64,000 nt of DNA from Salinadaptatus halalkaliphilus (GCF_006543045.1 NZ_RBZW01000058.1:186001-250000); one strand, 5' to 3'; shown: positions 1 to 64,000, counted from the stretch's first letter. The notes: a model not told the origin generated them from the sequence alone. Numbers and translations are program-made.

Positions 1-1
1 C

Positions 2-625
2 GACAGCTATCTCCTGTCGGATCGGGAACTCGCGGCCTCGGACACCTGGGCGACGGCAATCACGCTGAGTGCTGGGCTCGAAAAGTACCAGGAGGAAGTC
101 GAGGAGATCGACATTCTCTTCGCTGGCTTCAAATCGGCCGACGGCGAGACGGGCCAGACCGGTCCACAGACTGCCTGGGCGATGGACTGGCCGATCGTCA
201 CCCACGTCATCGCGCTGGATATCGATCCCGACGAGCGGCGGTTGCGGGCGAAGCGACTCGTCGAGGGCGATGTCGACGAGATCGAGACCGTCGAAGCGCC
301 CCTACCCTGCGTCGTCGTCACCGATCCGGAGTTCGAGCCCACGTATCGAAAGGCCTCACACAGGCTCACGCACAAGCGGTTGCGCGCGGAGACCGAGCAA
401 CGTGCTCAGGAGCACGAGGACCATCTGACGACCTGGAGCCAGCAGGATCTAAACCTCGATCCGGACTATATCGGCCTCGACGGCTCGCCGACGATCGTCT
501 CCTCGGTCGATCCGATCCCGAAAGCCCCTTCCGAGCGGGAGGCGACGATGATCGATCCCGACGACAGCGGCGGAATGGCAGAGGTCCTCGAGGCAATGCA
601 ACCGTACGCGGAGGCAGGTGAATAA
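2..625 (+). CDS. etfB: Electron transfer flavoprotein beta subunit (FixA/EtfB), 5' end missing
   Basis: Cut by the window edge: 207 C-terminal residues of a protein that is usually about 260 aa. ETF accepts electrons from acyl-CoA dehydrogenases and similar flavoenzymes and passes them to ETF:quinone oxidoreductase. The frame is open from base 2 and reads LLSDRELAASDTWATAITL, matching the FixA 'ADTxATxxTLA' region. It continues with GFKSADGETGQTGPQ, the family's nucleotide-binding 'DGDTAQVGP' segment, and then WPIVTHV. The stop is 2 nt before etfA, so the genes form one operon (etfB-etfA-fixC). The family call is secure from the motifs and the neighbours. Confidence 0.9.
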   Translation, partial: DSYLLSDRELAASDTWATAITLSAGLEKYQEEVEEIDILFAGFKSADGETGQTGPQTAWAMDWPIVTHVIALDIDPDERRLRAKRLVEGDVDEIETVEAPLPCVVVTDPEFEPTYRKASHRLTHKRLRAETEQRAQEHEDHLTTWSQQDLNLDPDYIGLDGSPTIVSSVDPIPKAPSEREATMIDPDDSGGMAEVLEAMQPYAEAGE

Positions 626-627
626 CG

Positions 628-2190
628 ATGACGGACCTAGATCCCGACGAGTACACGGTCGAGGAGCTGAGCGACGAACTCGAGACGATCGACGACGAGG
701 ACGTCCTCCAGTCCGTTCTCGAGGCCGAACAGGCCGGCCAGGATCGACAAACGGCCCGTGAGGCGGTCCACAAGCGCCTCGAGGCTGTCGAATCGGGCGA
801 CGGTGTCGAGGGTGACACCGAGACCGAAGGCGAGTACGAGGAGACCAAAGAGAGCGTCGGCGAGGAGGCAGAAGGCGAGGAGGTGGACGAAGTCGAGCCA
901 GACGAGCAAGCGGACGAGTCCGCGGAAGACCAAGCGGAACCAGACGATGGTCTCTCACACCCAACCCGGGACAAGAAACACGTCCGGGGTCTCGAGGACG
1001 GCCACTACGAAGATATGTGGGTGTTCTGCGAGACTCAGCAGGGAGAGTTACTCGAGGTATCCAAGGAGATGCTCGGGAAGGCTCGCGAGTTGATGGACCA
1101 GTTCGCCGAGGACTACGAGGACGAAGAACGAGTCGTCGCGTTTTTGATGGGCGACGACTGCGAAGGGCTCGCCGAGGAGTGTATCGCCTACGGCGCAGAT
1201 GTCGCGGTCTATCACGACGACGACCGCCTCGAGCGATTCCTCCACAAGCCCTACACCGAGATTTCGGCCCACATGGCTCGCGGCGAGGGTTCGACCGAGA
1301 GCACGGACTGGCGTGACTACGACAAACCCAGGTATGTACTGTTCCCGGCGACGAACAACGGGCGGGACCTCTCGGCGAAGGTGCAGGCCGAACTCGACTC
1401 CGGACTGGCGTCGGACTGTTCGGACCTCTTCATCGAGGAGAACGAGGTCTCCAACCCCGTCAAGACCGGCGAGCCCGGCGTCAAGAAAACCTTCCAGAAA
1501 GTCTTGCACATGAAACGGCCCGACTTCTCGGGCTTCGAGTACTCGACGATCCTCTGTCTGGACAATCCGGGCCGGGAGTTCCACCCACAAGGGGCCTCGG
1601 TCATCCCCGGCAGCTTCGAGCCGATGGAACCCGACCACGACCGGGACGGCCTCGTGGTCGAACACGAGATGGAACTGCCCGAGGAGTGGTTCCGCGTCGA
1701 GATCACCGAGTACGACCAACTCGAGGCCGGCGTCGATCTGACCGGCCACGAGGTGATCGTCTGTCTCGGCCGGGGTATCGCGGACGACCCTACCAAGGGG
1801 ATGGAACTCGGCCTCGACCTCGTCGAGGCCTTCGAGAACGCCGAACTCGGGATCACGCGAGGGATCGTAACCTCCTCCTACGAGTTCGACGGTCACGTCG
1901 AGGAGTACTCGAAAGAGGTGCGCCAGATCGGTGAGACGGGACAGGTGGTCGCACCCGACCTCTACATCGCCGCGGGCGTCTCCGGGGCGGTCCAGCACAA
2001 GGTCGGGATGGACGAATCCGACACGATCGTCTCGGTCAACACCGATCCGAGCGCGCGGATCCGGGACTTCAGCGACTACTTCGTCGAGGGCGATCTGTTC
2101 GAGGTTCTCCCAGAGATCACCGAGGCAGTCGAATCGGGCGAGATAGCACTCGAGGCCGTCGCAGACGGCAGCGGAGGTGACGACGAATGA
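628..2190 (+). CDS. etfA: Electron transfer flavoprotein alpha subunit (FixB/EtfA) with acidic N-terminal extension
   Basis: FAD-binding subunit of ETF, partner of the upstream FixA. The C-terminal FAD signature PDLYIAAGVSGAVQH lies at about residues 443-457, preceded by RQIGETGQVV and followed by IVSVNTDPSARI, as in all ETF-alpha proteins. At 520 aa it is well above the usual 310-340 aa. The excess is a strongly acidic, low-complexity N-terminal segment of roughly 115 residues (many E and D), ahead of a middle domain that starts near GHYEDMWVFCE. Starts 2 nt after etfB, and its stop overlaps the fixC ATG by 4 nt (ATGA), so the three genes are probably translationally coupled. What the extension does is unknown. 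Confidence 0.92.
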   Translation: MTDLDPDEYTVEELSDELETIDDEDVLQSVLEAEQAGQDRQTAREAVHKRLEAVESGDGVEGDTETEGEYEETKESVGEEAEGEEVDEVEPDEQADESAEDQAEPDDGLSHPTRDKKHVRGLEDGHYEDMWVFCETQQGELLEVSKEMLGKARELMDQFAEDYEDEERVVAFLMGDDCEGLAEECIAYGADVAVYHDDDRLERFLHKPYTEISAHMARGEGSTESTDWRDYDKPRYVLFPATNNGRDLSAKVQAELDSGLASDCSDLFIEENEVSNPVKTGEPGVKKTFQKVLHMKRPDFSGFEYSTILCLDNPGREFHPQGASVIPGSFEPMEPDHDRDGLVVEHEMELPEEWFRVEITEYDQLEAGVDLTGHEVIVCLGRGIADDPTKGMELGLDLVEAFENAELGITRGIVTSSYEFDGHVEEYSKEVRQIGETGQVVAPDLYIAAGVSGAVQHKVGMDESDTIVSVNTDPSARIRDFSDYFVEGDLFEVLPEITEAVESGEIALEAVADGSGGDDE

Positions 2191-3869
2191 GCGAGACAGA
2201 CACGGATCGAGAGCACTACGAAGCGGTCGTCGTGGGCTGTGGCCCGGGCGGGGCCGCGGCTGCGGCGCGACTGGCCGATCACGGTATCGAGACGCTCGTC
2301 TTAGAGCGCGGCACCAAATCCGGATCGAAGAACGTCTCCGGGGGCCTCATCTACGGCGAGGAATCCGCGCCCTATACGCTGGACGATCTCTTCGACGGCT
2401 TCCGCGAGGCGGCGGCCGAACGACCCGTCACCGACTACCGCATCCACAACGTGGCGGGCAACAAGGTCAAGACCTACGATCTCACCGACCTCCACGAGCA
2501 CGACACCGACTGGTGTGACGCCGTCTTGCGCCGGCGGATGGACGCCTGGCTCGAGGACCGGGTCCACGAGAAGACCAGCGAGACCGGCGGCGGCGTCCTG
2601 ACGAACGTTCGCGTCAACGGCCTTCTTCGCGAGCGCGGCGAGATCGTCGGCGTCACCTGCGACGAACTCGATCCGATCGAGGCGGACCTGATCGTCGCGG
2701 CCGACGGCGTCAACTCCGAACTCGGCCGCGAGGCCGGATTGATGGATTGGGAGGAGCCCGACGAGTGGTTCCAGGGCGTCAAAGCCGTCGTCGACATGGA
2801 TCCGGCGGTCGTCAACGACCGGTTCGATATCGACGACGACGAGGGCGTCGCCCACCTCTTTTCGGGCGACCTCTTCGAGGATGTCCGGGGCGGGGGCTTC
2901 CTCTACACGAACGAGGACTCGCTCTCGATCGGGACCGTCTTCCACCTCGACAGCCTCGTCGAACAGCAAGCCGAACCACAGGAGTTGCTGGATGCCTTGC
3001 TCACGCATCCGATGATGGCGACCTGGCTCGGCGACGAGTACGACGAACGCGAGTACGCCGCGAAACTCGTGCCCGACTCGAAGAAGGTCGCCCATCCCGA
3101 GCCGTATCAGGACAGACTCGTCCTCGTCGGTGACGCCGCCGGGCAGATGCAGGCCCAGGGGCCGATCATCAAGGGGATGAACCACGCCGTCACCGCGGGG
3201 GCGCTCGCAGCCGACGCATTCGCCGTCACCCGCGGGAACGCCGATCCGGCAGCCGCCGGCCGTCGCTATACCCAGATGCTCGAGGAGTCGGGGACGATGG
3301 CCAAGCTCCGACCACGGCGCTACGAGGTCTCTCGCACGCTCGCAGAGCGCGACGTGATTACGAACGTCGTCGATCGGGTGCTCGAGTCGCCACTCGGCTC
3401 CGTCGCGGTTGGTAATCCGATCTCGAATCGTCTGTTACAGCGGGCGTACAACTCGCCGTTCCTGGTGTCGATGCTACCCGACACAAGTACCGGCTACGTG
3501 ACGCTACCGTCGGTCATCGGCGAACAACACGGCCGGACGATCCACTGGGAGAACGAGGTCGAACCGCCGACGCTCGAGGAGCGCATCGGCGATCTGACCT
3601 ACGATACGGATGTCGGCAACCCACACATCGAACTGCGCGACGAGTCCGTCGATGCGAGCGGGTCGGCCGTCTACGCCTGCCCGGTCAGTGCCGAGGACTT
3701 CGGCGGGGGCTGTTATCGCTCCGAGGAAGTCAAACGCAACGGTTCCGAAGAGACGGTCGTCAGCCTCGATACGCAGCCCTGCGTCGAGTGTGGGACCTGT
3801 GCGGTCGTTGCCGACACCGAGTGGGAACATCCCCGCGGCGGCAAGGGCGTCGAGTACCGCGAGGGGTAA
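2187..3869 (+). CDS. fixC: ETF:quinone oxidoreductase-type flavoprotein (FixC) fused to a FixX-like ferredoxin
   Basis: Takes electrons from ETF and delivers them to the membrane quinone pool. The N-terminus has the Rossmann FAD motif (VVVGCGPGGAAAAARL, residues about 13-28) and a second flavin segment LVLVGDAAGQMQ near residue 313. The last 70 residues hold cysteines at about 498, 508, 531, 534 and 537 (ACPVS, GGGCYR, CVECGTC), the FixX-type 4Fe-4S pattern. FixC and FixX are separate proteins in many bacteria, so this is a single-chain fusion. 560 aa. Last identifiable ETF gene of the operon. The quinone-reductase role is inferred from the family. Confidence 0.92.
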   Translation: MSETDTDREHYEAVVVGCGPGGAAAAARLADHGIETLVLERGTKSGSKNVSGGLIYGEESAPYTLDDLFDGFREAAAERPVTDYRIHNVAGNKVKTYDLTDLHEHDTDWCDAVLRRRMDAWLEDRVHEKTSETGGGVLTNVRVNGLLRERGEIVGVTCDELDPIEADLIVAADGVNSELGREAGLMDWEEPDEWFQGVKAVVDMDPAVVNDRFDIDDDEGVAHLFSGDLFEDVRGGGFLYTNEDSLSIGTVFHLDSLVEQQAEPQELLDALLTHPMMATWLGDEYDEREYAAKLVPDSKKVAHPEPYQDRLVLVGDAAGQMQAQGPIIKGMNHAVTAGALAADAFAVTRGNADPAAAGRRYTQMLEESGTMAKLRPRRYEVSRTLAERDVITNVVDRVLESPLGSVAVGNPISNRLLQRAYNSPFLVSMLPDTSTGYVTLPSVIGEQHGRTIHWENEVEPPTLEERIGDLTYDTDVGNPHIELRDESVDASGSAVYACPVSAEDFGGGCYRSEEVKRNGSEETVVSLDTQPCVECGTCAVVADTEWEHPRGGKGVEYREG

Positions 3870-3872
3870 CCG

Positions 3873-3958
3873 TGATACGGTTTACTGGAAGTCAGTTCCG
3901 GCGCACCCGCCGTCCGGGTCGCGGGCGCGCCGGTAAATCGGTACAGGAATCCGTATGA
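3873..3958. repeat. Palindromic mobile-type element, copy 1 (beta arm first)
   Basis: An imperfect inverted repeat that begins TGA-TACGG and ends CCGTA-TGA, with CCGGCGC/GCGCCGG inner arms around a GTCCGGGTC-type loop. The outer TGA is a direct rather than inverted repeat, which fits a 3-bp target duplication. It sits between the fixC stop (3869) and the next gene, whose ATG (3955) straddles the element end and the right TGA. Removing the element with one TGA leaves TAACCGTGAGCCGG, in which the downstream gene would start with GTG. Confidence 0.85.
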
Positions 3959-4320
3959 GCCGGTACGGCTCGCGTATCGCCGCCTTACAGCGCCGTGCCG
4001 AGCGCGACCGGACTGCCATCGAGCGAAAGGGATCGACGGCCTGTCCCGACGAACCGAGCGAGTTCCTTCGAGACGGGGCCGGACAGGCGGTCTGGCTCTA
4101 CGTCGAAGCGCGCACCGGCGGTCGGCTCGTTCCGTTTTCCGCGGCCGAACTCGAGGCGCTGACCGACGCGATGAACGCCTGGCTCGAGTGTTACACTCGG
4201 TGTCACGGCGTCGACCTCGAGGCCGATTTCACCGTGCGGGAAGCGGCGGAACTGTTGCTCGAGACGCGAAATATCGACGATGTCGGCCAACTATTGACCG
4301 GAGTTCCATCCCGAGCGTAA
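3955..4320 (+). CDS. Small conserved haloarchaeal-type protein of unknown function
   Basis: A 121-aa soluble protein starting MSRYGSRIAALQRRAERD, rich in Arg and Glu, with a helical C-terminus. I recognise no catalytic motif, and it has no signal peptide or membrane span. It probably belonged to the etf operon: without the palindromic element its start would lie 3 nt after the fixC stop. The present ATG is created by the element end (...CCGTATGAG) and replaces an inferred ancestral GTG at the same codon, so the protein is unchanged. The function is unknown; an accessory role with the ETF system is a guess from position only. Confidence 0.65.
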   Translation: MSRYGSRIAALQRRAERDRTAIERKGSTACPDEPSEFLRDGAGQAVWLYVEARTGGRLVPFSAAELEALTDAMNAWLECYTRCHGVDLEADFTVREAAELLLETRNIDDVGQLLTGVPSRA

Positions 4321-4522
4321 CGATTTCTTCGGTTCACACAGGGGAAAGCGTGAGCTGTCGCGCCGTATCACTGTGAGTTGCACGTAACAATTGCGCCAAG
4401 ACTGTGGTTTATGGTTGTTATCTAATTCCACTAAATAGCTTCTCCTGTTTACTAGTCACTTAGTATAGTTAGATGTGGTTCGTATCTATGGGTGAAATCC
4501 TTCCAATACTCATATTGATCAC
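4321..4522. other. AT-rich intergenic region upstream of the ABC importer
   Basis: About 200 bases, clearly richer in A and T than the flanking genes, holding no supported gene. It probably carries control sequences for the polyamine-type importer. No clear palindromic operator was found by eye. Confidence 0.5.
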
Positions 4523-4532
4523 GAAAGTTTAA
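4523..4532 (+). promoter_or_regulatory. TATA box for potD
   Basis: GAAAGTTTAA lies with its centre about 30 nt before the ATG at 4559, the spacing of a leaderless haloarchaeal transcript. It favours the 4559 start over the in-frame ATG at 4532, which lies inside the box. Confidence 0.6.
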
Positions 4533-4558
4533 TGGGATGGCGGGATCACGGCTGTACT

Positions 4559-5671
4559 ATGCGTGACGGACACACGGGAGCAAACCCCACGCGGAGTGTT
4601 TCACGACGAACGTATCTGCAACTCGGTGCTGGGGCCGGTGCTGTAGCGTTAGCAGGGTGTACCGGCGGTGGAAACGGTGGGGGAAGCGAGACGATCACCT
4701 ACCTCAATCGGGGCGGCGTCATCCAGGACGCCGAACAGGCGGTCCTCGAGGAGTGGGAGGAAGAAAGCGGCATCGAGATCGAGTACCAGGCGGCCGCACA
4801 GGACACCGAGATGTTCGACCAAATCTCGGCGAACCCCGGCTCGTTCGATCTCGTTAGCCTCTCACCGTACGGCTACGCGCTGAACGAGGCGCATCCGGAT
4901 TTCGCCGAGACCGATTATCTGGCCGACATCGACTACGACCAAGTACCGAACTACACGGACAACATCCAAGAGGAGTGGCGAGAGATCGAGTTCCTGCAAG
5001 GCCACGACAAAGGGTTGTTCTATCACATCTCGACACAGGGGCTGGGATACAACACCGAGGATGTCGGTGACATCTCCTCCTGGGAGGATATCAAAGACGA
5101 CGACCTCGAGGGCGAGGTAACGCTGTTCGACAGCGCACCGACGCGCTTCGGTAACTGCTGTGCGGCGCTTGGCTACCAGCCTGCCGAGGTCGTCGAGGAC
5201 GACGATATGTACGACGAAGTCGTCGCCGAGATGGAAGCCCAACACCAGAACGTCTACGACTACTGGATGGCCGGCAACGACTTCATGACGGATCTTCGGG
5301 AGGGTGAGGCAAGCGCCGCCTCGGCCTGGGGCGGTCGCGTCGAAGCGCTACACCACGACGGCCATCCGATGGCGTATACGGTCCCGGACGAAGGCTGTAT
5401 CCAGTGGTCGGTCGCCTTTTCGATTCTCGAGGAGAGCGACATGAAAGAAGAGGTCTACGATCTGCTCAATTGGATCTACCAGGAAGACATCGCCATCGAC
5501 ATGGTCGAACAACACTACTACCCGATCCCGTTGGAAGGCGACCACGAGACGATGGAGGGACGGTTCGAATCGATGGATGCCGACGATGTCGTCTCCTTCG
5601 ACTGGACGGCCGTCATGCCCCATCTCGCGGAGATCGAACAGACGTTCAACGAAATCAAGGCCGGAGCCTAG
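4559..5671 (+). CDS. potD: Spermidine/putrescine-type ABC transporter substrate-binding lipoprotein
   Basis: Extracellular solute-binding protein, tethered by lipid and exported folded by the Tat route. Counting from the ATG at 4559, the twin arginines are R16-R17 (SRRTYLQLG) and the lipobox is LAGC with Cys34. The body (ITYLNRGGVIQDAEQAV, then ...SAWGGRVEALHHDG and CIQWSVAFSILEES) matches the PotD/PotF fold. 370 aa from this start. It is followed by the ATPase and two permease genes, a standard one-ligand importer. Polyamine as ligand is inferred from family resemblance; other small organic ligands are possible. Confidence 0.88.
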   Translation: MRDGHTGANPTRSVSRRTYLQLGAGAGAVALAGCTGGGNGGGSETITYLNRGGVIQDAEQAVLEEWEEESGIEIEYQAAAQDTEMFDQISANPGSFDLVSLSPYGYALNEAHPDFAETDYLADIDYDQVPNYTDNIQEEWREIEFLQGHDKGLFYHISTQGLGYNTEDVGDISSWEDIKDDDLEGEVTLFDSAPTRFGNCCAALGYQPAEVVEDDDMYDEVVAEMEAQHQNVYDYWMAGNDFMTDLREGEASAASAWGGRVEALHHDGHPMAYTVPDEGCIQWSVAFSILEESDMKEEVYDLLNWIYQEDIAIDMVEQHYYPIPLEGDHETMEGRFESMDADDVVSFDWTAVMPHLAEIEQTFNEIKAGA

Positions 5672-5705
5672 ACTTCCCAACGCTGACGACGATTCTTACT
5701 GACAC

Positions 5706-6785
5706 ATGCTCGAAGTACACGGATTGACGAAAGCCTACGGGTCGCTCGTCGCCGTCGACGACCTCTCGTTCAAGATCGAACAGGGCGAGTTCGCGACGCT
5801 GCTCGGACCGAGTGGTTGTGGCAAAAGTACGACGCTGCACACGATCGCCGGCCTCAGGGCGGCCACCGAGGGATCGGTCTCCCTGCGGGGCGAGGACGTT
5901 ACGAACGTGCCGACGGACGAACGCAACATCGGGTTCGTCTTCCAGCACTCGGCGCTGTTTCCCCACATGACTGCCCTCGAGAACATCACCTACGGTCTCG
6001 AGATGCAGGGATTCGAGGGCCGAGATCACGACGAACAGGCCCAGCGGTTCCTCGAGATGGTCCAACTCGGCGACCACGGTGATCACAAGCCAACCGAACT
6101 CTCCGGCGGCCAGCAACGGCGACTCTCGCTGGCACGTGCCCTGGCCTACGAGCCGGACATTCTGTTGCTCGACGAACCCCTGACCGGACTCGATCGCGTG
6201 CTCCGAGAGGACATGCGAAACGAGATCAAACAGATCCAACGCGAGGTCGACGTGACGACGTTACACGTCACCCACGATCAGGCCGAAGCGCTCTCGATGT
6301 CCGATCGCGTGATCGTCATGAACGACGGACAGAAAGAACAGGAGGGCTCGCCCAAAGAACTCTACCGAGCGCCCGATACCGAGTTCGTCGCCGAGTTCGT
6401 CGGCAAGTCGACGAAGTTCACCGGGACGGCGACCGCCCCCTCGAGTAGCGGCGACGGCCAGGTACTGGCGACCGACACCGCCGCCGTCAGCGTCGGCGAC
6501 CGACGGATCGAGTTCGCGGATACGGACGATAGTGTCGACGAACAGGTCTCGCTGTACGTCCGGCCCGAACAGATCGACATCCGGAAGACGGGCCAGCAAA
6601 CCGGGACGGCAAACGCGTTCGAGGCGACGGTGGCACACATCGAGTATCTCGGCCACCGAAACGAGATCGAAGCGACCCTCGAGGACGGAACGACGGTGAC
6701 TGCCTACGCGGACGCGACGATCGATCTCGAGTTAGGCGAGGCGATAACGATCGAGTTCGATCCGTCGGACGTGATCGTGCTATGA
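5706..6785 (+). CDS. potA: Spermidine/putrescine-type ABC transporter ATP-binding protein
   Basis: Cytoplasmic ATPase that powers the importer. It shows the Walker A loop GPSGCGKST (residues 34-42), the ABC signature LSGGQQRRLSLARAL, Walker B ILLLDEPLTGLD, the switch histidine in LHVTHDQAEAL, and a C-terminal TOBE-like regulatory domain (from about residue 235: VRPEQIDI). 359 aa, normal for PotA. It begins 34 nt after potD and its last 4 bases overlap the next gene. Confidence 0.93.
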   Translation: MLEVHGLTKAYGSLVAVDDLSFKIEQGEFATLLGPSGCGKSTTLHTIAGLRAATEGSVSLRGEDVTNVPTDERNIGFVFQHSALFPHMTALENITYGLEMQGFEGRDHDEQAQRFLEMVQLGDHGDHKPTELSGGQQRRLSLARALAYEPDILLLDEPLTGLDRVLREDMRNEIKQIQREVDVTTLHVTHDQAEALSMSDRVIVMNDGQKEQEGSPKELYRAPDTEFVAEFVGKSTKFTGTATAPSSSGDGQVLATDTAAVSVGDRRIEFADTDDSVDEQVSLYVRPEQIDIRKTGQQTGTANAFEATVAHIEYLGHRNEIEATLEDGTTVTAYADATIDLELGEAITIEFDPSDVIVL

Positions 6786-7627
6786 GGACGATCACGGTGT
6801 CTTCGGCAGCGTTGCCACGACCGGTTCGCAGGTTCGTTTCGCCGCGGGTCTTGATCGGTATCGGCCTGCTGTGGCTCTCGGTGTTTTTCGTCGTTCCGGT
6901 CGTCTACCTGCTGTTCGAGAGTTTGAACTTCGGCGACGGCAGCCTGCTTGCAAACTACGAGCAGGCCCTGCAGGCAGTCTACCGGCAGGCGTTGTATCGG
7001 ACGTTCGGCTACGCGTTACTGACGACGGTACTCACGCTGCTTTTGGGCTATCTAACGGCCTACTACATCGCGTTTAAATCGTCGCGGCCGTTCCTCCTGC
7101 TGACGTTAGTGTTGTTGCCGCTGTGGGTCGCGATCATCATCCGGTTTTTCGGCGTTCGACTCTTCTTTCTCTCGTCGGGGCCGGTCCAGCAACTGTTTGG
7201 CACCGATTTCGGGATCATGAACTCCCGAAACGGTGTTATCCTGGGGCTCATGAGCGCGCTGTTACCGTTTGCCGTACTGCCAATTTACAACTCGTTGCAA
7301 TCGATCGACGACGAACTCATCCACGCCTCGCGCACGTTGGGTGCCGGGCAGTTCCAGACGCTTCGGTCGGTCATCTTCCCGCTTTCACTCTCCGGTGTCA
7401 TCGCCGCGACGCTGTTCGTCTTTATTCTCGCCGCCGGTTCGTTCCTCGCGCCGGCGATCATGGGCGGGCCGAGCAACTTCATGATGGCAAACGTCATCGA
7501 GGAAGCACAGAGCTACAGCGTCTCCCTGGCCGCGGCGATGGCCGTCGTCTTTACCGGCTCGTTGCTGATCGTCATCGGGGCCTTCAATCACGTCGCGAAC
7601 GTCTCGGAGGTGCTCGGTGATCTATGA
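6782..7627 (+). CDS. potB: Spermidine/putrescine-type ABC transporter permease (PotB type)
   Basis: Inner-membrane permease of 281 aa with about six hydrophobic spans, beginning with IGLLWLSVFFVVPVVYLL. The cytoplasmic EAA-type coupling loop reads HASRTLGAGQFQTLRSV (about residues 180-196) and docks on the ATPase. The start overlaps potA by 4 nt and the end overlaps potC by 4 nt, so the three are translationally linked. Confidence 0.92.
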   Translation: MRTITVSSAALPRPVRRFVSPRVLIGIGLLWLSVFFVVPVVYLLFESLNFGDGSLLANYEQALQAVYRQALYRTFGYALLTTVLTLLLGYLTAYYIAFKSSRPFLLLTLVLLPLWVAIIIRFFGVRLFFLSSGPVQQLFGTDFGIMNSRNGVILGLMSALLPFAVLPIYNSLQSIDDELIHASRTLGAGQFQTLRSVIFPLSLSGVIAATLFVFILAAGSFLAPAIMGGPSNFMMANVIEEAQSYSVSLAAAMAVVFTGSLLIVIGAFNHVANVSEVLGDL

Positions 7628-8394
7628 ACGAGCGACTCCAGAAACTCGCGTTCTCACCGCTCTTGGTGGTCGTCTACGCAATCTTGCTGCTTCCGGTCGT
7701 CATCGTCGTCCTCACGTCACTGACGGTCAACCAGGCGCCAACGATTCCCTCCGACGGCGTCAGTCTCGAGTGGTACGTTTCCCTGTTCCAGAACAGTCAG
7801 ATGATCAGTGCGATTACGACGAGTACGATCGTCGGGATCTGTGCGGCCTTGCTGGCGGGAACGATGGGGACGATTACCGCCTTCGGATTCGTCAGAAGCG
7901 AGATACCCTACAAGGAATCGCTCGCGACGGTCATGCTGTTGCCCCTGATGATCTCGCCGGTCATCGTCGGGCTGGCACTGTTGCGGTTCGGCAGTCAGGT
8001 CGGCATCCCAACCGGCTACGTCCAGATCATCCTCGGCCACGCCGTACTCACCTTCCCGTTCGTCTTCCTCATCGTGCGCGCGCGACTGCTCACCTTCGAC
8101 GACAGACTCGAGGCAGCCTCGCGGACGCTGGGTGCGAACAGTCTCGAGACGGTCTGTAACGTGACGCTGCCGATCCTGGCTCCGTCGATCGTCGCGGGGA
8201 TGGTTATCGCGTTCGTCTTTTCCTTTGGCGAGTTTACCGCGACGCAGTTTCTCGTCTCGCCGGAGACGACGACCGTGCCGGTGATCATCTACACGCAGAT
8301 CCAGACCGGACTCAGTCCGGAGATCAGCGCGCTGGCGACCGTCCTGGTCGCACTGGCGCTGGTCGCCGGCGCCCTCGGCGACCGGATTCAGTAA
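7624..8394 (+). CDS. potC: Spermidine/putrescine-type ABC transporter permease (PotC type)
   Basis: Second permease, 256 aa with about six membrane spans. It carries the EAA-type loop AASRTLGANSLETVCNV around residues 162-178 and the typical PotC segment FSFGEFTATQFLV. It pairs with PotB to form the channel. Last gene of the importer operon; its 3' end overlaps the convergent phoU gene by 7 bp, leaving no room for a separate terminator between them. Confidence 0.92.
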   Translation: MNERLQKLAFSPLLVVVYAILLLPVVIVVLTSLTVNQAPTIPSDGVSLEWYVSLFQNSQMISAITTSTIVGICAALLAGTMGTITAFGFVRSEIPYKESLATVMLLPLMISPVIVGLALLRFGSQVGIPTGYVQIILGHAVLTFPFVFLIVRARLLTFDDRLEAASRTLGANSLETVCNVTLPILAPSIVAGMVIAFVFSFGEFTATQFLVSPETTTVPVIIYTQIQTGLSPEISALATVLVALALVAGALGDRIQ

Positions 8395-9059
8395 ATCAGT
8401 TCGTCGTCGTTTTCGACCATGTACAGCGTTCGCGCGGCGATGTTGACCGCGTGATCGCCGACGCGTTCTAGATCCCGGATCGTCAGCAACAGCCGAGAGA
8501 CGTCCTGAAGCAGGATTTCGACCTCCTGTGGGGAGTCGAGCTCGCGCTCGATCAGGTCTCGAACGACGATTTCGCTCGCGCGTTCGGCGAAGTGATCGAG
8601 ATCGTCGTCGCGCTCGGCAAGCGCTCGACAGGCGTCGGTGTCTTCGGTATCGTAGGCGTCCATCGCGGTCTCGATCATCTCGAGGGTCAACTCGCCCATC
8701 TCTTGGACGTCGACATCGGGAAAGAGGTTCTCTTCGGCGTCTAAGGTGTACTCGCCGAGATTGACCGCGAGATCCGCGATGCGTTCTAAATCGGTGATAA
8801 TCTTGAACGAGGCGGCGATAAATCGCAGGTCACTGGCGACGGGCTGTTGGAGCGCCAGCAGGTCGATACAGTCTTGCTCTAAGTCGAGATACATCCGGTT
8901 GATCTCGCCGTCGCCTTCGATAACCTCACGAGCGAGCGCTTCGTCTTTCTGCTCTAAGGCGTCGAGACCGACGCGAAGCCGTTCCATCACGACCTCGCTC
9001 ATGTAGAGGATATCCTCGCGGAGTTCCGCGAGCTGTTCTTGATAGGATTTCCGAGCCAT
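8388..9059 (-). CDS. phoU: PhoU family phosphate-signalling regulator
   Basis: A 223-aa cytoplasmic protein made of two three-helix PhoU repeats. Each repeat carries the metal-binding signature: DLERIADLAVNLGEY in the first and DLERVGDHAVNIAARTL in the second. PhoU links phosphate ABC transporters to phosphate signalling, but no pst genes are visible here; it stands alone, facing the polyamine-type importer. The ATG at 9059 (MARKSYQEQLAELRED) is chosen because the repeat fold begins there; longer in-frame extensions upstream are poorly protein-like. Confidence 0.9.
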   Translation of the reverse strand: MARKSYQEQLAELREDILYMSEVVMERLRVGLDALEQKDEALAREVIEGDGEINRMYLDLEQDCIDLLALQQPVASDLRFIAASFKIITDLERIADLAVNLGEYTLDAEENLFPDVDVQEMGELTLEMIETAMDAYDTEDTDACRALAERDDDLDHFAERASEIVVRDLIERELDSPQEVEILLQDVSRLLLTIRDLERVGDHAVNIAARTLYMVENDDELIY

Positions 9060-9182
9060 GGTGGTGGCACCTGTACGTGGAACAATATAACTTGTGCTCG
9101 CCGCGAAATCGCCGGGCTGACCATCCGCACCGACGGTCCCCTCGGTGTGATAGCAAGTGACCAACGGTGGTCGAACCACGAT

Positions 9183-9268
9183 TGATACGGATTGCTGTAA
9201 CGATTTACCGGCGCAACCGCCGTCCGGGTCGCAGTTGCGCCGGCAATGACTTACAGTAAACCGTATGA
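9183..9268. repeat. Palindromic mobile-type element, copy 2 (alpha arm first)
   Basis: TGA-TACGGATTGCTGTAACG...CTTACAGTAAACCGTA-TGA, 86 bp including both TGA. The inner arms CCGGCGCAACCGC / GCAGTTGCGCCGG surround CGTCCGGGTC. The two outer arms differ slightly, so orientation can be told; this copy is opposite to copy 1. It lies in the phoU/kinase intergenic region and disrupts no gene. Confidence 0.88.
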
Positions 9269-9368
9269 CGGGACGGTCTCTCGAACCGATATACCAGTGG
9301 CCTCCCAAGAGGTCGCGGTTCCACGGCACGGCCTACAATAGTCCGGAGGATCGTCGACCGGCGTGGTG

Positions 9369-9374
9369 TTTATC
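9369..9374 (+). promoter_or_regulatory. TATA box of the multi-PAS kinase
   Basis: TTTATC centred 27 nt upstream of the ATG at 9398, consistent with a leaderless transcript. Confidence 0.55.
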
Positions 9375-9397
9375 CGGGAGAAAGCCCACCGGATACC

Positions 9398-12300
9398 ATG
9401 GGAAATGGAGCGACGGACGGCGAACAGGCGTTCTGGGGGGACGCCGCCGACGACATCGCGCGCGAGCGCTACCAAACGCTCGTTGATGCGATCGACGACG
9501 GCATCTACCAGCTCGACCGAAGGGGTCGATTCGTCGCCGTCAACGATATCGTCCTCGAGATGACGGGGTACGATCGGTCGGAACTGATCGGCGAACCCGC
9601 AACGCGAGTGCTCGCGAGCGAGGACCGCTCGCGAGTCGAGCGAGAGCTGCGCCAACAGATCGCCACCGGCGAGCCGTGCGATACCGTCGGACTCGAGGTC
9701 GAAACCGCCGAGGGTGACTGGATTCCAGTCGAGGTTCGACCGTCGGTACTCGAAGAGAACGGCGAGTTCGCCGGCAGTATCGGCGTCGCTCGGGACGTTT
9801 CCAACCGACGCCAGCAGAGTGAACATCTCGAAGACGCCCGAGAATCCTACGAGACGATCACGAATGTTCTTGACGAGGCCGATATCGGCGTGTTCGTCCT
9901 CGACGACGAGTTCGATATCGCCTGGGTCGACGAGACGATCGAGGAGTACTTCGGCCTCGATCGATCGGCACTGCTCGGTCGCGACAAACCTACCGTACTC
10001 GACGACGAGATCGCCGGGGTGTTCGAGGAGTCAGCACGGTTCAGAGACACTGTGCGTGCATCCTACGAGGACAACAGCTACGTCGAACGGTTCGAGTGTC
10101 GCGTGACCGCAGGCGACGACCGCGAGGAACGCTGGCTCGAGCACCGGAGTCAACCGATCGAATCGGGCCAGTACGCGGGCGGTCGCGTCGAGCTCTACTA
10201 CGACATCACCGACCGAAAGCGATCGGAAACCGCGCTGCGCGAGAGCGAAGCACAGTTTCAGACGATGATCGATGCGGTCGAAGAGTACGCCATCTTTCGG
10301 TTAGACCGCCAGGGCCGCGTGATCAGTTGGAACGAGGGTGCCCGACGGATCAAAGGGTACGAGCGCGAGGAGATTCTCGGGGACTACGTCTCGACGTTCT
10401 ACACGGAGTCGGATCGGGCAGCCGGGATTCCCGAAACCAATCTCGAGCGGGCCGACGAGACCGGGTCGGCGGAAGACGCAGGCTGGCGCGTGCGACGGGA
10501 CGGCAGTCGCTTCTGGGCCAACGTCACGATCACGGCGGTCCGAGACGACGACGGGACCCACCGCGGCTACGTGAAAGTCACCCGCGACATGACCGACCGC
10601 CGGGAGCGCGAGCAGAAGCTTCAACGCGAACGCGATCTGATCGATCGGATCCTCGAGGTGAGTCCCGTCGGTATCGTGGTGTTCGACGACGGGGGCGACC
10701 CCGTCAGGTGCAACGATCGCAGTGACGACCTCCTCGACATCGAGACGTCGACGACGGCGAACGGATCGGAGACAATCAGCGATGTCAGCTTCGATGGAAC
10801 CGTCTTCGACGATCGCGGGCGGCGACTCACGCCGTCTGCGTACCCCGTCAGGCAAACGATCGAGACTGGAGAGCCGACCCTGGATCGAGTACTCCGCATC
10901 GATCGCTCCGACGGGAGCCAGCAGTGGCTCGTCACGAGCGCCGTCTCGATCGAGGACGACGATCAGGGCGATCGAACCGTCGCCATCGTCGAAGACGTGA
11001 CGCCGATCAAGCGCCGCGAAGTCGAACTCGAGAGCGAACTCGAGGCGACCGTCAACCGGATCACCGACGCCTTTTACGCGCTGGACGACGACTGGACGTT
11101 CACATACGTCAACGATCGCGCGCGGGCGTTGATCGACGTCGAGGACCAGGGACTGCTCGGGGAGAACATCTGGGATGTCTTCGAGTGGGGTGCCGACTCG
11201 AAACTCCGCGAGGAGTACGAGCGGGCGATGGAAACCCAGGATGCCACCTCGTTCGAACTCTACTATCCCGCACCGCTGGAAACGTGGTTCGACATTCACG
11301 CCTATCCGTCCGAAACTGGCCTGTCCGTCTACTTCCGAGACATCTCCGAGCGGAAAGAACGCGACCGAGAACTGCTCGAGTCCGAACGCCGACACCGGAC
11401 GCTTGCAGAGTACTTTCCGAACGGGATCGTGACGCTGTTCGATCACGATCTCGAGTATACGCTGGCAGCTGGACAGGGCTTCGACAGGATACCGGTCGAT
11501 CCCGACGATCTCGAGGGGGAAACCGTGAGAGACGCCTGGCCCGCCGAAACTGCAGACGTACTCGAGCCCGCTCTCGAGTCCGCTCTCGACGGCAGCGAGG
11601 AGACGATCGAACTCGAGTACGCCGAGCAGGAGTGGCAGATCCGGTCGGTGCCGATTACCGACGAGCAAGGGGCGATCTTCGCCGGCATGACGATGGCCCA
11701 GGATATCACCGAACAGAAAGAACGAGAGCGGTACCTCGAAGACGCCAAATCCCAGCTCGAGGCCGCGACCGAGGCCGGGGCGGTCGGTACCTGGGAGTGG
11801 CACGTCGACTCGGATACGTTCGTCGCCGATCGCTCGTTCGCCAAGACCTTCGGTATCGATCCGGAGACGGCTCGCGAGGGCGTCCCGATTGACCGACTGC
11901 TCTCGTCGATACACGAGGATGACCGCGCGCGAGTCGAGGCGCAGATCGAGGACGCTGTCGACAGCTGTGGCGAGTACGAATCCGAGTATCGCGTCCGGAA
12001 CGGTGACGGCGAGCTCCGGTGGGTCGTCGCGCGCGGTCACGTCGAGTGTGACGACGACAGCGAGTCCGTGACGTTCCCAGGCGCGTTGACCGACATCACG
12101 GAGCGAAAGCGCGCCGAGATCGCGCTCGAGGAGAGTCGCAAACAGCTCGAGACGCTGTTCGACGTCCTCCCGATCGGCGTCGTCGTCGCGAACCAGGACG
12201 GCGAGGTGACCAAAGCGAACAACACCGCGACGGAGATTTGGGGTGGCGAGTACTTTCACAGCGGCTCCGTCTCACCCTACGAGCGACAGACGGGGGTGTG

Positions 12301-13231
12301 GGCCGACTCCGGCGAACCGGTCGCACCCGAGGAGTGGACCCTCGCACAGGTCCTCGAGGGATCGGCCGTTACCGATCCGAACGTCTACGAGATCGAGACC
12401 GCCGACGGCGACCGACGGATCATCATGGAACACGGGATGCCGATCGTCGACGGGGACGGCGCGGTCAGCCGGGCCGTTGTCACGATGACCGAGATCACCG
12501 AACGACGCGAGTATCAGCGGCGACTCGAGCAGACGATCGACCAGGTCGAGGCCTCGAACGAACGTCTCGAACACTTCGCCTACGCCGCCTCCCACGACCT
12601 CCAGGAGCCGCTGCGGATGGTCTCGAGTTACCTCCAGTTGATCGAGAACCGGTACGGCGACGAACTCGACGCGGACGGTCAGGAGTTCCTCGAGTTCGCC
12701 GTCGACGGTGCCGACCGCATGCGCGAGATGATCGACGGGCTGCTAGCGTACTCCCGCGTCGAGACACAAGGTGAGCCGTTCGAGCCGACCGATCTCGAAC
12801 GCGTGATCGGAGACGTGCTCGACGATCTGCAGGTCCAGATCCGGGAGACCGGTGCCGAGGTTACCACCGAATCGCTCCCGACGGTCGATGGCGACTCGAA
12901 CCAGCTGCGACAGCTTTTCCAAAATCTGCTGTCGAATGCGCTCGAGTACAGCGGCGACGAGCCGCCACGCGTCCACATCGACGCCGAACGAAACGGGTCA
13001 CAGTGGACGATCGCGGTCGAAGACGAAGGGATCGGCATCGATCCAGCCGACCAGGATCGAATCTTCGAGGTGTTCCAGCGCCTACACAGCCGTGATTCTT
13101 ACACCGGAACGGGGATCGGATTGGCGCTGTGCCAACGGATCGCCGAACGCCACGGCGGTACCGTTCGGGTCGAGTCGACCCCCGGTGAGGGATCAACGTT
13201 TCTGGTATCGTTGCCGGCGATCGAGGGATGA
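9398..13231 (+). CDS. Soluble multi-PAS sensor histidine kinase (eight PAS-like domains)
   Basis: A 1277-aa sensor kinase without membrane spans, so it should sense cytoplasmic cues such as redox, light or small ligands. I count eight PAS-like modules opening at RERYQTLVDAIDDG, ESYETITNVLDEAD, EAQFQTMIDAVEEY, RDLIDRILEVSPVG, ELEATVNRITDAFY, RRHRTLAEYFPNG, KSQLEAATEAGAVG and KQLETLFDVLPIG. Most are separated by DITxRKR-type linkers. The C-terminus has the phospho-acceptor H-box ASHDLQEPLRMV (His about 1066), N-box QNLLSNALEY, and G-boxes VEDEGIGI and GTGIGLAL. There is no receiver domain, and no response regulator gene is adjacent, so its partner is elsewhere. The ligands cannot be read from the sequence. 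Confidence 0.92.
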   Translation: MGNGATDGEQAFWGDAADDIARERYQTLVDAIDDGIYQLDRRGRFVAVNDIVLEMTGYDRSELIGEPATRVLASEDRSRVERELRQQIATGEPCDTVGLEVETAEGDWIPVEVRPSVLEENGEFAGSIGVARDVSNRRQQSEHLEDARESYETITNVLDEADIGVFVLDDEFDIAWVDETIEEYFGLDRSALLGRDKPTVLDDEIAGVFEESARFRDTVRASYEDNSYVERFECRVTAGDDREERWLEHRSQPIESGQYAGGRVELYYDITDRKRSETALRESEAQFQTMIDAVEEYAIFRLDRQGRVISWNEGARRIKGYEREEILGDYVSTFYTESDRAAGIPETNLERADETGSAEDAGWRVRRDGSRFWANVTITAVRDDDGTHRGYVKVTRDMTDRREREQKLQRERDLIDRILEVSPVGIVVFDDGGDPVRCNDRSDDLLDIETSTTANGSETISDVSFDGTVFDDRGRRLTPSAYPVRQTIETGEPTLDRVLRIDRSDGSQQWLVTSAVSIEDDDQGDRTVAIVEDVTPIKRREVELESELEATVNRITDAFYALDDDWTFTYVNDRARALIDVEDQGLLGENIWDVFEWGADSKLREEYERAMETQDATSFELYYPAPLETWFDIHAYPSETGLSVYFRDISERKERDRELLESERRHRTLAEYFPNGIVTLFDHDLEYTLAAGQGFDRIPVDPDDLEGETVRDAWPAETADVLEPALESALDGSEETIELEYAEQEWQIRSVPITDEQGAIFAGMTMAQDITEQKERERYLEDAKSQLEAATEAGAVGTWEWHVDSDTFVADRSFAKTFGIDPETAREGVPIDRLLSSIHEDDRARVEAQIEDAVDSCGEYESEYRVRNGDGELRWVVARGHVECDDDSESVTFPGALTDITERKRAEIALEESRKQLETLFDVLPIGVVVANQDGEVTKANNTATEIWGGEYFHSGSVSPYERQTGVWADSGEPVAPEEWTLAQVLEGSAVTDPNVYEIETADGDRRIIMEHGMPIVDGDGAVSRAVVTMTEITERREYQRRLEQTIDQVEASNERLEHFAYAASHDLQEPLRMVSSYLQLIENRYGDELDADGQEFLEFAVDGADRMREMIDGLLAYSRVETQGEPFEPTDLERVIGDVLDDLQVQIRETGAEVTTESLPTVDGDSNQLRQLFQNLLSNALEYSGDEPPRVHIDAERNGSQWTIAVEDEGIGIDPADQDRIFEVFQRLHSRDSYTGTGIGLALCQRIAERHGGTVRVESTPGEGSTFLVSLPAIEG

Positions 13232-13334
13232 CCACGTGGGCTTTCGCCTCGCTACCGCTGTAACGACTGTTGATGTCGTGTTTTCACGATACGCTATCGG
13301 TTGTGTTTTACTGCCTGATTTATTTGATCTGCAT

Positions 13335-14591
13335 ATGACTCGGCAGACGGGCCTACAGGAAGCAATTGCGGTAGATCCGGAGCCGTCGGATCCGTTCACA
13401 GACTTGCCACTGAACGAGTGGAGAGAGGTGTTCTTCCGACTCACCGAAGACGTAAAAGAACACCTTATAGCTGATATGGGTCGGTCGGAACTGGAGACGT
13501 TTATCGCCCGGCTCGATCCGGACGAGGTGACGGACGTTCTCGGGTACACTGACGAGGAGACACGTGAAGCGCTGCTCGCGACGCTCGATAGCGAACGCCG
13601 CGAGAAAATCAACTTCTTACTCTCGTTCGACCCTGAAAGTGCAGCCGGGGTGATGAGCCTCGATTACGTCACCGTCGATGAAAGGCGGGACTTCTCGGAA
13701 GTGATCGAACGCGTTCGTCGGTTCGAAGAGAGAAGGGGACAGGTTCCGACGATCTTCGTTACTGACGATGAGGAATTACGAGGCGAACTCCCCGGCGCAG
13801 CGCTGTCCGTGGCCGATCCCGAAACCGAGGCGATCAGCGACTACGTTCAAGAGACACCGCACGTCCGGTACGACCACGATGACGAAGCGGTTCTCGAGGT
13901 CTTCAAGCAAAACCGTGAGCGGTCCGTTGCCGTGCTCGATGAAGAGGAAGACATCCTCGGCGTGATTCACGCCGAGGACCTGTTACGGCTGCTCGAAGAG
14001 GCACGGGGGCAAACGCTCTACGAGTTTACCGGGGTCGCTGAAGAAGAGAGTGTTCTCGACGGTCCTGGAACGAAGGTACGGCGACGATACAAGTGGTTGA
14101 TTCTCAACCTCGGAACGGCGTTTATGGCTGCAGCGGTGGTTGGGTTGTTCGAGTCAACCATCGCTGCTGTCGCCATCTTAGCAGCGTACATGCCGGTCGT
14201 CGCTGGGATGGGTGGCAATGCTGGCACACAGGCGATGGCGGTCACGGTCCGCGGGATTTCACTCGATGAGGTGTCACTCAACACTGGCAAGCGTGTCATT
14301 TTCAACGAAGTCGTTGCCGGTGCCGTCAACGGGCTGATTACCGGTGTGCTCGTCGCCGTGATCGCCATCGCCTTTTCGTTCGGCGAATTTGGCCTCTTAC
14401 TCGGGGCCGTTATTGGCATCTCAATGGTCGCAAATCTCGTGATCGCAGGCTTTTTCGGTGCCATTACGCCGCTGTTACTCGACCGGGTAGGATTCGATCC
14501 AGCCACGTCTGCGACGATCTTCATCACGACGGCGACCGATGTGCTGGGCTTTTTCGTTTTCCTCGGATTAGCCCAGGCAGTCCTGTTGTAA
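13335..14591 (+). CDS. mgtE: MgtE family magnesium transporter
   Basis: A 418-aa Mg2+ channel/transporter. Order: cytoplasmic MgtE N-domain (about residues 25-125, repeats such as RLDPDEVTDVLGYTDEET and FDPESAAGVMSLDYV), a CBS pair (about 130-255), then five membrane spans. The pore signature PVVAGMGGNAGTQAMAV is present. The ATG at 13335 is preceded by TTTTAC about 27 nt upstream and starts MTRQTGLQEAIAV. Third-position A/T seems more frequent than in the neighbours, a possible sign of separate ancestry. A single gene with its own promoter; flanked downstream by a perfect stem-loop. Confidence 0.92.
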   Translation: MTRQTGLQEAIAVDPEPSDPFTDLPLNEWREVFFRLTEDVKEHLIADMGRSELETFIARLDPDEVTDVLGYTDEETREALLATLDSERREKINFLLSFDPESAAGVMSLDYVTVDERRDFSEVIERVRRFEERRGQVPTIFVTDDEELRGELPGAALSVADPETEAISDYVQETPHVRYDHDDEAVLEVFKQNRERSVAVLDEEEDILGVIHAEDLLRLLEEARGQTLYEFTGVAEEESVLDGPGTKVRRRYKWLILNLGTAFMAAAVVGLFESTIAAVAILAAYMPVVAGMGGNAGTQAMAVTVRGISLDEVSLNTGKRVIFNEVVAGAVNGLITGVLVAVIAIAFSFGEFGLLLGAVIGISMVANLVIAGFFGAITPLLLDRVGFDPATSATIFITTATDVLGFFVFLGLAQAVLL

Positions 14592-14623
14592 GCGCTGCTA
14601 GTACCGTTCCGTTCCAACCGTCG

Positions 14624-14669
14624 ACTGCTGGGTCGAACCAGTTGGCGGGTGTCGGTTCGACCCAGCAGT
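14624..14669. terminator. Perfect 16-bp inverted repeat after mgtE
   Basis: ACTGCTGGGTCGAACC (14624-14639) and its exact reverse complement (14654-14669) enclose a 14-nt loop, 32 nt after the mgtE stop. A transcript would form a strong hairpin. No T-tract follows, so it may be a processing or protective stem, or the end of a vanished mobile element, rather than a simple terminator. Confidence 0.5.
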
Positions 14670-14820
14670 GCAGGCTTGGGAAGCCACTAGCAAACACCTG
14701 TCACTGCTGTGCTTGGCCGATCTGGTGGCTCCAACCTGCCCTCTATGCGAGAGAAGTGCGGTGTACCCAGGAATATGTCAGTCTAAATAGGATGAAAAGA
14801 AGATCATGTGAATCGTCCTC

Positions 14821-14905
14821 TGATACGGATTGTTGTAGCGTTTTACCGGTGATCACCGACCCCGTCCGGGTGATCACCGGTAAAGAACTACAGCGGTCCG
14901 TATGA
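14821..14905. repeat. Palindromic mobile-type element, copy 3 (GATCACC variant)
   Basis: TGA-TACGGATTGTTGTAGCG...AACTACAGCGGTCCGTA-TGA, 85 bp. The outer arms match the other copies, but the inner arms are ACCGGTGATCACC / GGTGATCACCGGT instead of the CCGGCGCAACCGC type. Both arms changed together, so pairing is preserved. The degenerate copy at 34329-34414 shares this inner arm. Confidence 0.85.
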
Positions 14906-14937
14906 CGCCCTATAGTCCGGACGAAAGCGACGGATCG

Positions 14938-15576
14938 TCAGCCGAAGTTTTCGATCAGTGCGTCGTCACTGTCGCCGCCGGCAGCGTCGATTTCGTCCGC
15001 GACGGTTCTGACGAACTCCGCGAATCCGAACGCGTAGATCTGGCCGTCGCCGACGTGGGTTTCGATCGCATCTGCGAGTTCGCCGTCGTCATCGCTCTCG
15101 AGGACGTGGACAGTTGCACCGTCGGCCTTGAGAGCCTCGAGCCGGTCGGTGTGTGCCGGCTCGTCGTCCTGGTAGACGACGACCGCGTCGTAGCCTGTCG
15201 CTGTGGCGGCTTCGGCGATAGAGACGGCGGGACCGACACCCGGTCCGCCCGCGACGGCGACGACATCGCGGTCGCGCTCGTAGGTAATTTCGCCGAACGG
15301 TCCCTCGACGTGGACCGTATCACCGGGTTCACGCTCGGCGAGCCAGGGTGAGAGATCACCGTCCGGATCGATGCCGACCGTGAGTTCGAACGTCTCACCG
15401 ACCGACGGCGAGGAAAGCGTGTAGTGGCGCGCGAGTTCTTCGTCCGCGGGCGAAGCCCGCAGCAGGACGAACTGTCCGGGCAGCGCATCGAACGCTGTGG
15501 GCGTCTCGAGCTCGAGTGCAACGGTTGCTGGGCCGACGTCGCGTACCGATTCGACGGTGACTGGCGTCCCCTCCAT
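14938..15576 (-). CDS. FAD/NAD(P)-binding ferredoxin reductase-like oxidoreductase
   Basis: A 212-aa two-domain FNR-type flavoprotein. The FAD domain has the flavin-binding RHYTLSSPS motif (near residue 50), and the nucleotide domain has VAVAGGPGVGPAVSIAEAA (near residue 105). It lacks the C-terminal iron-sulfur cysteines of dihydroorotate dehydrogenase electron-transfer subunits, so it probably moves electrons between NAD(P)H and a soluble carrier. The ATG at 15576 is supported by a CCTTTTCAATC box about 25 nt upstream; a longer start at 15627 (MTDRTERLFNQPP) is possible and would overlap a 49-codon frame. Substrate unknown. Confidence 0.8.
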   Translation of the reverse strand: MEGTPVTVESVRDVGPATVALELETPTAFDALPGQFVLLRASPADEELARHYTLSSPSVGETFELTVGIDPDGDLSPWLAEREPGDTVHVEGPFGEITYERDRDVVAVAGGPGVGPAVSIAEAATATGYDAVVVYQDDEPAHTDRLEALKADGATVHVLESDDDGELADAIETHVGDGQIYAFGFAEFVRTVADEIDAAGGDSDDALIENFG

Positions 15577-15850
15577 GAGTAAGACGTTCGGGGGCTGATT
15601 GAAAAGGCGTTCCGTTCTGTCCGTCATCGACCGGTTCGGGGTACGGAACGTCGGTTCGATTCGTCGTCTGTGACTGATTCATGAGAGGTATCGTGTGACC
15701 TGCCCGAGAGGCCGACGCATGCTTGCAATTTTTGCCAGGCGCGTTGTTGTTGGGTTTCTTCGACAAACTCCATAATGATTAATGAAACTGTCCTCCTGCC
15801 TCGGACATATCACCCACCGAACGGACGATCCGGTTGGGTTTTCAGAAGCC
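15577..15850. other. Divergent intergenic region between the reductase and korA
   Basis: About 275 bases carrying promoters for both directions and only one weak short frame (15624-15773, minus). Otherwise nothing recognisable. Confidence 0.5.
15624..15773 (-). CDS. Possible 49-residue small protein upstream of the reductase
   Basis: Short open frame starting MEFVEETQQQRAWQKLQACV, polar and helical at the front and basic at the end. Its TGA stop overlaps, as ATGA, the alternative reductase start at 15627. That could be translational coupling or chance. No TATA box stands at the usual distance before its ATG. Confidence 0.25.
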   Translation of the reverse strand: MEFVEETQQQRAWQKLQACVGLSGRSHDTSHESVTDDESNRRSVPRTGR

Positions 15851-15860
15851 TTTTCATTTA
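15851..15860 (+). promoter_or_regulatory. TATA box for korA
   Basis: TTTTCATTTA centred about 28 nt before the ATG at 15884, which it supports over the longer in-frame start at 15782. Confidence 0.6.
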
Positions 15861-15883
15861 CTGGGGGCAAGGTTCGGCATAAC

Positions 15884-17635
15884 ATGGCTGAGGACCTCAA
15901 CTGGGCGGTTGGAGGCGAGGCCGGAGACGGTATCGACTCCACCGGGAAGATCTTTGCTCAGGCACTCGCCAGAGCCGGGCGCCACGTATTCACGTCGAAA
16001 GATTTCGCCTCACGAATCCGTGGCGGCTACACCGCCTACAAGATTCGGACGGCGGTCGAGGATGTCCAGAGCGTCGTCGACAGACTCGACATCCTCGTCG
16101 CACTAACCCAGCGAACGATCGACGAGAACGTCGACGAACTTCACGACGGCAGCGCGATCATCTACGACGGCGAACGCTCCTGGGAGGCCGACATTCCCGA
16201 CGGCGCTACCGCTGTCGACGTCCCGCTGAAGTCACTGGCCGAAGAGGCTGGCGGGGCGATCATGCGCAACATCGTCGCGCTCGGTGCCGCCTGCGAGATC
16301 ACCGGCTTCGACGTGGAATACCTCGACGAAGCCCTCGAGAAACGCTTCGGTGGCAAGGGATCGAAGATCGTCCAGAACAACAAAGCGGCCGCCCGTGCGG
16401 GACAGGAGTACGTCCAGGCGAACTACGATCTGGATCTGGGGTACGATCTCGAGGTCACCGACGAGGACTACGTCCTGTTGAACGGCAACGAGGCGATCGG
16501 CATGGGTGCACTCGCTGCCGGCTGTCGCTTCTACGCCGGATATCCGATCACGCCCGCGACGTCCATCATGGAGTACCTGACGGGCCGCATCGAAGAGTAC
16601 GGCGGCCACGTCGTCCAGGCCGAGGACGAACTCTCCGCGATCAACATGGCACTCGGTGCCGCACGCGGCGGCGCGCGATCGATGACCGCAACGTCGGGTG
16701 CCGGGGTCGACCTCATGACCGAAACGTTCGGTCTCGTCGCAACCAGCGAAACGCCGCTGGTCATCACCGACGTCCAGCGCTCGGGCCCCTCGACCGGGAT
16801 GCCGACGAAGCAGGAACAGGGCGATCTCAACATGGCGTTGTACGCCGGTCACGGTGAAGTCCCGCGATTCGTCGTCGCACCCACGACGATCACCGAGTGT
16901 TTCTGGAAGACGATCAAGGCGTTCAACCTGGCCGAGAAGTACAATACGCCGGTGTTCCTCGTCTCCGATCTGGCGATGTCCGTCACCGAGCAGACGTTCC
17001 CGCCGGAAGCCTTCGACATGGACGATGTCGAGATCGACCGTGGGAAACTCGTCGACGATGATGGTGTCGACGAGTGGCTCGACTCTCAGGGTCGATTCCG
17101 CGCCCACGCCGTCACCGACGACGGCGTCAGCCCGCGTGCCAAACCCGGCACCGTCGACGGCGCCCACATGTCCACCGGACTCGAGCACGACGAACTCGGT
17201 CGCCGAACCGAAGCGCAGGACGAACGCGTTCGACAGGTCGACAAGCGCAACCGCAAGGTCGAGACGGCTAAAAATACAGAGGAGTGGGAGTACCGCGACT
17301 TCGGCGATCCCGACGCCGATAACCTCGTCATCTCGTGGGGGTCGAACGAGGGCGCACTCGTCGAAGCCCTCGAGTACTTAGAGGACGACGGGATCGACGT
17401 TCGCGTGATCTCAGTCCCATACATCTTCCCGCGACCGGATCTGACCGAGGAGATCGAGGCCGCCGAGGAGACCATCGTCGTCGAGTGTAACGCGACGGGA
17501 CAGTTCGCAGACGTGATCGAACACGACACACTTACTCGCGTCAAGCGCATCAACAAGTATACCGGCGTCCGCTTCAAGGCGGACGAACTCGCCGAAGAGA
17601 TCACCGACCAACTCTCCGAAGAGGTGCCTGCATAA
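15884..17635 (+). CDS. korA: 2-oxoacid:ferredoxin oxidoreductase alpha subunit (gamma-alpha fusion)
   Basis: A 583-aa subunit of the CoA-dependent, ferredoxin-reducing oxidoreductase that decarboxylates 2-oxoacids, replacing NAD-linked dehydrogenase complexes in haloarchaea. Residues about 1-185 are the gamma domain (WAVGGEAGDGIDSTGKIFA, ASRIRGGYTAYKIR). The remainder is the alpha domain with YAGYPITPATSIMEYL and the C-terminal transketolase-like part (LVISWGSNEGALVEAL). The stop overlaps the korB start by 1 nt (TAATG). Whether the substrate is 2-oxoglutarate or pyruvate cannot be decided from motifs alone; korA is used as the likeliest symbol. Confidence 0.87.
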   Translation: MAEDLNWAVGGEAGDGIDSTGKIFAQALARAGRHVFTSKDFASRIRGGYTAYKIRTAVEDVQSVVDRLDILVALTQRTIDENVDELHDGSAIIYDGERSWEADIPDGATAVDVPLKSLAEEAGGAIMRNIVALGAACEITGFDVEYLDEALEKRFGGKGSKIVQNNKAAARAGQEYVQANYDLDLGYDLEVTDEDYVLLNGNEAIGMGALAAGCRFYAGYPITPATSIMEYLTGRIEEYGGHVVQAEDELSAINMALGAARGGARSMTATSGAGVDLMTETFGLVATSETPLVITDVQRSGPSTGMPTKQEQGDLNMALYAGHGEVPRFVVAPTTITECFWKTIKAFNLAEKYNTPVFLVSDLAMSVTEQTFPPEAFDMDDVEIDRGKLVDDDGVDEWLDSQGRFRAHAVTDDGVSPRAKPGTVDGAHMSTGLEHDELGRRTEAQDERVRQVDKRNRKVETAKNTEEWEYRDFGDPDADNLVISWGSNEGALVEALEYLEDDGIDVRVISVPYIFPRPDLTEEIEAAEETIVVECNATGQFADVIEHDTLTRVKRINKYTGVRFKADELAEEITDQLSEEVPA

Positions 17636-18498
17636 TGAGCTCCGACGTCAGATTCACAGACTTCAAATCCGACAAGCAACCGACCTGGTGTCCCGGCTGC
17701 GGTGACTTCGGGACGATGAACGGTATGATGAAAGCCCTCGCGGGAACGGGCAACGATCCCGACAACACGTTCGTCGTGGCCGGCATCGGCTGTTCCGGCA
17801 AGATCGGGACCTACATGCACAGCTACGCGCTGCACGGCGTCCACGGCCGCGCGCTCCCGGTCGGCACCGGCGTCAAGATGGCCCGTCCCGATATCGAGGT
17901 CATGGTCGCCGGCGGCGACGGCGACGGCTACTCGATCGGTGCCGGTCACTTCGTCCACGCCGTCCGTCGAAACGTCGACATGTCCTACGTCGTCATGGAC
18001 AACCGCATCTACGGCCTGACGAAGGGCCAGGCCTCGCCGACCTCGCGGTCTGACTTCGAAACCTCGACGACCCCCGAAGGTCCACAGCAGCCACCGGTCA
18101 ACCCGCTTGCCCTCGCGTTGGCATCGGGTGCGACCTTCATCGCCCAGTCGTTTGCCTCCGACGCTCTGCGCCACCAGGAGATCGTCGAGGCGGCCATCGA
18201 ACACGACGGCTTCGGCTTCGTCAACGTCTTCAGTCCGTGTGTCACGTTCAACGACGTCGACACCTACGACTACTTCCGCGACACGCTGGTCGACTTAGAG
18301 GAAGCGGGTCACGACCCGAACGACTACGAGTCCGCTAAAGAGGTCATCCTGGACGCGGACAAGGAGTATCAGGGCGTGATGTATCAGGACGAGCAATCGG
18401 TCCCGTACCACGAACAACACGGCGTCACCGAAGATATGTCCGAGATTCCCGATGGCGCTCCCGAGGACGCGATGGATCTCGTCCGCGAGTTCTACTAA
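17635..18498 (+). CDS. korB: 2-oxoacid:ferredoxin oxidoreductase beta subunit
   Basis: A 287-aa thiamine-diphosphate subunit. WCPGCGDFG near residue 18 supplies the first two 4Fe-4S cysteines. The TPP/Mg motif is GGDGDGYSIGAGH followed by VVMDNRIYGLTKGQ, and a further cysteine lies in VFSPCVTFND. It pairs with the alpha subunit immediately upstream. A T-rich run (GTTTTTTGTC, about 18520) follows the stop and may terminate the transcript. Confidence 0.9.
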   Translation: MSSDVRFTDFKSDKQPTWCPGCGDFGTMNGMMKALAGTGNDPDNTFVVAGIGCSGKIGTYMHSYALHGVHGRALPVGTGVKMARPDIEVMVAGGDGDGYSIGAGHFVHAVRRNVDMSYVVMDNRIYGLTKGQASPTSRSDFETSTTPEGPQQPPVNPLALALASGATFIAQSFASDALRHQEIVEAAIEHDGFGFVNVFSPCVTFNDVDTYDYFRDTLVDLEEAGHDPNDYESAKEVILDADKEYQGVMYQDEQSVPYHEQHGVTEDMSEIPDGAPEDAMDLVREFY

Positions 18499-18671
18499 CG
18501 CTGTAGATCCGTTGGTTTCCGTTTTTTGTCGATGCTGCCCCCTCGTTACCCACGTGCTTTCCTTACTGCGCGACGGATTGGGTATCGAGCAACGAGAGAT
18601 GTCGGAATCTGGAGGTAGGTGAACGAAACGCGAGTTCTTCGACCTCCCGTAAAAAGGATACCACCCGCCAG
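18499..18671. terminator. Convergent intergenic region with T-run after korB
   Basis: A CCGTTTTTTGTC stretch about 25 nt after the korB stop looks like an archaeal U-rich terminator. On the other strand, the DUF655 transcript ends towards it. No RNA gene was recognised. Confidence 0.4.
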
Positions 18672-19268
18672 CTACTGGTTCTGTTCCTGCTCGTTCCGGC
18701 CGACGAACGTCTGATACTTCAGATCGTCGTCACGCAGTTCCTCGATGATGCGTTCGACGAGAATCTCGTCGGGGTCGTGCAGCCCGGAAACGCGCTCCGA
18801 AAGCTCCTCGAAGCTCTCGAAGGACTTTCGTTTTCGCTCGTCGAGGATGCCGTTACGGAGTTTCTTCCCGATTCCCGGCAACAGATTCAGCTGGTGAAGC
18901 CGAAGTGTGATCGGCTGTGCATCGTTGTAGAAGTCGACGAATCGATCTTCGTTTTCCTCGACTAAGTCGGCGACGACGTACTCCAGTTCGGATTTGGCAC
19001 CCGAAGAGAGATCGCCGTACTCGACCTCGCGACACTCGAGGACGACCTCGCGCGCATCCACCGGTGCGACCGTCACCTCGCTCCCGATAGTCAGTCGTTC
19101 CTCCTCGTCGAAGGCGACCTCGTACAGCGTGAAGTCGTCGATTCCGAGGGCGTAACCGGCGGGAGACTTCTCGTATTGAGGTCGCGCGTCGTCGGAGAGA
19201 CCGTGCGCGAGATAATCCAACACGACCGCGCGCCGGGCATCTGTCCCGTCGCTGTCCGCTTCGCTCAT
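18672..19268 (-). CDS. DUF655 family protein (putative nucleic-acid-binding, HhH motif)
   Basis: A 198-aa protein of the archaeal DUF655 family. The N-terminal two thirds form a small beta-rich domain (VVLDYLAHGLSDDARPQY...). It ends in a helix-hairpin-helix-like segment LNLLPGIGKKLRNGILDERK (about residues 133-152), a common non-specific nucleic acid grip. It follows rpl21e and rpoF in the same direction, a widely conserved archaeal order, implying a role linked to RNA or ribosome biology. No enzymatic motif. The rRNA methyltransferase gene ksgA that often follows is not present here. Confidence 0.85.
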   Translation of the reverse strand: MSEADSDGTDARRAVVLDYLAHGLSDDARPQYEKSPAGYALGIDDFTLYEVAFDEEERLTIGSEVTVAPVDAREVVLECREVEYGDLSSGAKSELEYVVADLVEENEDRFVDFYNDAQPITLRLHQLNLLPGIGKKLRNGILDERKRKSFESFEELSERVSGLHDPDEILVERIIEELRDDDLKYQTFVGRNEQEQNQ

Positions 19269-19313
19269 TGACTGACGGTACGTGAACGGCGTACTTAAAG
19301 AGTCGGCTCGCTT

Positions 19314-19670
19314 TCAGGCGTACTTCGCGACGACATCTAAAATCTCGTCGAGTTCGTCCCCGGACAACGAGTATCGTTGCTGTGCGTACACCGATCGAAG
19401 CTCGTCTCGATTCCGCGGCAACAGATTCGCGATCTTGTAGGCTGTCGGTTCGTCAACTTTCTCTACGTCCTCGAGTTCGTCGACCAAGTCCTGGGCCTCC
19501 GCTGGCTCCAGGGTGGTGAATCGGTTGACGTGTTCGATCGCTCGAGCGAGTTCGTAGCGCAGCTCCCGATCCTCGTCGAGTGCGCGTTCGGCTTCGATGT
19601 CGGCGAGCAGCTCCTTCGTTTCCGAGACCGTGAGGAACTCCTCGTCGACGATCTCCTTGAAGATCGTCAT
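19314..19670 (-). CDS. rpoF: DNA-directed RNA polymerase subunit F (Rpb4-like)
   Basis: A 118-aa archaeal Rpo4/Rpb4 homologue that forms the stalk with Rpo7 and stabilises open complexes. It begins MTIFKEIVDEEFLTVSETKE and ends with the HRDC-like region (AYKIANLLPRNRDELRSVYA, about residues 79-98). It begins 7 nt after the rpl21e stop. Confidence 0.93.
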   Translation of the reverse strand: MTIFKEIVDEEFLTVSETKELLADIEAERALDEDRELRYELARAIEHVNRFTTLEPAEAQDLVDELEDVEKVDEPTAYKIANLLPRNRDELRSVYAQQRYSLSGDELDEILDVVAKYA

Positions 19671-19677
19671 ACTGGGT

Positions 19678-19986
19678 TCAGACGCGATCTTCGGCTCGGT
19701 CCTGGGCGCGCATGTGGGCTGCCGTGACGATCAGCGTCTTGTCTTTCCCGCCGTCGTTGATGCGGACTTTGAACGCGTTGCCCTGGGTGCCGACGACCTC
19801 GCCGGTGAGCCCGTCGAACCGTGGGTGGAAGCGTCCCTTGTGGATGCTCGGGTCGATCTTGAGGTGGACCTTCTCGCCTTCCTCGTACTGCTGAATCGCA
19901 CGCTGTGGCGGCGATCCGCCGCGGTCTCGAGGATCGTTTGCAAGCTTGTTCCGGGTTCCTTGCCGAGGGCCATTAGAGTGGGGCAT
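19678..19986 (-). CDS. rpl21e: Large ribosomal subunit protein L21e
   Basis: A 102-aa ribosomal protein of the archaeal/eukaryotic L21e family. Diagnostic segments are [37 protein letters not shown] and [18 protein letters not shown]; the C-terminus is [18 protein letters not shown]. First gene of the rpl21e-rpoF-DUF655 operon, with a strong TATA box upstream. Confidence 0.95.
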
Positions 19987-20013
19987 AGTCGTACAACGCC
20001 GTTAGCCAGTGAC

Positions 20014-20025
20014 GGTTATAAAACA
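20014..20025 (-). promoter_or_regulatory. TATA box for the rpl21e operon
   Basis: Read on the minus strand, TGTTTTATAACC is centred about 34 nt before the rpl21e ATG at 19986. It is the strongest TATA-like sequence nearby and implies a short leader of a few bases. Confidence 0.6.
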
Positions 20026-20096
20026 CACGTATTCCGACAGCGAGCGGGTCCCCAGCCGTGTGGGTAGCCGGTCTTCGTCCCGTTCCGACCGCCGAC

Positions 20097-20142
20097 TGGT
20101 GAGCGACATCGATACCCACCGAATGATTTCGCTCACCAGTGC
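20097..20142. repeat. Perfect 12-bp inverted repeat in the rpl21e/thiolase intergenic region
   Basis: ACTGGTGAGCGA (20097-20108) and TCGCTCACCAGT (20131-20142) flank 22 nt. It lies between divergent promoters, so it could be an operator as well as a hairpin. The sequence is unrelated to the TACGG element family. Confidence 0.45.
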
Positions 20143-20214
20143 AGGTGTGGGACGCCACTGGAACCGCCGCCGTCAGCTAACCGACCGCCGTCGATGGATT
20201 TCCGAATCACGTAT

Positions 20215-20226
20215 CTATTAGTATAG
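20215..20226 (+). promoter_or_regulatory. TATA box for the thiolase gene
   Basis: CTATTAGTATAG lies 20-31 nt before the ATG at 20246, in the position expected for a leaderless transcript. Confidence 0.5.
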
Positions 20227-20245
20227 TCAAAGATTGTGATGAATC

Positions 20246-21391
20246 ATGACCGATACGACACCGGTTTTGGTAAGCGCAGTCCGGACGGCCCAGGGAAAAG
20301 AAGACGGCGCGCTCGCAGACATGCGAAGCGAGGACCTCTCGATTCCGCTCGTCGACGCGATGCTCGAGGAAACGGGCCTCGATGGCGATCAGATCGACGA
20401 CCTGATGTGGGGCTGTGCCCAGCAACGCGGCGAACAACGGACCAACATCGCCCGCCAGATCGCGCTCTTTTCGGAGCTCGGCGAGAACGTGCCGGCGACG
20501 ACGGTCGACCGCCAGTGTGCGTCCTCCGCACAGGCGATCATTAGCGCGGCGGACTCGATCGCGGCAGGTCGCCATCAGGCCGTCTTCGCCGGCGGCGTCG
20601 AGAGTATGAGTCGTGTCAAGATGGGGGCAGCAAGCAGCGGCGACATGCATCCGAAACTCGACGAGAAGTACGGCATGGAGAACCTCGCGATGGGCGTCAC
20701 CGCCGAAAAAGTCGCCGAGAAGTACGATGTCAGCCGCGAAGAACAGGACGCCTACGGCGCACGGAGCCAGCAACGAGCCGTCGAAGCGACCGAAGAGGGC
20801 CGCTTCGACGAGGAAATCGTCCCGATCGAGACCGACGACGGCATCCACGACGAGGACGAGGGACTTCGGCCGGGAACGACCGCCGAGAAACTCGCCGAGT
20901 TGCCGACCGTCTTCAAGGAAGACGGCACCGTCACCCCCGGCACCGCCTCCCAGATCGCCGACGGCGCGGCCGGCGTTTTGTTGACTAGCCGCGAGTTCGC
21001 CGACGAACAGGACCTCGAGGTCCTCGCGGAAGTCGGCACCAGCTACGTCGCCGGCGTCGACCCGACCGTCATGGGGATCGGCCCGGTGCCCGCAACCGAA
21101 GGCCTGCTCGAGCGTGCGGGTCGTGACATCGACGACTACGGACTGGTCGAGATCAACGAAGCCTTCGCGAGCCAGACGATCTACTCTCAGCACGAACTCG
21201 GCATTCCGGACGATCGACTCAACGTCAACGGCGGCGCAATCGCCATCGGCCACCCGCTCGGTGCCTCGGGGGCGCGTCTGCCAGTGACGCTCGTCCACGA
21301 GATGCGTCGCCGGGGCGTCGAACGCGGGATCGCCACCGAGTGTGTCGGCTTCGGACAGGGTGCGGCGATCGAGTTTAGCCTCCCCGAGTAA
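20246..21391 (+). CDS. Thiolase family protein (acetyl-CoA C-acyltransferase)
   Basis: A 381-aa thiolase, catalysing Claisen condensation or thiolytic cleavage of acyl-CoA. All three catalytic elements are visible: nucleophile Cys in DRQCASSAQAI (about residue 91), the His in GHPLGASGARLPV, and the second Cys in TECVGFGQGAA near the C-terminus. NEAFASQ also fits the family. It may serve beta-oxidation (matching the ETF genes at the window start), polyhydroxyalkanoate supply or mevalonate synthesis; no acyl-CoA gene adjoins to choose among them. Confidence 0.92.
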   Translation: MTDTTPVLVSAVRTAQGKEDGALADMRSEDLSIPLVDAMLEETGLDGDQIDDLMWGCAQQRGEQRTNIARQIALFSELGENVPATTVDRQCASSAQAIISAADSIAAGRHQAVFAGGVESMSRVKMGAASSGDMHPKLDEKYGMENLAMGVTAEKVAEKYDVSREEQDAYGARSQQRAVEATEEGRFDEEIVPIETDDGIHDEDEGLRPGTTAEKLAELPTVFKEDGTVTPGTASQIADGAAGVLLTSREFADEQDLEVLAEVGTSYVAGVDPTVMGIGPVPATEGLLERAGRDIDDYGLVEINEAFASQTIYSQHELGIPDDRLNVNGGAIAIGHPLGASGARLPVTLVHEMRRRGVERGIATECVGFGQGAAIEFSLPE

Positions 21392-21446
21392 TCCCGAGTC
21401 GAGTCCGCTCGAGGGGCGTCGTCCTCAGCGCAGTTCGACGAGACGA

Positions 21447-21866
21447 TCAGGCCTCGAGCAGTTCGACGAGATTCTGTTCCGGGTCCCGGAGAAAGCAGAT
21501 CGTGGTGCCGCTGTCGGTCGTTCTGGGCTCGCTCAACGTGTCGACATCGTCGGGTAACCCGGCGACGAAATTCTCGAGATCGTCGACGGTGAGTCCGATG
21601 TGGATCGCACCCGCCTGATTGAGGCCAGTTGCAGGGGAAGCGCGGGCCTCGGGATCGTACTCGACGAGCTCGATCCGACAGTCGTCGGCTTCGAGGTGGG
21701 CAAATTCGCCGCGTGCACGCTCGATGTCGACCGCTTCGGCGAAGGCCTCGCCACCGACGGCGAATCGATCGACGACCTCGAGGCCGAGGACATCCCGATA
21801 GAAGGGGAGTACGGCCTCGAGGTCGCTGACGGTGATTCCGACGTGATGTGCGGTAGGATCTGTCAC
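21447..21866 (-). CDS. VOC family (glyoxalase-like) protein
   Basis: A 139-aa vicinal-oxygen-chelate fold protein with two paired beta-alpha-beta-beta-beta units: HHVGITVSDLEAVLPFYRDV at the front and AIHIGLTVDDLENFVAGL in the middle, then FLRDPEQNLVELLE at the end. Metal ligand candidates are the His of HHVGI, the Glu of CRIELVEYD, the His of AIHIG and the Glu of NLVELLE. A GTG start at 21866 (VTDPTAHHVGI) is preferred because the fold begins there. Substrate unknown (methylglyoxal, methylmalonyl-CoA or a xenobiotic are family options). Confidence 0.82.
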   Translation of the reverse strand: MTDPTAHHVGITVSDLEAVLPFYRDVLGLEVVDRFAVGGEAFAEAVDIERARGEFAHLEADDCRIELVEYDPEARASPATGLNQAGAIHIGLTVDDLENFVAGLPDDVDTLSEPRTTDSGTTICFLRDPEQNLVELLEA

Positions 21867-22100
21867 GGGTGATACTCGTCGGGCCGGCTGGGAAAGCGTT
21901 CCGTCTCCGAGGGGACCTCGAGCGTGAGCGGCCACGGTCGACACGTCGGGTGCCGATCGACGGGGGACGCTGAAAGGGCAGGCACAATTCAAAATCCCGG
22001 TCGTCGTGTTTCAGTATCCGTTGAACGGAGTGACTGCGTTTCCGGCCGCTGAGAGTAGGTGGCATCCGACGATCGACCTCGCCGCTCTCGACGGGAAACG

Positions 22101-23819
22101 ATGACGGTCGGTGGAATCGCGCTGGCGACGGACTTCGCGTTGCTCATCGTCGCGGCGACCGTCCTGAGCTACGCGGCTCGATTGACGAAACAGCCGACGA
22201 TCGTCGCCTACGTGCTGACTGGCGTCGTCGTCGGCCCGATTGGGCTCGGGATCGTCGCGGAGGATCAGTTGATCGAGGTCGTCTCGGAACTCGGCCTCGG
22301 TTTCCTGCTCTTTTTGCTCGGCATCGAGATGCGTTTCGACGACATCAGAGGGATCGCCAGACCCGTCGGCGCGATCGCACTCGGACAGGCGATTCTGCAG
22401 GCGGTCGCTTCGACGGCGGTTGCACTCTTGCTCGGCTTTACGCTTTTTCAATCGCTGATGATCGCGCTGGCGACGACCTTCGGCGCGACGCCGATCATCG
22501 TCAAGGTACTCGGCGACAAGGAGGATCTGAAGGCGCTGTACGGCAAGGTCGACGTCGGTATCCTCATCTTTCAGGACATCTACCTCGTGATGGCCCTGGC
22601 GATACTGACGGTCGGCACCGTCGACGACGTCGGCGAGATCGCGTTCAGTATCGGTCGCGTTCTCGCCCTGATGAGCGCCATCGGGGTCGTCGCGTATCTC
22701 GCCAGCAAGTACTTTCTCCCCGCGCTGTTGCGAGCCAGCGCACGGAATAAGAGTACCCTCTTTACCGTCGGCGCCGCCTGGGCGTTTCTGTTCATCTTCG
22801 CCGCCGAGAGCCTCGAGCTCTCCGTCGAAATCGGTGCCTTCCTCGCTGGGCTCGCGCTGGCTCAACTGCCCTACAGCACGGAACTCAAAGAACGGATGCG
22901 ACCGGCGACGAACTTCTTCATCGCCGTTTTCTTTGCGTCGATCGCCCTCCAGATGGAACTCGAGCAGCTGCTTGCGTACTGGCAGGAGGCGCTTATCGCC
23001 TCCGTGCTGTTGATCGGGATCAACTTCGTCATCGTCTTCGGCCTGTTCTACAGCCAGCGCTTCGATATCGAGACCTCCTTTCTCGGGACGATTTCGATGC
23101 TTCAGGTCAGCGAGTTCTCGCTGGTACTGGGGGCACTCGCCGTCGACCAGGGGTTCGTCGAGGAGGGGATCCTCGGCTTCCTCAGCCTGATGGCACTCAT
23201 CACGATGCCGATCTCGACGTACTACGTGATCTACAACCGTCAGATCTACAGCTACGTCAGGCCCGTCCTCGAACGCCTCGAGCGCGAGGACACCATCGAC
23301 GCCCAGCCCGTCGAGTACGACGATCACGCGGTAATCGTCGGCTACAGCCGACTGACCGACGAACTCGCGACGGTGCTCGAGGACGCCGTCGACGACATCG
23401 TCTTCGTCGAGGACGGTGCCGAGTACGTCGAGGAACTGGCCGACGCCGAGTACGGCTTCATCTTCGGCAACGCCAGACACGGCGACATTCGACAGGCTGC
23501 GAACCTCGCCGGAGCCGACGTCCTCGTCAGTGCAAGCGAACGGATCGATGTCAACCGACGGCTACTCGAGGAGACCGACGACGCGGTATCGATCGTCGCG
23601 GCGACCACCGATACGGACGCCGAAACGCTGTCCGAAGCCGGCGCCGACTACGTCGTCGACGGACGCGGCCTCGTCGGCGACGCGGTGGCGAGGCTGCTCG
23701 CGGACCTCGAGGACTCGGAGACGTTCGACCGGCAGATCGAGGCGCTCAACGAGCGCGCGATCGGTCCGTCGTCTCGGTCGACGAGCGACGCCGGTACTGG
23801 AGGTGAGACCGATGTATGA
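22101..23819 (+). CDS. Type-A CPA2 cation:proton antiporter subunit, cassette 1
   Basis: A 572-aa membrane protein of the KefB/CPA2 type: about 12 spans to residue 400 (QPTIVAYVLTGVVVGP near the start, GAFLAGLALAQLPYS mid-protein, then FLGTISMLQVSEFSLVLGA), followed by a cytosolic RCK/TrkA-N-like domain. The ion-site pair in the TM5-like helix is Q158-D159 (LIFQDIYLV), as in glutathione-gated Kef systems. The RCK loop is GYSRLT, lacking the GxGxxG needed for normal nucleotide binding. The start at 22101 (MTVGGIALATDF) aligns with the other two A proteins; a GTG at 22059 is an alternative. Overlaps its B partner by 8 bp. Confidence 0.87.
   Translation: MTVGGIALATDFALLIVAATVLSYAARLTKQPTIVAYVLTGVVVGPIGLGIVAEDQLIEVVSELGLGFLLFLLGIEMRFDDIRGIARPVGAIALGQAILQAVASTAVALLLGFTLFQSLMIALATTFGATPIIVKVLGDKEDLKALYGKVDVGILIFQDIYLVMALAILTVGTVDDVGEIAFSIGRVLALMSAIGVVAYLASKYFLPALLRASARNKSTLFTVGAAWAFLFIFAAESLELSVEIGAFLAGLALAQLPYSTELKERMRPATNFFIAVFFASIALQMELEQLLAYWQEALIASVLLIGINFVIVFGLFYSQRFDIETSFLGTISMLQVSEFSLVLGALAVDQGFVEEGILGFLSLMALITMPISTYYVIYNRQIYSYVRPVLERLEREDTIDAQPVEYDDHAVIVGYSRLTDELATVLEDAVDDIVFVEDGAEYVEELADAEYGFIFGNARHGDIRQAANLAGADVLVSASERIDVNRRLLEETDDAVSIVAATTDTDAETLSEAGADYVVDGRGLVGDAVARLLADLEDSETFDRQIEALNERAIGPSSRSTSDAGTGGETDV
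23799..23806 (+). promoter_or_regulatory. Shine-Dalgarno site of antiporter B1
   Basis: GGAGGTGA, 5 nt before the ATG at 23812 and inside the A1 coding region. Equivalent sites precede the other two B genes; together with the stop/start overlap, this fixes the B1 start. Confidence 0.75.
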
Positions 23820-25458
23820 GATGCTGTTCGCACTGACGCTGATATTCGTCCTCGCGGCCGTTCTGCTGATTGTGGCAGCACAGCGCGGGCTCCCAGTGAT
23901 CCCGTTCTACCTGCTCGCCGGCATCGTCGCCGGCGCGTTCGTCGACGAGACGGCGCTGCTGGATCTCGCCCAGTGGGGGATCGCCTTTCTCGTGTTCCTC
24001 TTTGGCGTCCACGTCGACCTCGACGCGCTGCGCTCGCGCGGTCGGATCGGCGTCGGTGTCGGCATTCTGCAAGCGACAGTGACCGGTGCGCTCGGGTTCG
24101 GCGTCGGTCTCGGGTTCGGTCTCGACGGGGTGAACGCTGTGTACTTCGGCGTGGCCGCCGCCCTGAGCTCTTCGCTCGTCGCGACGAGCTATCTCGATGC
24201 GCCAAGCGGCGCCAGACCGACCTACGAACGCTTGGCGGAGTCGATCCACTTCACGGAGGACGTCCTGGGCGTGGTCGTCGTTCTCGCGTTGGGTGCGTTC
24301 GTCTACGCCGCCACACCGGCACTCGAGCAGTTTGCGGTCGCGGCCGGGCTGATCGCGCTCGGTCTCGGCGTTCGATACCTCCTCTTCCACCGGCTGACGG
24401 CGAGGCTACAGGGCGACTCCGAGGTGATGATGCTCGTCGGCATCTCGTTCGTGATCGGGTTCATCGCGCTGGCCGAACTCGCCGGCCTCTCGATCGTCGT
24501 CGGCGCCTTCGCCGCCGGCATCGCCATCGCGGACGACTACCCACACTCCCTCGAGTTGGTCGATACGGTCGACGATCTCGAGGACTTTTTCACGCCGATC
24601 TTCTTCGTCACCGTCGGCGCGTTGTTGACGGTTCCGGGGTTCGAGACGGGCGGCTATACGATCGCGTTGCTCGTGGCGATCCTCGTCGTGAACCCGCTGG
24701 TGCTCGCCGCCGTTCTCGGCCGGTGCGGATTCGACGGTCGGACGGCGATTCTCGCCGGACTGACGCTCGATCAGATCAGCGTCTTCACGCTGCTCGTTGC
24801 AGTCGAGGCACTCGCTGCCGAGCAGATCGCCCGCCCGCTGTTCGACGCGATCGTGCTGGCGACGGCGATCTCCATGCTCGTCGCGAGTTACACCAGTCGC
24901 CACGGCGGTTCGATCGTTCGCTCCCTGGACGAGCGTGGCTTCCTTCGGGCCATCGGCGGCACCTCCGGCGCGCGGACGGATGTCTCCGAGGATCTCTCCG
25001 ATCACGTGATCGTCGTCGATTACCAACACGGCGGTCGACAGCTCGTAGAGCAACGTGATCGGTTCGACCGCCCGATCCTCGTCGTCGAAGACAACCCGAC
25101 TCTGATGGTGGAGATTGAGGACCACTGTGACGAGTACGTCTACGGCGACGTGCTCGACGACCGTGTCTGGGCGGCCGCCCGTCTCGAGGACGCCGCTGCC
25201 GTCGTCGCACTCTCGCCCGAACGTGACAGTACCGAAGCGGTCGTCGACCTCGAGACGGATGTCCCCCGCCTCGTCCGCGTCGAAACGACCGACGCGGCCG
25301 TGACGTTCCTCGAGCGCGGCGCGGACGGCGTCATCTATCCCGACGCCATCGCAGCCGACCGCATCGGCGACGACCTCGAGGCGCTGCTGGCCGACGACAT
25401 TTCGCTCGAGGCGTTCACTCAGCGGAGTCGCGACGGGGAAGAGACAACTGGCGAGTGA
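23812..25458 (+). CDS. Type-B CPA2 cation:proton antiporter subunit, cassette 1
   Basis: A 548-aa antiporter paralogue, distinct from type A: VIPFYLLAGIVAGAF near the N-terminus, GLSIVVGAFAAGIAIADD mid-protein, about 12 spans, then an RCK-like domain from about residue 395. The ion-site pair is E149-D150 (SIHFTEDVLG), unusual beside the QD or DD of relatives. Its RCK loop is VDYQHGG, which has lost the first glycines of GxGxxG although B2 and B3 keep them. ATG at 23812 overlaps the A1 stop in ATGTATGA. Predicted to pair with A1 in the membrane. Confidence 0.87.
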   Translation: MYEMLFALTLIFVLAAVLLIVAAQRGLPVIPFYLLAGIVAGAFVDETALLDLAQWGIAFLVFLFGVHVDLDALRSRGRIGVGVGILQATVTGALGFGVGLGFGLDGVNAVYFGVAAALSSSLVATSYLDAPSGARPTYERLAESIHFTEDVLGVVVVLALGAFVYAATPALEQFAVAAGLIALGLGVRYLLFHRLTARLQGDSEVMMLVGISFVIGFIALAELAGLSIVVGAFAAGIAIADDYPHSLELVDTVDDLEDFFTPIFFVTVGALLTVPGFETGGYTIALLVAILVVNPLVLAAVLGRCGFDGRTAILAGLTLDQISVFTLLVAVEALAAEQIARPLFDAIVLATAISMLVASYTSRHGGSIVRSLDERGFLRAIGGTSGARTDVSEDLSDHVIVVDYQHGGRQLVEQRDRFDRPILVVEDNPTLMVEIEDHCDEYVYGDVLDDRVWAAARLEDAAAVVALSPERDSTEAVVDLETDVPRLVRVETTDAAVTFLERGADGVIYPDAIAADRIGDDLEALLADDISLEAFTQRSRDGEETTGE

Positions 25459-25507
25459 CGACCGCCCGAAGCGGTGGCGAGTGTGGACGGCTTGACCGAC
25501 GCGTCGA

Positions 25508-26230
25508 TCAGTCGAACGAGGGCAGTACCGCTTCCTCGTAGAACTCGAGAAACTCCGCCTGTCGGGAGCCGACCTGGTGGATCGCCACCATGTCGAAGCC
25601 GGCGTCGACGTACGCCTGGATCGCCTCGATGTGAGCCTCTGGATCCGGCCCGCAGGGGGCCGTCTCGGCGATGTCCGCCCGCGCGACGGCCTGGGTCGCC
25701 TCTGCGAAGTGTGCCGGCGTGGGGAGGTCCCAGAGCAACGAACTCGGGAGGACCTCCTGTGGCCACAGGTCGGCGACCGTCTCGATCGCCTCGGCGTCGT
25801 CTTCGGCGTAGCAGACGGTCGCCTCGCCGTAAATCGGTGCGTCTTCGGCGTCCGCACTCGACTCGAAAGCGTCGACCAGCCCCTCGTCCGGCACGACCGT
25901 GATGAGGCCGTCACCGATCTCGCCTGCTTTGCGGGCCGTCTTCGGTCCGTCCGCTGCGATTCCGATCTCGGGCAGCTCGTCGGGAAGCGTGTACAACTTC
26001 GCGTTCTCGACGGTGTAGTACTCCCCGTGGTGGCTAATCGTCGGTCGCCTGAGCGATCGCCCCGAGGACGTTCCAGACCATCGACTCTCGCCCTGTTCGG
26101 GAAGCCACGGATGGAAGTGATCCGAGACGTTGGCGAACGCGAGGTTCGACTGCTCGGTCAGTTGGGCGTACTCGACGAGGTCGTTCGGGCCGTGCAGTTC
26201 GCTGACGAGTTTGTGTCTGATCTCGACCAT
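25508..26230 (-). pseudogene. Decayed F420-dependent LLM-class oxidoreductase with internal deletion
   Basis: The ends match the F420-dependent glucose-6-phosphate dehydrogenase-like family (about 320 aa): HGPNDLVEYAQLTEQ, VSDHFHPWLPEQGES at the front and HHGEYYTVENAKLYTLPDE, YVDAGFDMVAIHQVG at the back. The middle is damaged. After GES, the expected VWNVLGAIAQATDD is encoded one frame away (about 26084-26038), so a base is lost at about 26083-26088. Directly after it, roughly 75 codons (the barrel part with the TGTGE-type cofactor loop) are missing and the frame returns at ISHHGEYY. The two lesions leave a 240-codon open frame with about 15 nonsense residues. Enzyme activity is very unlikely. 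It lies between antiporter cassettes 1 and 2. Confidence 0.8.
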
Positions 26231-26377
26231 AGTGTCTCCGTCCTCGAGCGTTCGGGAACGGGCGGTCCGACCACGACGGCACCCATACTACCACAGTCGA
26301 CGGGTCGGGAAATCGATCCGTTACTGCGGTGCTCACCGATACGAAACGTTGGACGTGGGACTGTCGGGAAGACAACG

Positions 26378-26385
26378 CATAAAAG
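26378..26385 (+). promoter_or_regulatory. TATA box for antiporter cassette 2
   Basis: CATAAAAG lies about 39 nt before the ATG at 26421, suggesting transcription from about 26410 with a leader of roughly a dozen bases. Confidence 0.45.
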
Positions 26386-26420
26386 CCGGTTGCACATAGA
26401 GGGAGTCGAATACTTTTCGG

Positions 26421-28205
26421 ATGAGCGAAATTGCCCTTGCGGCCGACTTTGCGATCATCGTCGTCGTCGCGACGGGTATCGGATTGATCGCCCGACAGAC
26501 GGGGCAACCGACGATCATCGCCTACATTCTCACGGGAATCATCCTCGGACCGGTCGTCTTTGACGTGGTGACCGAGGAGGGGCTGGTGGAACTGATGGCC
26601 GACCTCGGCTTCGCCTTCTTGCTGTTTTTACTCGGGCTGAAGATGCGATTCGAGGACATTCGCGAGATTCTCCCCGCAGTCACGAACGTCGCCATCGGCC
26701 AGACCGTCATGCAGACGGCGCTTGCGTTTCTTGTCGCGTGGGCGCTCGGGTTTGGGACCACCGAAATCCTCGTCATCTCGCTGGCGACCGTCTTCGGCGC
26801 GACGCCGATCATCGTCAAGATCCTCACCGACAAGGACGAGATCACCAGTCTACCGGGTAAGATCGACGTCGGCGTCCTCATCGTTCAAGATATCTATCTC
26901 GTTGTCGTCCTCGCGCTATTTACCGCCGACGAGCTCGGGAATGCGGCCGACATCGCCTCGACGCTCGGCATCATCCTCGTGATGATGTCGTTTATCGGCA
27001 TCTTCTCGCTGTTTTCTTCGCGGTACATCCTCCCCGGCCTCTTCCGGCGCATCGCGGACAACAAGGACGTCTTTCTCATCGTCGCCATCGCCTGGGCGTT
27101 CCTGTTCGTCGCCATCGCCGAAGGGGCCGACCTCGATCCGAAAGTCGGCGCGTTCCTCGCCGGGATCAGCCTCGCCCAACTCCCCTACAGCAAGGAACTC
27201 GAGGATCGAATCACGCCGATCACGGACTTCTTCATCCTCGTGTTCTTCGCCACCATCGGCCTCCAGATCGACGGGCTCTCGAGTCTGCTGGCCTACTGGT
27301 GGCAGGCGATCGTCGCCTCGATCGTCCTGATGGTCGGCAACTTCTGGATCATGTTCTACCTGATCGACCGAGAGGGATTCGACGTCGAGACCTCCTTTCT
27401 CGGCTCGATCAACATGGTCCAGGTCAGCGAGTTCTCGCTGATCGTCGGCGCGCTCGCGATCGATCAGGGCTACATCGGCCCCGACGTGCTGGGCTATCTC
27501 AGTCTGATGGCGCTGCTGACGATGGGCGTCTCGACGTACATCATCGCCTACAACCACGCGATCTACGCCCGCCTCGAGCCGTGGTTCCAGCGGTTCGAGA
27601 CCGACGAGGAGAAAGACGCCGAGATCAGCACCTACCAGAACCACGCGATCGCCATCGGCTACGACGAGATCACCGAGCGCGCCCTACCGCTTCTCGAAGA
27701 CACGTACGAAGAGGTCGTCGTCATCGACAGGCAGACCGACCACATCGAGGCGCTCGAGGAGGCAGGTCGATACGAGTACGTCTTTGGCGACTTCCGCCAT
27801 ACAGAAGTTCGCAAGGAGGCGAACCTGAAGGGGGCTAAGTTCGTCCTGAGTTCGAGCGTCGAGCGTGAAGTCAACGAAGCACTGCTCGAGGAAGTCGACG
27901 ACGAGGCGACCGTCTTCGTCGAGGCCGAGCGCATCGACGACGCTCGCGCCCTCTACAACCGCGGTGCGACCTACGTCGTCATGAGTACGCACATGGCCGC
28001 CGAGAAATTGAGCGAGTACCTCGAGTTGTACGTCTCCGACAAGCAGACGTTCGACGAGACGATCGCTCGAGACGTCGAGGGGATCCGGGCACGACAGGGC
28101 GGACACCGTCGAGCCGGCGCGGACGGGATGGCCACGGGGGGCCGCGTCGACGACGAACCAGTCGACGACGCCGATCGAACGCCAGGGGGTGATATCGATG
28201 GCTGA
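26421..28205 (+). CDS. Type-A CPA2 cation:proton antiporter subunit, cassette 2
   Basis: A 594-aa protein, clear paralogue of the proteins at 22101 and 32503. It opens MSEIALAADFAIIVVV, then QPTIIAYILTGIILGP, KVGAFLAGISLAQLPYS and FLGSINMVQVSEFSLIVG. The ion-site pair is Q156-D157 (LIVQDIYLV). The C-terminal RCK-like domain starts near residue 405 with the loop GYDEIT, lacking GxGxxG, followed by VFGDFRHTEVRKEANLKGA. About 70 polar residues form a tail. Predicted to exchange Na+ or K+ for protons in salt and pH homeostasis. Overlaps its B partner by 8 bp. Confidence 0.88.
   Translation: MSEIALAADFAIIVVVATGIGLIARQTGQPTIIAYILTGIILGPVVFDVVTEEGLVELMADLGFAFLLFLLGLKMRFEDIREILPAVTNVAIGQTVMQTALAFLVAWALGFGTTEILVISLATVFGATPIIVKILTDKDEITSLPGKIDVGVLIVQDIYLVVVLALFTADELGNAADIASTLGIILVMMSFIGIFSLFSSRYILPGLFRRIADNKDVFLIVAIAWAFLFVAIAEGADLDPKVGAFLAGISLAQLPYSKELEDRITPITDFFILVFFATIGLQIDGLSSLLAYWWQAIVASIVLMVGNFWIMFYLIDREGFDVETSFLGSINMVQVSEFSLIVGALAIDQGYIGPDVLGYLSLMALLTMGVSTYIIAYNHAIYARLEPWFQRFETDEEKDAEISTYQNHAIAIGYDEITERALPLLEDTYEEVVVIDRQTDHIEALEEAGRYEYVFGDFRHTEVRKEANLKGAKFVLSSSVEREVNEALLEEVDDEATVFVEAERIDDARALYNRGATYVVMSTHMAAEKLSEYLELYVSDKQTFDETIARDVEGIRARQGGHRRAGADGMATGGRVDDEPVDDADRTPGGDIDG
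28185..28193 (+). promoter_or_regulatory. Shine-Dalgarno site of antiporter B2
   Basis: GGGGGTGAT, 4 nt before the ATG at 28198, inside the A2 coding region. It decides the start over the in-frame GTG at 28189, which lies within the site. Confidence 0.7.
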
Positions 28206-29898
28206 AGAGCTGGTGATCACGCTCGCCGTCGTCTTCGTCACCGCCGGCACCCTCTCGCTGATCGCGAACCACTTCGGGCTCTCGCCGATCCCGTTCTACA
28301 TCATCGCGGGCCTGATAGCGGGCGGTTTCGAGTCGGTCACCCAGGCGGAGATCATTGTCTTGGCCCAGTGGGGAATCGCCTTCCTCGTGTTCGTCTTCGC
28401 GATCCGGATCGACTTCGGCGACCTCGAGTCGGTGCTTCGAGACGCCGAGATCGCCGCGCTCACCCAGCTGGCCGTCGTCGCACCGATCGCCTTCGGCGTC
28501 GGCTTCGGGTTCGCCGAGTTGTTCGGCTTCACCGATCCCGTCCGCAACGCCGTCTACTTCAGCGCGGCCGTCGTGTTGAGTTCGTCGCTGGTTGGCGGCG
28601 TGGTGCTCGGCTCGGAGATCCGCCAGAACCTGGTCCACGGTCGGCTGGCGTCGTCGATCCACTTTTTCGACGATCTGATTGCGATCGCCTTGCTGTTGAT
28701 CCTCAGTACGGAGGTCGTCACCGCCGACGCCATCGCCGCCCAGATCGGCTACGGCGTCTTGTTCGTCGTCGCCGGACTGGTGATCTACCGCCACGGCTTC
28801 CCACTCGTGGTTCGGCTGGCCGCCGGCGACGGCGAACTCGTTCTCGTCGGGAGCATCTCGATCCTGATCGCGTTCATCGGCGCCGCCGAGTACGTCGGGC
28901 TCTCGATCGTCGTCGGCGCGTTCGCCGCCGGCGTTGCCATCCGCAGCGACGGCACGCAGGCCCTCGAGGTCCAGAACGGTATCGACTCGATTACGGACTT
29001 CTTCGTCGCGATATTCTTCGTCACTGTCGGGGCGCTGGTGACGTTCCCGTCGCTCGAGGTCCTCCTCATCGCGGGCGCGCTCACGGGACTGGTGCTCGTC
29101 CTCAACCCGCTCGTCCACGTCCTCTCGTTCATCTACGAGGGCTACGACGCCCGAACGGCGTTTCTGGCGGGCTCGAGTCTCAACCAGGTCAGCGAGTTCG
29201 CGCTCATCATCGCCATTCAGGCGCTGCTGATGGGAACGATCGCCGAGGCGGTGTTCGAGGCGATCATCCTCGCGGCCGCGGCGACGATGCTGATCACATT
29301 CCTCGCCCGGCGGTCCGAAGACACTGTCTACGAGATCGTCGTCGCCCGGTTGTTTCGCGGCCAGCGGACGCGCAAGGTCGACGAGCGGAGCCACGTCGAC
29401 AACCTCACGGGCCACGCCGTCGTGGTCGGCTACGGGCGTATCGGCCGCCGACTCGTCCAGACGCTCGAGGAGTTCGACCAGTCCTACGTCGTCCTCGAGA
29501 ACGATCCGGTGCTGTGGGACGAGCTCAACGCCGAGTGTCGCAACTACGTGCTTGGCGACGCGCTGGCTGAATATCCGTGGCAGAAGGCCCAGATCGACGA
29601 CGCGGCGCTCGTCGTCTCGACGGTCGACCATCGGCCGGTTTCCGAGACAATCCTCGAACGCGAACCGGACGCCGACGTACTGTTGCGCTCGGAATCGGCC
29701 GACACCGCGAGTGAGTTGCTCGAGGCGGGCGCGACCCACGTCGCCGTACCGAACGTCCTCGCCGGCGAGCAACTCGTCTCGACGGTCGAGGACCTCGCCT
29801 CGGGCGACACCGACGCCGCCGCGCTCGAACAAGCTCAACTCGAGTACTTCCAGACGCTCGAGCGGTACGGGTTCGCGAGCCGCGACGAACGGATCTGA
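28198..29898 (+). CDS. Type-B CPA2 cation:proton antiporter subunit, cassette 2
   Basis: A 566-aa type-B paralogue: SPIPFYIIAGLIAGGF, LSIVVGAFAAGVAIRSD, then FLAGSSLNQVSEFALIIA; about 12 spans and a C-terminal RCK domain. The ion-site pair is D158-D159 (SIHFFDDLIA), the arrangement linked in the CPA2 family to electrogenic exchange. The RCK loop GYGRIG (near residue 408) is a full GxGxxG followed by acidic VVLENDP, so NAD(H)-type nucleotide binding is plausible. ATG overlaps the A2 stop as ATGGCTGA. Partner of A2. Confidence 0.88.
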   Translation: MAEELVITLAVVFVTAGTLSLIANHFGLSPIPFYIIAGLIAGGFESVTQAEIIVLAQWGIAFLVFVFAIRIDFGDLESVLRDAEIAALTQLAVVAPIAFGVGFGFAELFGFTDPVRNAVYFSAAVVLSSSLVGGVVLGSEIRQNLVHGRLASSIHFFDDLIAIALLLILSTEVVTADAIAAQIGYGVLFVVAGLVIYRHGFPLVVRLAAGDGELVLVGSISILIAFIGAAEYVGLSIVVGAFAAGVAIRSDGTQALEVQNGIDSITDFFVAIFFVTVGALVTFPSLEVLLIAGALTGLVLVLNPLVHVLSFIYEGYDARTAFLAGSSLNQVSEFALIIAIQALLMGTIAEAVFEAIILAAAATMLITFLARRSEDTVYEIVVARLFRGQRTRKVDERSHVDNLTGHAVVVGYGRIGRRLVQTLEEFDQSYVVLENDPVLWDELNAECRNYVLGDALAEYPWQKAQIDDAALVVSTVDHRPVSETILEREPDADVLLRSESADTASELLEAGATHVAVPNVLAGEQLVSTVEDLASGDTDAAALEQAQLEYFQTLERYGFASRDERI

Positions 29899-29973
29899 GC
29901 CGCCCGAATACGACGGATCGTAGTGCGACCCGGGCAGGCTCCCCGATCCGGATGGGTCCTGCTCGCGAAGCCG

Positions 29974-30417
29974 TTACGTTGGTTCCCGTCTGTCCTCGAT
30001 CGGAAGGGCGATAACGGGCCGACGAGCCCGGGTAACGAGCTTGAGCGATCGATCGCCCGAAAGGAACTGCAACAGCCGGTTTCCGCCGCGGGATCGGTAC
30101 GCGATTGCGCTGGCATCGACCTCGTCGGCCGCGTCGAAGATCGCGTCGACGACGTTCCTGGCGTAGGCAGTGTGATCGTCGGCCGCCGGAAATACCCGCC
30201 GTACGGCGGCGAACGCGTCGGCGGCCACCTCTTCGGATTGCTCGATCGGAGTCTTGTCCGGCACGCCGCCACCTTTCTCGACGACGTGGAGCACAGTCAC
30301 GGCAGCCGGGTCGTACGGCTCGAGCGCGCGGGCGGTTTTTTCGGCGTCCTCCTCGTGTGCGACTGGCAGGAGAACGTTCTCGAGGAGATCGATCGAGTCG
30401 GGGGTCGAATCATCCAT
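29974..30417 (-). CDS. Universal stress protein (UspA) family protein
   Basis: A 147-aa single Usp domain: opening strand NVLLPVAHEEDAEKTARAL, YDPAAVTVLHVVEKGGG, and a C-terminal segment SRGGNRLLQFLSGDRSLKLV then RRPVIALP. The last part follows the G-x2-G-x9-S/T phosphate loop only loosely, so ATP binding is uncertain. ATG at 30417 is the start nearest the first beta strand. It lies between antiporter cassettes 2 and 3; Usp proteins are often encoded beside haloarchaeal transporters and may regulate them, which is an inference from position. Confidence 0.78.
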   Translation of the reverse strand: MDDSTPDSIDLLENVLLPVAHEEDAEKTARALEPYDPAAVTVLHVVEKGGGVPDKTPIEQSEEVAADAFAAVRRVFPAADDHTAYARNVVDAIFDAADEVDASAIAYRSRGGNRLLQFLSGDRSLKLVTRARRPVIALPIEDRREPT

Positions 30418-30488
30418 ACGAGGACTTGCTGGTCTGGCGGCAAAATAGTTCACCGATCGATACGGTGGGTATCGACACCGTCAACTGC

Positions 30489-30683
30489 TCACACCGGGCC
30501 GCCGAAGTACTCGTGGACGACCAACACGAGGACTAATCCGACGACGAACAGCGACGTACCGACAACCGTCGACAGATCGATGGCGTCTGCCATCCCGAGC
30601 GCGCCGACCACGAGCAATCCGACTCCCGCGGCGTAAACGAGCAGGTTACGCCCGATTCGTAGCACCTGGTTGGCCTCGAACAC
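30489..30683 (-). CDS. Small two-span membrane protein
   Basis: About 64 aa from a GTG at 30683 (VFEANQVLRIGRN), or 84 aa from a TTG at 30743. Two hydrophobic helices, NLLVYAAGVGLLVVGALGMA and VVGTSLFVVGLVLVLVV, are joined by a short loop. No family recognised. It lies between the usp gene and antiporter cassette 3, in the same direction as both. A small accessory subunit of the transporters is conceivable but unproven. The start is uncertain. Confidence 0.55.
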   Translation of the reverse strand: MFEANQVLRIGRNLLVYAAGVGLLVVGALGMADAIDLSTVVGTSLFVVGLVLVLVVHEYFGGPV

Positions 30684-30815
30684 GGTGTTCTCTATCGAAA
30701 CCGCGGTCAAAGGCCTGCTGGTTCGATTCGACGGTCGGGACAATGTAAGGCCGATCCGGACAGTGACAGTCAGTGCGATTTGGGAGATTGACTCGGACGG
30801 TCCGGTAGGACGAGT

Positions 30816-32510
30816 TCACCGGAGATGAAGCGGCAGGTAGTCGGCCCGACGTTCGAGTTCGGCCTGCTGCTGTTCCCGGAGCTCCTCGCGGGTCAGGTCG
30901 CCGTCGAGCAGTCCGCGAACCTGCTGGGCCAGCTGCTGGCCAGCGAGTAGATCGGGCTGGCCGACGTACAGCGCGCCTGCATCGAGCAGTTCTAGGGCAG
31001 TCGCTCGGTCCGGGGCCCGCAGCGTCACTTCGGCCTCGGTATCCAGCGAAAGAATGTGACGCGAGACGGGCTGGGAGTTGACCGTCGAAATGACGAGTTT
31101 TGCGTCGGCGGTGTTTGCCTTTTCCCACGTGTAGCGTTCCATCGCGTCACCGATGACGACGGCCACACACTCACTGACAACGTCCGCTCTGCGGGCAGGA
31201 TCGTTTTCGATGACGACGTAGGGGTGATCCATCTCTTCACAGGTTTGGACCAGGGTTCTCCCCTGCCGACCGTAGCCGACGATGACGACGTGGTCGGCGA
31301 TGTCGTCCGGGACATCGCTCCACTCGTCGACTCGGTCGTGGCGACCGACGATTACCCCGCGGTCGGCGAGCGTCCGGTAGATCTGTTCGTCGTATCGGTG
31401 GGTCAGGCTCGAGGTCACCATCGTCACTGCTGCGGCGAGGATGATGGCGTCGAAGACTGCCGGGCTCAACGCCTCGATCATGAAGGCCTGGATCGCGATG
31501 ATGAGCGCGAACTCGCTGATCTGATCCGTGTTGAGACTGGCGAGCGTCGCCGAACGCGCCTCGTAGCCGCGGGAGATGAGTATCGCCGTGGTGACGGCCG
31601 GCTTCACGACCGCGGTCAGGGCGACGAGGCCGGCGACGAGCACCAGCTTCTCCACGGACTCGGCCCACCCGATACCGCCGACGAACGGGAAGACAACGAG
31701 CGCGCCGATCGTGACGAAAAAGATGGCGACGAAGAAGTCCCTGAGCGACTGGAGGCCGTTGAACAACCCGAGGTAGTCGACCGGATCGTACCGCACGGCG
31801 AGTCCGGCTGCGAACGCGCCGACGACGATCGGGATACCGGCGAATTCGGCTGCCCCGACGAACACCGCGAGCAACGTGATGACCCCCAGGATCATAAGTT
31901 CGTCCGAGTCTCCCGCTAACCGGCCGACGACATCGAACAGGTACCGGTTAACGAGGACAGCCGCCAACAGCAACGCTACCCCAACGGCGAGCGCCGGCCC
32001 CACGTAGCCGATTTCGAGTGTCCCCGCACCCAACAGGAGGATGAAAAGGATAGCAAGCAGGTCCTGGACGAACTGGATCGAGCGCACGAGCCGTCCGCGA
32101 ACGGGATCTGAGTTGATGGTGCGCTGTAACAGCGCGGTGCCGACGATCGTCGACGAGAGTGCGGCAGCGATTCCGAGGTAAATTGCCTCTATCGGCGGAA
32201 CGCCGAGTACAAGGCCGAACCCGACACCGAGCGATCCGACGACCAGGATCTGACCGATCGCCGCAAATTCACCGTCGGCGAGCACCGTCCTGACGCCCGA
32301 CAGGTCGATCCGAGCGCCAAATGCGAACACCAGCAGCGCGATCCCGTAGTACGCGAGTTCGAGCAAGAGGTCCGGATCGATGAACTCTCCGGCGACGATC
32401 CCCGCGAGGACGAAAAACGGCACCGTTGGAAGATCGAGCCGGTTCGCCACGAGGAGGAATGGCCCCGCAACGATGAAGATGATCGTGACCGCTGTGAGCA
32501 GGTCAGTCAT
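30816..32510 (-). CDS. Type-B CPA2 cation:proton antiporter subunit, cassette 3
   Basis: A 564-aa type-B paralogue: LPTVPFFVLAGIVAGEF, IPIVVGAFAAGLAVRYD, then LNTDQISEFALIIAIQA; about 12 spans and an RCK domain. The ion-site pair is Q149-D150 (SIQFVQDLLA), so it differs from B1 (ED) and B2 (DD). The RCK loop GYGRQG (near residue 410) is intact and followed by VVIENDP. ATG at 32510 overlaps the A3 stop in ATGACTGA, with a Shine-Dalgarno site upstream. This cassette runs opposite to cassettes 1 and 2. Confidence 0.88.
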   Translation of the reverse strand: MTDLLTAVTIIFIVAGPFLLVANRLDLPTVPFFVLAGIVAGEFIDPDLLLELAYYGIALLVFAFGARIDLSGVRTVLADGEFAAIGQILVVGSLGVGFGLVLGVPPIEAIYLGIAAALSSTIVGTALLQRTINSDPVRGRLVRSIQFVQDLLAILFILLLGAGTLEIGYVGPALAVGVALLLAAVLVNRYLFDVVGRLAGDSDELMILGVITLLAVFVGAAEFAGIPIVVGAFAAGLAVRYDPVDYLGLFNGLQSLRDFFVAIFFVTIGALVVFPFVGGIGWAESVEKLVLVAGLVALTAVVKPAVTTAILISRGYEARSATLASLNTDQISEFALIIAIQAFMIEALSPAVFDAIILAAAVTMVTSSLTHRYDEQIYRTLADRGVIVGRHDRVDEWSDVPDDIADHVVIVGYGRQGRTLVQTCEEMDHPYVVIENDPARRADVVSECVAVVIGDAMERYTWEKANTADAKLVISTVNSQPVSRHILSLDTEAEVTLRAPDRATALELLDAGALYVGQPDLLAGQQLAQQVRGLLDGDLTREELREQQQAELERRADYLPLHLR

Positions 32511-34263
32511 CGAGTTCACCTCCGAGACGGTCGTGATCGGCCGGGAACGGGTCCGGCTTCTCGAGCAGTTCGACATCGCTGTCGATCGCTTCCATCAGCG
32601 TGTCGTCCTCGCCCTCAAGGTATGCCCGGAGATAGTCCGCGAGTCTGTCCGCTGCGAGATGTGGCGTCATGATAACACAGTGTGCGCCGTTCGCGTAGAG
32701 ATCGCGCGCGTGATCGACTCGTTCGGCTTCGACGAACACCGTCGCGTCGTCACTCACTTCTCGGAGCAGCGCTTTGTTCACTTCCGTCTGGACCGACGAC
32801 GAGAGGACAAAGTCGGCCTGTTTGACGGCCGCGTCCTTCCGTATCGTCGAGTTCCGGAAGTCGCCGTAAATCGCGTCGTACCCTTCTTGCTTGAGGGTTT
32901 CGATGTGGCTGACTGTCCGATCGACGACGACGACGTCCTCGTAGTGATCGGCGAGCAACGGAAGCGCGTTTTTCGTCACATCGTCGTAGCCGATGACGAC
33001 GGCGTGACCGCTATATTCCTGCTTGCCGCCCTCGAACTCGCCGTCGCCGGTCCACCGCTCGAGCGTCGGCTCGAACCGGTTGAACAGCGCGTGGTTGAAC
33101 TCGATGAAGTACACCGAGACGCTCATCGTAAAGATTGCGAGCAGGGTCATGAAGCCGAGCACTTCAGCCTGGATGAACCCGCCCTCGAAGGCAACGGCGG
33201 CGACGATGATGCCAAACTCGCTGACCTGGATCATGTTGATCGAGCCGAGAAACGTCGTCTCTGTGTCGAATCCCTGCCAGTCGAGCAGATAGAAGAAGAT
33301 CAGGAACTTCACTGGCATCAACACGAGTGCGGCGACGATTGCCTCTTGCCAGAGGCCGAGCAACTGGGCGGCCTCGAGGTCGAGTGCGACCGAGACGAAA
33401 AACACCATGACGAACAGGTCGGTCAGCGGGTTGACCCGATCCTGGAGCTCCTTGCTGTAGGGCAGTTGGGCGATCGCCAGGCCGGCGAGGAACGCGCCCA
33501 TCTCGATCGAGAGATAGGCTTCGATGCCAAACGGCGCGAGAAAGAGGTTGATGTTATCGGAGACGAACACGAACAGGAACGCCCACGAGATGGCGACGAG
33601 GAAGAAGACCTCCGTGTTGTCCGCGATGCGCCGGAAGACGACCGGCAGCACCGACTTCGAGGCACCGATCGCGGCGACGGTGATGAGTGCCACGAGCACG
33701 AGTACGACCGCGAGCGTGGTCGCGACCTCGGCCAGATCGTCCGGCTGGCCGGCGGCGAGCACTGCCAGGATGATGACGACGACGATGTCTTGGACGAGCA
33801 AGACCCCGACGTCGATCTTGCCGTGCAGCGAGGTCGCCTCGTCCTTGTCGTTGAGCATCTTGATGACGACTGCGGTGGAGCTATACATCACCGCCAGTCC
33901 GATCAGGAACGACTCGAGGAGGCCAAACGGCGGCAGCGCCAGCGCCACGCCCATGCCGGCCAGAAAGACCGCAGCCATCTGGGGAAGCGATATCTTGACG
34001 ATCGGCGTGAGGACGTGCTGGATGTCCTCGAGTCGCATCTTGATGCCGAGCAAGAACAGCAAGAAGGCGAGGCCGAGTTCCGAGAGCAACTCGGTGAGTT
34101 CGCTGGTCTCGACGATGCCGAGGACCGCCGGGCCGATGATGATCCCCGCGAGGATATAGGCGATGATCGTCGGTTGGCCCGTCTGCTTGGCGATGAAGCC
34201 GACGATCGTCGCACTCAGAAGGATAATCGCGAAGTCGACCGTAAGCACTACGTCGGCGACCAT
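32503..34263 (-). CDS. Type-A CPA2 cation:proton antiporter subunit, cassette 3
   Basis: A 586-aa type-A paralogue: MVADVVLTVDFAIILLSA, QPTIIAYILAGIIIGP, EMGAFLAGLAIAQLPYS and FLGSINMIQVSEFGIIVA. Closest in motifs to A2. The ion-site pair is Q158-D159 (LLVQDIVVV). The RCK-like loop is GYDDVT, degenerate as in the other A subunits, with YGDFRNSTIRKDA following. First gene of cassette 3; a TTAATT stretch about 30 nt upstream of the ATG (34291-34296) could be its TATA box. Confidence 0.88.
   Translation of the reverse strand: MVADVVLTVDFAIILLSATIVGFIAKQTGQPTIIAYILAGIIIGPAVLGIVETSELTELLSELGLAFLLFLLGIKMRLEDIQHVLTPIVKISLPQMAAVFLAGMGVALALPPFGLLESFLIGLAVMYSSTAVVIKMLNDKDEATSLHGKIDVGVLLVQDIVVVIILAVLAAGQPDDLAEVATTLAVVLVLVALITVAAIGASKSVLPVVFRRIADNTEVFFLVAISWAFLFVFVSDNINLFLAPFGIEAYLSIEMGAFLAGLAIAQLPYSKELQDRVNPLTDLFVMVFFVSVALDLEAAQLLGLWQEAIVAALVLMPVKFLIFFYLLDWQGFDTETTFLGSINMIQVSEFGIIVAAVAFEGGFIQAEVLGFMTLLAIFTMSVSVYFIEFNHALFNRFEPTLERWTGDGEFEGGKQEYSGHAVVIGYDDVTKNALPLLADHYEDVVVVDRTVSHIETLKQEGYDAIYGDFRNSTIRKDAAVKQADFVLSSSVQTEVNKALLREVSDDATVFVEAERVDHARDLYANGAHCVIMTPHLAADRLADYLRAYLEGEDDTLMEAIDSDVELLEKPDPFPADHDRLGGELDD
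32516..32523 (-). promoter_or_regulatory. Shine-Dalgarno site of antiporter B3
   Basis: On the minus strand GGAGGTGA, 5 nt before the ATG at 32510, inside the A3 coding region. Sequence and spacing are the same as at B1. Confidence 0.75.
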
Positions 34264-34328
34264 TCGTATAGCCGATACGTGCGAAAAGGATTAATTCTGC
34301 CGAAAGAAATCGCTACAGGGAGTCCGAT

Positions 34329-34414
34329 CCGCACGGTCTGTTATAATTCGTTACTAGTTACCACACGGAACGGGGTCGGTGATCACCGGCACAACGCTAC
34401 AACAATCCGTATCA
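34329..34414. repeat. Degenerate palindromic element, copy 4 (GATCACC variant, minus orientation)
   Basis: Read on the minus strand, it starts TGA-TACGGATTGTTGTAGCG and continues CCGGTGATCACCGACCCCG, almost identical to the first half of copy 3. The second half (ACTAGTAACGAATTATAACAG...CCGTG) has drifted, and the far TGA is lost. An old, decayed copy between cassette 3 and the DUF4870 gene. Confidence 0.7.
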
Positions 34415-34422
34415 GTCGTCGG

Positions 34423-34872
34423 TCACTCGAGATACGCGAGGAAATCCGGCACGAGCGGATACGACCAGGCGCTACCGAAGATGGCTTTTCCAGTCGCGAC
34501 GAGCGGGAACAGCAGGTTGCAAAACGAGAGCACGATCAGCCCGAACATGGCGAGAAAGATCACCAGAAACATCGCGATGGCGAGCAGATCCGGCACGAGG
34601 GGCAACTCGGCGAGAAGGATCCACCCAACCATCGCGACCAGTACGCCGGTCCAGGAAAGCGCCAGTAACAGCTGCCAGTTGAAGGCGTTCCGGGCGTTTT
34701 GGCGCGTAAACTCCCGACTCGAGACGAGATAGAGCACGCCGGGACCGACAATACTCGTGAGCAGACCCAGCAGGTGGACGAAGATGCCAAGCAGCGGTCG
34801 CTCTGTGAGCAGGGACGGGCCGGGTTCGGTCGTCGATTCGGCGGCGGACGTGGAATCGTGTTCGGTAGACAT
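34423..34872 (-). CDS. DUF4870-type membrane protein
   Basis: A 149-aa protein with a polar N-terminus (MSTEHDSTSAAESTTE) and about four hydrophobic segments. The DUF4870/Tic20-like pattern is visible in LLGIFVHLLGLLTSIVGPGV, then TRQNARNAFNWQLLL, where the conserved N-A-R-x-A-x-N-W-Q turn is typical. Function unknown. ATG at 34872 is chosen over 34893 because the upstream gene ends between them. Likely co-transcribed with the wHTH membrane protein just upstream (17 nt gap). Confidence 0.78.
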   Translation of the reverse strand: MSTEHDSTSAAESTTEPGPSLLTERPLLGIFVHLLGLLTSIVGPGVLYLVSSREFTRQNARNAFNWQLLLALSWTGVLVAMVGWILLAELPLVPDLLAIAMFLVIFLAMFGLIVLSFCNLLFPLVATGKAIFGSAWSYPLVPDFLAYLE

Positions 34873-34889
34873 GGCTGTACGAAGATCGT

Positions 34890-35492
34890 TCACTCGGAGT
34901 GAGACCGCATCGGGATCGAACGAACGCCCCAGGAGTCACTGTTGCGGACGGTACGGACGACTCGTTCGGCGAGCAGGAGGCCCACGGCGACCACGAAGAG
35001 GTTCGCGGCCGCCTCCCAGAACCCGTTCTCGCTCTGGATCGACGGATCGACGGCGAGCACCGCGAAAACGGTCCCCGCACAGAACAGGACCAGACTCAAC
35101 TGAAAGCCCGCGAGCACGAGCGTTCGCAACCCGGCCGGATTCCGGAGTCGCAGAAAGTCGCCCAGCGACAGCGTCTCGAGGGGCGTGTCGTAGGCCAGCG
35201 CCTGCTGTCCCTCGGGGGAGAGCGGCCAGTTCGATTCGGGGTGGTTGACGTAGTACAGCGTGATCGACTCGGGGTAGGTTTCGGCGGCGACGATATCGAT
35301 CTCGCGGAGTTCGGCGAGACGGTTGCGGACGGTCTCCTTGCTGACGTCGGGCCTGACGCGTGCTCGAATCTGCTGGGCGGAGAAGAACGGGCGGTCGGCC
35401 TCGATCATCGTCTCGATAACGTGACGTTGAGTGAGCTTTTTGTTGAGTTCCGGATCGAGCCGGTCGTCGATCCAGGCGGGGAGCGCGGTCAT
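34890..35492 (-). CDS. Membrane-anchored winged-helix protein
   Basis: A 200-aa protein. Residues about 15-75 form a winged helix (LTQRHVIETMIEADRPFFSA, then SKETVRNRLAELREIDIVAA). Two membrane helices follow at about 120-145 (LVLAGFQLSLVLFCAGTVFA) and 158-180 (AANLFVVAVGLLLAERVV). This architecture, DNA-binding head and C-terminal membrane anchor, recurs in haloarchaea with unknown targets. It could regulate its own operon with the DUF4870 gene; that is inference. Confidence 0.72.
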   Translation of the reverse strand: MTALPAWIDDRLDPELNKKLTQRHVIETMIEADRPFFSAQQIRARVRPDVSKETVRNRLAELREIDIVAAETYPESITLYYVNHPESNWPLSPEGQQALAYDTPLETLSLGDFLRLRNPAGLRTLVLAGFQLSLVLFCAGTVFAVLAVDPSIQSENGFWEAAANLFVVAVGLLLAERVVRTVRNSDSWGVRSIPMRSHSE

Positions 35493-35716
35493 CGGTGGTC
35501 GACCGAACGGGCAGCGACGATGTAAACCCTGGTATCGATTTGGCGGACGCCAAACTCCGTTTCACGCCTCACAACCCCGTTTTGCCGGGCGCCGATGACA
35601 GTGTCAATGCGGGTATCACCGCCGCGCGACCCGCCAATCCGTAAGAGGGTTTGGAGTGGGCGACCGCGAAAATTGGCTGGCGGTTTATGCCGTTGCTGGC
35701 GCTCGAGTCGGGATAC
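35493..35716. other. Divergent intergenic region upstream of the split lipoprotein gene
   Basis: About 220 bases between divergent genes. It probably holds both promoters. No further gene or clear operator seen. Confidence 0.4.
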
Positions 35717-36723
35717 ATGAAGCGCCGAACGTACCTGAGCGCGAATATCGCATCGATCCCGATCGTCGCCGGCTGTCTCGGTGAACCGTCGACTGATACG
35801 GATTGCTGTAACGATTTATCGGCGCAACCGCCGTCCGGGTCGCGGTTGCGCCGGAAATGACTTACAGTAAACCGTATGAGTCGGGGACATCCGACGACGG
35901 CGGGTCCGACAGCACAGACGACGCGGGCGAACGTCCACCGGACGAGGATTCGAACGACGATTCCACGGACGACGACGAACGGAACGACACCGCACCGGAA
36001 GACATCGTTGAGTCCTACATCGAGGCCGCTCGAGACGAAGATCTCGAGGGGATCGAAGCCGCCGTCCACAGTGAGAGTCCCCTCGACCCGTCCGGCTACG
36101 CGGACGAGGACCTGACGGTCGATTTCGACGGCATCCCGGCCACGGGCGACTACGAGACCGAGACGGTCACCGAGGACGCGACGGCCGCGGATGTCCTCGC
36201 ACTCGAGGACGCCTCGTTTTTCTTCGGCGAAGACGACCTCGAGCGCGCGCTCGGCAACGAGACCAGGCTGGTCGCCCTCGAGTGGAACACCGAGTCCGAC
36301 GCGAACGAAGCGGTTTGGGTACTCACGACCGAAGACGGAGAGTGGGTGGTCTTCTGGATCGGTGAGGAAGACGAGACGCCGGACAATCCCGAGGCGGTCT
36401 TCGACGATCCGATCGAAGACGAGGATGGGGATGTCCTCAAGCGGATCGAGTACGATGTCGACGCCGGTGATGGGTTCGAGGACGGCCACGCGGACGACTC
36501 GCTGGTCTTCGCCGAGGTTCACCTCACCGACGACCCAGGTCTCGAGGCCGACCGAATCGAGGTCGAGACGACGATCGAGGGGTACGAAGGCTCGGTCGAA
36601 GGCGCGTGGGCCGACGCCTGGCTCCTCGTCTCCCTCCACGATGAGGGCGACCAGATCGTCGTCACTGCAGTCGTCGATGGCGACGACGAGATCGTCCACC
36701 GCGAACACTACACCCCCGCGTAA
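35717..36723 (+). pseudogene. Lipoprotein gene split by a palindromic element
   Basis: The first part encodes a lipoprotein signal, MKRRTYLSANIASIPIVAGC, then LGEPST, and runs into the element at 35794, where it stops (TGA at 35858-35860). The second part, another frame, continues ESGTSDDGGSDSTDD and a soluble domain (DIVESYIEAARDEDLEGIEA ... VVAVVDGDDEIVHREHY-like end). Deleting 83 bp (element plus one TGA) joins ...GEPST-ESGTSDD... in frame and gives a 307-codon lipoprotein. As it stands, the signal is cut from the body; only a leaderless cytosolic fragment from 35857 could be made. Family unknown; acidic and haloarchaeal in character. Confidence 0.85.
35794..35879. repeat. Palindromic mobile-type element, copy 5, inserted in a lipoprotein gene
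   Basis: TGA-TACGGATTGCTGTAACG...CTTACAGTAAACCGTA-TGA, nearly identical to copy 2. Net insertion is 83 bp, which shifts the frame. Pre-insertion sequence reads TCGACTGAGTCGGGG, an uninterrupted reading frame. This is the clearest evidence in the window that the family is or was mobile and duplicates TGA. Confidence 0.93.
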
Positions 36724-36791
36724 CCGATCGCTACTCGAGAGATCGAGCCGGAAGGCATACCTTCAACTCCCTCGAGTACGCTCCTACAGCT

Positions 36792-37457
36792 ATGCCAGAG
36801 GCGGTCGTCTTCGACCTCGACTACACGCTCGCGGTCCCGACGCGCGATCGGGAGACAGTGCTCCAGGAGGCCGTCGACGCCGCCGACGCACCCGCGTTGA
36901 CACGCGAGGAGTATCTCGCAGCCCACCGGCGAAATCTCACGCGCGAGACGCGCGAACCGATCTTCGCCGATCTGCTCGCCGATCAGGACACCGACACGGA
37001 CCCCGCCGAACTGGCGACGGCCTACCGCGAGACGATCGCGTCAGTGATCGAGCCGCTGCCGGGCGTCGAGGCGATGCTCGCAGACCTCAAACGCGACTAC
37101 CGCGTCGGGCTCCTGACGAACGGGCCCGTCCGCGCCCAGCGGGACAAACTCGAGACGCTGGGCTGGACTGAGAGCTTCGACGCCGCGCTCGTGACCGGCG
37201 AACTCGAGGCCGGCAAGCCCGATCCGCGCGCGTTCGAGGCGATCGCGGACGCACTCGGGGTCGACCCCACGGCGACGGTCTACGTCGGCGACGAGCTCGA
37301 GGCCGATATCGTCGGGGCGACCGAGGCCGGCATGGACGCGATCCAGGTGCTTCTCGAGGACGGCCCCGGCCCCGATTCGCGAGCCATCGCCCACGTCGAA
37401 CAGGGGTCGGTAGCGTCGACCGTTCCGGACCTGATCACGAGTCTCGAGCGTCTCTGA
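36792..37457 (+). CDS. HAD superfamily hydrolase (phosphatase-like)
   Basis: A 221-aa HAD hydrolase with all four motifs: nucleophile DLDYTL (Asp10 region, VVFDLDYTLAVPT), motif II LLTNG (about residue 110), motif III Lys in GKPDPRAFEA, and motif IV VGDELEADIVGA. A helical cap lies between I and II. Probably dephosphorylates a small sugar or nucleotide phosphate; the substrate cannot be told. Its 3' end overlaps the convergent neighbour by 23 bp. Confidence 0.87.
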   Translation: MPEAVVFDLDYTLAVPTRDRETVLQEAVDAADAPALTREEYLAAHRRNLTRETREPIFADLLADQDTDTDPAELATAYRETIASVIEPLPGVEAMLADLKRDYRVGLLTNGPVRAQRDKLETLGWTESFDAALVTGELEAGKPDPRAFEAIADALGVDPTATVYVGDELEADIVGATEAGMDAIQVLLEDGPGPDSRAIAHVEQGSVASTVPDLITSLERL

Positions 37458-37857
37458 CGACCGCCTGGACGACATCGGCCGCCCGTTTAACCGCTGCACC
37501 GTTTTCGACGAACACGAGGGTTCGTGGCGGCTCGGTTGCTTTCGGACGGACCCGCAACTCGGATTTCCGGGCCGTCTCTGCAGCAGTTTCTTGGGATGTC
37601 TCGACCTCGAGGCGCGCTCGATCGTCCTGGACGAACACGCTGGCGAACCGGCGCCCCGTTTCAGCGTCGTCGTCCGGGTCGGCGTCGGTGTCAGCGAACG
37701 CGATGTCGTAGGCACGTGCGCCATCGGCCGTCGGCTCGACATCTCGGTCAGCGTTCGTGACGACGACAGCCTCGAGACCGCCGTCGTTCCGGCCCTCGAG
37801 TTCGGACGCGAGCAACTGGGCGATCCGTTTGCCGTCGGAAATCTGCTCCTCGACCAT
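37435..37857 (-). CDS. Conserved haloarchaeal-type protein of unknown function
   Basis: A 140-aa soluble protein starting MVEEQISDGKRIAQLLASEL, with a charged middle (DIAFADTDADPDDDAETGRR) and a helical end (AAVKRAADVVQAVVRDARDS). No catalytic motif, signal or membrane span recognised. The fold looks alpha/beta. ATG at 37857 is the first start giving protein-like sequence. It converges on the HAD gene with a 23-bp overlap. Confidence 0.6.
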   Translation of the reverse strand: MVEEQISDGKRIAQLLASELEGRNDGGLEAVVVTNADRDVEPTADGARAYDIAFADTDADPDDDAETGRRFASVFVQDDRARLEVETSQETAAETARKSELRVRPKATEPPRTLVFVENGAAVKRAADVVQAVVRDARDS

Positions 37858-38121
37858 GTCGGTGCTGGGTTGGGGAGGGACAAACGCGCTTCGACTCGCC
37901 AATCGATGGGCCACACATTGTACTCTCGGAGAAACCGGTTCACGGTCCCCCTGCATGCGAACGGCCGTCGCCGGCGTCGACACCGGTGAGTCGTGATCGG
38001 ATAGGGACAGCCTGTTGTCCGACAGTACACGGTGACACCATATCCAGGTTCGGTACAAAACCGAGTCTCCTATCGGATTGTTACGATCCACGTTGGCCGA
38101 CTACTGGCGTCTCGTGGCCGT

Positions 38122-38559
38122 CTAGACGCGAACCGTCGTCGGATCGATCCAGAGTACGAAGTCGTCCTCCCGTCGAACAATGCCGGCGATGCCATCGCCC
38201 TTGACCGAGGTGTCGACCGTATTCGTCTCGAGCTTGCTGACCTGTTGGACTTCGTCCGCGAGCCAGCCGATTCGCTCGCTCGAGCCGCGTTTGCGTTTGA
38301 AAACGATGATCCGCTCACCGAGATCCTCGGTATCGTCGGTACTGTCGTCGAACACTTCGCGGAGGTTGACGATTTTGGTCGTCTCCCCGCGAAGGTCCAT
38401 CACGCCTTCGACGTGTGGTGGGGTGTTTGGAATCCCCGTCAGTTTGTCCGTGTTGACGATCTCTGCGACGTAGCCGATGTCGACGCAGTAGCGAGTCTCC
38501 CCGAGCGTAAACTCGAGGACATCCGTACTCGTCGGTTGGGTCGATTTCGTTGAAGCCAT
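38122..38559 (-). CDS. cheW: Chemotaxis coupling protein CheW
   Basis: A 145-aa single CheW domain that links transducers to CheA. Recognisable segments are VLEFTLGETRYCVDIGYVAE, GVMDLRGETTKIVNLREVF (the classic V-x-x-L-R-G turn) and GWLADEVQQVSKL. It lies 19 nt after the longer CheW gene in the same direction, so parA, the long cheW and this gene are probably one operon. Confidence 0.92.
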   Translation of the reverse strand: MASTKSTQPTSTDVLEFTLGETRYCVDIGYVAEIVNTDKLTGIPNTPPHVEGVMDLRGETTKIVNLREVFDDSTDDTEDLGERIIVFKRKRGSSERIGWLADEVQQVSKLETNTVDTSVKGDGIAGIVRREDDFVLWIDPTTVRV

Positions 38560-38578
38560 AGATTGTTGTCTGGAGGAG

Positions 38579-39685
38579 TTACCCGGTGTGTTCGATGAGC
38601 GTGGCGGTGTCGAGCCACGTCACGAGCTCGGTTCGATCGTCGGTCGATTTCTTGATGATACCGTTGATGAACTCGTGCTCTTCGGCGGCGTCCATGACGC
38701 TGGCCGTTTCGTCGATCTGCGACGTTCGGTAGGTCACGGCCTGGGAGACATCCGTGACGCGAACGCCGAGTTTCTGTTTGTCGTCGTCGCGTTCCAAGAC
38801 GACGATGTACTGGTCGTCGCTGCGCTCGTTTCGCTCGATGTCGAGCATGACTGTGGGATCGAGGACGGCCGTAATTTCGCCGCGAAGGTCGGTGACGCCA
38901 TCGATCGCGTCCGGACCGCGCGGGAATCGCGTGATCTCTTTCATCTCGACGATCGCACTGATTTGCTCGATTTCGACCGCGTATCGGCTGTCGTTGAGGT
39001 AAAACTCGAGCATTTGGATGGTATCGTCGTCGTCGTGAGTCGAGGCGACGAGACTGTCACCTTGCTCGAAGACCGCGGCGCCACGCCCGGCCGCTCCCGC
39101 GCCATAGCCCTCCGTGTCGGCGACCGCTGCAGCGTCAGCGGTCGCCTCGTCGCCGATGTCGTCGACGAACTCGGACATGATACTCGCGTCGGCGATCGCG
39201 CCGCCGAATGCCGACTCGGCCGATTGTTGGCTGTCGACCATCGGGCTCGCTTCGTGGTCGCTCACCGTCGGTTCGGCCGCGTCGGCCGCCGGAATAGACG
39301 ATTCGTCGAACGTAAGTTCGTCGCCGGCATCGGTCGACGCCGATCCGTCGCTCGAGACTGGTTCTGACGCGACACTCGGTGGAGCCGGCTGCTCGTCGGT
39401 CGACGAGCCGGCTGCTGACTCCGTCTCTCCTGGGTGTGAGGGATCGTCGTCGGAATCGTCTTCGGCTTCCGTGTTCTCCGCGACGGCATCGGAGTCTTCG
39501 GCGGCCGTCTCGGCGTCTCCAGCAGCGTCGTCCTCCGTTGCCGACCCGTTTCCGTCGGGTACGGCCTCCTCGTCGGTAGTTCCGGCGTCACCCTCGTCCG
39601 GGGCGTCGCCGGACTGTTCGTCGTCTCCATCGCTCGAGCGTCGGTTCCGTAGATCACGAATGCGCCGTGCTCTGTCGTCTGTCAT
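38579..39685 (-). CDS. CheW-domain protein with long acidic N-terminal region
   Basis: A 368-aa protein. Residues about 1-235 are low-complexity and highly acidic (MTDDRARRIRDLRNRR, then long runs rich in D, E, S, A and G). Residues about 240-368 are a complete CheW domain (QMLEFYLNDSRYAVEIEQ, GVTDLRGEITAVLDPTVM, LGVRVTDVSQAVTY). It is thus a CheW tethered to an intrinsically disordered arm. Its ATG overlaps the parA stop (ATGA), linking its synthesis to the ParA-like ATPase. The arm could bind or space arrays; this is inference. Confidence 0.85.
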   Translation of the reverse strand: MTDDRARRIRDLRNRRSSDGDDEQSGDAPDEGDAGTTDEEAVPDGNGSATEDDAAGDAETAAEDSDAVAENTEAEDDSDDDPSHPGETESAAGSSTDEQPAPPSVASEPVSSDGSASTDAGDELTFDESSIPAADAAEPTVSDHEASPMVDSQQSAESAFGGAIADASIMSEFVDDIGDEATADAAAVADTEGYGAGAAGRGAAVFEQGDSLVASTHDDDDTIQMLEFYLNDSRYAVEIEQISAIVEMKEITRFPRGPDAIDGVTDLRGEITAVLDPTVMLDIERNERSDDQYIVVLERDDDKQKLGVRVTDVSQAVTYRTSQIDETASVMDAAEEHEFINGIIKKSTDDRTELVTWLDTATLIEHTG

Positions 39686-40500
39686 GCTGGTACCTCCTCG
39701 GTTGCGCGTTCGTCCTCGAGTTGCTCGGCCATCGACGCGAACACCGATTCCATATCGACGTTCTCCTCGACGGCAAACACTGACTTTCCGTCGGCGAAGG
39801 CCCGTTGGAGCGCAACGCGTTTGCGCACGCGATACAGCGGCACGTCCGGCAAGGCGTCGTCGAACCACTCGAGCATGTTGTCCGCGGCTTTGGTGTTTTC
39901 GATGCGGTTGGCGACGAGTGCGCGTGGCTCGATTTCGATATCGTGGTCCATTTCGAGGGAGCCGACGTAATCGAACAAGAGTTCGAGCGATCGCTTGCTC
40001 GTCGGTTCTGCCAGCGCCGGAATCACCAGATTCTCCGTCGCGTACAACGCGTTGTCAGTGACGAGTCCGAGATACGGCGGACAGTCGACCACGACGACAT
40101 CGTAGTCCGTCTCGAGTTCGGTCAACACGGCGTCGAGTTTCGTTTCGGGATCGGGTTGCCGAGCGAGCGTCGAGTCGGCGGCGTTCATATCGACGTTGCT
40201 CGCGACGATATCCATCTCGGGATGGTCGTAGACGAGGTCGTCTAGATCGACGTCGGTCGGATCGACGAGCGCGTCTAGCAACGTCGGAGGGTCAGCATCG
40301 TAGGCCTCGAGCAGCCCAAGCCCCTCCGTCGCGTTCCCCTGTGGGTCGAGATCGACGAACAGTACGTCCCGACCGCGTTCGTTCAAGGCACCGGCCAAAT
40401 TAATAGCTACGGTCGTCTTCCCGACGCCTCCTTTTTGATTTGTCACGCAGAGCCGAGCGGATCCCGCCATTCGCTTGGGTCGTTTCGATTCTGCATACAT
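39682..40500 (-). CDS. ParA/Soj family ATPase linked to chemotaxis genes
   Basis: A 272-aa MinD/ParA ATPase with the deviant Walker A NQKGGVGKTTVAINLAGAL (about residues 21-39), Walker A' DLDPQGNATEGLG and Walker B VVVDCPPYLGLV. ParA proteins form dynamic gradients that position DNA or protein arrays. No parB partner is adjacent. Instead two cheW genes follow in the same operon, and cheB-cheA-cheD are divergent. By analogy with bacterial ParC, which positions chemoreceptor arrays, a role in chemotaxis-array placement is a reasonable inference. Confidence 0.85.
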   Translation of the reverse strand: MYAESKRPKRMAGSARLCVTNQKGGVGKTTVAINLAGALNERGRDVLFVDLDPQGNATEGLGLLEAYDADPPTLLDALVDPTDVDLDDLVYDHPEMDIVASNVDMNAADSTLARQPDPETKLDAVLTELETDYDVVVVDCPPYLGLVTDNALYATENLVIPALAEPTSKRSLELLFDYVGSLEMDHDIEIEPRALVANRIENTKAADNMLEWFDDALPDVPLYRVRKRVALQRAFADGKSVFAVEENVDMESVFASMAEQLEDERATEEVPA

Positions 40501-40567
40501 AACTCACACGGCCAAGCAGGCTCGAGGCGCGAGTGTCGCAGCCGTGGCGTCCCCGTTCGGCCGAATT

Positions 40568-40574
40568 CTTTATG
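40568..40574 (+). promoter_or_regulatory. TATA box for the cheB-cheA-cheD operon
   Basis: CTTTATG is centred 28 nt before the ATG at 40599. If real, it makes the small 67-codon frame at 40599 the first gene of the operon. Confidence 0.45.
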
Positions 40575-40598
40575 CGGCGATCATCACAATCCACCCGC

Positions 40599-40802
40599 AT
40601 GGCAGTGAGTGGACCGATCGTCGATACCGCCGACGCGACGATCTCTAACGGCCGCTGCGTCGCCGAGGACCCGCCGAACGGAGGGCAGACGGGCCCGAGG
40701 ACCGGTATCGATCGAATCCGACGACCAACCCCGACGACGGTCGAGCCGATGTTTTCCATGGCCGATTCGATCGATCGTCGGCCCACCGATACCGGTATCT
40801 AA
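40599..40802 (+). CDS. Possible 67-residue protein preceding cheB
   Basis: Starts MAVSGPIVDTADATISNGRC and ends SIDRRPTDTGI. Two things support it: a TATA box at the leaderless distance and a 1-nt stop/start overlap with cheB (TAATG). Against it, the composition is not clearly protein-like and no family is recognised. It may be a leader peptide coupling cheB translation. Confidence 0.4.
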   Translation: MAVSGPIVDTADATISNGRCVAEDPPNGGQTGPRTGIDRIRRPTPTTVEPMFSMADSIDRRPTDTGI

Positions 40803-41851
40803 TGGTTCGAGCTGTTATCGCGGACGATTCGGCGGTGATGCGCGAAACGCTCGGTAAAATCCTCGAGGAGGGCGGGATCGACGTCGTCGGGCGTGCAAAA
40901 GACGGCGTCGAAGCCATCGAGTTGATCGACGAACTCGACCCCGACATCGCGACGGTCGACATCCAGATGCCACGCAAGACCGGCCACGAGGTGATCGCAG
41001 AGGTGATGGCTACAAACCCGACGCCGATGCTCGTTATCAGCTCCCACACGACGAAGAACGCCGACGCGACCTTCGAGGCGCTCGAGGCCGGGGCGGTCGA
41101 TTTCTTCGCGAAGCCATCGGGCGATAACTCGGTCGATATCTGGAGTCGGCAGGACGAGATCGTCGAGCGCGTCGAGGCCGTTGCGGAGGCCGACGTGACG
41201 GGAATGTCGTCGGATCGGTCCGAGCCCGACCGCGAGCCAACGATCGACGCCGACGGCGCGTTTCCGAACGATCCGACGCTCGTCATCGGTGCATCGACCG
41301 GCGGCCCGCGCGTCGTCGAGCGGGTGCTGTCCGAACTGCCCGAACGAGCTGGATTTCGAATTCTGGTAGTACAACACATGGCTGACCACTATACGGAACG
41401 TTTTGCAACGCGTCTCGACGGACGAACGGAGTACGACATTCGAGAAGCTGCCGGCCGGGAGCGAATCGGCCCCGGCGAGGGCGTCCTCGCGAAAGGGGGC
41501 ATCCATCTGGCAGTCTCCGGCAGTAGAAACGGTGACCTCGTCGTCGCACACGACGATGGCCCCGAACGTCACAACGTCAAGCCGGCGATAGATGTGACGA
41601 TGGAAACGGCCGCAGCAACCGTCACCGGCAACCTCGCTGGCGTCATCCTCACCGGCATGGGGGCCGACGGCGCCGAGGGGCTGGCGGCCATCAAAGACGC
41701 CGGCGGCAAGGCGATCGTCCAGGACGAGGATACCTCGCGCGTCTACGGCATGCCGAAAGTCGCCGCCGAACAGGTCGACATCGACATGGTCCTGCCGAAA
41801 GACCGCATCGCCGAAGGGATCACCAACGCCTTCAAGGGGTGGTCGGCGTGA
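40802..41851 (+). CDS. cheB: Chemotaxis protein-glutamate methylesterase CheB
   Basis: A 349-aa two-domain response regulator. The receiver domain has the N-terminal acidic pair in VIADDSAVMRETL and the phospho-acceptor Asp in DPDIATVDIQMPRKTG (near residue 47). The catalytic domain shows the Ser in GASTGGPRVVERVL, the His in VVQHMADHYTERFA and the Asp in ILTGMGADGAEGLAA. It removes methyl groups from transducers for adaptation. Its stop overlaps the cheA GTG start. Confidence 0.95.
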   Translation: MVRAVIADDSAVMRETLGKILEEGGIDVVGRAKDGVEAIELIDELDPDIATVDIQMPRKTGHEVIAEVMATNPTPMLVISSHTTKNADATFEALEAGAVDFFAKPSGDNSVDIWSRQDEIVERVEAVAEADVTGMSSDRSEPDREPTIDADGAFPNDPTLVIGASTGGPRVVERVLSELPERAGFRILVVQHMADHYTERFATRLDGRTEYDIREAAGRERIGPGEGVLAKGGIHLAVSGSRNGDLVVAHDDGPERHNVKPAIDVTMETAAATVTGNLAGVILTGMGADGAEGLAAIKDAGGKAIVQDEDTSRVYGMPKVAAEQVDIDMVLPKDRIAEGITNAFKGWSA

Positions 41852-43824
41852 GCGATCCAACCAGTACCTTCGTCCAGGAGAGCCAAGAGGACATCCAGAA
41901 GCTCAACAATGCACTGCTCGAGCTCGAGGACGCCGCCGACCCGGAGAACTCCGAGGCGATCGAGACGGTGTTCCGGGTCGCACACAACCTGAAAGGAAAC
42001 TTCGGAGTTATGGGCTATACGGACGCGAGCAATATGGCCCACGCCGTCGAGGATCTGCTCGATTGCATCCGAGACGGCGAACTCTCGGTGACCGGCGAGC
42101 GCATGGACCTCATCTTCAGCGGCGTCGACCAACTGGACCAGATGGTCCGGGAGATCTCCGACGACGGTGAGACCGAGACCGATCCCGACGAGACGATCGC
42201 CGAGATCCGTGCCTCGATCGACGCCGGCGAGGATGAAAGAGACGCACAAGCGAGCAACGAGGGTAGCGCCGCCGATACCGTGTCACCCGACGACCTTCCG
42301 CTCGAGGAACTCGTCGCCGATGTCGACGGCGACCTCGAGGACGCCGAGTGTTTGCAGGCCGTCCTCGAGTTCGAACAGACGGGTTCGGAACACGTCGACG
42401 CGATGTTCGTCCTCGACGCCATCGAAGACGAGTACGAGCTCCTGCAGACGGTCCCGGACGGCGAGGCGATCGAAGACGGCGAGTTCGAGGGTAGTTTCGA
42501 AACGTACCTCCTGACCGACTCGAGCGTCGACACCGACGACGTGGCGACGTTCCTCGAGGACAACCGCTATCTCGAGGGTGCACGCGTCACCGATGTTACC
42601 GACGACATCGCCGCGGCCGCGACCGACGACACAGACGACGCCGATGCCGACGATAGCGACCCCGGCACCACCCACGACAGCCAGGAGGTCGAGTCGATCC
42701 GCGTCGACGTCGAACAGGTCGACCAGCTCTACAACCAGGTCGAGGAGATGGTCACGAGCCGGATCAAGCTCCGGAAGATCATCGAGGAGAACGACCTGGT
42801 CGAGGCCGAAGACGAACTCGAGGAACACGGCAAGATCACCTCGAGTCTGCAGGATACCGTCCTCGAGATTCGACTCGTGCCGCTGAAGAAGATCGTCGGC
42901 AACTTCCCGCGGGTCGTCCGGGACATCTCGCGCAAGCAGGACAAAGAGATCGACTTCGAGATGAAAGGGGTCGACATCGAGATGGATCGCTCGATCCTGA
43001 ATGAACTGGGCGATCCGTTGATGCACCTCATTCGAAACGCCGTCGATCACGGGATCGAACCGCCCGAGGTCCGCGAAGAGAAAGGCAAGCCTCGAGAGGG
43101 CACGATCAGGCTCATCGGCGAACGCGAGCGCGATCGCGTCTCGGTGACGGTCCAGGACGACGGTGGCGGGTTAGATGTCGAGGAGATCAAATCGAAAGCG
43201 ATCGACCAGGGCGTTATCACTGAGGAAGAGGGGCGGATGCTCAACGACTCGGAAGTGTACGACCTCATCTTCCACCCCGGCTTCTCGACGACGGACGAGG
43301 TCACCGAAGTCAGCGGGCGCGGCGTCGGGATGGACGTCGTCAACCAGGTCGTTCGCGGCGTCGACGGTTCGATCAACGTCGAAAGCGAGCCCGACGCGGG
43401 GACGAGCGTCACGCTCATGCTGCCGGTGAGCGTTGCGATCGTCCGGGTGCTGTTCGTCACCGTCGGCGACGAGAAGTACGGCGTCCCGATCAAGAATATC
43501 GACGAAATCTCCGAGCGAGAGGACGTGACCATCGAATCCGTCGAAGGACGTGAGACGGTAACCCACGACGACAAGGTCTATCCACTGCTCTCGCTTGCCG
43601 ACAGACTCGACGTGCCAAACGCCGACACAGACGCGGACGACATGGTCGTCCGTATCAAAGACGGCGTCCGGCAGGTCTGTCTGCGCTGTTCGGATGTCGT
43701 CGGCCAGGAAGAGGTCGTCATCAAACCGTTCGAAGGCGTCCTCAGCGGCGCCCCTGGAATCAGCGGTGCCTCGGTCCTTGGTGAAGGGGAAGTCGTCATG
43801 ATCTTGGACGTCGATACGCTGTGA
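41848..43824 (+). CDS. cheA: Chemotaxis histidine kinase CheA
   Basis: A 658-aa kinase beginning at GTG 41848 (GTGA overlap with the cheB stop). HPt domain with phospho-His46 in VFRVAHNLKGNFGVMGY; a CheY/CheB-docking region with acidic linkers; dimerisation domain from about residue 275 (ESIRVDVEQVDQLYNQVEEM); ATP-binding boxes HLIRNAVDHGIE (N), VQDDGGGLD (G1) and GRGVGMDVV (G2); C-terminal CheW-like domain. It phosphorylates CheB and CheY. No cheY or cheR lies nearby, so they must be elsewhere on the genome if the pathway is complete. Confidence 0.95.
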   Translation: MSDPTSTFVQESQEDIQKLNNALLELEDAADPENSEAIETVFRVAHNLKGNFGVMGYTDASNMAHAVEDLLDCIRDGELSVTGERMDLIFSGVDQLDQMVREISDDGETETDPDETIAEIRASIDAGEDERDAQASNEGSAADTVSPDDLPLEELVADVDGDLEDAECLQAVLEFEQTGSEHVDAMFVLDAIEDEYELLQTVPDGEAIEDGEFEGSFETYLLTDSSVDTDDVATFLEDNRYLEGARVTDVTDDIAAAATDDTDDADADDSDPGTTHDSQEVESIRVDVEQVDQLYNQVEEMVTSRIKLRKIIEENDLVEAEDELEEHGKITSSLQDTVLEIRLVPLKKIVGNFPRVVRDISRKQDKEIDFEMKGVDIEMDRSILNELGDPLMHLIRNAVDHGIEPPEVREEKGKPREGTIRLIGERERDRVSVTVQDDGGGLDVEEIKSKAIDQGVITEEEGRMLNDSEVYDLIFHPGFSTTDEVTEVSGRGVGMDVVNQVVRGVDGSINVESEPDAGTSVTLMLPVSVAIVRVLFVTVGDEKYGVPIKNIDEISEREDVTIESVEGRETVTHDDKVYPLLSLADRLDVPNADTDADDMVVRIKDGVRQVCLRCSDVVGQEEVVIKPFEGVLSGAPGISGASVLGEGEVVMILDVDTL

Positions 43825-43864
43825 CTGCACTTCGACCGACGAGTTGCCACGGTTGGAGATTCCC

Positions 43865-44359
43865 ATGAGGTTCGACAATCGATCCGACGCAATCGTCGTC
43901 GGCATCGCCGACTACGCCGTTACGGATCGGCCACGACTGTTGAAAACGAGCGGACTCGGCTCCTGTATCGGCGTCGCCATCTACGACGAAACCGCCGGCG
44001 TCAGCGGCCTGTTACACTTTATGCTCCCCGACTCGAGCGAAACGAGTGGGAACTACGCGGACGCGAAGTTCGCCGATACGGGCATCCCGTCACTACTCGA
44101 GGCGTTTACAGCCGCCGGCGGCGTCCCCGACCGGTCGTGGGCCAAGATCGCCGGCGGCGCGTCGATGGTTGAGTTCGACGCCGCGGATCGATCGATCGGC
44201 GACCGCAACCTCGAGGCCGCCAGACGCGAGCTCGCGGCTCGCAGCATCGCTATCCTCGAGACGGATGTCGGCGGTGATTTCGGTCGCTCACTCGAGTTCG
44301 ACGGGGAAACCGGAACGTTGACTGTCAATAGCGCAGACCGGTCAAAACGGCTGTTGTAA
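43865..44359 (+). CDS. cheD: Chemoreceptor glutamine deamidase CheD
   Basis: A 164-aa deamidase that converts receptor glutamines to glutamates. Catalytic residues are evident: Cys34 in TSGLGSCIGVAIYD and His51 in LLHFMLPDS; the family's helper Thr/Ser lies just before the Cys. The KFADTGIPSLLEAF and KIAGGASMVEF segments fit CheD. It begins 40 nt after cheA in the same direction. cheC, its usual partner, is not visible. Confidence 0.92.
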   Translation: MRFDNRSDAIVVGIADYAVTDRPRLLKTSGLGSCIGVAIYDETAGVSGLLHFMLPDSSETSGNYADAKFADTGIPSLLEAFTAAGGVPDRSWAKIAGGASMVEFDAADRSIGDRNLEAARRELAARSIAILETDVGGDFGRSLEFDGETGTLTVNSADRSKRLL

Positions 44360-44400
44360 CGAGTCGGATTCGGGAGCGATACTATCGCTTCCTCGACCGG

Positions 44401-45102
44401 CTACTCGCTCCGGTCGCCCTCACTCGCGGTGTCGTCGGACTGGTCGGCGTTCGTGTCGCCGTCTGGAGCCCGGTCGTCCGCCGGTGATCCGTCGTCGGAT
44501 GGCTCGCGTACCGGTGCCGACGCCGAATCGTTCGCGGTGTCGTCACTGGGGCTTTCGTCGGTGGCCCCGCTATCGCCGTCGGTATCACCGTCGCCACCGG
44601 CGGGCTCACCCGACTCGCGTCGGACATCACTCACCGCCCGACCGAAGACGGTCCGTTCGCCCTGTGGCGCGGTCGGGCGGCCATCGGCGTCTCGGTCGAG
44701 CATCGACGGCCGTCGAACTCGTTCCGTGCTGTCGTCCGGCAGCGTATCGATATCGATGAGTCCGAGCGCGTCGGGGAGCGATCCCGCTGACACCTCGTCG
44801 TCCCACTCGTCGTCGTCCGCTCGGTCTAACGGGTCGATCTCCGTTTTCTCCTCGACGAGTGTCTCCCAGACGCCGCTGATGCCCTCGGCCGTCGCCTCGG
44901 CGGCTTCGTCTCTGCCTTTCTGGTAGGCGAGTTCGACGAAACTGCGATCGTACGTCGTCGCCGTCTGTGCGTTGAGTCGCTCGAGTTCGCCAGGATGGGA
45001 CGCACCGAGTCGCGTCGCGACGCCTAACGCGTAGGCTCGCGTGATCGCCTCGTCTCGGCTCTCGATCGTCTCCCAGTCGGTCCCGAAGCTATCCTCGTAC
45101 AT
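44401..45102 (-). CDS. Acidic protein coupled to a RAD55-like ATPase, unknown function
   Basis: A 233-aa protein. The first 90 residues are helical and ordered (MYEDSFGTDWETIESRDEAI, then SFVELAYQKGRDEAAEA). The last 90 are a disordered, very acidic tail rich in D, S, G and P. It starts 1 nt after the stop of the RAD55-like ATPase gene, so they are co-expressed, and it converges on cheD. No family recognised. A role with the ATPase at the chemotaxis apparatus is plausible from position only. Confidence 0.68.
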   Translation of the reverse strand: MYEDSFGTDWETIESRDEAITRAYALGVATRLGASHPGELERLNAQTATTYDRSFVELAYQKGRDEAAEATAEGISGVWETLVEEKTEIDPLDRADDDEWDDEVSAGSLPDALGLIDIDTLPDDSTERVRRPSMLDRDADGRPTAPQGERTVFGRAVSDVRRESGEPAGGDGDTDGDSGATDESPSDDTANDSASAPVREPSDDGSPADDRAPDGDTNADQSDDTASEGDRSE

Positions 45103-45103
45103 C

Positions 45104-45814
45104 TCAGGCCTGGATCTTCTCGTCCGGATCGACTCTGAGCCCGCGGTCTGTGAACTCGATCTCGTGAATATCGCAGTCGATCTGGGTCCCGCGCATCTTG
45201 ATAATCTGAATCCCTCTGGTCATCCCACCGGACTCGAGGTAGTTGTGCATGAACACGACGCCGTGGGCCAGATAGTGGCCGTCGGTGTAGGAGGTCGGAT
45301 CGGTCATCTCCGAGATCAACATGACGGTGGCGTCGGCTCGCTTGAGCTTCGTCAGGAACTTGATGAGCGCATTGAGATCGTCCGAAAAGTAGTACTCGAG
45401 CAACATCGTCGAGTCGATGACCAGCCGATCGACGCCACGGGATTCGACGAAGGCGACGAGTTGATTCGCCAGGTTATCGACGTTCGATGGAAATTCGCCG
45501 CTGCTCCGTGAGGACGACGAGAGCAATCGCTGGGCTTCGCTTTCGAAGGCGTTTAACACCTTCACGTGGCCCGAGTTGACGGCCTGATCAAACCCGAACT
45601 CGTAGTTGCCGATGTCGGAGACGAGTTCCTCCTCGGACTCGTGTAACGTGAGAAATAACGTCGTCTCGCCCTCGATGGCACCTTTCGTCACAAACTGGGA
45701 ACAGAACGTCGTCTTGCCACTTCCGGGTGGGCCGCTGACGACGTACAGGCGATCCTTCAGGATCCCACCATCGACTAACTCGTCGAAGCCTGGTACGCCC
45801 GTTGTAATTCGCAT
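45104..45814 (-). CDS. RAD55/KaiC-like ATPase
   Basis: A 236-aa single-domain RecA-fold ATPase: Walker A VSGPPGSGKTTFCSQF (about residues 27-42), Walker B VDRLVIDSTMLLEYY, and KaiC-like DATVMLISEMTD. Such proteins are common in haloarchaea and are often annotated RAD55 family or HTR-like, sometimes beside motility genes; ArlH is a distant relative. It has one KaiC domain, not two. ATG at 45814 is supported by a TATA box 28 nt upstream. Confidence 0.83.
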   Translation of the reverse strand: MRITTGVPGFDELVDGGILKDRLYVVSGPPGSGKTTFCSQFVTKGAIEGETTLFLTLHESEEELVSDIGNYEFGFDQAVNSGHVKVLNAFESEAQRLLSSSSRSSGEFPSNVDNLANQLVAFVESRGVDRLVIDSTMLLEYYFSDDLNALIKFLTKLKRADATVMLISEMTDPTSYTDGHYLAHGVVFMHNYLESGGMTRGIQIIKMRGTQIDCDIHEIEFTDRGLRVDPDEKIQA

Positions 45815-45837
45815 TGGTGTCAATCAGGACTGTCCCG

Positions 45838-45846
45838 GATAAATAT
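45838..45846 (-). promoter_or_regulatory. TATA box for the RAD55-like ATPase gene
   Basis: TATATTTAT on the minus strand, centred 28 nt before the ATG at 45814; a strong leaderless promoter element. Confidence 0.65.
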
Positions 45847-45938
45847 ATTCTGTGTTGGTTTCAAACATTCGAGGAGTGTTGGAAACGCCTCGGTGACTAT
45901 CCGAAACGGCCAAACGGATCGCCCGCCACGTGAGACAT

Positions 45939-46622
45939 ATGAAGTTTGCGCCGGGGGCCTGGAAGTACGCCATCGTCCCGCTGGTCGCCGCGCCGTTTGC
46001 ATTCATCTGGAGCGTCACGGTCAGCGTCGTCGCCCTCGGCGTCGGTTTGGCGACGCTCGCGTTCTTTCGTGATCCCGACCGAACCCCGCCGCCGACCGGC
46101 GTGGTCGCACCCGCCGACGGTACCGTCTCGGTCCGACGAGCGGAGGGCAACCGAGTTCGGCTCGGCACGTTCATGAACGTCTGGCACGTCCACGTCGTCC
46201 GCACGCCGGTCGACGCTCGCGTCACCGATGTCGAACACGTCTCCGGTGCCAATCGACCCGCCTTCTCGAAGGAGTCCGATCGTAACGAACGCGTCCACGT
46301 GTGCCTCGAGACCGACTCCACACAGCTCCCCGAGCCAGCCGACGCCTCGAGCGATGGGACGGCACGTCAGGAACTCGAGGTCACCCTCATCGCCGGCGCG
46401 TTCGCACGACGAATCCACCCCTACGTCGAACCCGGCGACGACCTCGATCGCGGCGATCGCATCGGCCACATCGCCTTCGGCAGCCGCGTCGACGTGCGCT
46501 TTCCGCCGTCGGTCGGCCTCGAGGACGTCCGTGCCGAGGCCGGCGACTCGATGACCGCGGGTGAAACCGTCGTCCTCGACTCGGCAGTCGACGACTTCTC
46601 CCTCGAGACCGAACTCGAGTAA
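45939..46622 (+). CDS. Phosphatidylserine decarboxylase-type proenzyme (archaetidylserine decarboxylase)
   Basis: A 227-aa membrane-linked proenzyme that makes the ethanolamine head group of archaeal lipids. The N-terminus has two hydrophobic spans (YAIVPLVAAPFAFIWSV and VSVVALGVGLATLAFF). FMNVWHVHVVRTPVDARV carries the conserved His pair. The self-cleavage site is HIAFGSRVDV (Gly-Ser, about residues 184-185), where the Ser becomes the pyruvoyl cofactor. In Haloferax the equivalent PssD has been linked to lipid anchoring of archaeosortase substrates. No pssA or archaeosortase gene is adjacent. Confidence 0.9.
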   Translation: MKFAPGAWKYAIVPLVAAPFAFIWSVTVSVVALGVGLATLAFFRDPDRTPPPTGVVAPADGTVSVRRAEGNRVRLGTFMNVWHVHVVRTPVDARVTDVEHVSGANRPAFSKESDRNERVHVCLETDSTQLPEPADASSDGTARQELEVTLIAGAFARRIHPYVEPGDDLDRGDRIGHIAFGSRVDVRFPPSVGLEDVRAEAGDSMTAGETVVLDSAVDDFSLETELE

Positions 46623-46641
46623 CCATCCGTTACGATGTAGA

Positions 46642-46647
46642 TTTTAT
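46642..46647 (+). promoter_or_regulatory. TATA box for the HtrA-like protease gene
   Basis: TTTTAT centred about 29 nt before the GTG at 46673, favouring that start over the in-frame GTG at 46661. Confidence 0.45.
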
Positions 46648-46672
46648 CACGCTGCTCGAGGTGGCACTCACC

Positions 46673-47767
46673 GTGACGGCCAACCACCCCCAGCTTAGCC
46701 GCAGACGACTGGTACGTCTCACCGGGTCCGCAATCGCGTCGGCCGGCCTCGCGACGACCGCGTCGGCGACGAATCGCGACGCATCTTTGAACGTGTTCTC
46801 GAGACAGGCCCAAGAGACCGGCGAGTATACCGCGGTGTACGACGAGACGATCGACGACGTCGTCCTCGTCACCGTTGGCGCCGTCGACGACGAGACGCCG
46901 GGCGGACTCGGGACGGGATTCGTCGTCGACGACTACGTCGTGACGAACCACCACGTGGTTCGAGACGCACCGGAAGCCGAACTCCAGTTCCGGGACGAAC
47001 GGTGGCGAACAGCCACCGTGGCCGGTTCGGATCCCCATAGCGATCTCGCCGTCCTCGAGGTCGAGGATTTCCCCGATCTCGTCGACGGGTTTGCGCTCGC
47101 CGAAGCCGAACCGACGATCGGGCAGGAGGTACTCGCCCTCGGGAACCCCCTCGGACTGGACGCATCGCTCTCACAAGGGATCGTCAGCGGCGTCGATCGC
47201 TCGCTGCCGAGTCCGACTGGGTTCTCCATCCCTGCCGCCATACAGACCGACGCCCCCGTCAACCCGGGCAACAGCGGCGGCCCACTCGTCGACCTCGAGG
47301 GCAACGTCCTCGGCGTGGTCTTTGCAGGTGCCGGCCAGACGATCGGGTTTGCGATCTCCGCCCGCCTGGCCGACCGCGTCGTACCAGCGCTCGTCGAGGA
47401 CGGCGCGTACGACCATCCCTACGTTGGCGTCGGCGTCGAGCCGGTCGGGCCGGTGATCGCTGCGGCAAACGACCTCGAGGAACCGCGCGGCGTCATGATC
47501 GGTGACGTGACGCCGAACTCGCCCGCAGACGGCGTTCTCGAGCCGGCGGACGGCGTAACGACAGTCGATGGGGCTCCCGCCCTCGTCGGCGGCGATGTCA
47601 TCGTCGCTATCGACGACGAAGAGATCCCAAACCAGGAACGGCTCTCGTCGTATCTCGCGCTCGAGACATCGCCCGGCGAGACGATCGATATCGAGGTCGT
47701 TCGCGACGGCGAGCGCGACCTCGTCGAACTGACCCTCGGAGAGCGTCCGGATGTCGACCTACCCTGA
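46673..47767 (+). CDS. HtrA/DegP-like secreted serine protease with PDZ domain
   Basis: A 364-aa protease exported by Tat: twin arginines in SRRRLVRLTGSAI followed by a hydrophobic stretch ending ATTASA. The trypsin-like domain has the catalytic His in VVTNHHVVRDA, Asp in SDPHSDLAVLEVED and Ser in NPGNSGGPLVDLEG. The last 100 residues form a PDZ domain (GVMIGDVTPNSPADGVL, GGDVIVAIDDEEIPN). It probably degrades misfolded proteins outside the membrane. Its TGA stop (47765-47767) is the left TGA flank of a palindromic element, so the insertion left the protein intact. Confidence 0.9.
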   Translation: MTANHPQLSRRRLVRLTGSAIASAGLATTASATNRDASLNVFSRQAQETGEYTAVYDETIDDVVLVTVGAVDDETPGGLGTGFVVDDYVVTNHHVVRDAPEAELQFRDERWRTATVAGSDPHSDLAVLEVEDFPDLVDGFALAEAEPTIGQEVLALGNPLGLDASLSQGIVSGVDRSLPSPTGFSIPAAIQTDAPVNPGNSGGPLVDLEGNVLGVVFAGAGQTIGFAISARLADRVVPALVEDGAYDHPYVGVGVEPVGPVIAAANDLEEPRGVMIGDVTPNSPADGVLEPADGVTTVDGAPALVGGDVIVAIDDEEIPNQERLSSYLALETSPGETIDIEVVRDGERDLVELTLGERPDVDLP

Positions 47768-47849
47768 TACGGTTTACTGTAAGTCGTTACCGCCGAAGCC
47801 GCGACCCGTCTGCGGTTTCGCCGGTAAATCGTTACAGCAATCCGTATGA
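47765..47849. repeat. Palindromic mobile-type element, copy 6, at the protease stop codon
   Basis: TGA-TACGGTTTACTGTAAGTC...ATCGTTACAGCAATCCGTA-TGA, 85 bp, same orientation as copy 1. The left TGA is the stop codon of the HtrA-like gene. The inner arms are CCGCCGAAGCCGC / GCGGTTTCGCCGG. After removal, the gene would still end CCC-TGA. Confidence 0.9.
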
Positions 47850-48296
47850 GAGCAACGGGGCCGTTGCGTGGATACCGACCAGGAGAGTACGGGCAGGGTC
47901 GAGGGGGGCCGTCCGTGTTCCCGTTGGCACGCAACCGCCCGGTCACTGCTTCCCCAGCGGTGCCAGCGACCCGTATCAGCCTTCGTCGGCCTCCTCGAGG
48001 TCTTCGAGCTCTTCGGCCTCCTCTCGAGGCGCGTTCTGCGTGCCGAGATCGGCGCTACCGTCGTCGACCTCGTCGGGATCGCGGCCGATCCGCTCGAGTT
48101 CGTCTCCGATTTCTGCCGCTCGTTCGGCCTCGCGCTCGTCGGCTCTATCGGTGTCGTCTTCGGCCACGTGCCTGGGTTATCTCGCCCGCGAGTTGAGTCT
48201 CAGGCCGTCGTCTGCAACGCCGGCGCCGTCCCCGTTCACCGAGATCACTGTGATACGTGAACACGATACTACTCGTTGGCGACGGACACGAAAGAC
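47850..48296. other. Long intergenic region before secE
   Basis: About 450 bases. Besides the small acidic frame on the minus strand (47976-48167), no gene is supported. The right part leads to the secE promoter. Confidence 0.45.
47976..48167 (-). CDS. Possible 63-residue acidic helical protein
   Basis: From a GTG at 48167: VAEDDTDRADEREAERAAEI and then GDELERIGRDPDEVDDGSAD, almost entirely charged and helix-favouring, typical of small haloarchaeal proteins of unknown function. No clear TATA box at the usual distance. The amphipathic charge pattern argues for real coding, but GC-rich shadow frames can mimic it. Confidence 0.42.
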   Translation of the reverse strand: MAEDDTDRADEREAERAAEIGDELERIGRDPDEVDDGSADLGTQNAPREEAEELEDLEEADEG

Positions 48297-48297
48297 A

Positions 48298-48304
48298 GAT
48301 AAAA
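48298..48304 (+). promoter_or_regulatory. TATA box for secE-spt5
   Basis: GATAAAA centred 29 nt before the ATG at 48330, consistent with a leaderless transcript. Confidence 0.6.
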
Positions 48305-48329
48305 GACGCTGCGTTGTAAACAGACAGAT

Positions 48330-48512
48330 ATGGACGTTCCGTACGATCTTACCTCGTACGTTCGGGTGTTGAAAATGGCGACGACACCCACGACCGAGGA
48401 ATTCGTTCAGGTGTCGAAAATTGCCGGTGCAGGCATCCTACTCGTCGGGTTCATCGGTTTCATCATCGGAACCATCATGATGTTCCTGACCGGTACCGGT
48501 GGTGGCTTCTGA
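48330..48512 (+). CDS. secE: Protein translocase subunit SecE (Sec61 gamma)
   Basis: A 60-aa membrane protein of the SecYE-beta translocon. The amphipathic N-terminal helix ([20 protein letters not shown]) and one C-terminal span ([20 protein letters not shown]) are the archaeal SecE design. It is followed directly by spt5 with a 1-nt overlap, the order seen in most archaea. Confidence 0.95.
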
Positions 48513-48949
48513 TGGGAATCTACGCGGTCAAGACCACGGCGAGTCAGGAGCGCACTGTCGCCGACATGATCATCAACCGCGAAGAACCCGAGATTCACGC
48601 CGCACTGGCACCCGATTCGCTGACCTCCTACGTGATGGTCGAATCGGAAGGCAACGCCGTCTTAGAGCGCGTCCTCGAGGACATCCCCCACGCTCGCAGC
48701 ATCGTCCCCGGCGAGTCAGACATCTCCGAAGTCGAGCACTTCCTCTCGCCGAAGCCGGACGTTGAAGGGATCGCCGAGGGCGACATCGTCGAACTCATCG
48801 CCGGCCCGTTCAAAGGCGAGAAGGCCCAAGTCCAGCGCATCGACGAAGGCAAAGATCAGGTGACGGTCGAACTGTACGAGGCGACGGTCCCGATTCCCGT
48901 GACGGTTCGTGGCGATCAGATTCGCGTGCTCGATAGCGACGAGCGATAG
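48512..48949 (+). CDS. spt5: Transcription elongation factor Spt5
   Basis: A 145-aa NusG/Spt5 homologue: NGN domain (residues about 1-85, [20 protein letters not shown]), then a KOW domain ([20 protein letters not shown], about 88-107). It clamps RNA polymerase together with Spt4 and raises processivity. Co-transcribed with secE. Confidence 0.96.
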
Positions 48950-49044
48950 CGAGGCGGATCGCTCGCGGAAGGTGTGACGGCGAGTATTGTCGTCCGTGTC
49001 GGGTGGTATCGATGGGACGACAGTGTCGGCGCCGAGTGTGTTTG

Positions 49045-49332
49045 TCAGCGTTTGAGTTCCGCTGCAATGAGATCCATGTCCGCGTTCGATTCGATTTCCT
49101 CTAAGAGTTTCTCGCGTTTGCGAACGTCCTCGGAGTCGGCACCGTAGGCGCGGACGTACTCGGCGCGGCTGTGATCGGTAAAGGCGTGACGAATCGCAAG
49201 ATAGCCGTCGGGGACCACCGTCCCACACACCTTACACTCGCGGCGCTCGTGTTCGGTCGCCTGATGGACGACGGCCGACTCGACGTCCTCGAAGACGGCG
49301 CCACAATTCGTAATTCCACATTCCCAGGCCAT
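49045..49332 (-). CDS. Small double C2H2 zinc-finger protein
   Basis: A 95-aa protein with two zinc-finger-like units: C5-x4-C10 with H23-x4-H28 (WECGITNCGAVF, VVHQATEH) and C33-x2-C36 with H49-x4-H54 (ECKVCGTV, RHAFTDH). A helical, charged tail follows (RKREKLLEEIESNAD). Similar small zinc proteins are frequent in haloarchaea; they may bind nucleic acid or protein. No further function can be read. It lies opposite to spt5. Confidence 0.82.
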   Translation of the reverse strand: MAWECGITNCGAVFEDVESAVVHQATEHERRECKVCGTVVPDGYLAIRHAFTDHSRAEYVRAYGADSEDVRKREKLLEEIESNADMDLIAAELKR

Positions 49333-49450
49333 TTGTTAGTGCATCGATGGGCCGGTGTAATGATTGTTTCGTCGCCATCTCGGAACGAAACTGCCGCCCT
49401 CGTTGGGGAAAATCAGAATCACTAACTCACACGTCCCGAAAGCACACCTC

Positions 49451-50215
49451 GTGAGCGAGGGAGCACCGTCGCGAGTCGACTGTCACGTGAAGATCTTGAA
49501 CGAGCAGGTCATCGAGCGGGCGAAACGGGCCGGGCTCGACGCGATCGTTTACGCACCACACTTCACGCGCCTCCCCGACATTCGCGAGCAAGCGGCCCGC
49601 TACTCGAGCGAGGAGCTGCTGGTGGTTCCCGGGCGCGAGGTGTTTACCGGCCCCTGGCACGATCGCAAACACATCCTCGCGATCGGACTGACCGACCCCG
49701 TACCGGATTTCATCCCGCTCGAGGCCACAATTGCCGAATTCGAGCGCCAGGCGGCGACAGTTCTCGTTCCCCACCCCGAGTTCGCGACGGTCGGGCTGAC
49801 CGAAGCCCACCTTCGACAGTATCGCGAGACGATCGATGCCGTCGAAGTGTTCAATCCGAAACACCTTCCCTGGAACAACGAACGCGCACGCACGCTTGCA
49901 ACCGAACTCGAGATCCCGCCGTTTACCTCCTCGTATGCCCACCTCACGGGGACCGTCGGGATCTGTCACACGAGGTTCGACACCTCGGTCGACACCGCAG
50001 CCGACCTCCGTGACGCCCTCGAAGACGGTATCCCGCGGCGCATCGTCCACGAAACCGGTTTCGAGCACGCTCGAACGACGGCAACGGAGCTTGCACACCT
50101 CGCCTACGAAAACTGCTGGAAGAAAACCGATCGGTTCTTTCTCTCGGGGCTCGAGCCGACCCACCCTCGTCATATCGCCTACGATGGGCGGTTCGACGAT
50201 GTCGCCGTCTACTGA
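49451..50215 (+). CDS. PHP-like metal-dependent hydrolase fold protein with altered ligands
   Basis: A 254-aa protein from a GTG at 49451 (VSEGAPSRVDCHVKILNEQV). It follows the PHP strand order: RVDCHVK, IVYAPHFTRLP, VVPGREVFTG, RKHILAIGL, TVLVPHPEF, SSYAHLTG. Several usual metal ligands differ: HxH is HxK, TDH is APH, and SDAH is SYAH, so any metal site is reduced. Haloarchaea carry such PHP-associated proteins; catalytic activity is uncertain. Its TGA stop is the left TGA of a palindromic element. Confidence 0.75.
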   Translation: MSEGAPSRVDCHVKILNEQVIERAKRAGLDAIVYAPHFTRLPDIREQAARYSSEELLVVPGREVFTGPWHDRKHILAIGLTDPVPDFIPLEATIAEFERQAATVLVPHPEFATVGLTEAHLRQYRETIDAVEVFNPKHLPWNNERARTLATELEIPPFTSSYAHLTGTVGICHTRFDTSVDTAADLRDALEDGIPRRIVHETGFEHARTTATELAHLAYENCWKKTDRFFLSGLEPTHPRHIAYDGRFDDVAVY

Positions 50216-50318
50216 TAGGGATTATCGTAGCCAGCCGGATGTTTCGCCTCACAGGGATTGATACCGTGTTTCGATCCTGGGTCGGGAAATCTATGAACTC
50301 CTACGATAATCCCTATGA
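50213..50318. repeat. Related palindromic element (TAGGG type) at the PHP gene stop codon
   Basis: TGA-TAGGGATTATCGTAG...CTACGATAATCCCTA-TGA, 106 bp, with perfect 15-bp terminal inverted repeats and a different interior (GATGTTTCGCC...TGGGTCGGG). It has the same architecture as the TACGG family: TGA direct repeats, terminal T/A. The left TGA is the stop of the PHP gene; the right TGA is shared with the next element. Confidence 0.85.
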
Positions 50319-50458
50319 GACGGATTCCTGTGCCGATGTCCCGGCAGTGAGTCGAACTGCGTGAGACGAGCCTCGGTTGCGGAGCGAAGCGAATCAACCG
50401 GCGCAACCGCGACCCGGGCGGCGGGTGCGCCGGAACTGACGGACAGGAAACCGTATGA
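50316..50458. repeat. Palindromic element, copy 7, enlarged and abutting the TAGGG element
   Basis: TGA-GACGGATTCCTGTGCCGATG...TGACGGACAGGAAACCGTA-TGA, 143 bp. The outer arms match the TACGG family (first T changed to G). The interior carries about 55 extra bases (near 50347-50397), including CGGTTGCGGAGCGAAGCGAA. It shares its left TGA with the TAGGG element, so the two form a tandem pair separated by a single TGA. Confidence 0.78.
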
Positions 50459-50484
50459 GACGGGCTGGTACACGGTGTTCCATC

Positions 50485-50510
50485 GCGACCGCGAGCCGGC
50501 TCGCGGTCGC
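50485..50510. terminator. Perfect 26-bp palindrome between convergent genes
   Basis: GCGACCGCGAGCC joined directly to its reverse complement with no spacer, 26 bp after the last element and 26 bp before the idsA 3' end. It can form a cruciform or RNA hairpin serving either convergent transcript. No T-tract is visible. Confidence 0.5.
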
Positions 50511-50536
50511 ACGGAACCAGGAACCACCGATCCGCT

Positions 50537-51637
50537 TCAGTAGCCGCGTTCGATCAAGTAATCTGCGAGTTCACACAGCAACCGCCGAGCCTCGTTGTCC
50601 GGCAGCACCTCGAGTCGGTCCTTCCCCTGGTCGACGAGCGATCGTGCCCGTTCGTTCGCGTAGCTGATCGAGCCGGCCGCCTCGAGTTCGGAGACGGCAT
50701 CGTCGATCTCGGCTTCGGTAACCGCATCGACATCGGTCGTATCGACGAGGCCTTCGATGTCGACGCCCTGTTCGCGTGCGTGGACGGTAATGAGGGTCTG
50801 TTTGTTCTCGACGAGGTCGCTCCCGCGTTGCTTACCGAGTTTGGCGCTTGGAACGGTCAGATCGAGGACATCGTCCTGAATCTGGAAGGCGCGACCGATA
50901 TCGAGTCCGTAGCCATAGAGTGCATCGACGGTCTCGTCGTCTGCGCCCATCAAGATGGCGGGCAGACAGGCCGAGGCGGCGTATAGCACGGCGGTCTTCT
51001 GTTCGACCATCTCGAGATAGGCTTCGGGCGTCACGTTGTCGTCTTCCTCGAAGGTGACATCGAGCGCCTGCCCCTCGCAGATCTTCGTACAGGTTGTCGC
51101 TAGCACGTCGAGTGCGTCGACCATCCGATCGGGATCGGCACCGGTCTCGAGCATGATCTCGAACGCTTTCGAGTAGAGCGTGTCTCCGGCCAGAATCGCC
51201 GTCTCGAGGTCGTACTCCTTGTGGACGGCGGGAACGCCCCGACGGAGGTCGTCGTCGTCCATGATGTCGTCGTGGATCAGGGTAAACGACTGAATAACCT
51301 CGACGCTGACGGCGGCGTCCATCACGTCGATCGTCTCCGGCGCTCGTCGCTTGGCGCTCGCGTCGTCGTCCGAACGTGGTTGCGTGGCTTCATCGAGCGT
51401 CGGGAACGATCGATACTCGGTCGATAGCGGCTCGACGTCAGCGAGCGCTTCTGCGGTCGTCAACAGTACGGAGGGTCGAAGGCGCTTGCCACCTGCATCC
51501 AGCAGATACCGGGAGGCTTCGTAGAGTCGCTCGGGTTCGCGGATCGGCAACTCTTCGGGAATCGCGTCGTTGACCTGCTCGCGGCGCTGTCGAACGGCCT
51601 CGAGCACCGTCTCTTCTCGTGCCTCGGGACTGGTCAT
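50537..51637 (-). CDS. idsA: Geranylgeranyl/farnesyl diphosphate synthase (isoprenyl chain elongation)
   Basis: A 366-aa trans-prenyltransferase that builds the C20 chains of archaeal lipids. Both aspartate-rich Mg sites are visible: FTLIHDDIMDDDDLRRG (near residue 120) and FQIQDDVLDL in the C-terminal half. GGKRLRPSVLL is the substrate-binding opening. An acidic, flexible insert of about 30 residues (SFPTLDEATQPRSDDDASAK) lies between helices. It starts 1 nt after RNase J; the pair is conserved in haloarchaea. Confidence 0.93.
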   Translation of the reverse strand: MTSPEAREETVLEAVRQRREQVNDAIPEELPIREPERLYEASRYLLDAGGKRLRPSVLLTTAEALADVEPLSTEYRSFPTLDEATQPRSDDDASAKRRAPETIDVMDAAVSVEVIQSFTLIHDDIMDDDDLRRGVPAVHKEYDLETAILAGDTLYSKAFEIMLETGADPDRMVDALDVLATTCTKICEGQALDVTFEEDDNVTPEAYLEMVEQKTAVLYAASACLPAILMGADDETVDALYGYGLDIGRAFQIQDDVLDLTVPSAKLGKQRGSDLVENKQTLITVHAREQGVDIEGLVDTTDVDAVTEAEIDDAVSELEAAGSISYANERARSLVDQGKDRLEVLPDNEARRLLCELADYLIERGY

Positions 51638-51638
51638 A

Positions 51639-52988
51639 TCAGTCGACGAGCTGGATGATGTTCCCGTTGCGCGAGATGTGGAGGTCTCGACCCGTCTGGT
51701 AGCCTTCGCTCTCACAGAGGTTGACGTAGCCCGAGAGTCCCTTGAGGTCCTGGTGGGCCGGAATGATGTTCTGTGGCTGGAGAGCGTCGAGCATTTCGTA
51801 GTGGCCCTCCTGGTTCATGTGGCCCGAGACGTGGATATCGTCGTAGACGCGAGCGCCTTGCATACCGAGCAGTTTCTCGGCCTGGTAGCGCTGGCCCTCG
51901 TTGGTCGGTTCGGGGATGACGCGTGCCGAGAAGACGACCTTGTCGCCGTCGTCCAGTTCGTAGGGGGTCTCGCCGCGGGCCATCCGGGTGAGCATCGCGC
52001 GTGGCTCGCCCTGGTGACCGGTGACGACCGGCAGGAAGTCCTCTTTGCCCTCGTTCATGATCCGCTTGAACGTACGGTCGACGGACTTGCGGTGGCCGAA
52101 CATCCCCAGATCTTCGGGGAAGTCGACGAAGTCGAGTCGCTCGGCCGTACCGGAGTACTTCTCCATCGAGCGTCCGAGCAAGACCGGCTGTCGGCCGATG
52201 TCTTTCGCGAACTCGACGAGACTGGTCACGCGGGCGATGTGACTCGAGAAGGTCGTCGCGACGATACCGCCGTCGTAGTCCTCCATGCTGTAGAGGACGT
52301 CCTTGAGGTGTTCGCGTGCGACGTTTTCGGAGGGGGTTCGGCCCTTCTTGTTCGCGTTCGTACAGTCCTCAATGTAACACAGCACCCCTTCGTCCTCGCG
52401 ACCGATCTCACGGAACCGCTTCATGTCGATCGGATCGCCGATGACGGGCGTGTGGTCCATCCGCTTGTCGAGCCCGTAGACGATGGCGCCTTCGGGCGTG
52501 TGGAGGACGGGGTTGATCGCGTCGATGATCGAGTGGGTGACGTTGACGAACTCGAGTTCGACCCCGTGGTCGCCGATCGTCATCGTTTCGCCGGCGTCCA
52601 TCTTGACCAGGTCGTTCTCGACACCGAACTTCTGTTCGCCCTCGATCTGCTGTTTGACCAGTTCGATCGTAAACGGCGTCGCGACGATCGGGGCGTCGTA
52701 TCGGTGGGCCAGTTTCGAGATGGCGCCGATGTGATCCAGGTGGCCGTGAGTCGGGACGATCGCTTGGACATCGCCCTCGAGGTCGGACATGATCCGGTCG
52801 TCCGGAATCGCGCCCATGTCGATCAGGTCGAGACTGTGCATCCGTTCGGTTTCGACGTTGTCGTGGATCAGGACCTGCGAGAGGTTCAGACCCATATCGA
52901 AGATGACGACGTCGTTACCGGCGCGGACGGCAGTCATCTGCCGTCCGACTTCCTCGTAGCCGCCAATTGTTGCAATTTCTATTTCCAT
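51639..52988 (-). CDS. rnj: Ribonuclease J (archaeal RNase J1-type)
   Basis: A 449-aa metallo-beta-lactamase/beta-CASP nuclease that degrades RNA 5' to 3'. The core Zn motif [12 protein letters not shown] lies near residue 82. [18 protein letters not shown] and VHVSGH-like [18 protein letters not shown] are the beta-CASP and third His motifs, and [15 protein letters not shown] is also characteristic. Start at ATG 52988 ([15 protein letters not shown]). In many haloarchaea the order is mvk-ipk-rnj-idsA; here a permease and a lipoprotein gene separate ipk from rnj. Confidence 0.93.
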
Positions 52989-53476
52989 GGTTCGTAGCAC
53001 TGAAAGCCGCGTCGTGGACTCTCATCGAAACGGTCCGCGGACTCCCGGTTGTGCGGCCCCGGCATCTTACAGCGCGTCGGCCACCGCAATCCCGCTATGC
53101 GCTCGAGAACCGCACGATATCTACGACGTATACCGCCGTCACATCGTCGAACGCACTTGCCCGCGGGTTTCGCTAGGTCCATCTACACGCCGGGGTGTTA
53201 AAAACGCAGTGGGTTGGTCGTCCAGACGAACGGTCGAGCTACACGAATCGTCGATGGCAGTCACTCTGGGCCGAACACACCGGCTACTGCGGCGGCAGCC
53301 GGCGACGGCGGTGCTCGAGTATCGTGGTGGTTGGTACCACGATAGGGGAGCCAGAATCAATCAATCGTTTTCCATTCGAAGATATTTTTGGCTTGATTTC
53401 GATTCGCCGTGTGGGAAGCTCACACTCGCTTCCGAAATGCGAAGGTTTTGTAACTTCCGTTCGAAAGGAGAGACCA
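52989..53476. other. Long divergent intergenic region between rnj and the permease
   Basis: About 490 bases. A GTTTTTAACACC box on the minus strand (about 53198-53209) probably drives rnj from about 200 bases upstream, giving either a long leader or a small unseen gene in 52989-53182. Nothing in it matches a tRNA or a familiar RNA. The right half, lower in GC, leads to the permease. Confidence 0.4.
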
Positions 53477-55777
53477 ATGGCGAAAGATCTCGAGCGCGAC
53501 CTGGGTCTGTTCGCGGTGATCGCGATCAGTATGGGGGCGATGATCGGCAGTGGTATCTTCATTCTCCCCGGCGTCGCGATGGCCGAAGCCGGACCGGCGG
53601 TGATTCTGGCGTTCGTCATCGCGGCGATTCTCGTGATCCCGGCGGCGTTATCGATCGCCGAGCTCGGGACCGCGATGCCGGAAGCCGGCGGAGACTACGT
53701 CTTCATCGAGCGGGGACTCGGCCCTTCCTTCGGGACGATAGCCGGCCTCGGCACCTGGCTCATGTTGATGCTCAAAGGATCGCTCGCGCTCTATGGGGGT
53801 ATGTTCTACATCAATTTCATCTATGCGCTCCCGACGTGGGATCTGGCGATTCCGGGCCTCGGCGCGACGCTTCCGATCCCCGGCGTCCGCGCGCTGGGGA
53901 TCACCTTCGCGCTCGTGTTCATCGCGATCAACCTCGTCGGGGTCAAACAGACCGGCGGCATCCAGCTGGTGATGGTCATCGTCATGCTCGTGATCCTCGG
54001 CGGGTTCGTCGCGGTCACCATCATCCAGGTCGACGGCGCGAACTACGATCCGTTCTTCGCGGAGGGGATCGACGGCGTCTTCACCGCTACCGCCCTGGTT
54101 CTGGTCTCGTATGCCGGAGTGACGAAAGTCGCCGCGGTCGCCGAGGAGATCGAGAATCCGGGTCGGAACCTCCCGCTCGGACTGCTCGGCTCGCTGGCCG
54201 TCACCGCGTTCCTCTACGCCTTGCTCGTGTTCGTCCTCGTCGGAGTCGTCGACGGCGATCAACTCGCGGACTCCGAGGAACCGATGGCCCTCGCGACGGA
54301 GATTCTGTTCGGGGAGGCGGTACTGGCCGGCGTTCCCGTCGGCACGCTCGCCGTCGCCGGCATCATTCTCGCGGCCGTCCTCGCACTCGTCAGTACCGCA
54401 AATGCCGGCATTCTGACCGCCTCGCGATATCCGCTCGCACTCAGTCGCGACGACCTCTTCCTGAAGAAGTTCGAGTACATCCACCCGCGATTCAACACGC
54501 CGTCGGTCGCCATCCTGGTGACCGGCGCGATCATCGTCGCGATCGTCGCCACGCTCGAGGTCGACGAGATCGCGAAGATGGCCGGCGCCTTCCAGATCCT
54601 CGTCTACATCCTGGTCTGTGCCGCCCTAATCGCCTTCCGCGAGCGGGACCTCGAGTGGTACGATCCCGACTTCTTCACGCCGGGCTATCCCTGGGTCCAG
54701 TTGTTCGGCATCGTCTCGGGGATCTTCATCATCACGCAGATGGAGACTCAGGAGATCCTCGGCTCGATCGCCATCGTGATCTTCGGCTTCGTCTGGTTCA
54801 AACTCTACGCCGAGGGTAAGATCGATCGCGAGGGCGTCGCCAAGGGCCTCGCCCGCCGTGAAGCCGGCAAGCAGTTCGTTCAGGATACCGAAGCCGTCCT
54901 CGAGCGCGCCGACGAGTTCGAGATCCTGATCCCGATTCGCCAGGATGTCTCCCGCGAACAGGAAGACGCGATGATCCAGATGGCCGCCCCGATCGTCAAA
55001 CGCCGCGGCGGCCACATCCGGGTCGTGCGCTTCGACGAGGTGCCCGACCAGGTGCCACTCGATACCGCCGCCCAGGAACTTTCCGAGGCCGACATCGAGT
55101 TCGAGGAGCGCACCGACGATCTCGTGCGCTATCTCGAGGTGCCCGTCGAGGTCGGCGAGATCGTCAGCCACGACACGCGCCACGCGGTCGTCAACTTCGC
55201 CGAGCGGACCGGCGCGGACCTCGTGCTCGCCCGCCAGGAGGCCACCAGCAGACTCGGGACGCTGTTCGGCCGGGATACCGACTGGATCCTCGAACACGCA
55301 CCGTGTGACGTCGTCTTCGTCCAGCACGAACAGCCCACGGCCGTCGACGAGATCGCTATCGTCACGGATCGGAGCCCGTTCAACGATCCGCTCAAGGTCG
55401 AACTCGCCGACGCGATGGCCGACGTTCTCGACGCACGAGTACGATTCCTCTTTGCCGTCTCCGAGGACGCTCCCGACGAACTCCTCGAGACGATCGAGGA
55501 CTACCACGCCGAACTCGACGAACTCTGTACGGTGCCCGTGGAATCGACGATCGTGCGGACCGACGACGACGTCGAGGGGCTCTCCGCGGCACTCGAATCG
55601 GCCGATATCGTCATGCTGAGTACGGTGACTCACCACCGACTCCCGGACCTGATCATCGAACAGCGTTCGGATCGACTGGCTGCGGCGATCGAACAGCCGG
55701 TGTTGCTGGTCCACTCCAAACAAACCCGTCGTGGATCGTTCCTGCGACCGATCCTCGATCGCGTGCTGTTCGACTGA
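53477..55777 (+). CDS. APC-family amino acid permease fused to two universal-stress domains
   Basis: A 766-aa fusion. Residues about 1-455 are a 12-span amino acid/cation transporter (LGLFAVIAISMGAMIGSGIF is the APC glycine motif of TM1; SYAGVTKVAAVAEEIENPGR lies at the loop after TM6). Residues about 485-620 and 625-760 are two Usp domains (the first with GADLVLARQEATSRLG). Such permease-Usp fusions are common in haloarchaea, and the Usp part may gate transport. An AAAGGAGAG site lies 5-10 nt before the ATG. The exact substrate is unknown. Confidence 0.9.
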   Translation: MAKDLERDLGLFAVIAISMGAMIGSGIFILPGVAMAEAGPAVILAFVIAAILVIPAALSIAELGTAMPEAGGDYVFIERGLGPSFGTIAGLGTWLMLMLKGSLALYGGMFYINFIYALPTWDLAIPGLGATLPIPGVRALGITFALVFIAINLVGVKQTGGIQLVMVIVMLVILGGFVAVTIIQVDGANYDPFFAEGIDGVFTATALVLVSYAGVTKVAAVAEEIENPGRNLPLGLLGSLAVTAFLYALLVFVLVGVVDGDQLADSEEPMALATEILFGEAVLAGVPVGTLAVAGIILAAVLALVSTANAGILTASRYPLALSRDDLFLKKFEYIHPRFNTPSVAILVTGAIIVAIVATLEVDEIAKMAGAFQILVYILVCAALIAFRERDLEWYDPDFFTPGYPWVQLFGIVSGIFIITQMETQEILGSIAIVIFGFVWFKLYAEGKIDREGVAKGLARREAGKQFVQDTEAVLERADEFEILIPIRQDVSREQEDAMIQMAAPIVKRRGGHIRVVRFDEVPDQVPLDTAAQELSEADIEFEERTDDLVRYLEVPVEVGEIVSHDTRHAVVNFAERTGADLVLARQEATSRLGTLFGRDTDWILEHAPCDVVFVQHEQPTAVDEIAIVTDRSPFNDPLKVELADAMADVLDARVRFLFAVSEDAPDELLETIEDYHAELDELCTVPVESTIVRTDDDVEGLSAALESADIVMLSTVTHHRLPDLIIEQRSDRLAAAIEQPVLLVHSKQTRRGSFLRPILDRVLFD

Positions 55778-55831
55778 TTTCGGGCGTTCGTATTCACCAG
55801 CCCTGACGCCGAGAAACGGACAGCCAGTCGG

Positions 55832-57070
55832 TTACTCCTCGAGATCGTCGACCGGATCGGGCGCCGGCGCGTCGGCAACTGTCGTATCCGCTGCGGCAAA
55901 GCCCTCGAGGGGAACAGTGAGTCCGCTCTCGAGTTCGTACTCCAGCCCGACGACCACGTCGTTTGGCAGTCCTCCGATCGAAAATCGCGTCCCGGGTTCG
56001 AACGTGCCCTCGTCGAAGCGCAACTCCTCGCCGGTGAGGCCGTCGACGGTGATGACGAGTCGCGGGAGTTCGAGCGATTCGCCTGCGAGATGGCGCACCG
56101 TTCCTCGCTGCTCGTCGTCGTCGTACTCGAACGCGATCGACGCTCGCGGCGGGACGGCCGTCGAGACGTCCTCGATCGGCGTCTCGGGCACGGCCGTCGC
56201 GAACCCGTCGGCGACACCGTCGTCCGTGTAGATGCTCGGCTCCGTTCCCCAAAGTTCCTGGAAATGGTCGGCGAACGCGTCGGCGATCTCGGCGTCCGGA
56301 TCGGGCGAGGTGACCGACGCTCGCTGGACGTAGTCGTCGCCGGCATCGACGGCCGTCCCCCACTGGCCACCGTCGGGGAGCCAGGACGGACGCTCGAGGC
56401 CGACTGTCGTCCGAATACCCCGTCCGAGAAGGTCCGTCAGTCGTTCGAACTGCGGGTCGTCCTCGTGACGCCGCTGGATAGCGCCGTCTCGTGTGTCGAC
56501 GATCGTCCGAATGCGATCGGCGCCCTCCTCGACTGCGTCCGCAGACGGTGCCCGTACCCTCGTCTGGACCACGCCGTACTCGGTAACGCCGACGACTCGA
56601 GGGCGCGTCTCGCCGACGTAGAGCTCCCATCCCTCGCCGGTGTCGCGCGAGTCGTACCCGGTTTCCTCGAGCGCCGCGGCGGCGGCGTCGACCGAAATAT
56701 CGCCCGCATAGACGATCGTGGTCGGATCGGTATCGAAGGCGAGCAGTCCCTCGAGATCGGTGACCTCGTGGCCGAACCAGTCGCCGACGACCCAGCTCTC
56801 GAACGCGGAGATCGCCACGGTCCTCGGCAAGGCCTCGCCCCGTTCGAACGCTCGATCGACATCGACGTATCTGACCGTCGCCGATCCGAGTCCGGACGAT
56901 TCGTCTGGCGCGTCGGCCGCTGGCAGCCACGTCCTGTACGTCGGTTCGCCAGCGTCGACGCCGGCCTGACTGCGACGGGATCCGGGATCGGCTCGTGGCA
57001 CCGCACAGCCAGCGAGCGCGACCGCCGTCCCAACACCACCGAGTCGGAGCAACGTTCGTCTCGAGTACAT
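55832..57070 (-). CDS. Tat-exported lipoprotein of unknown function
   Basis: A 412-aa protein with signal MYSRRTLLRLGGVGTAVA followed by lipobox LAGC (Cys22), so it is exported folded and lipid-anchored. The body has no recognised catalytic motif; it alternates ordered segments (VVGDWFGHEVTDLEGLLAFD, TGEGWELYVGE) and ends in an acidic tail. Downstream of ipk in the same direction, 65 bp away. Function unknown. Confidence 0.75.
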   Translation of the reverse strand: MYSRRTLLRLGGVGTAVALAGCAVPRADPGSRRSQAGVDAGEPTYRTWLPAADAPDESSGLGSATVRYVDVDRAFERGEALPRTVAISAFESWVVGDWFGHEVTDLEGLLAFDTDPTTIVYAGDISVDAAAAALEETGYDSRDTGEGWELYVGETRPRVVGVTEYGVVQTRVRAPSADAVEEGADRIRTIVDTRDGAIQRRHEDDPQFERLTDLLGRGIRTTVGLERPSWLPDGGQWGTAVDAGDDYVQRASVTSPDPDAEIADAFADHFQELWGTEPSIYTDDGVADGFATAVPETPIEDVSTAVPPRASIAFEYDDDEQRGTVRHLAGESLELPRLVITVDGLTGEELRFDEGTFEPGTRFSIGGLPNDVVVGLEYELESGLTVPLEGFAAADTTVADAPAPDPVDDLEE

Positions 57071-57135
57071 CTGACCCCTCTTCTCACGGGGCGGCAAAAC
57101 AGTTCTCGCTTTCCGACGACCGTCGACGAGCGGCC

Positions 57136-57903
57136 TCAGCGAATCGTCGTCCCCGGCTGTGCACCCGTCAGAAACGCCTCGAGATCGTCGGCGCCGAAGA
57201 TCGACGCCTCGCCCTCGAGTTCGAGCAAGGTCCGGACCTTCCCGGCCATTCCGCCGGTCACGTCGGTCGCGTCGCTGTCGCCGAGGACGTCCGCGACGTC
57301 GTCGTACGCATCGATCTCGTCGATCACCGCGTCAGACTCGTCGAGGACGCCGGGGACCGTCGAACAAAGCCCGATCCGATCGGCCTCGAGGTCCGTTGCG
57401 ATTCTGGCGACGAGTCGATCGCCGCCGACGACCGTCGTCCCCTCGCCCGCGTGAGCGACGAGATCGCCGTGTAAGACGGGGACGAACCCGTCCGCGAGCA
57501 ACGTCTCGAGCTGGCCGGTGGGTAACTCGAGGTCGCCGTCGGCGTTGCAGTGGGCCATCGACAGAGGATGAACGGGGACCACCGGGACGGCACGCTCTAA
57601 GAGCCGACTCATGACGAAGGTGTTCAGCGTCTTCATCGAGCCGTGGATATCGTGGATGGCGGTCGGATCGTGGGTCCCGTCGGTCGTCGTCACGCCGTGG
57701 GCGTTCGCGTGGTGGTGTCCGAAGCTTCCGGCACCGTGAACGATGACGAGCCCTTCGTCGCCGAGATTACCGGCCGCGCCGTCGGCTGCCCGCTCGCGTG
57801 TGGCCGCGATAACGTCGGCGACTCGCTCGAGCGCCGCGCCGTCGAGCGTCTCCGGCCGGTCCTTTTCCGTAATGACGCTGCCGCCGAGTTTCAGGACGAT
57901 CAT
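57136..57903 (-). CDS. ipk: Isopentenyl phosphate kinase
   Basis: A 255-aa amino-acid-kinase-fold enzyme that phosphorylates isopentenyl phosphate to IPP in the archaeal mevalonate pathway. LKLGGSVITEKDRPE (ATP-phosphate loop, Lys5) and VHGAGSFGHHHANAHG, holding the diagnostic histidine of IPK, are clear; GGDRLVARIATDL and TGGMAGKVRTLLEL complete the fold. Its start overlaps the mvk stop by 4 nt. Confidence 0.93.
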   Translation of the reverse strand: MIVLKLGGSVITEKDRPETLDGAALERVADVIAATRERAADGAAGNLGDEGLVIVHGAGSFGHHHANAHGVTTTDGTHDPTAIHDIHGSMKTLNTFVMSRLLERAVPVVPVHPLSMAHCNADGDLELPTGQLETLLADGFVPVLHGDLVAHAGEGTTVVGGDRLVARIATDLEADRIGLCSTVPGVLDESDAVIDEIDAYDDVADVLGDSDATDVTGGMAGKVRTLLELEGEASIFGADDLEAFLTGAQPGTTIR

Positions 57904-58886
57904 TCGAGCCGCTTCACCCCTGCTTCGGCGAGTTCTGCCCGAAAGGCCTCCTCACAACCCGGCGTAAACGACAGGGCCGTCTCCGTTTCCGGCGTCGCAT
58001 CCAGAGCCACGATACAGCCGCCACCGCCCGCACCGGTAAGCTTCGCCCCGTAGGCGCCGGCGTCGCGAGCCGACCAGACCATGGTCTCGAGCGACCGCGA
58101 GGAAACGCCAAGCGCCGAGAGCAGGCCGTGATTGAAATTCATCAGTCGACCCAGTTCCTCGAGGTCGCCGTCCTCGAGGACCCGTTCGCCCTGTCTCACG
58201 ATATCGCCGATCGCCGCGACCGTATCGCTCGCGAAGTCGTACTCTTCGCGCAGTTGGCGCACACCCGAGACGAGTTCGCCGGTATCGCCGGCCCCGCCGT
58301 CGAAGCCGATGACGAACGGGAGGTCGGGCGCCTCGAGGGATCGTCGGTCGTCGCCTTCAACCCGAACCGCGCCGCCGGTAGCCGAACAGAACGTGTCCGC
58401 ACGGGAGGCTTGCCCGTCCTGAACGTTGTGTTCGGTGCGGTAGGCTCGCTCGGCGAGCTCGTCGGTCTCGAGCGTGACCCCGAGTTCGCGCGTCGCGGCG
58501 TCGATCGCGGCGACGACGACCGCCGCGGACGATCCAAGGCCGGCCCCGAGCGGTATGTCGCTCTCGATGGTCACGTCGAAGCCGGCGTCGTCCGTATCGG
58601 TGACGTCCCGGACCTGTCCGATCGCCTCGTCGACGTAGCCCATCGCCGCGCTCACAAGCGACTCCGAGACATTGACATCCGGCCGTCCAGCCGTGGATCC
58701 GCCGTACTCGACAGTGAATCCGTCTAAGCTGAGATCCTCGGCGTGGACCCGCAACTTGCCGTCCGATCGCTCGGTTACCTCGACTCGCGCTCGTAACTCG
58801 ATCGCACACGGTACCGCCGGCTCGCCGTATACGACTGCGTGCTCCCCGAACAGATACACCTTCCCGGGAGCGCTCGAGACCGTCAT
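57900..58886 (-). CDS. mvk: Mevalonate kinase
   Basis: A 328-aa GHMP kinase: substrate motif APGKVYLFGEHAVVYGEPAV at the N-terminus, ATP-binding PLGAGLGSSAAVVVA near residue 105, and the third motif AKLTGAGGGGCIVAL near residue 285. It makes mevalonate 5-phosphate; ipk follows in the same operon. Enzymes of the step between them are not in this window. Confidence 0.95.
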   Translation of the reverse strand: MTVSSAPGKVYLFGEHAVVYGEPAVPCAIELRARVEVTERSDGKLRVHAEDLSLDGFTVEYGGSTAGRPDVNVSESLVSAAMGYVDEAIGQVRDVTDTDDAGFDVTIESDIPLGAGLGSSAAVVVAAIDAATRELGVTLETDELAERAYRTEHNVQDGQASRADTFCSATGGAVRVEGDDRRSLEAPDLPFVIGFDGGAGDTGELVSGVRQLREEYDFASDTVAAIGDIVRQGERVLEDGDLEELGRLMNFNHGLLSALGVSSRSLETMVWSARDAGAYGAKLTGAGGGGCIVALDATPETETALSFTPGCEEAFRAELAEAGVKRLE

Positions 58887-58995
58887 AGCCGGGTGTTCGC
58901 ACGAGGGCGCTTAATATCTATCCTCTCGCGATCGAAAGAACGGCGAGCGATCTCGAGGGCAGAACCGTTTTCCCGTCGGCCAAACGATCGATCGT

Positions 58996-59580
58996 ATGGC
59001 AGCGGATCGAGTCGCGCACCCGTTCGCTGCAGGAACGGTCACCGGCATCGCCGCCTGGCTCACTGGCTACCTCGCCACGTTCGTCCTCGCGACCGATGCC
59101 GTTCGCGAAGCGCTGACTGGCACCGAACTCGAGGTGGTCGTGGCGGCGGCGACGGACTGGCAACTGGCTGGCTGGCTGTTTTTCAACGCTCACGGCGTGG
59201 CTATCCGAAGCGCCGAGACGCCAATTACGGTCGGCGAGTCGACAGTTACCCTCGTGGCCGAAAGCGGTGTCACGCCGTTGTATGCCGTGCCGTTTCTCAC
59301 GCTGGTGGCTTCCGGCGCGGTTCTCGCGTGGCACTATCGAGAGCCGGTCGAAACGAAGACTGACGCGGCTATACTCGGCGCCACCGTGAGCGTCGGCTAC
59401 CTCGGCTGTATGGGTATCGGGCTCCTCGCGTTCGGCGTCTCCCTCGAGGGGTCGACCCTCAGGCCGGACCTGCTGACGGGCGTGGTGCTCGGGCTCGCCT
59501 CTCCGATCGCGTTCGGGTCGCTCGGCGGCCTCGTTTCGTTCCTGATCGCCTCGAGAGCGGCTGTCACCGCCGACGAGTGA
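58996..59580 (+). CDS. Four-span membrane protein, haloarchaeal-type, unknown function
   Basis: A 194-aa protein with about four hydrophobic segments: AGTVTGIAAWLTGYLATFVL, LYAVPFLTLVASGAVLAWHY, GYLGCMGIGLLAFGVSL and LASPIAFGSLGGLVSFLIA. Between spans 1 and 2 lies an external-looking loop of about 70 residues. No motif for transport or catalysis. Divergent from mvk. Confidence 0.75.
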   Translation: MAADRVAHPFAAGTVTGIAAWLTGYLATFVLATDAVREALTGTELEVVVAAATDWQLAGWLFFNAHGVAIRSAETPITVGESTVTLVAESGVTPLYAVPFLTLVASGAVLAWHYREPVETKTDAAILGATVSVGYLGCMGIGLLAFGVSLEGSTLRPDLLTGVVLGLASPIAFGSLGGLVSFLIASRAAVTADE

Positions 59581-59630
59581 CGCGGTTCGTACTTCGGTAG
59601 CTACTTGAGCAGACCGTGCGACCACCACCC

Positions 59631-60341
59631 ATGGGCGGACGCGGACCGAAACGGGAGTTGGCAGAGAAGATTGCTGGAGAGATAACGCTGAGTGACGATC
59701 CCGGCGCGACGCTGCGCAAGTGGCGAACCGACTTCGATATCTCGCAGACGGATCTCGCGACCGAACTCGGGGTATCCTCGTCGGTCGTCTCGGACTACGA
59801 GAGCGGTCGTCGTGAGAGTCCCGGCATCGGCGTCGTCGGTCGACTCGTCGAAGGGTTACTCGAGATCGACGAGCGACGTGGCGGTGATCGCATCCGACAG
59901 TACGGCCGGGTGCTCTCGGCCGGCTTCGACAGCGACGTCGTACTGGACCTCCGGGAGTATCCGACGTCGATCCGCCTCTCGGAGCTGTACGACGACCTCG
60001 AGGCGACCGAAATCGCCTCGGGGGGGACCGACCAGATCAGCGGCCACACCGTCATCGACAGTATCGAGGCGATCACTCGCCTCTCGAGCGAGGAGTTCTT
60101 CCGGCTCTACGGCCAGAGCACGAACCGCGTGCTCGTGTTTACGGGCGTCACGCGCGGCGAATCACCGCTGGTCGCCCTGCGGGTCGTCAATCCGACGCCC
60201 AACGCCGTTATTCTCCACGGAATCGACGAGGACGAGCTCTGGGACCACGCCGCCGATCTCGCTCGCATCGACGGCTACTCCCTGGCCGTGACGACGACCG
60301 ATCTGGATGGAATGCTCGAGCACCTCGTCACGCTCGAGTAG
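59631..60341 (+). CDS. XRE-type helix-turn-helix transcriptional regulator
   Basis: A 236-aa regulator. The DNA-binding HTH is at about residues 30-85 (DISQTDLATELGVSSSVVSD then YESGRRESPGIGVVGRLVEG). The remaining 140 residues form an alpha/beta domain (VIDSIEAITRLSSEEFFRLY, VLVFTGVTRGESPLVALRVV) found in archaeal regulators of this kind, ligand unknown. ATG at 59631 (MGGRGPKRELAEKIAG). Followed 1 nt later by a tiny membrane protein gene. Confidence 0.83.
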   Translation: MGGRGPKRELAEKIAGEITLSDDPGATLRKWRTDFDISQTDLATELGVSSSVVSDYESGRRESPGIGVVGRLVEGLLEIDERRGGDRIRQYGRVLSAGFDSDVVLDLREYPTSIRLSELYDDLEATEIASGGTDQISGHTVIDSIEAITRLSSEEFFRLYGQSTNRVLVFTGVTRGESPLVALRVVNPTPNAVILHGIDEDELWDHAADLARIDGYSLAVTTTDLDGMLEHLVTLE

Positions 60342-60342
60342 G

Positions 60343-60519
60343 ATGCTCGACTGGACCGAACGGGCGACACTCGTGGTGGCTCTCGTCTTCGGCGTGACAC
60401 TCGCGGGAACGATCTACGTCGACACGGCGGTCGCGTGGCTGTGCTGGGGCGTCGCGATGGTCGTCCTCGCTGGCGGCGTATTGATCTGGACGAACCGATC
60501 ACAGCCGCCGCCGGAGTAG
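60343..60519 (+). CDS. Tiny two-span membrane protein
   Basis: A 58-aa protein with two hydrophobic segments (ATLVVALVFGVTLAGTIYV and WLCWGVAMVVLAGGVLIW) and a short polar tail. It starts 1 nt after the regulator stop, so translation is probably coupled. No family recognised. Confidence 0.68.
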   Translation: MLDWTERATLVVALVFGVTLAGTIYVDTAVAWLCWGVAMVVLAGGVLIWTNRSQPPPE

Positions 60520-60562
60520 TCGATCCAAAAACGACTAACCAGAGCCCGTCGTCTCCTCGTCC

Positions 60563-61951
60563 ATGCACGTCTCTATCGTCGGCAGCGGCTACGTCGGGAC
60601 CACCGTCGCGGCCTGTCTCGCGGACCTCGGCCACGACATCGTCAACGTCGAGATCGACCCCGATACCGTCGACGCGATCAACGCCGGCGAGGCACCGATC
60701 CACGAACCGGGACTCCAGGAGCGAATCGAGGCCCACGCCGGCGACCGCCTGCGGGCGACGACCGACTACGATGCACTCCTCGAGACCGATCTCACCTTCC
60801 TCTGTCTCCCCACGCCGAGTGCCGACGACGGCAGCCTCGAGCTGGGGCCGATGCGGTCGGGAGCTCGCTCGCTGGGTCAGACCCTCGCCGACAAGGCGGA
60901 CGATCACCTCGTCGTCGTCAAGAGCACGGTCCTCCCGGGGACGACCGAGGACGTCGTCGGCCCCATCGTCGCCGAGGCGTCGGGTACCGCGGTCGGCGAC
61001 GGCCTCGAGTTGGCGATGAACCCGGAGTTCCTCCGGATGGGCACCGCCGTCGAGGACTTTCTCGAACCCGACAAGATCGTGATCGGCGCGACCAACGAGG
61101 GCGCAGCCGCCACCCTCCGCGAGCTCTACGCACCGATCCTCGAGGGCGAGGTCCAGGCCGTCTCGAGCGTCGCGGCTGCGGACGGCTCGAGCGAGCGTGC
61201 CGACGACTCGAGCGTCGAGATAGCCACCTCGGAGCCGACCGCGACGCCGGACCTCGTCGAGACCGACCTCCGCGAGGCCGAACTCATCAAGTACGCCAAC
61301 AACGCCTTCCTGGCGGCGAAAGTCTCGCTGGTCAACGACCTCGGAAACGTCGCCAAGGAGTACGGCGCCGACGCCTACGAGGTGCTCGAGGCCGTCGGGC
61401 TCGACGATCGGATCTCCGAACGCTTCATGCGCTCGGGACTTGGCTGGGGCGGCTCCTGTTTCCCGAAAGACGTCGACGCGATCCGGGCCGGCGCCCGAGA
61501 GCAAGGCTACCAGCCCGACCTGCTGGATGCCGCCGTCTCGGTCAACGACACCCAGCCACGGCGACTGGTCGACCTGCTCGCCGACCACGTCGACCTCGAG
61601 GGCGCCACCATCGCGGTCCTCGGACTCTCGTTCAAGCCGGGCACCGACGACATCAGGAAGTCACGCGCGCTCGACGTGATCGATCACCTCCTCGAGGCCG
61701 GCGCAGCGCCCGTCGCCTACGACCCCGTCGCCGTCGAAAACGTCCGGGAGACGTATCCTGATCTCGAGATTGCCTACGCCGAGTCGGCCGCCGACGCACT
61801 CGAGGGAGCCGACGGCGCGGTCGTCGCGACCGACTGGCCCGAGTTCGACGACCTCTCCTTCGAGGGAATGGCTCGCCGCGTGCTCGTCGACGGCCGCCGG
61901 ATCGATGTCGACGAGGACGCACTCGAGGTCTACGAAGGGCTGACCTGGTAG
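60563..61951 (+). CDS. UDP-glucose 6-dehydrogenase (AglM-type)
   Basis: A 462-aa UDP-sugar dehydrogenase, oxidising UDP-glucose (or a related sugar) to the uronate used in glycans. N-terminal NAD domain HVSIVGSGYVGTTVAACLAD; conserved AELIKYANNAFLAAKVS; catalytic Cys299 in GWGGSCFPKDVDA; UDP-binding C-terminal domain with SFKPGTDDIRKSRALD. An acidic low-complexity insert of about 35 residues (SSERADDSSVEIATSEPTAT) sits just before the central helix and is absent from most relatives. AglM in Haloferax serves N-glycosylation; that role is inferred. Confidence 0.9.
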   Translation: MHVSIVGSGYVGTTVAACLADLGHDIVNVEIDPDTVDAINAGEAPIHEPGLQERIEAHAGDRLRATTDYDALLETDLTFLCLPTPSADDGSLELGPMRSGARSLGQTLADKADDHLVVVKSTVLPGTTEDVVGPIVAEASGTAVGDGLELAMNPEFLRMGTAVEDFLEPDKIVIGATNEGAAATLRELYAPILEGEVQAVSSVAAADGSSERADDSSVEIATSEPTATPDLVETDLREAELIKYANNAFLAAKVSLVNDLGNVAKEYGADAYEVLEAVGLDDRISERFMRSGLGWGGSCFPKDVDAIRAGAREQGYQPDLLDAAVSVNDTQPRRLVDLLADHVDLEGATIAVLGLSFKPGTDDIRKSRALDVIDHLLEAGAAPVAYDPVAVENVRETYPDLEIAYAESAADALEGADGAVVATDWPEFDDLSFEGMARRVLVDGRRIDVDEDALEVYEGLTW

Positions 61952-61990
61952 GACGCGATTCCTGCCGGCCGTGTCCGACACCGACCTCGA

Positions 61991-63148
61991 CTACCGAACC
62001 GTCCGGAAGAACGATCGGACGTCGTCGACGAACAGGTTTGGCACCTCCATCGCGGCGAAGTGCCCGCCCTCGGGCTGGTCCTCCCAGTAGGTGATGTCGT
62101 AGACCGCCTCGGCCCAGGCACGCGGCGTCTTCGTGATTTCCGCCGGATAGCGGGCGTGACCCGTCGGGACGTCGACCGATTCCGGAATCGCCGCGCCGGT
62201 ATCGGTCTCGTAGTAGAGCCGCATCGAGGCGTTGATCGTCTCGGTGAGCCAGTAGACGCTCAGATTGTCGAGCAGGCGATCACGGTCGAAACTCGACTCG
62301 AGGTCGTCCCCACAGTCGCTCCAGCCGTGGAACTTCTCGACGATCCAGCCCGCCAGTCCGATCGGCGAGTCGTTCAGTCCGTACGCGAGCGTCTGCGGTT
62401 TGGTGCCCTGAATCTCCTGATAGGCCGTCTCTCGTTCGCGAAACGTCTTCGTCTCCTGGTAGTCGGCTTTGCCCTGTTCGGAGAGACCCTCCATGGGATC
62501 GGCGAGCGACGACGGCTTGACGAACAGCATGTTCATGTGGATCGCCTCGAGTCGCTCCGGATACCGCGCTCCCAGGATCGCCGTTATCAACGACCCCCAG
62601 TCGCCGCCCTGTGCGAAATAGGACTCGTAGCCGAGTCGGTCCATCAATGTCGCGAACGTCTCGGCGATCCGTCGAACCCCCCAACCGGACTCCCGAGTCG
62701 GCCCGGAGAAGCCGAAGCCGGGCAGCGACGGCGCGACCACGTGGAAGGCGTCGGCCGGGTCGCCCCCGTAGGCCGCCGGATCGGTGAGCGGCCCGAGGAC
62801 GTCGAGAAATTCGGCCACCGAGCCGGGCCAGCCGTGGCTCAACAACAGCGGTTTTGCATCGGGTTCCGGCGATTGCACGTGATAGAAGTGGAGCTGCTGG
62901 CCGTCGATCGTCGTCACGTACTGGTCGAACCGACCGAGACGGTCCTCGAGGGTCCCCCAGTCGTACTCCGTCCGCCAGTAGTCACACAGCTCTCGGAGAT
63001 GGTTCCGATCGGTTCCATACTGCCACCCCGCCTCGGGAAGCTGATCGGGCCACCGGGCCTCGTCTAACCGCCGTTGGAGGTCTTCGATTGCGTCTCGAGA
63101 AACGGTCACGTCGAACGGCTGGATCTCGGTTTCGGTCTCTGAACTCAT
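61991..63148 (-). CDS. Epoxide hydrolase (EHN family, alpha/beta hydrolase)
   Basis: A 385-aa hydrolase. Residues about 10-110 are the epoxide hydrolase N-terminal domain (RLDEARWPDQLPEAGWQYGT). The alpha/beta core shows the oxyanion motif LLSHGWPGSVAEF, nucleophile Asp183 in AQGGDWGSLI, and catalytic His363 in PEGGHFAAMEVP. It should open epoxides to diols; substrate unknown. No signal peptide. ATG at 63148 preferred over 63169 by domain position. Confidence 0.9.
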   Translation of the reverse strand: MSSETETEIQPFDVTVSRDAIEDLQRRLDEARWPDQLPEAGWQYGTDRNHLRELCDYWRTEYDWGTLEDRLGRFDQYVTTIDGQQLHFYHVQSPEPDAKPLLLSHGWPGSVAEFLDVLGPLTDPAAYGGDPADAFHVVAPSLPGFGFSGPTRESGWGVRRIAETFATLMDRLGYESYFAQGGDWGSLITAILGARYPERLEAIHMNMLFVKPSSLADPMEGLSEQGKADYQETKTFRERETAYQEIQGTKPQTLAYGLNDSPIGLAGWIVEKFHGWSDCGDDLESSFDRDRLLDNLSVYWLTETINASMRLYYETDTGAAIPESVDVPTGHARYPAEITKTPRAWAEAVYDITYWEDQPEGGHFAAMEVPNLFVDDVRSFFRTVR

Positions 63149-63208
63149 GTGTATGCACAGTGGTGACAAGCCACTCTATTCGTACGGTGGATTTGGACGC
63201 GATGGATA

Positions 63209-63370
63209 CTAATATGTACGCCCAAACCGACAATTTCGGTCGCTCGAGAACGAATGGACGAATACGGCACGCTCGCCCTCGAGCGCCGCCGTCATCGCGG
63301 CGACCGGCGCGACGAACGTCCGTCGTGATATCCCTCGAGCCTCCCCGTCGGCTGGTGGTTCGGCGTTCAT
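63209..63370 (-). pseudogene. Possible remnant of a Tat-signal protein N-terminus
   Basis: A 53-codon frame beginning MNAEPPADGEARGISRRTFV, with a twin-arginine SRRTF and a short hydrophobic stretch (APVAAMTAALEG), then a nonsense-like tail ending at TAG. It resembles the start of a haloarchaeal Tat substrate cut off from its body. No clear promoter; could be chance. Confidence 0.25.
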
Positions 63371-63449
63371 GACGGTAAAAATCAAATTCGATTCCGAATG
63401 GTTATTTTGTGGACACTCGTTGCTACTGCACCCGTAATACGTTCTGGTG

Positions 63450-63534
63450 CAGACGGATTGCTGTACCGATTTCCTGGCGCAACCGCCACAAGGAACGCGG
63501 TTTCGCCGGAACTGGCTGGCAGCAACCGGATCAG
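63450..63534. repeat. Degenerate palindromic element, copy 8
   Basis: GCAGACGGATTGCTGTACCG...GGCTGGCAGCAACCGGATCA, 85 bp. It matches copies 2 and 5 in both arms (CTGGCGCAACCGC / GCGGTTTCGCCGG), but the TGA flanks and terminal TACGG/CCGTA have mutated. An old, decaying copy. Confidence 0.7.
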
Positions 63535-63604
63535 TCTCGGCGCACCCGCGGTCGGCCCGCGCTTGTGCCGAAAACCGGGAGAAAGGCCGACGTGACGAGG
63601 TAAC

Positions 63605-64000
63605 TTACTCGAAGCCGCCTCGGTGGACGATTTCGTCGACGGGTTTGCGACCGCTCGGCTGTTCGCGCTCGCGAAGCTCGTCGGAGAGCGTCTCTGGCGG
63701 TGCGCGTTCGCCGACGGCGAACATGGCCTCGACGGCGTACTCCTCCGGCACGTCGAGTTCCTCGGCGGCACCGTCGTAGTCGAAGCCAGCCATCCCGTGG
63801 ACGGCGAGGCCACGACGTGCACCCTCGAGCGCGAGGTTTTGCCAGGCCGCACCGGTGTCGAAGGAGTGGACCGGTGCCGGTTCGCCGTTGTGATCGAACG
63901 TCGTCTTCGAGACGATCACGGCGAGCAGGCCCGCGTCGGCCGCCCACGCGTTCCCTTCGCTCAGGAGGTCGACGAAGGTCTCCCACTCCTCGTCCTCGGG
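63605..64000 (-). CDS. Nitroreductase family protein, N-terminus beyond the window
   Basis: 131 C-terminal residues; the frame is open to the window end. Nitroreductase features are LLAVIVSKTTFDHNG, then VHSFDTGAAWQNLALEGARR, GLAVHGMAGFDYD and the C-terminal PEEYAVEAMFAVGERA, the FMN-binding second half of the fold. It reduces nitro or quinone compounds with NAD(P)H; substrate unknown. Confidence 0.88.
   Translation of the reverse strand, partial: PEDEEWETFVDLLSEGNAWAADAGLLAVIVSKTTFDHNGEPAPVHSFDTGAAWQNLALEGARRGLAVHGMAGFDYDGAAEELDVPEEYAVEAMFAVGERAPPETLSDELREREQPSGRKPVDEIVHRGGFE

Follow-up and report, generated by a model that had tools for sequence, protein, structure and literature searches.

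Type-A and type-B antiporter genes of the CPA2/Kef type are ancient paralogues that are always linked and have been inherited together. The genes themselves, their pairing and the age of that pairing are solid. Each A–B cassette probably encodes an asymmetric cation/proton antiporter, built as a translationally coupled heterodimer of A and B, and its physiological role is likely the exchange of K+ or Na+ against H+ for salt and pH control.

Three A–B cassettes in the Salinadaptatus window

The window, a stretch of 64,000 nucleotides of Salinadaptatus halalkaliphilus DNA, lies on contig 71 of a 77-contig genome of 4.5 Mb. Between positions 22101 and 34263, we found all of the six CPA2/Kef-type genes that the preliminary description had arranged as three cassettes, each with a type-A gene followed by a type-B gene, and we corrected the starts of the B genes. 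The first two cassettes are on the plus strand, with A1 (22101..23819) and B1 (23812..25458) belonging to group 1, and A2 (26421..28205) and B2 (28198..29898) to group 2; the start of B1 was re-assigned from GTG at 23416 to ATG at 23812. The third cassette, which belongs to group 3, is on the opposite strand with A3 (32503..34263) still upstream of B3 (30816..32510), in agreement with the earlier observation of one inverted pair in which the gene order is kept. All six products carry a Na_H_Exchanger domain (PF00999; 92.9–179 bits, above the curated cut-off of 26.2) followed by a TrkA_N domain (PF02254; 41–60 bits, above the curated cut-off of 23.8). Pairwise identity was 42–51% among the A proteins and 36–43% among the B proteins, compared with 21–26% between A and B, which bears out the likeness previously seen within each type. 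The motifs quoted for the two types were likewise all present, but QVSEF does not mark A alone, as it occurs in B2 too. Five more PF00999 matches are located elsewhere in the genome, so not all of its CPA genes are paired. A Bac_luciferase-like gene and a Usp gene between the cassettes were considered as parts of the system and rejected, because the gaps between pairs elsewhere (convergent pairs) are too short to hold them, for example 375 nt.

All three A/B junctions in the window share an identical, exact 8-nt overlap, ATGNNTGA, and at each of them a ribosome-binding sequence, GGAGGTGA or GGGGGTGA, lies within the end of A, 5 nt before the overlap. At the A1/B1 junction (23799..23819, plus strand), GGAGGTGA at 23799-23806 precedes the stop/start overlap ATGTATGA at 23812-23819. 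The A2/B2 junction (28185..28205, plus strand) has GGGGGTGA at 28185-28192 and the overlap ATGGCTGA at 28198-28205, and the A3/B3 junction (32503..32523, minus strand) has GGAGGTGA at 32523-32516 and the overlap ATGACTGA at 32510-32503. The 8-nt overlap had not been mentioned in the preliminary description. Among the class-level genomes described below, it was exact in 112 of 128 A–B pairs, and five more pairs overlapped by 4 nt. In Haloferax volcanii, the share of gene pairs that encode heteromeric complexes is 45.2% at spacings of -8 to +10 nt and 5.6% at more than 20 nt, and coupling by termination and reinitiation requires such short intergenic distances (PMC10666635). These spacing statistics raise the prior probability of an A–B complex, short of proof.

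Linkage and matched descent of A and B

Profiles built from the three A and three B proteins of the window were searched against 145 and then 391 class-level genomes; the best three candidates per genome were scored, and each fetched locus was read directly. Since only three candidates were scored per genome, the pair count is a lower bound. The profiles separated their targets clearly from other CPA2 genes. With the A profile, A genes reached 500 bits or more and the next CPA2 gene 112; with the B profile, the values were 490 or more and 92. B was located directly downstream of A, on the same strand, in 128 of the 128 complete A genes fetched from the 391 genomes, a recurrence that excludes chance. 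In three of the at least 128 pairs A was frame-damaged. Two A genes had no full B, but each was next to the end of a contig, where part of B could still be seen, and in genome G054 a B remnant was found on a second contig (contig 18). Genome G264 carries a single A/B chimera, which reads as A as far as the conserved VGAFxAG motif and as B thereafter, with an internal stop codon; as this sole merged gene is broken, our search yielded no intact natural A–B fusion as Rosetta-stone evidence. No intact lone B was detected in the loci fetched from the 391 genomes, although the profile search could have passed over a weakly scoring unpaired gene wherever a genome had three higher-scoring matches. The preliminary description had called A and B obligate partners, and this stands in that neither stood alone as an intact gene in any of the 391 genomes; for a physical heteromer the support is indirect and comes from coupling, site loss and covariation.

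The phylogenies of the two partners were closely matched. Patristic distances of A and B correlated with a Pearson r of 0.885 (best of 2000 permutations, 0.10), their clusters agreed with an ARI of 0.82, and the nearest A and the nearest B came from the same pair in 84% of cross-genome comparisons, compared with 40% by chance. A and B thus form two clades with matching branching, as had been predicted from the window. The window cassettes represent three orthologous groups that co-occur in many genomes, which points to old duplications of the whole cassette and supports the earlier view that it was duplicated as a unit.

We then scanned 84,980 genomes with profile sorting for further A–B pairs. 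Nanohaloarchaeota had such pairs, as did MAGs labelled Thermoplasmata or Aenigmatarchaeota, and more distant ones came from MAGs of Gemmatimonadetes (Gemmatimonadota), Myxococcales (Myxococcota) and Verrucomicrobiota, although some of these contigs may have been assigned to the wrong MAG in binning. The haloarchaeal scope proposed at first was therefore too narrow, since it leaves out the pairs of DPANN archaea and of bacteria. The distant pairs show the A-then-B order and overlap of the haloarchaeal ones (8 nt in Myxococcales, 4 nt in Gemmatimonadetes and Verrucomicrobiota), and in Verrucomicrobiota all 6 of the 6 genomes with B, among 145 genomes searched, have an adjoining A. The nucleotide loop of the first gene reads GMNxLG or GINSLG, with GMSPFG in one, and that of the second is mostly GxGxxG (GYGSNG, GYGRAG, GGGTAG); in most bacterial pairs it is thus the same half, the first gene, that has lost the loop. 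Two small genomes, one of Nanohaloarchaeota (1.03 Mb) and one MAG of Chthoniobacterales (Verrucomicrobiota), both of unstated completeness, have no PF00999 match besides the pair, which suggests that the pair is a complete unit.

All B-position genes formed one clade (SH-aLRT 98.8, bootstrap 97). In the AU test, neither monophyly of all A genes (p = 0.54) nor monophyly of A and B together (p = 0.49) was rejected, and the trees are thus compatible with A as one clade and with the pair having arisen once. Single-gene CPA2+TrkA_N relatives are widespread, and those of Gammaproteobacteria, Patescibacteria, Woesearchaeota and others are nearest in the tree. Nearly all of them have QD and SEF, and many have GLGRFG; they differ from the pairs in combining both functions in one protein, with no A/B partner in the fetched flanks. 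The pairs may make up a cross-domain family of obligate heterodimeric CPA2 exchangers, in which a single-gene Kef-like homodimer was duplicated, with A losing nucleotide sensing and B keeping it, so that one RCK site would gate transport per dimer, and group-1 B would be nearer to a pseudo-protomer. We offer this scenario tentatively, as somewhat short of probable.

Ion sites and nucleotide loops of the two halves

We mapped residues of 125 A–B pairs onto KefC (PMC11150392). In A, the QD motif of K+/H+ exchangers was nearly invariant (Q155 equivalent in 125/125, D156 in 123/125), the equivalents of S336, E337 and F338 were present in 125/125 each, and that of T127 was kept. The GxGxxG loop of the RCK domain was gone from all 125 A proteins, with G408 (replaced by D, S or N) and G411 (T, S, I, A or V) kept in 0/125. 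The arginines that bind the AMP phosphate in KefC are likewise replaced in A, R409 by E or D in most cases and R496 by E where the motif is readable, and the GSH-site residue R416 is replaced by P in most A and by E in most B. In B, the nucleotide-loop residues G408 and G411 were kept in 101 and 121 of the 125 proteins, and the arginines R409 and R496 in 96 and 119. The first residue of the B ion motif varied (Q in only 54, D in 42, E in 23, N in 4, and others), but the catalytic Asp was invariant (125/125) and the SEF Glu was usually present, and B need not be a pure regulator. By these residues the partners are asymmetric: A keeps the Kef K+ site and has lost the nucleotide-loop residues and the arginines through which KefC binds AMP, whereas most B keep them.

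The window genes follow this pattern. All three A proteins have QD at the ion site and a degenerate RCK loop, GYSRLT in A1, GYDEIT in A2 and GYDDVT in A3 (32974..32991, minus strand; GFGRFG in KefC); the A3 ion-site codons Q158-D159, equivalent to KefC Q155-D156, are at 33787..33792 on the minus strand, and A3 also carries YSSTA. B2 has a DD site (D158-D159, 28669..28674, plus strand), SEF and an intact loop, GYGRIG (29428..29445, plus strand), and B3 has QD, SEF and GYGRQG. B1 has an ED site, Val in place of the TM12 Glu and a degenerate loop, DYQHGG. This last condition prevails in group 1, in which the B proteins have a damaged nucleotide loop and 17 of about 19 are without the TM12 Glu, so a role of B as the sensor is not universal. 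At the position of KefC residue 307, A1 has N, and A3 and B3 have K. Across the pairs, A with S125/K307 was combined with B with QD/K307 in 38 cases, and A with G125/N307 was combined with B with DD or ED/N307 in about 60 and with B with QD/K307 in 16. The site chemistry of the partners follows clades, which indicates matched inheritance and not independent events. It is plausible from these residues that different cassette copies carry different ions: the group 3 cassette, with QD and Lys in both halves, looks K+/H+-like, the group 2 cassette has DD and no Lys in B, and in the group 1 cassette B has neither the TM12 Glu nor an intact nucleotide loop.

Among characterized proteins, the closest in architecture is E. 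coli KefC (PDB 8BXG), a K+/H+ exchanger that forms a GSH-gated homodimer and has two sites for AMP (PMC11150392). A and B share with it the 13-TM CPA2 module followed by RCK/TrkA_N, and A shares the QD, S336/E337/F338 and T127 equivalents; they differ in being two genes, in the missing nucleotide loop of A, in the replacement of R416 and in an identity of only 20–23%. Scores against the NCBIfam KefB/KefC equivalogs reached at most about 135 bits (cut-off 752/804), the GSH/AMP contact set R409, R416 and R496 of KefB/KefC was complete in neither A nor B, and TIGR00932 (CPA2 subfamily) gave 64.9–161.8 bits, below its 238-bit cut-off. The RCK domain of B2 matches the TrkA_N structure 3FWZ of the YbaL type (PRK10669) at 4.5e-8, but this is a single-gene family against which B scores 62–111 bits (cut-off 700). 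NapA and NhaP have the same transporter fold (TM-score 0.80–0.82 to NapA by target length), and B2 carries their DD motif; they lack an RCK domain, and in DD-type B the Lys partner in TM11 is missing, with N at this position in nearly all cases. The closest system in how A–B would work is given, by analogy, by UmpAB (DUF1538) and PsmrAB, two-component Na+/H+ antiporters of Halomonas, of which UmpAB was shown to be a heterodimer by co-immunoprecipitation (PMC5484666). Each consists of two homologous membrane proteins that are encoded by adjacent genes and active only together, although they belong to protein families other than CPA2 and have no RCK domains.

Possible contact between A and B and competing explanations

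Single-chain models of A3 (pLDDT 85.7) and B2 (pLDDT 87.1) both had KefC as their best full-length fold match, with a 13-TM CPA fold and then a Rossmann RCK domain, and the chains of both finish with two helices, like that of KefC beyond the Rossmann fold. In the KefC dimer, the main contact is between TM1 of each monomer and TM8 of its partner (PMC11150392). When the A and B columns of the 125 pairs were compared by mutual information, several TM1–TM8 positions ranked near the top, in a reciprocal and antiparallel arrangement (A218–B24, A17–B225, A225–B17 and A223–B16 in KefC numbering); because this block was picked after the matches had been seen, and the helix boundaries were drawn by eye along KefC, the p-values of 0.03–0.05 are optimistic. 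In a larger but still small set of 156 pairs (Neff 78), not independent of the first, the maxima of both reciprocal TM1–TM8 bands fell at one common offset (z 3.2 and 3.45), compared with 1.8 for the same band in A–A and 2.45 in B–B, and the signal exceeded that of within-clade partner shuffles (7.15 vs 5.94 ± 0.31). When the clade-level signal was subtracted, A-TM1 × B-TM8 was in the top 0.43% of bands and B-TM1 × A-TM8 in the top 8%, the latter like A–A and B–B (about 9%). By the same method, the strongest bands, which lay within A, linked TM5 with TM11/TM12, which are real contacts in KefC. RCK–RCK covariation between A and B showed no enrichment. The enrichment of A–B covariation at TM1–TM8', the KefC homodimer interface, is thus suggestive and partly post hoc.

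In the heterodimer that we propose, ribosomes ending A would restart on B, giving about 1:1 synthesis, and A and B would pair through TM1–TM8' instead of the homodimer contact of KefC. A would be the dependable transport protomer and B the nucleotide sensor, and nucleotide on the RCK half of B would control the exchange activity of A and B alike, or chiefly that of A.

The main rival of this heteromer is a pair of co-regulated, separate homodimers with complementary jobs (e.g., ions or pH ranges), co-expressed as the cell needs both. Co-inheritance and the overlap would also fit such homodimers, as would the homodimeric state of KefC (PMC11150392), the best fold match of A and B, the conservation of the essential Asp (125/125) and usually of the SEF Glu in B, and the occurrence of close bacterial relatives as single genes. 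They would, however, leave unexplained why A, being nucleotide-blind, is always accompanied by B, why pairing is strictly 1:1 with matched clades over deep divergence, why TM1–TM8' covariation is higher for A–B than for A–A and B–B (in the uncorrected analysis), and why group-1 B is retained despite the loss of its TM12 Glu and nucleotide loop. We regard separate homodimers as unlikely.

A special case of the proposed heterodimer, in which B is a pseudo-antiporter that regulates A and does not itself transport, appears rather doubtful as well. KefF and KefG, which act on KefC and KefB, provide an analogue, and the invariant ion site of A beside the drifting first residue of the B motif, as well as the group-1 B without the TM12 Glu (17 of about 19), is consistent with it; the Asp in 125/125 B and the otherwise intact site in groups 2 and 3 argue against it, and transport via B seems to be preserved in most. 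Ordinary tandem duplication, with A and B functionally independent and held together by operon inheritance and horizontal transfer, would account for the patchy distribution (65 of 391 genomes) by transfer of ready-made blocks, as haloarchaea readily exchange operons, but it is very improbable given the 128/128 linkage, the precise overlap across domains and the complementary residue loss, which point to selection on the pair, and the stop codon in the sole merged gene.

Among the openly accessible papers searched, none described a CPA2 family of obligate heteromers, an absence that does not prove novelty. To our knowledge, A–B would be the first antiporter of the CPA1/CPA2 fold with asymmetric subunits. 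In all domains of life, CPA antiporters control the pH and the Na+ and K+ of the cell, and they have been studied as symmetric homodimers, a symmetry that makes the independence of protomers or of regulatory domains hard to probe. If A and B do form a heterodimer, its nucleotide-blind and nucleotide-sensing halves would allow this question to be answered by mutating one half at a time, and the three old versions in one genome, with their differing ion-site residues, would provide a ready comparison series.

Other genes in the window

A Bac_luciferase-like gene lies on the minus strand between cassettes 1 and 2 (window 25508-26230); its match covers positions 138-313 of the 314-position profile, the C-terminal half of the family only, and the gene looks truncated or frameshifted. 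Between the convergent B2 and B3 genes, a universal stress protein gene was located at 29974-30453 (minus strand). Elsewhere in the window, two CheW-domain genes stand side by side at 38122-39868 on the minus strand, one of which has a long, acidic N-terminal region.

Damaged and divergent relatives in other genomes

In genome G264 (locus L124, 3026-4744), we detected a single A/B chimera with its junction at the conserved VGAFxAG motif and its reading frame broken by a stop, apparently a gene in decay after a deletion that joined A to B. In genome G378 (locus L145, 3050-4789), a frameshift splits the first A gene, and the partner B is still open.

A Nanohaloarchaea MAG (locus L248, 2318-5881) carries two tandem CPA2+RCK genes, perhaps an independent pair; neither is clearly A or B, scoring 354 and 372 bits against the A profile and 339 and 317 bits, respectively, against the B profile. 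B-profile matches in two genomes from other classes of the phylum (G544:C1:1220577-1222193 and G465:C5:84754-86358) lie within open frames of unusual length, 1179 aa in the first and 1006 aa in the second, possibly fusions with another domain.

Hosts and habitat

Soda-lake or alkaliphile names were frequent among the named pair hosts (records L170-L189 and L238), including Natronorubrum, Natronococcus, Natrialba hulunbeirensis, and Halorubrum vacuolatum. These host names hint at a possible link between A-B pairs and alkaline habitats.
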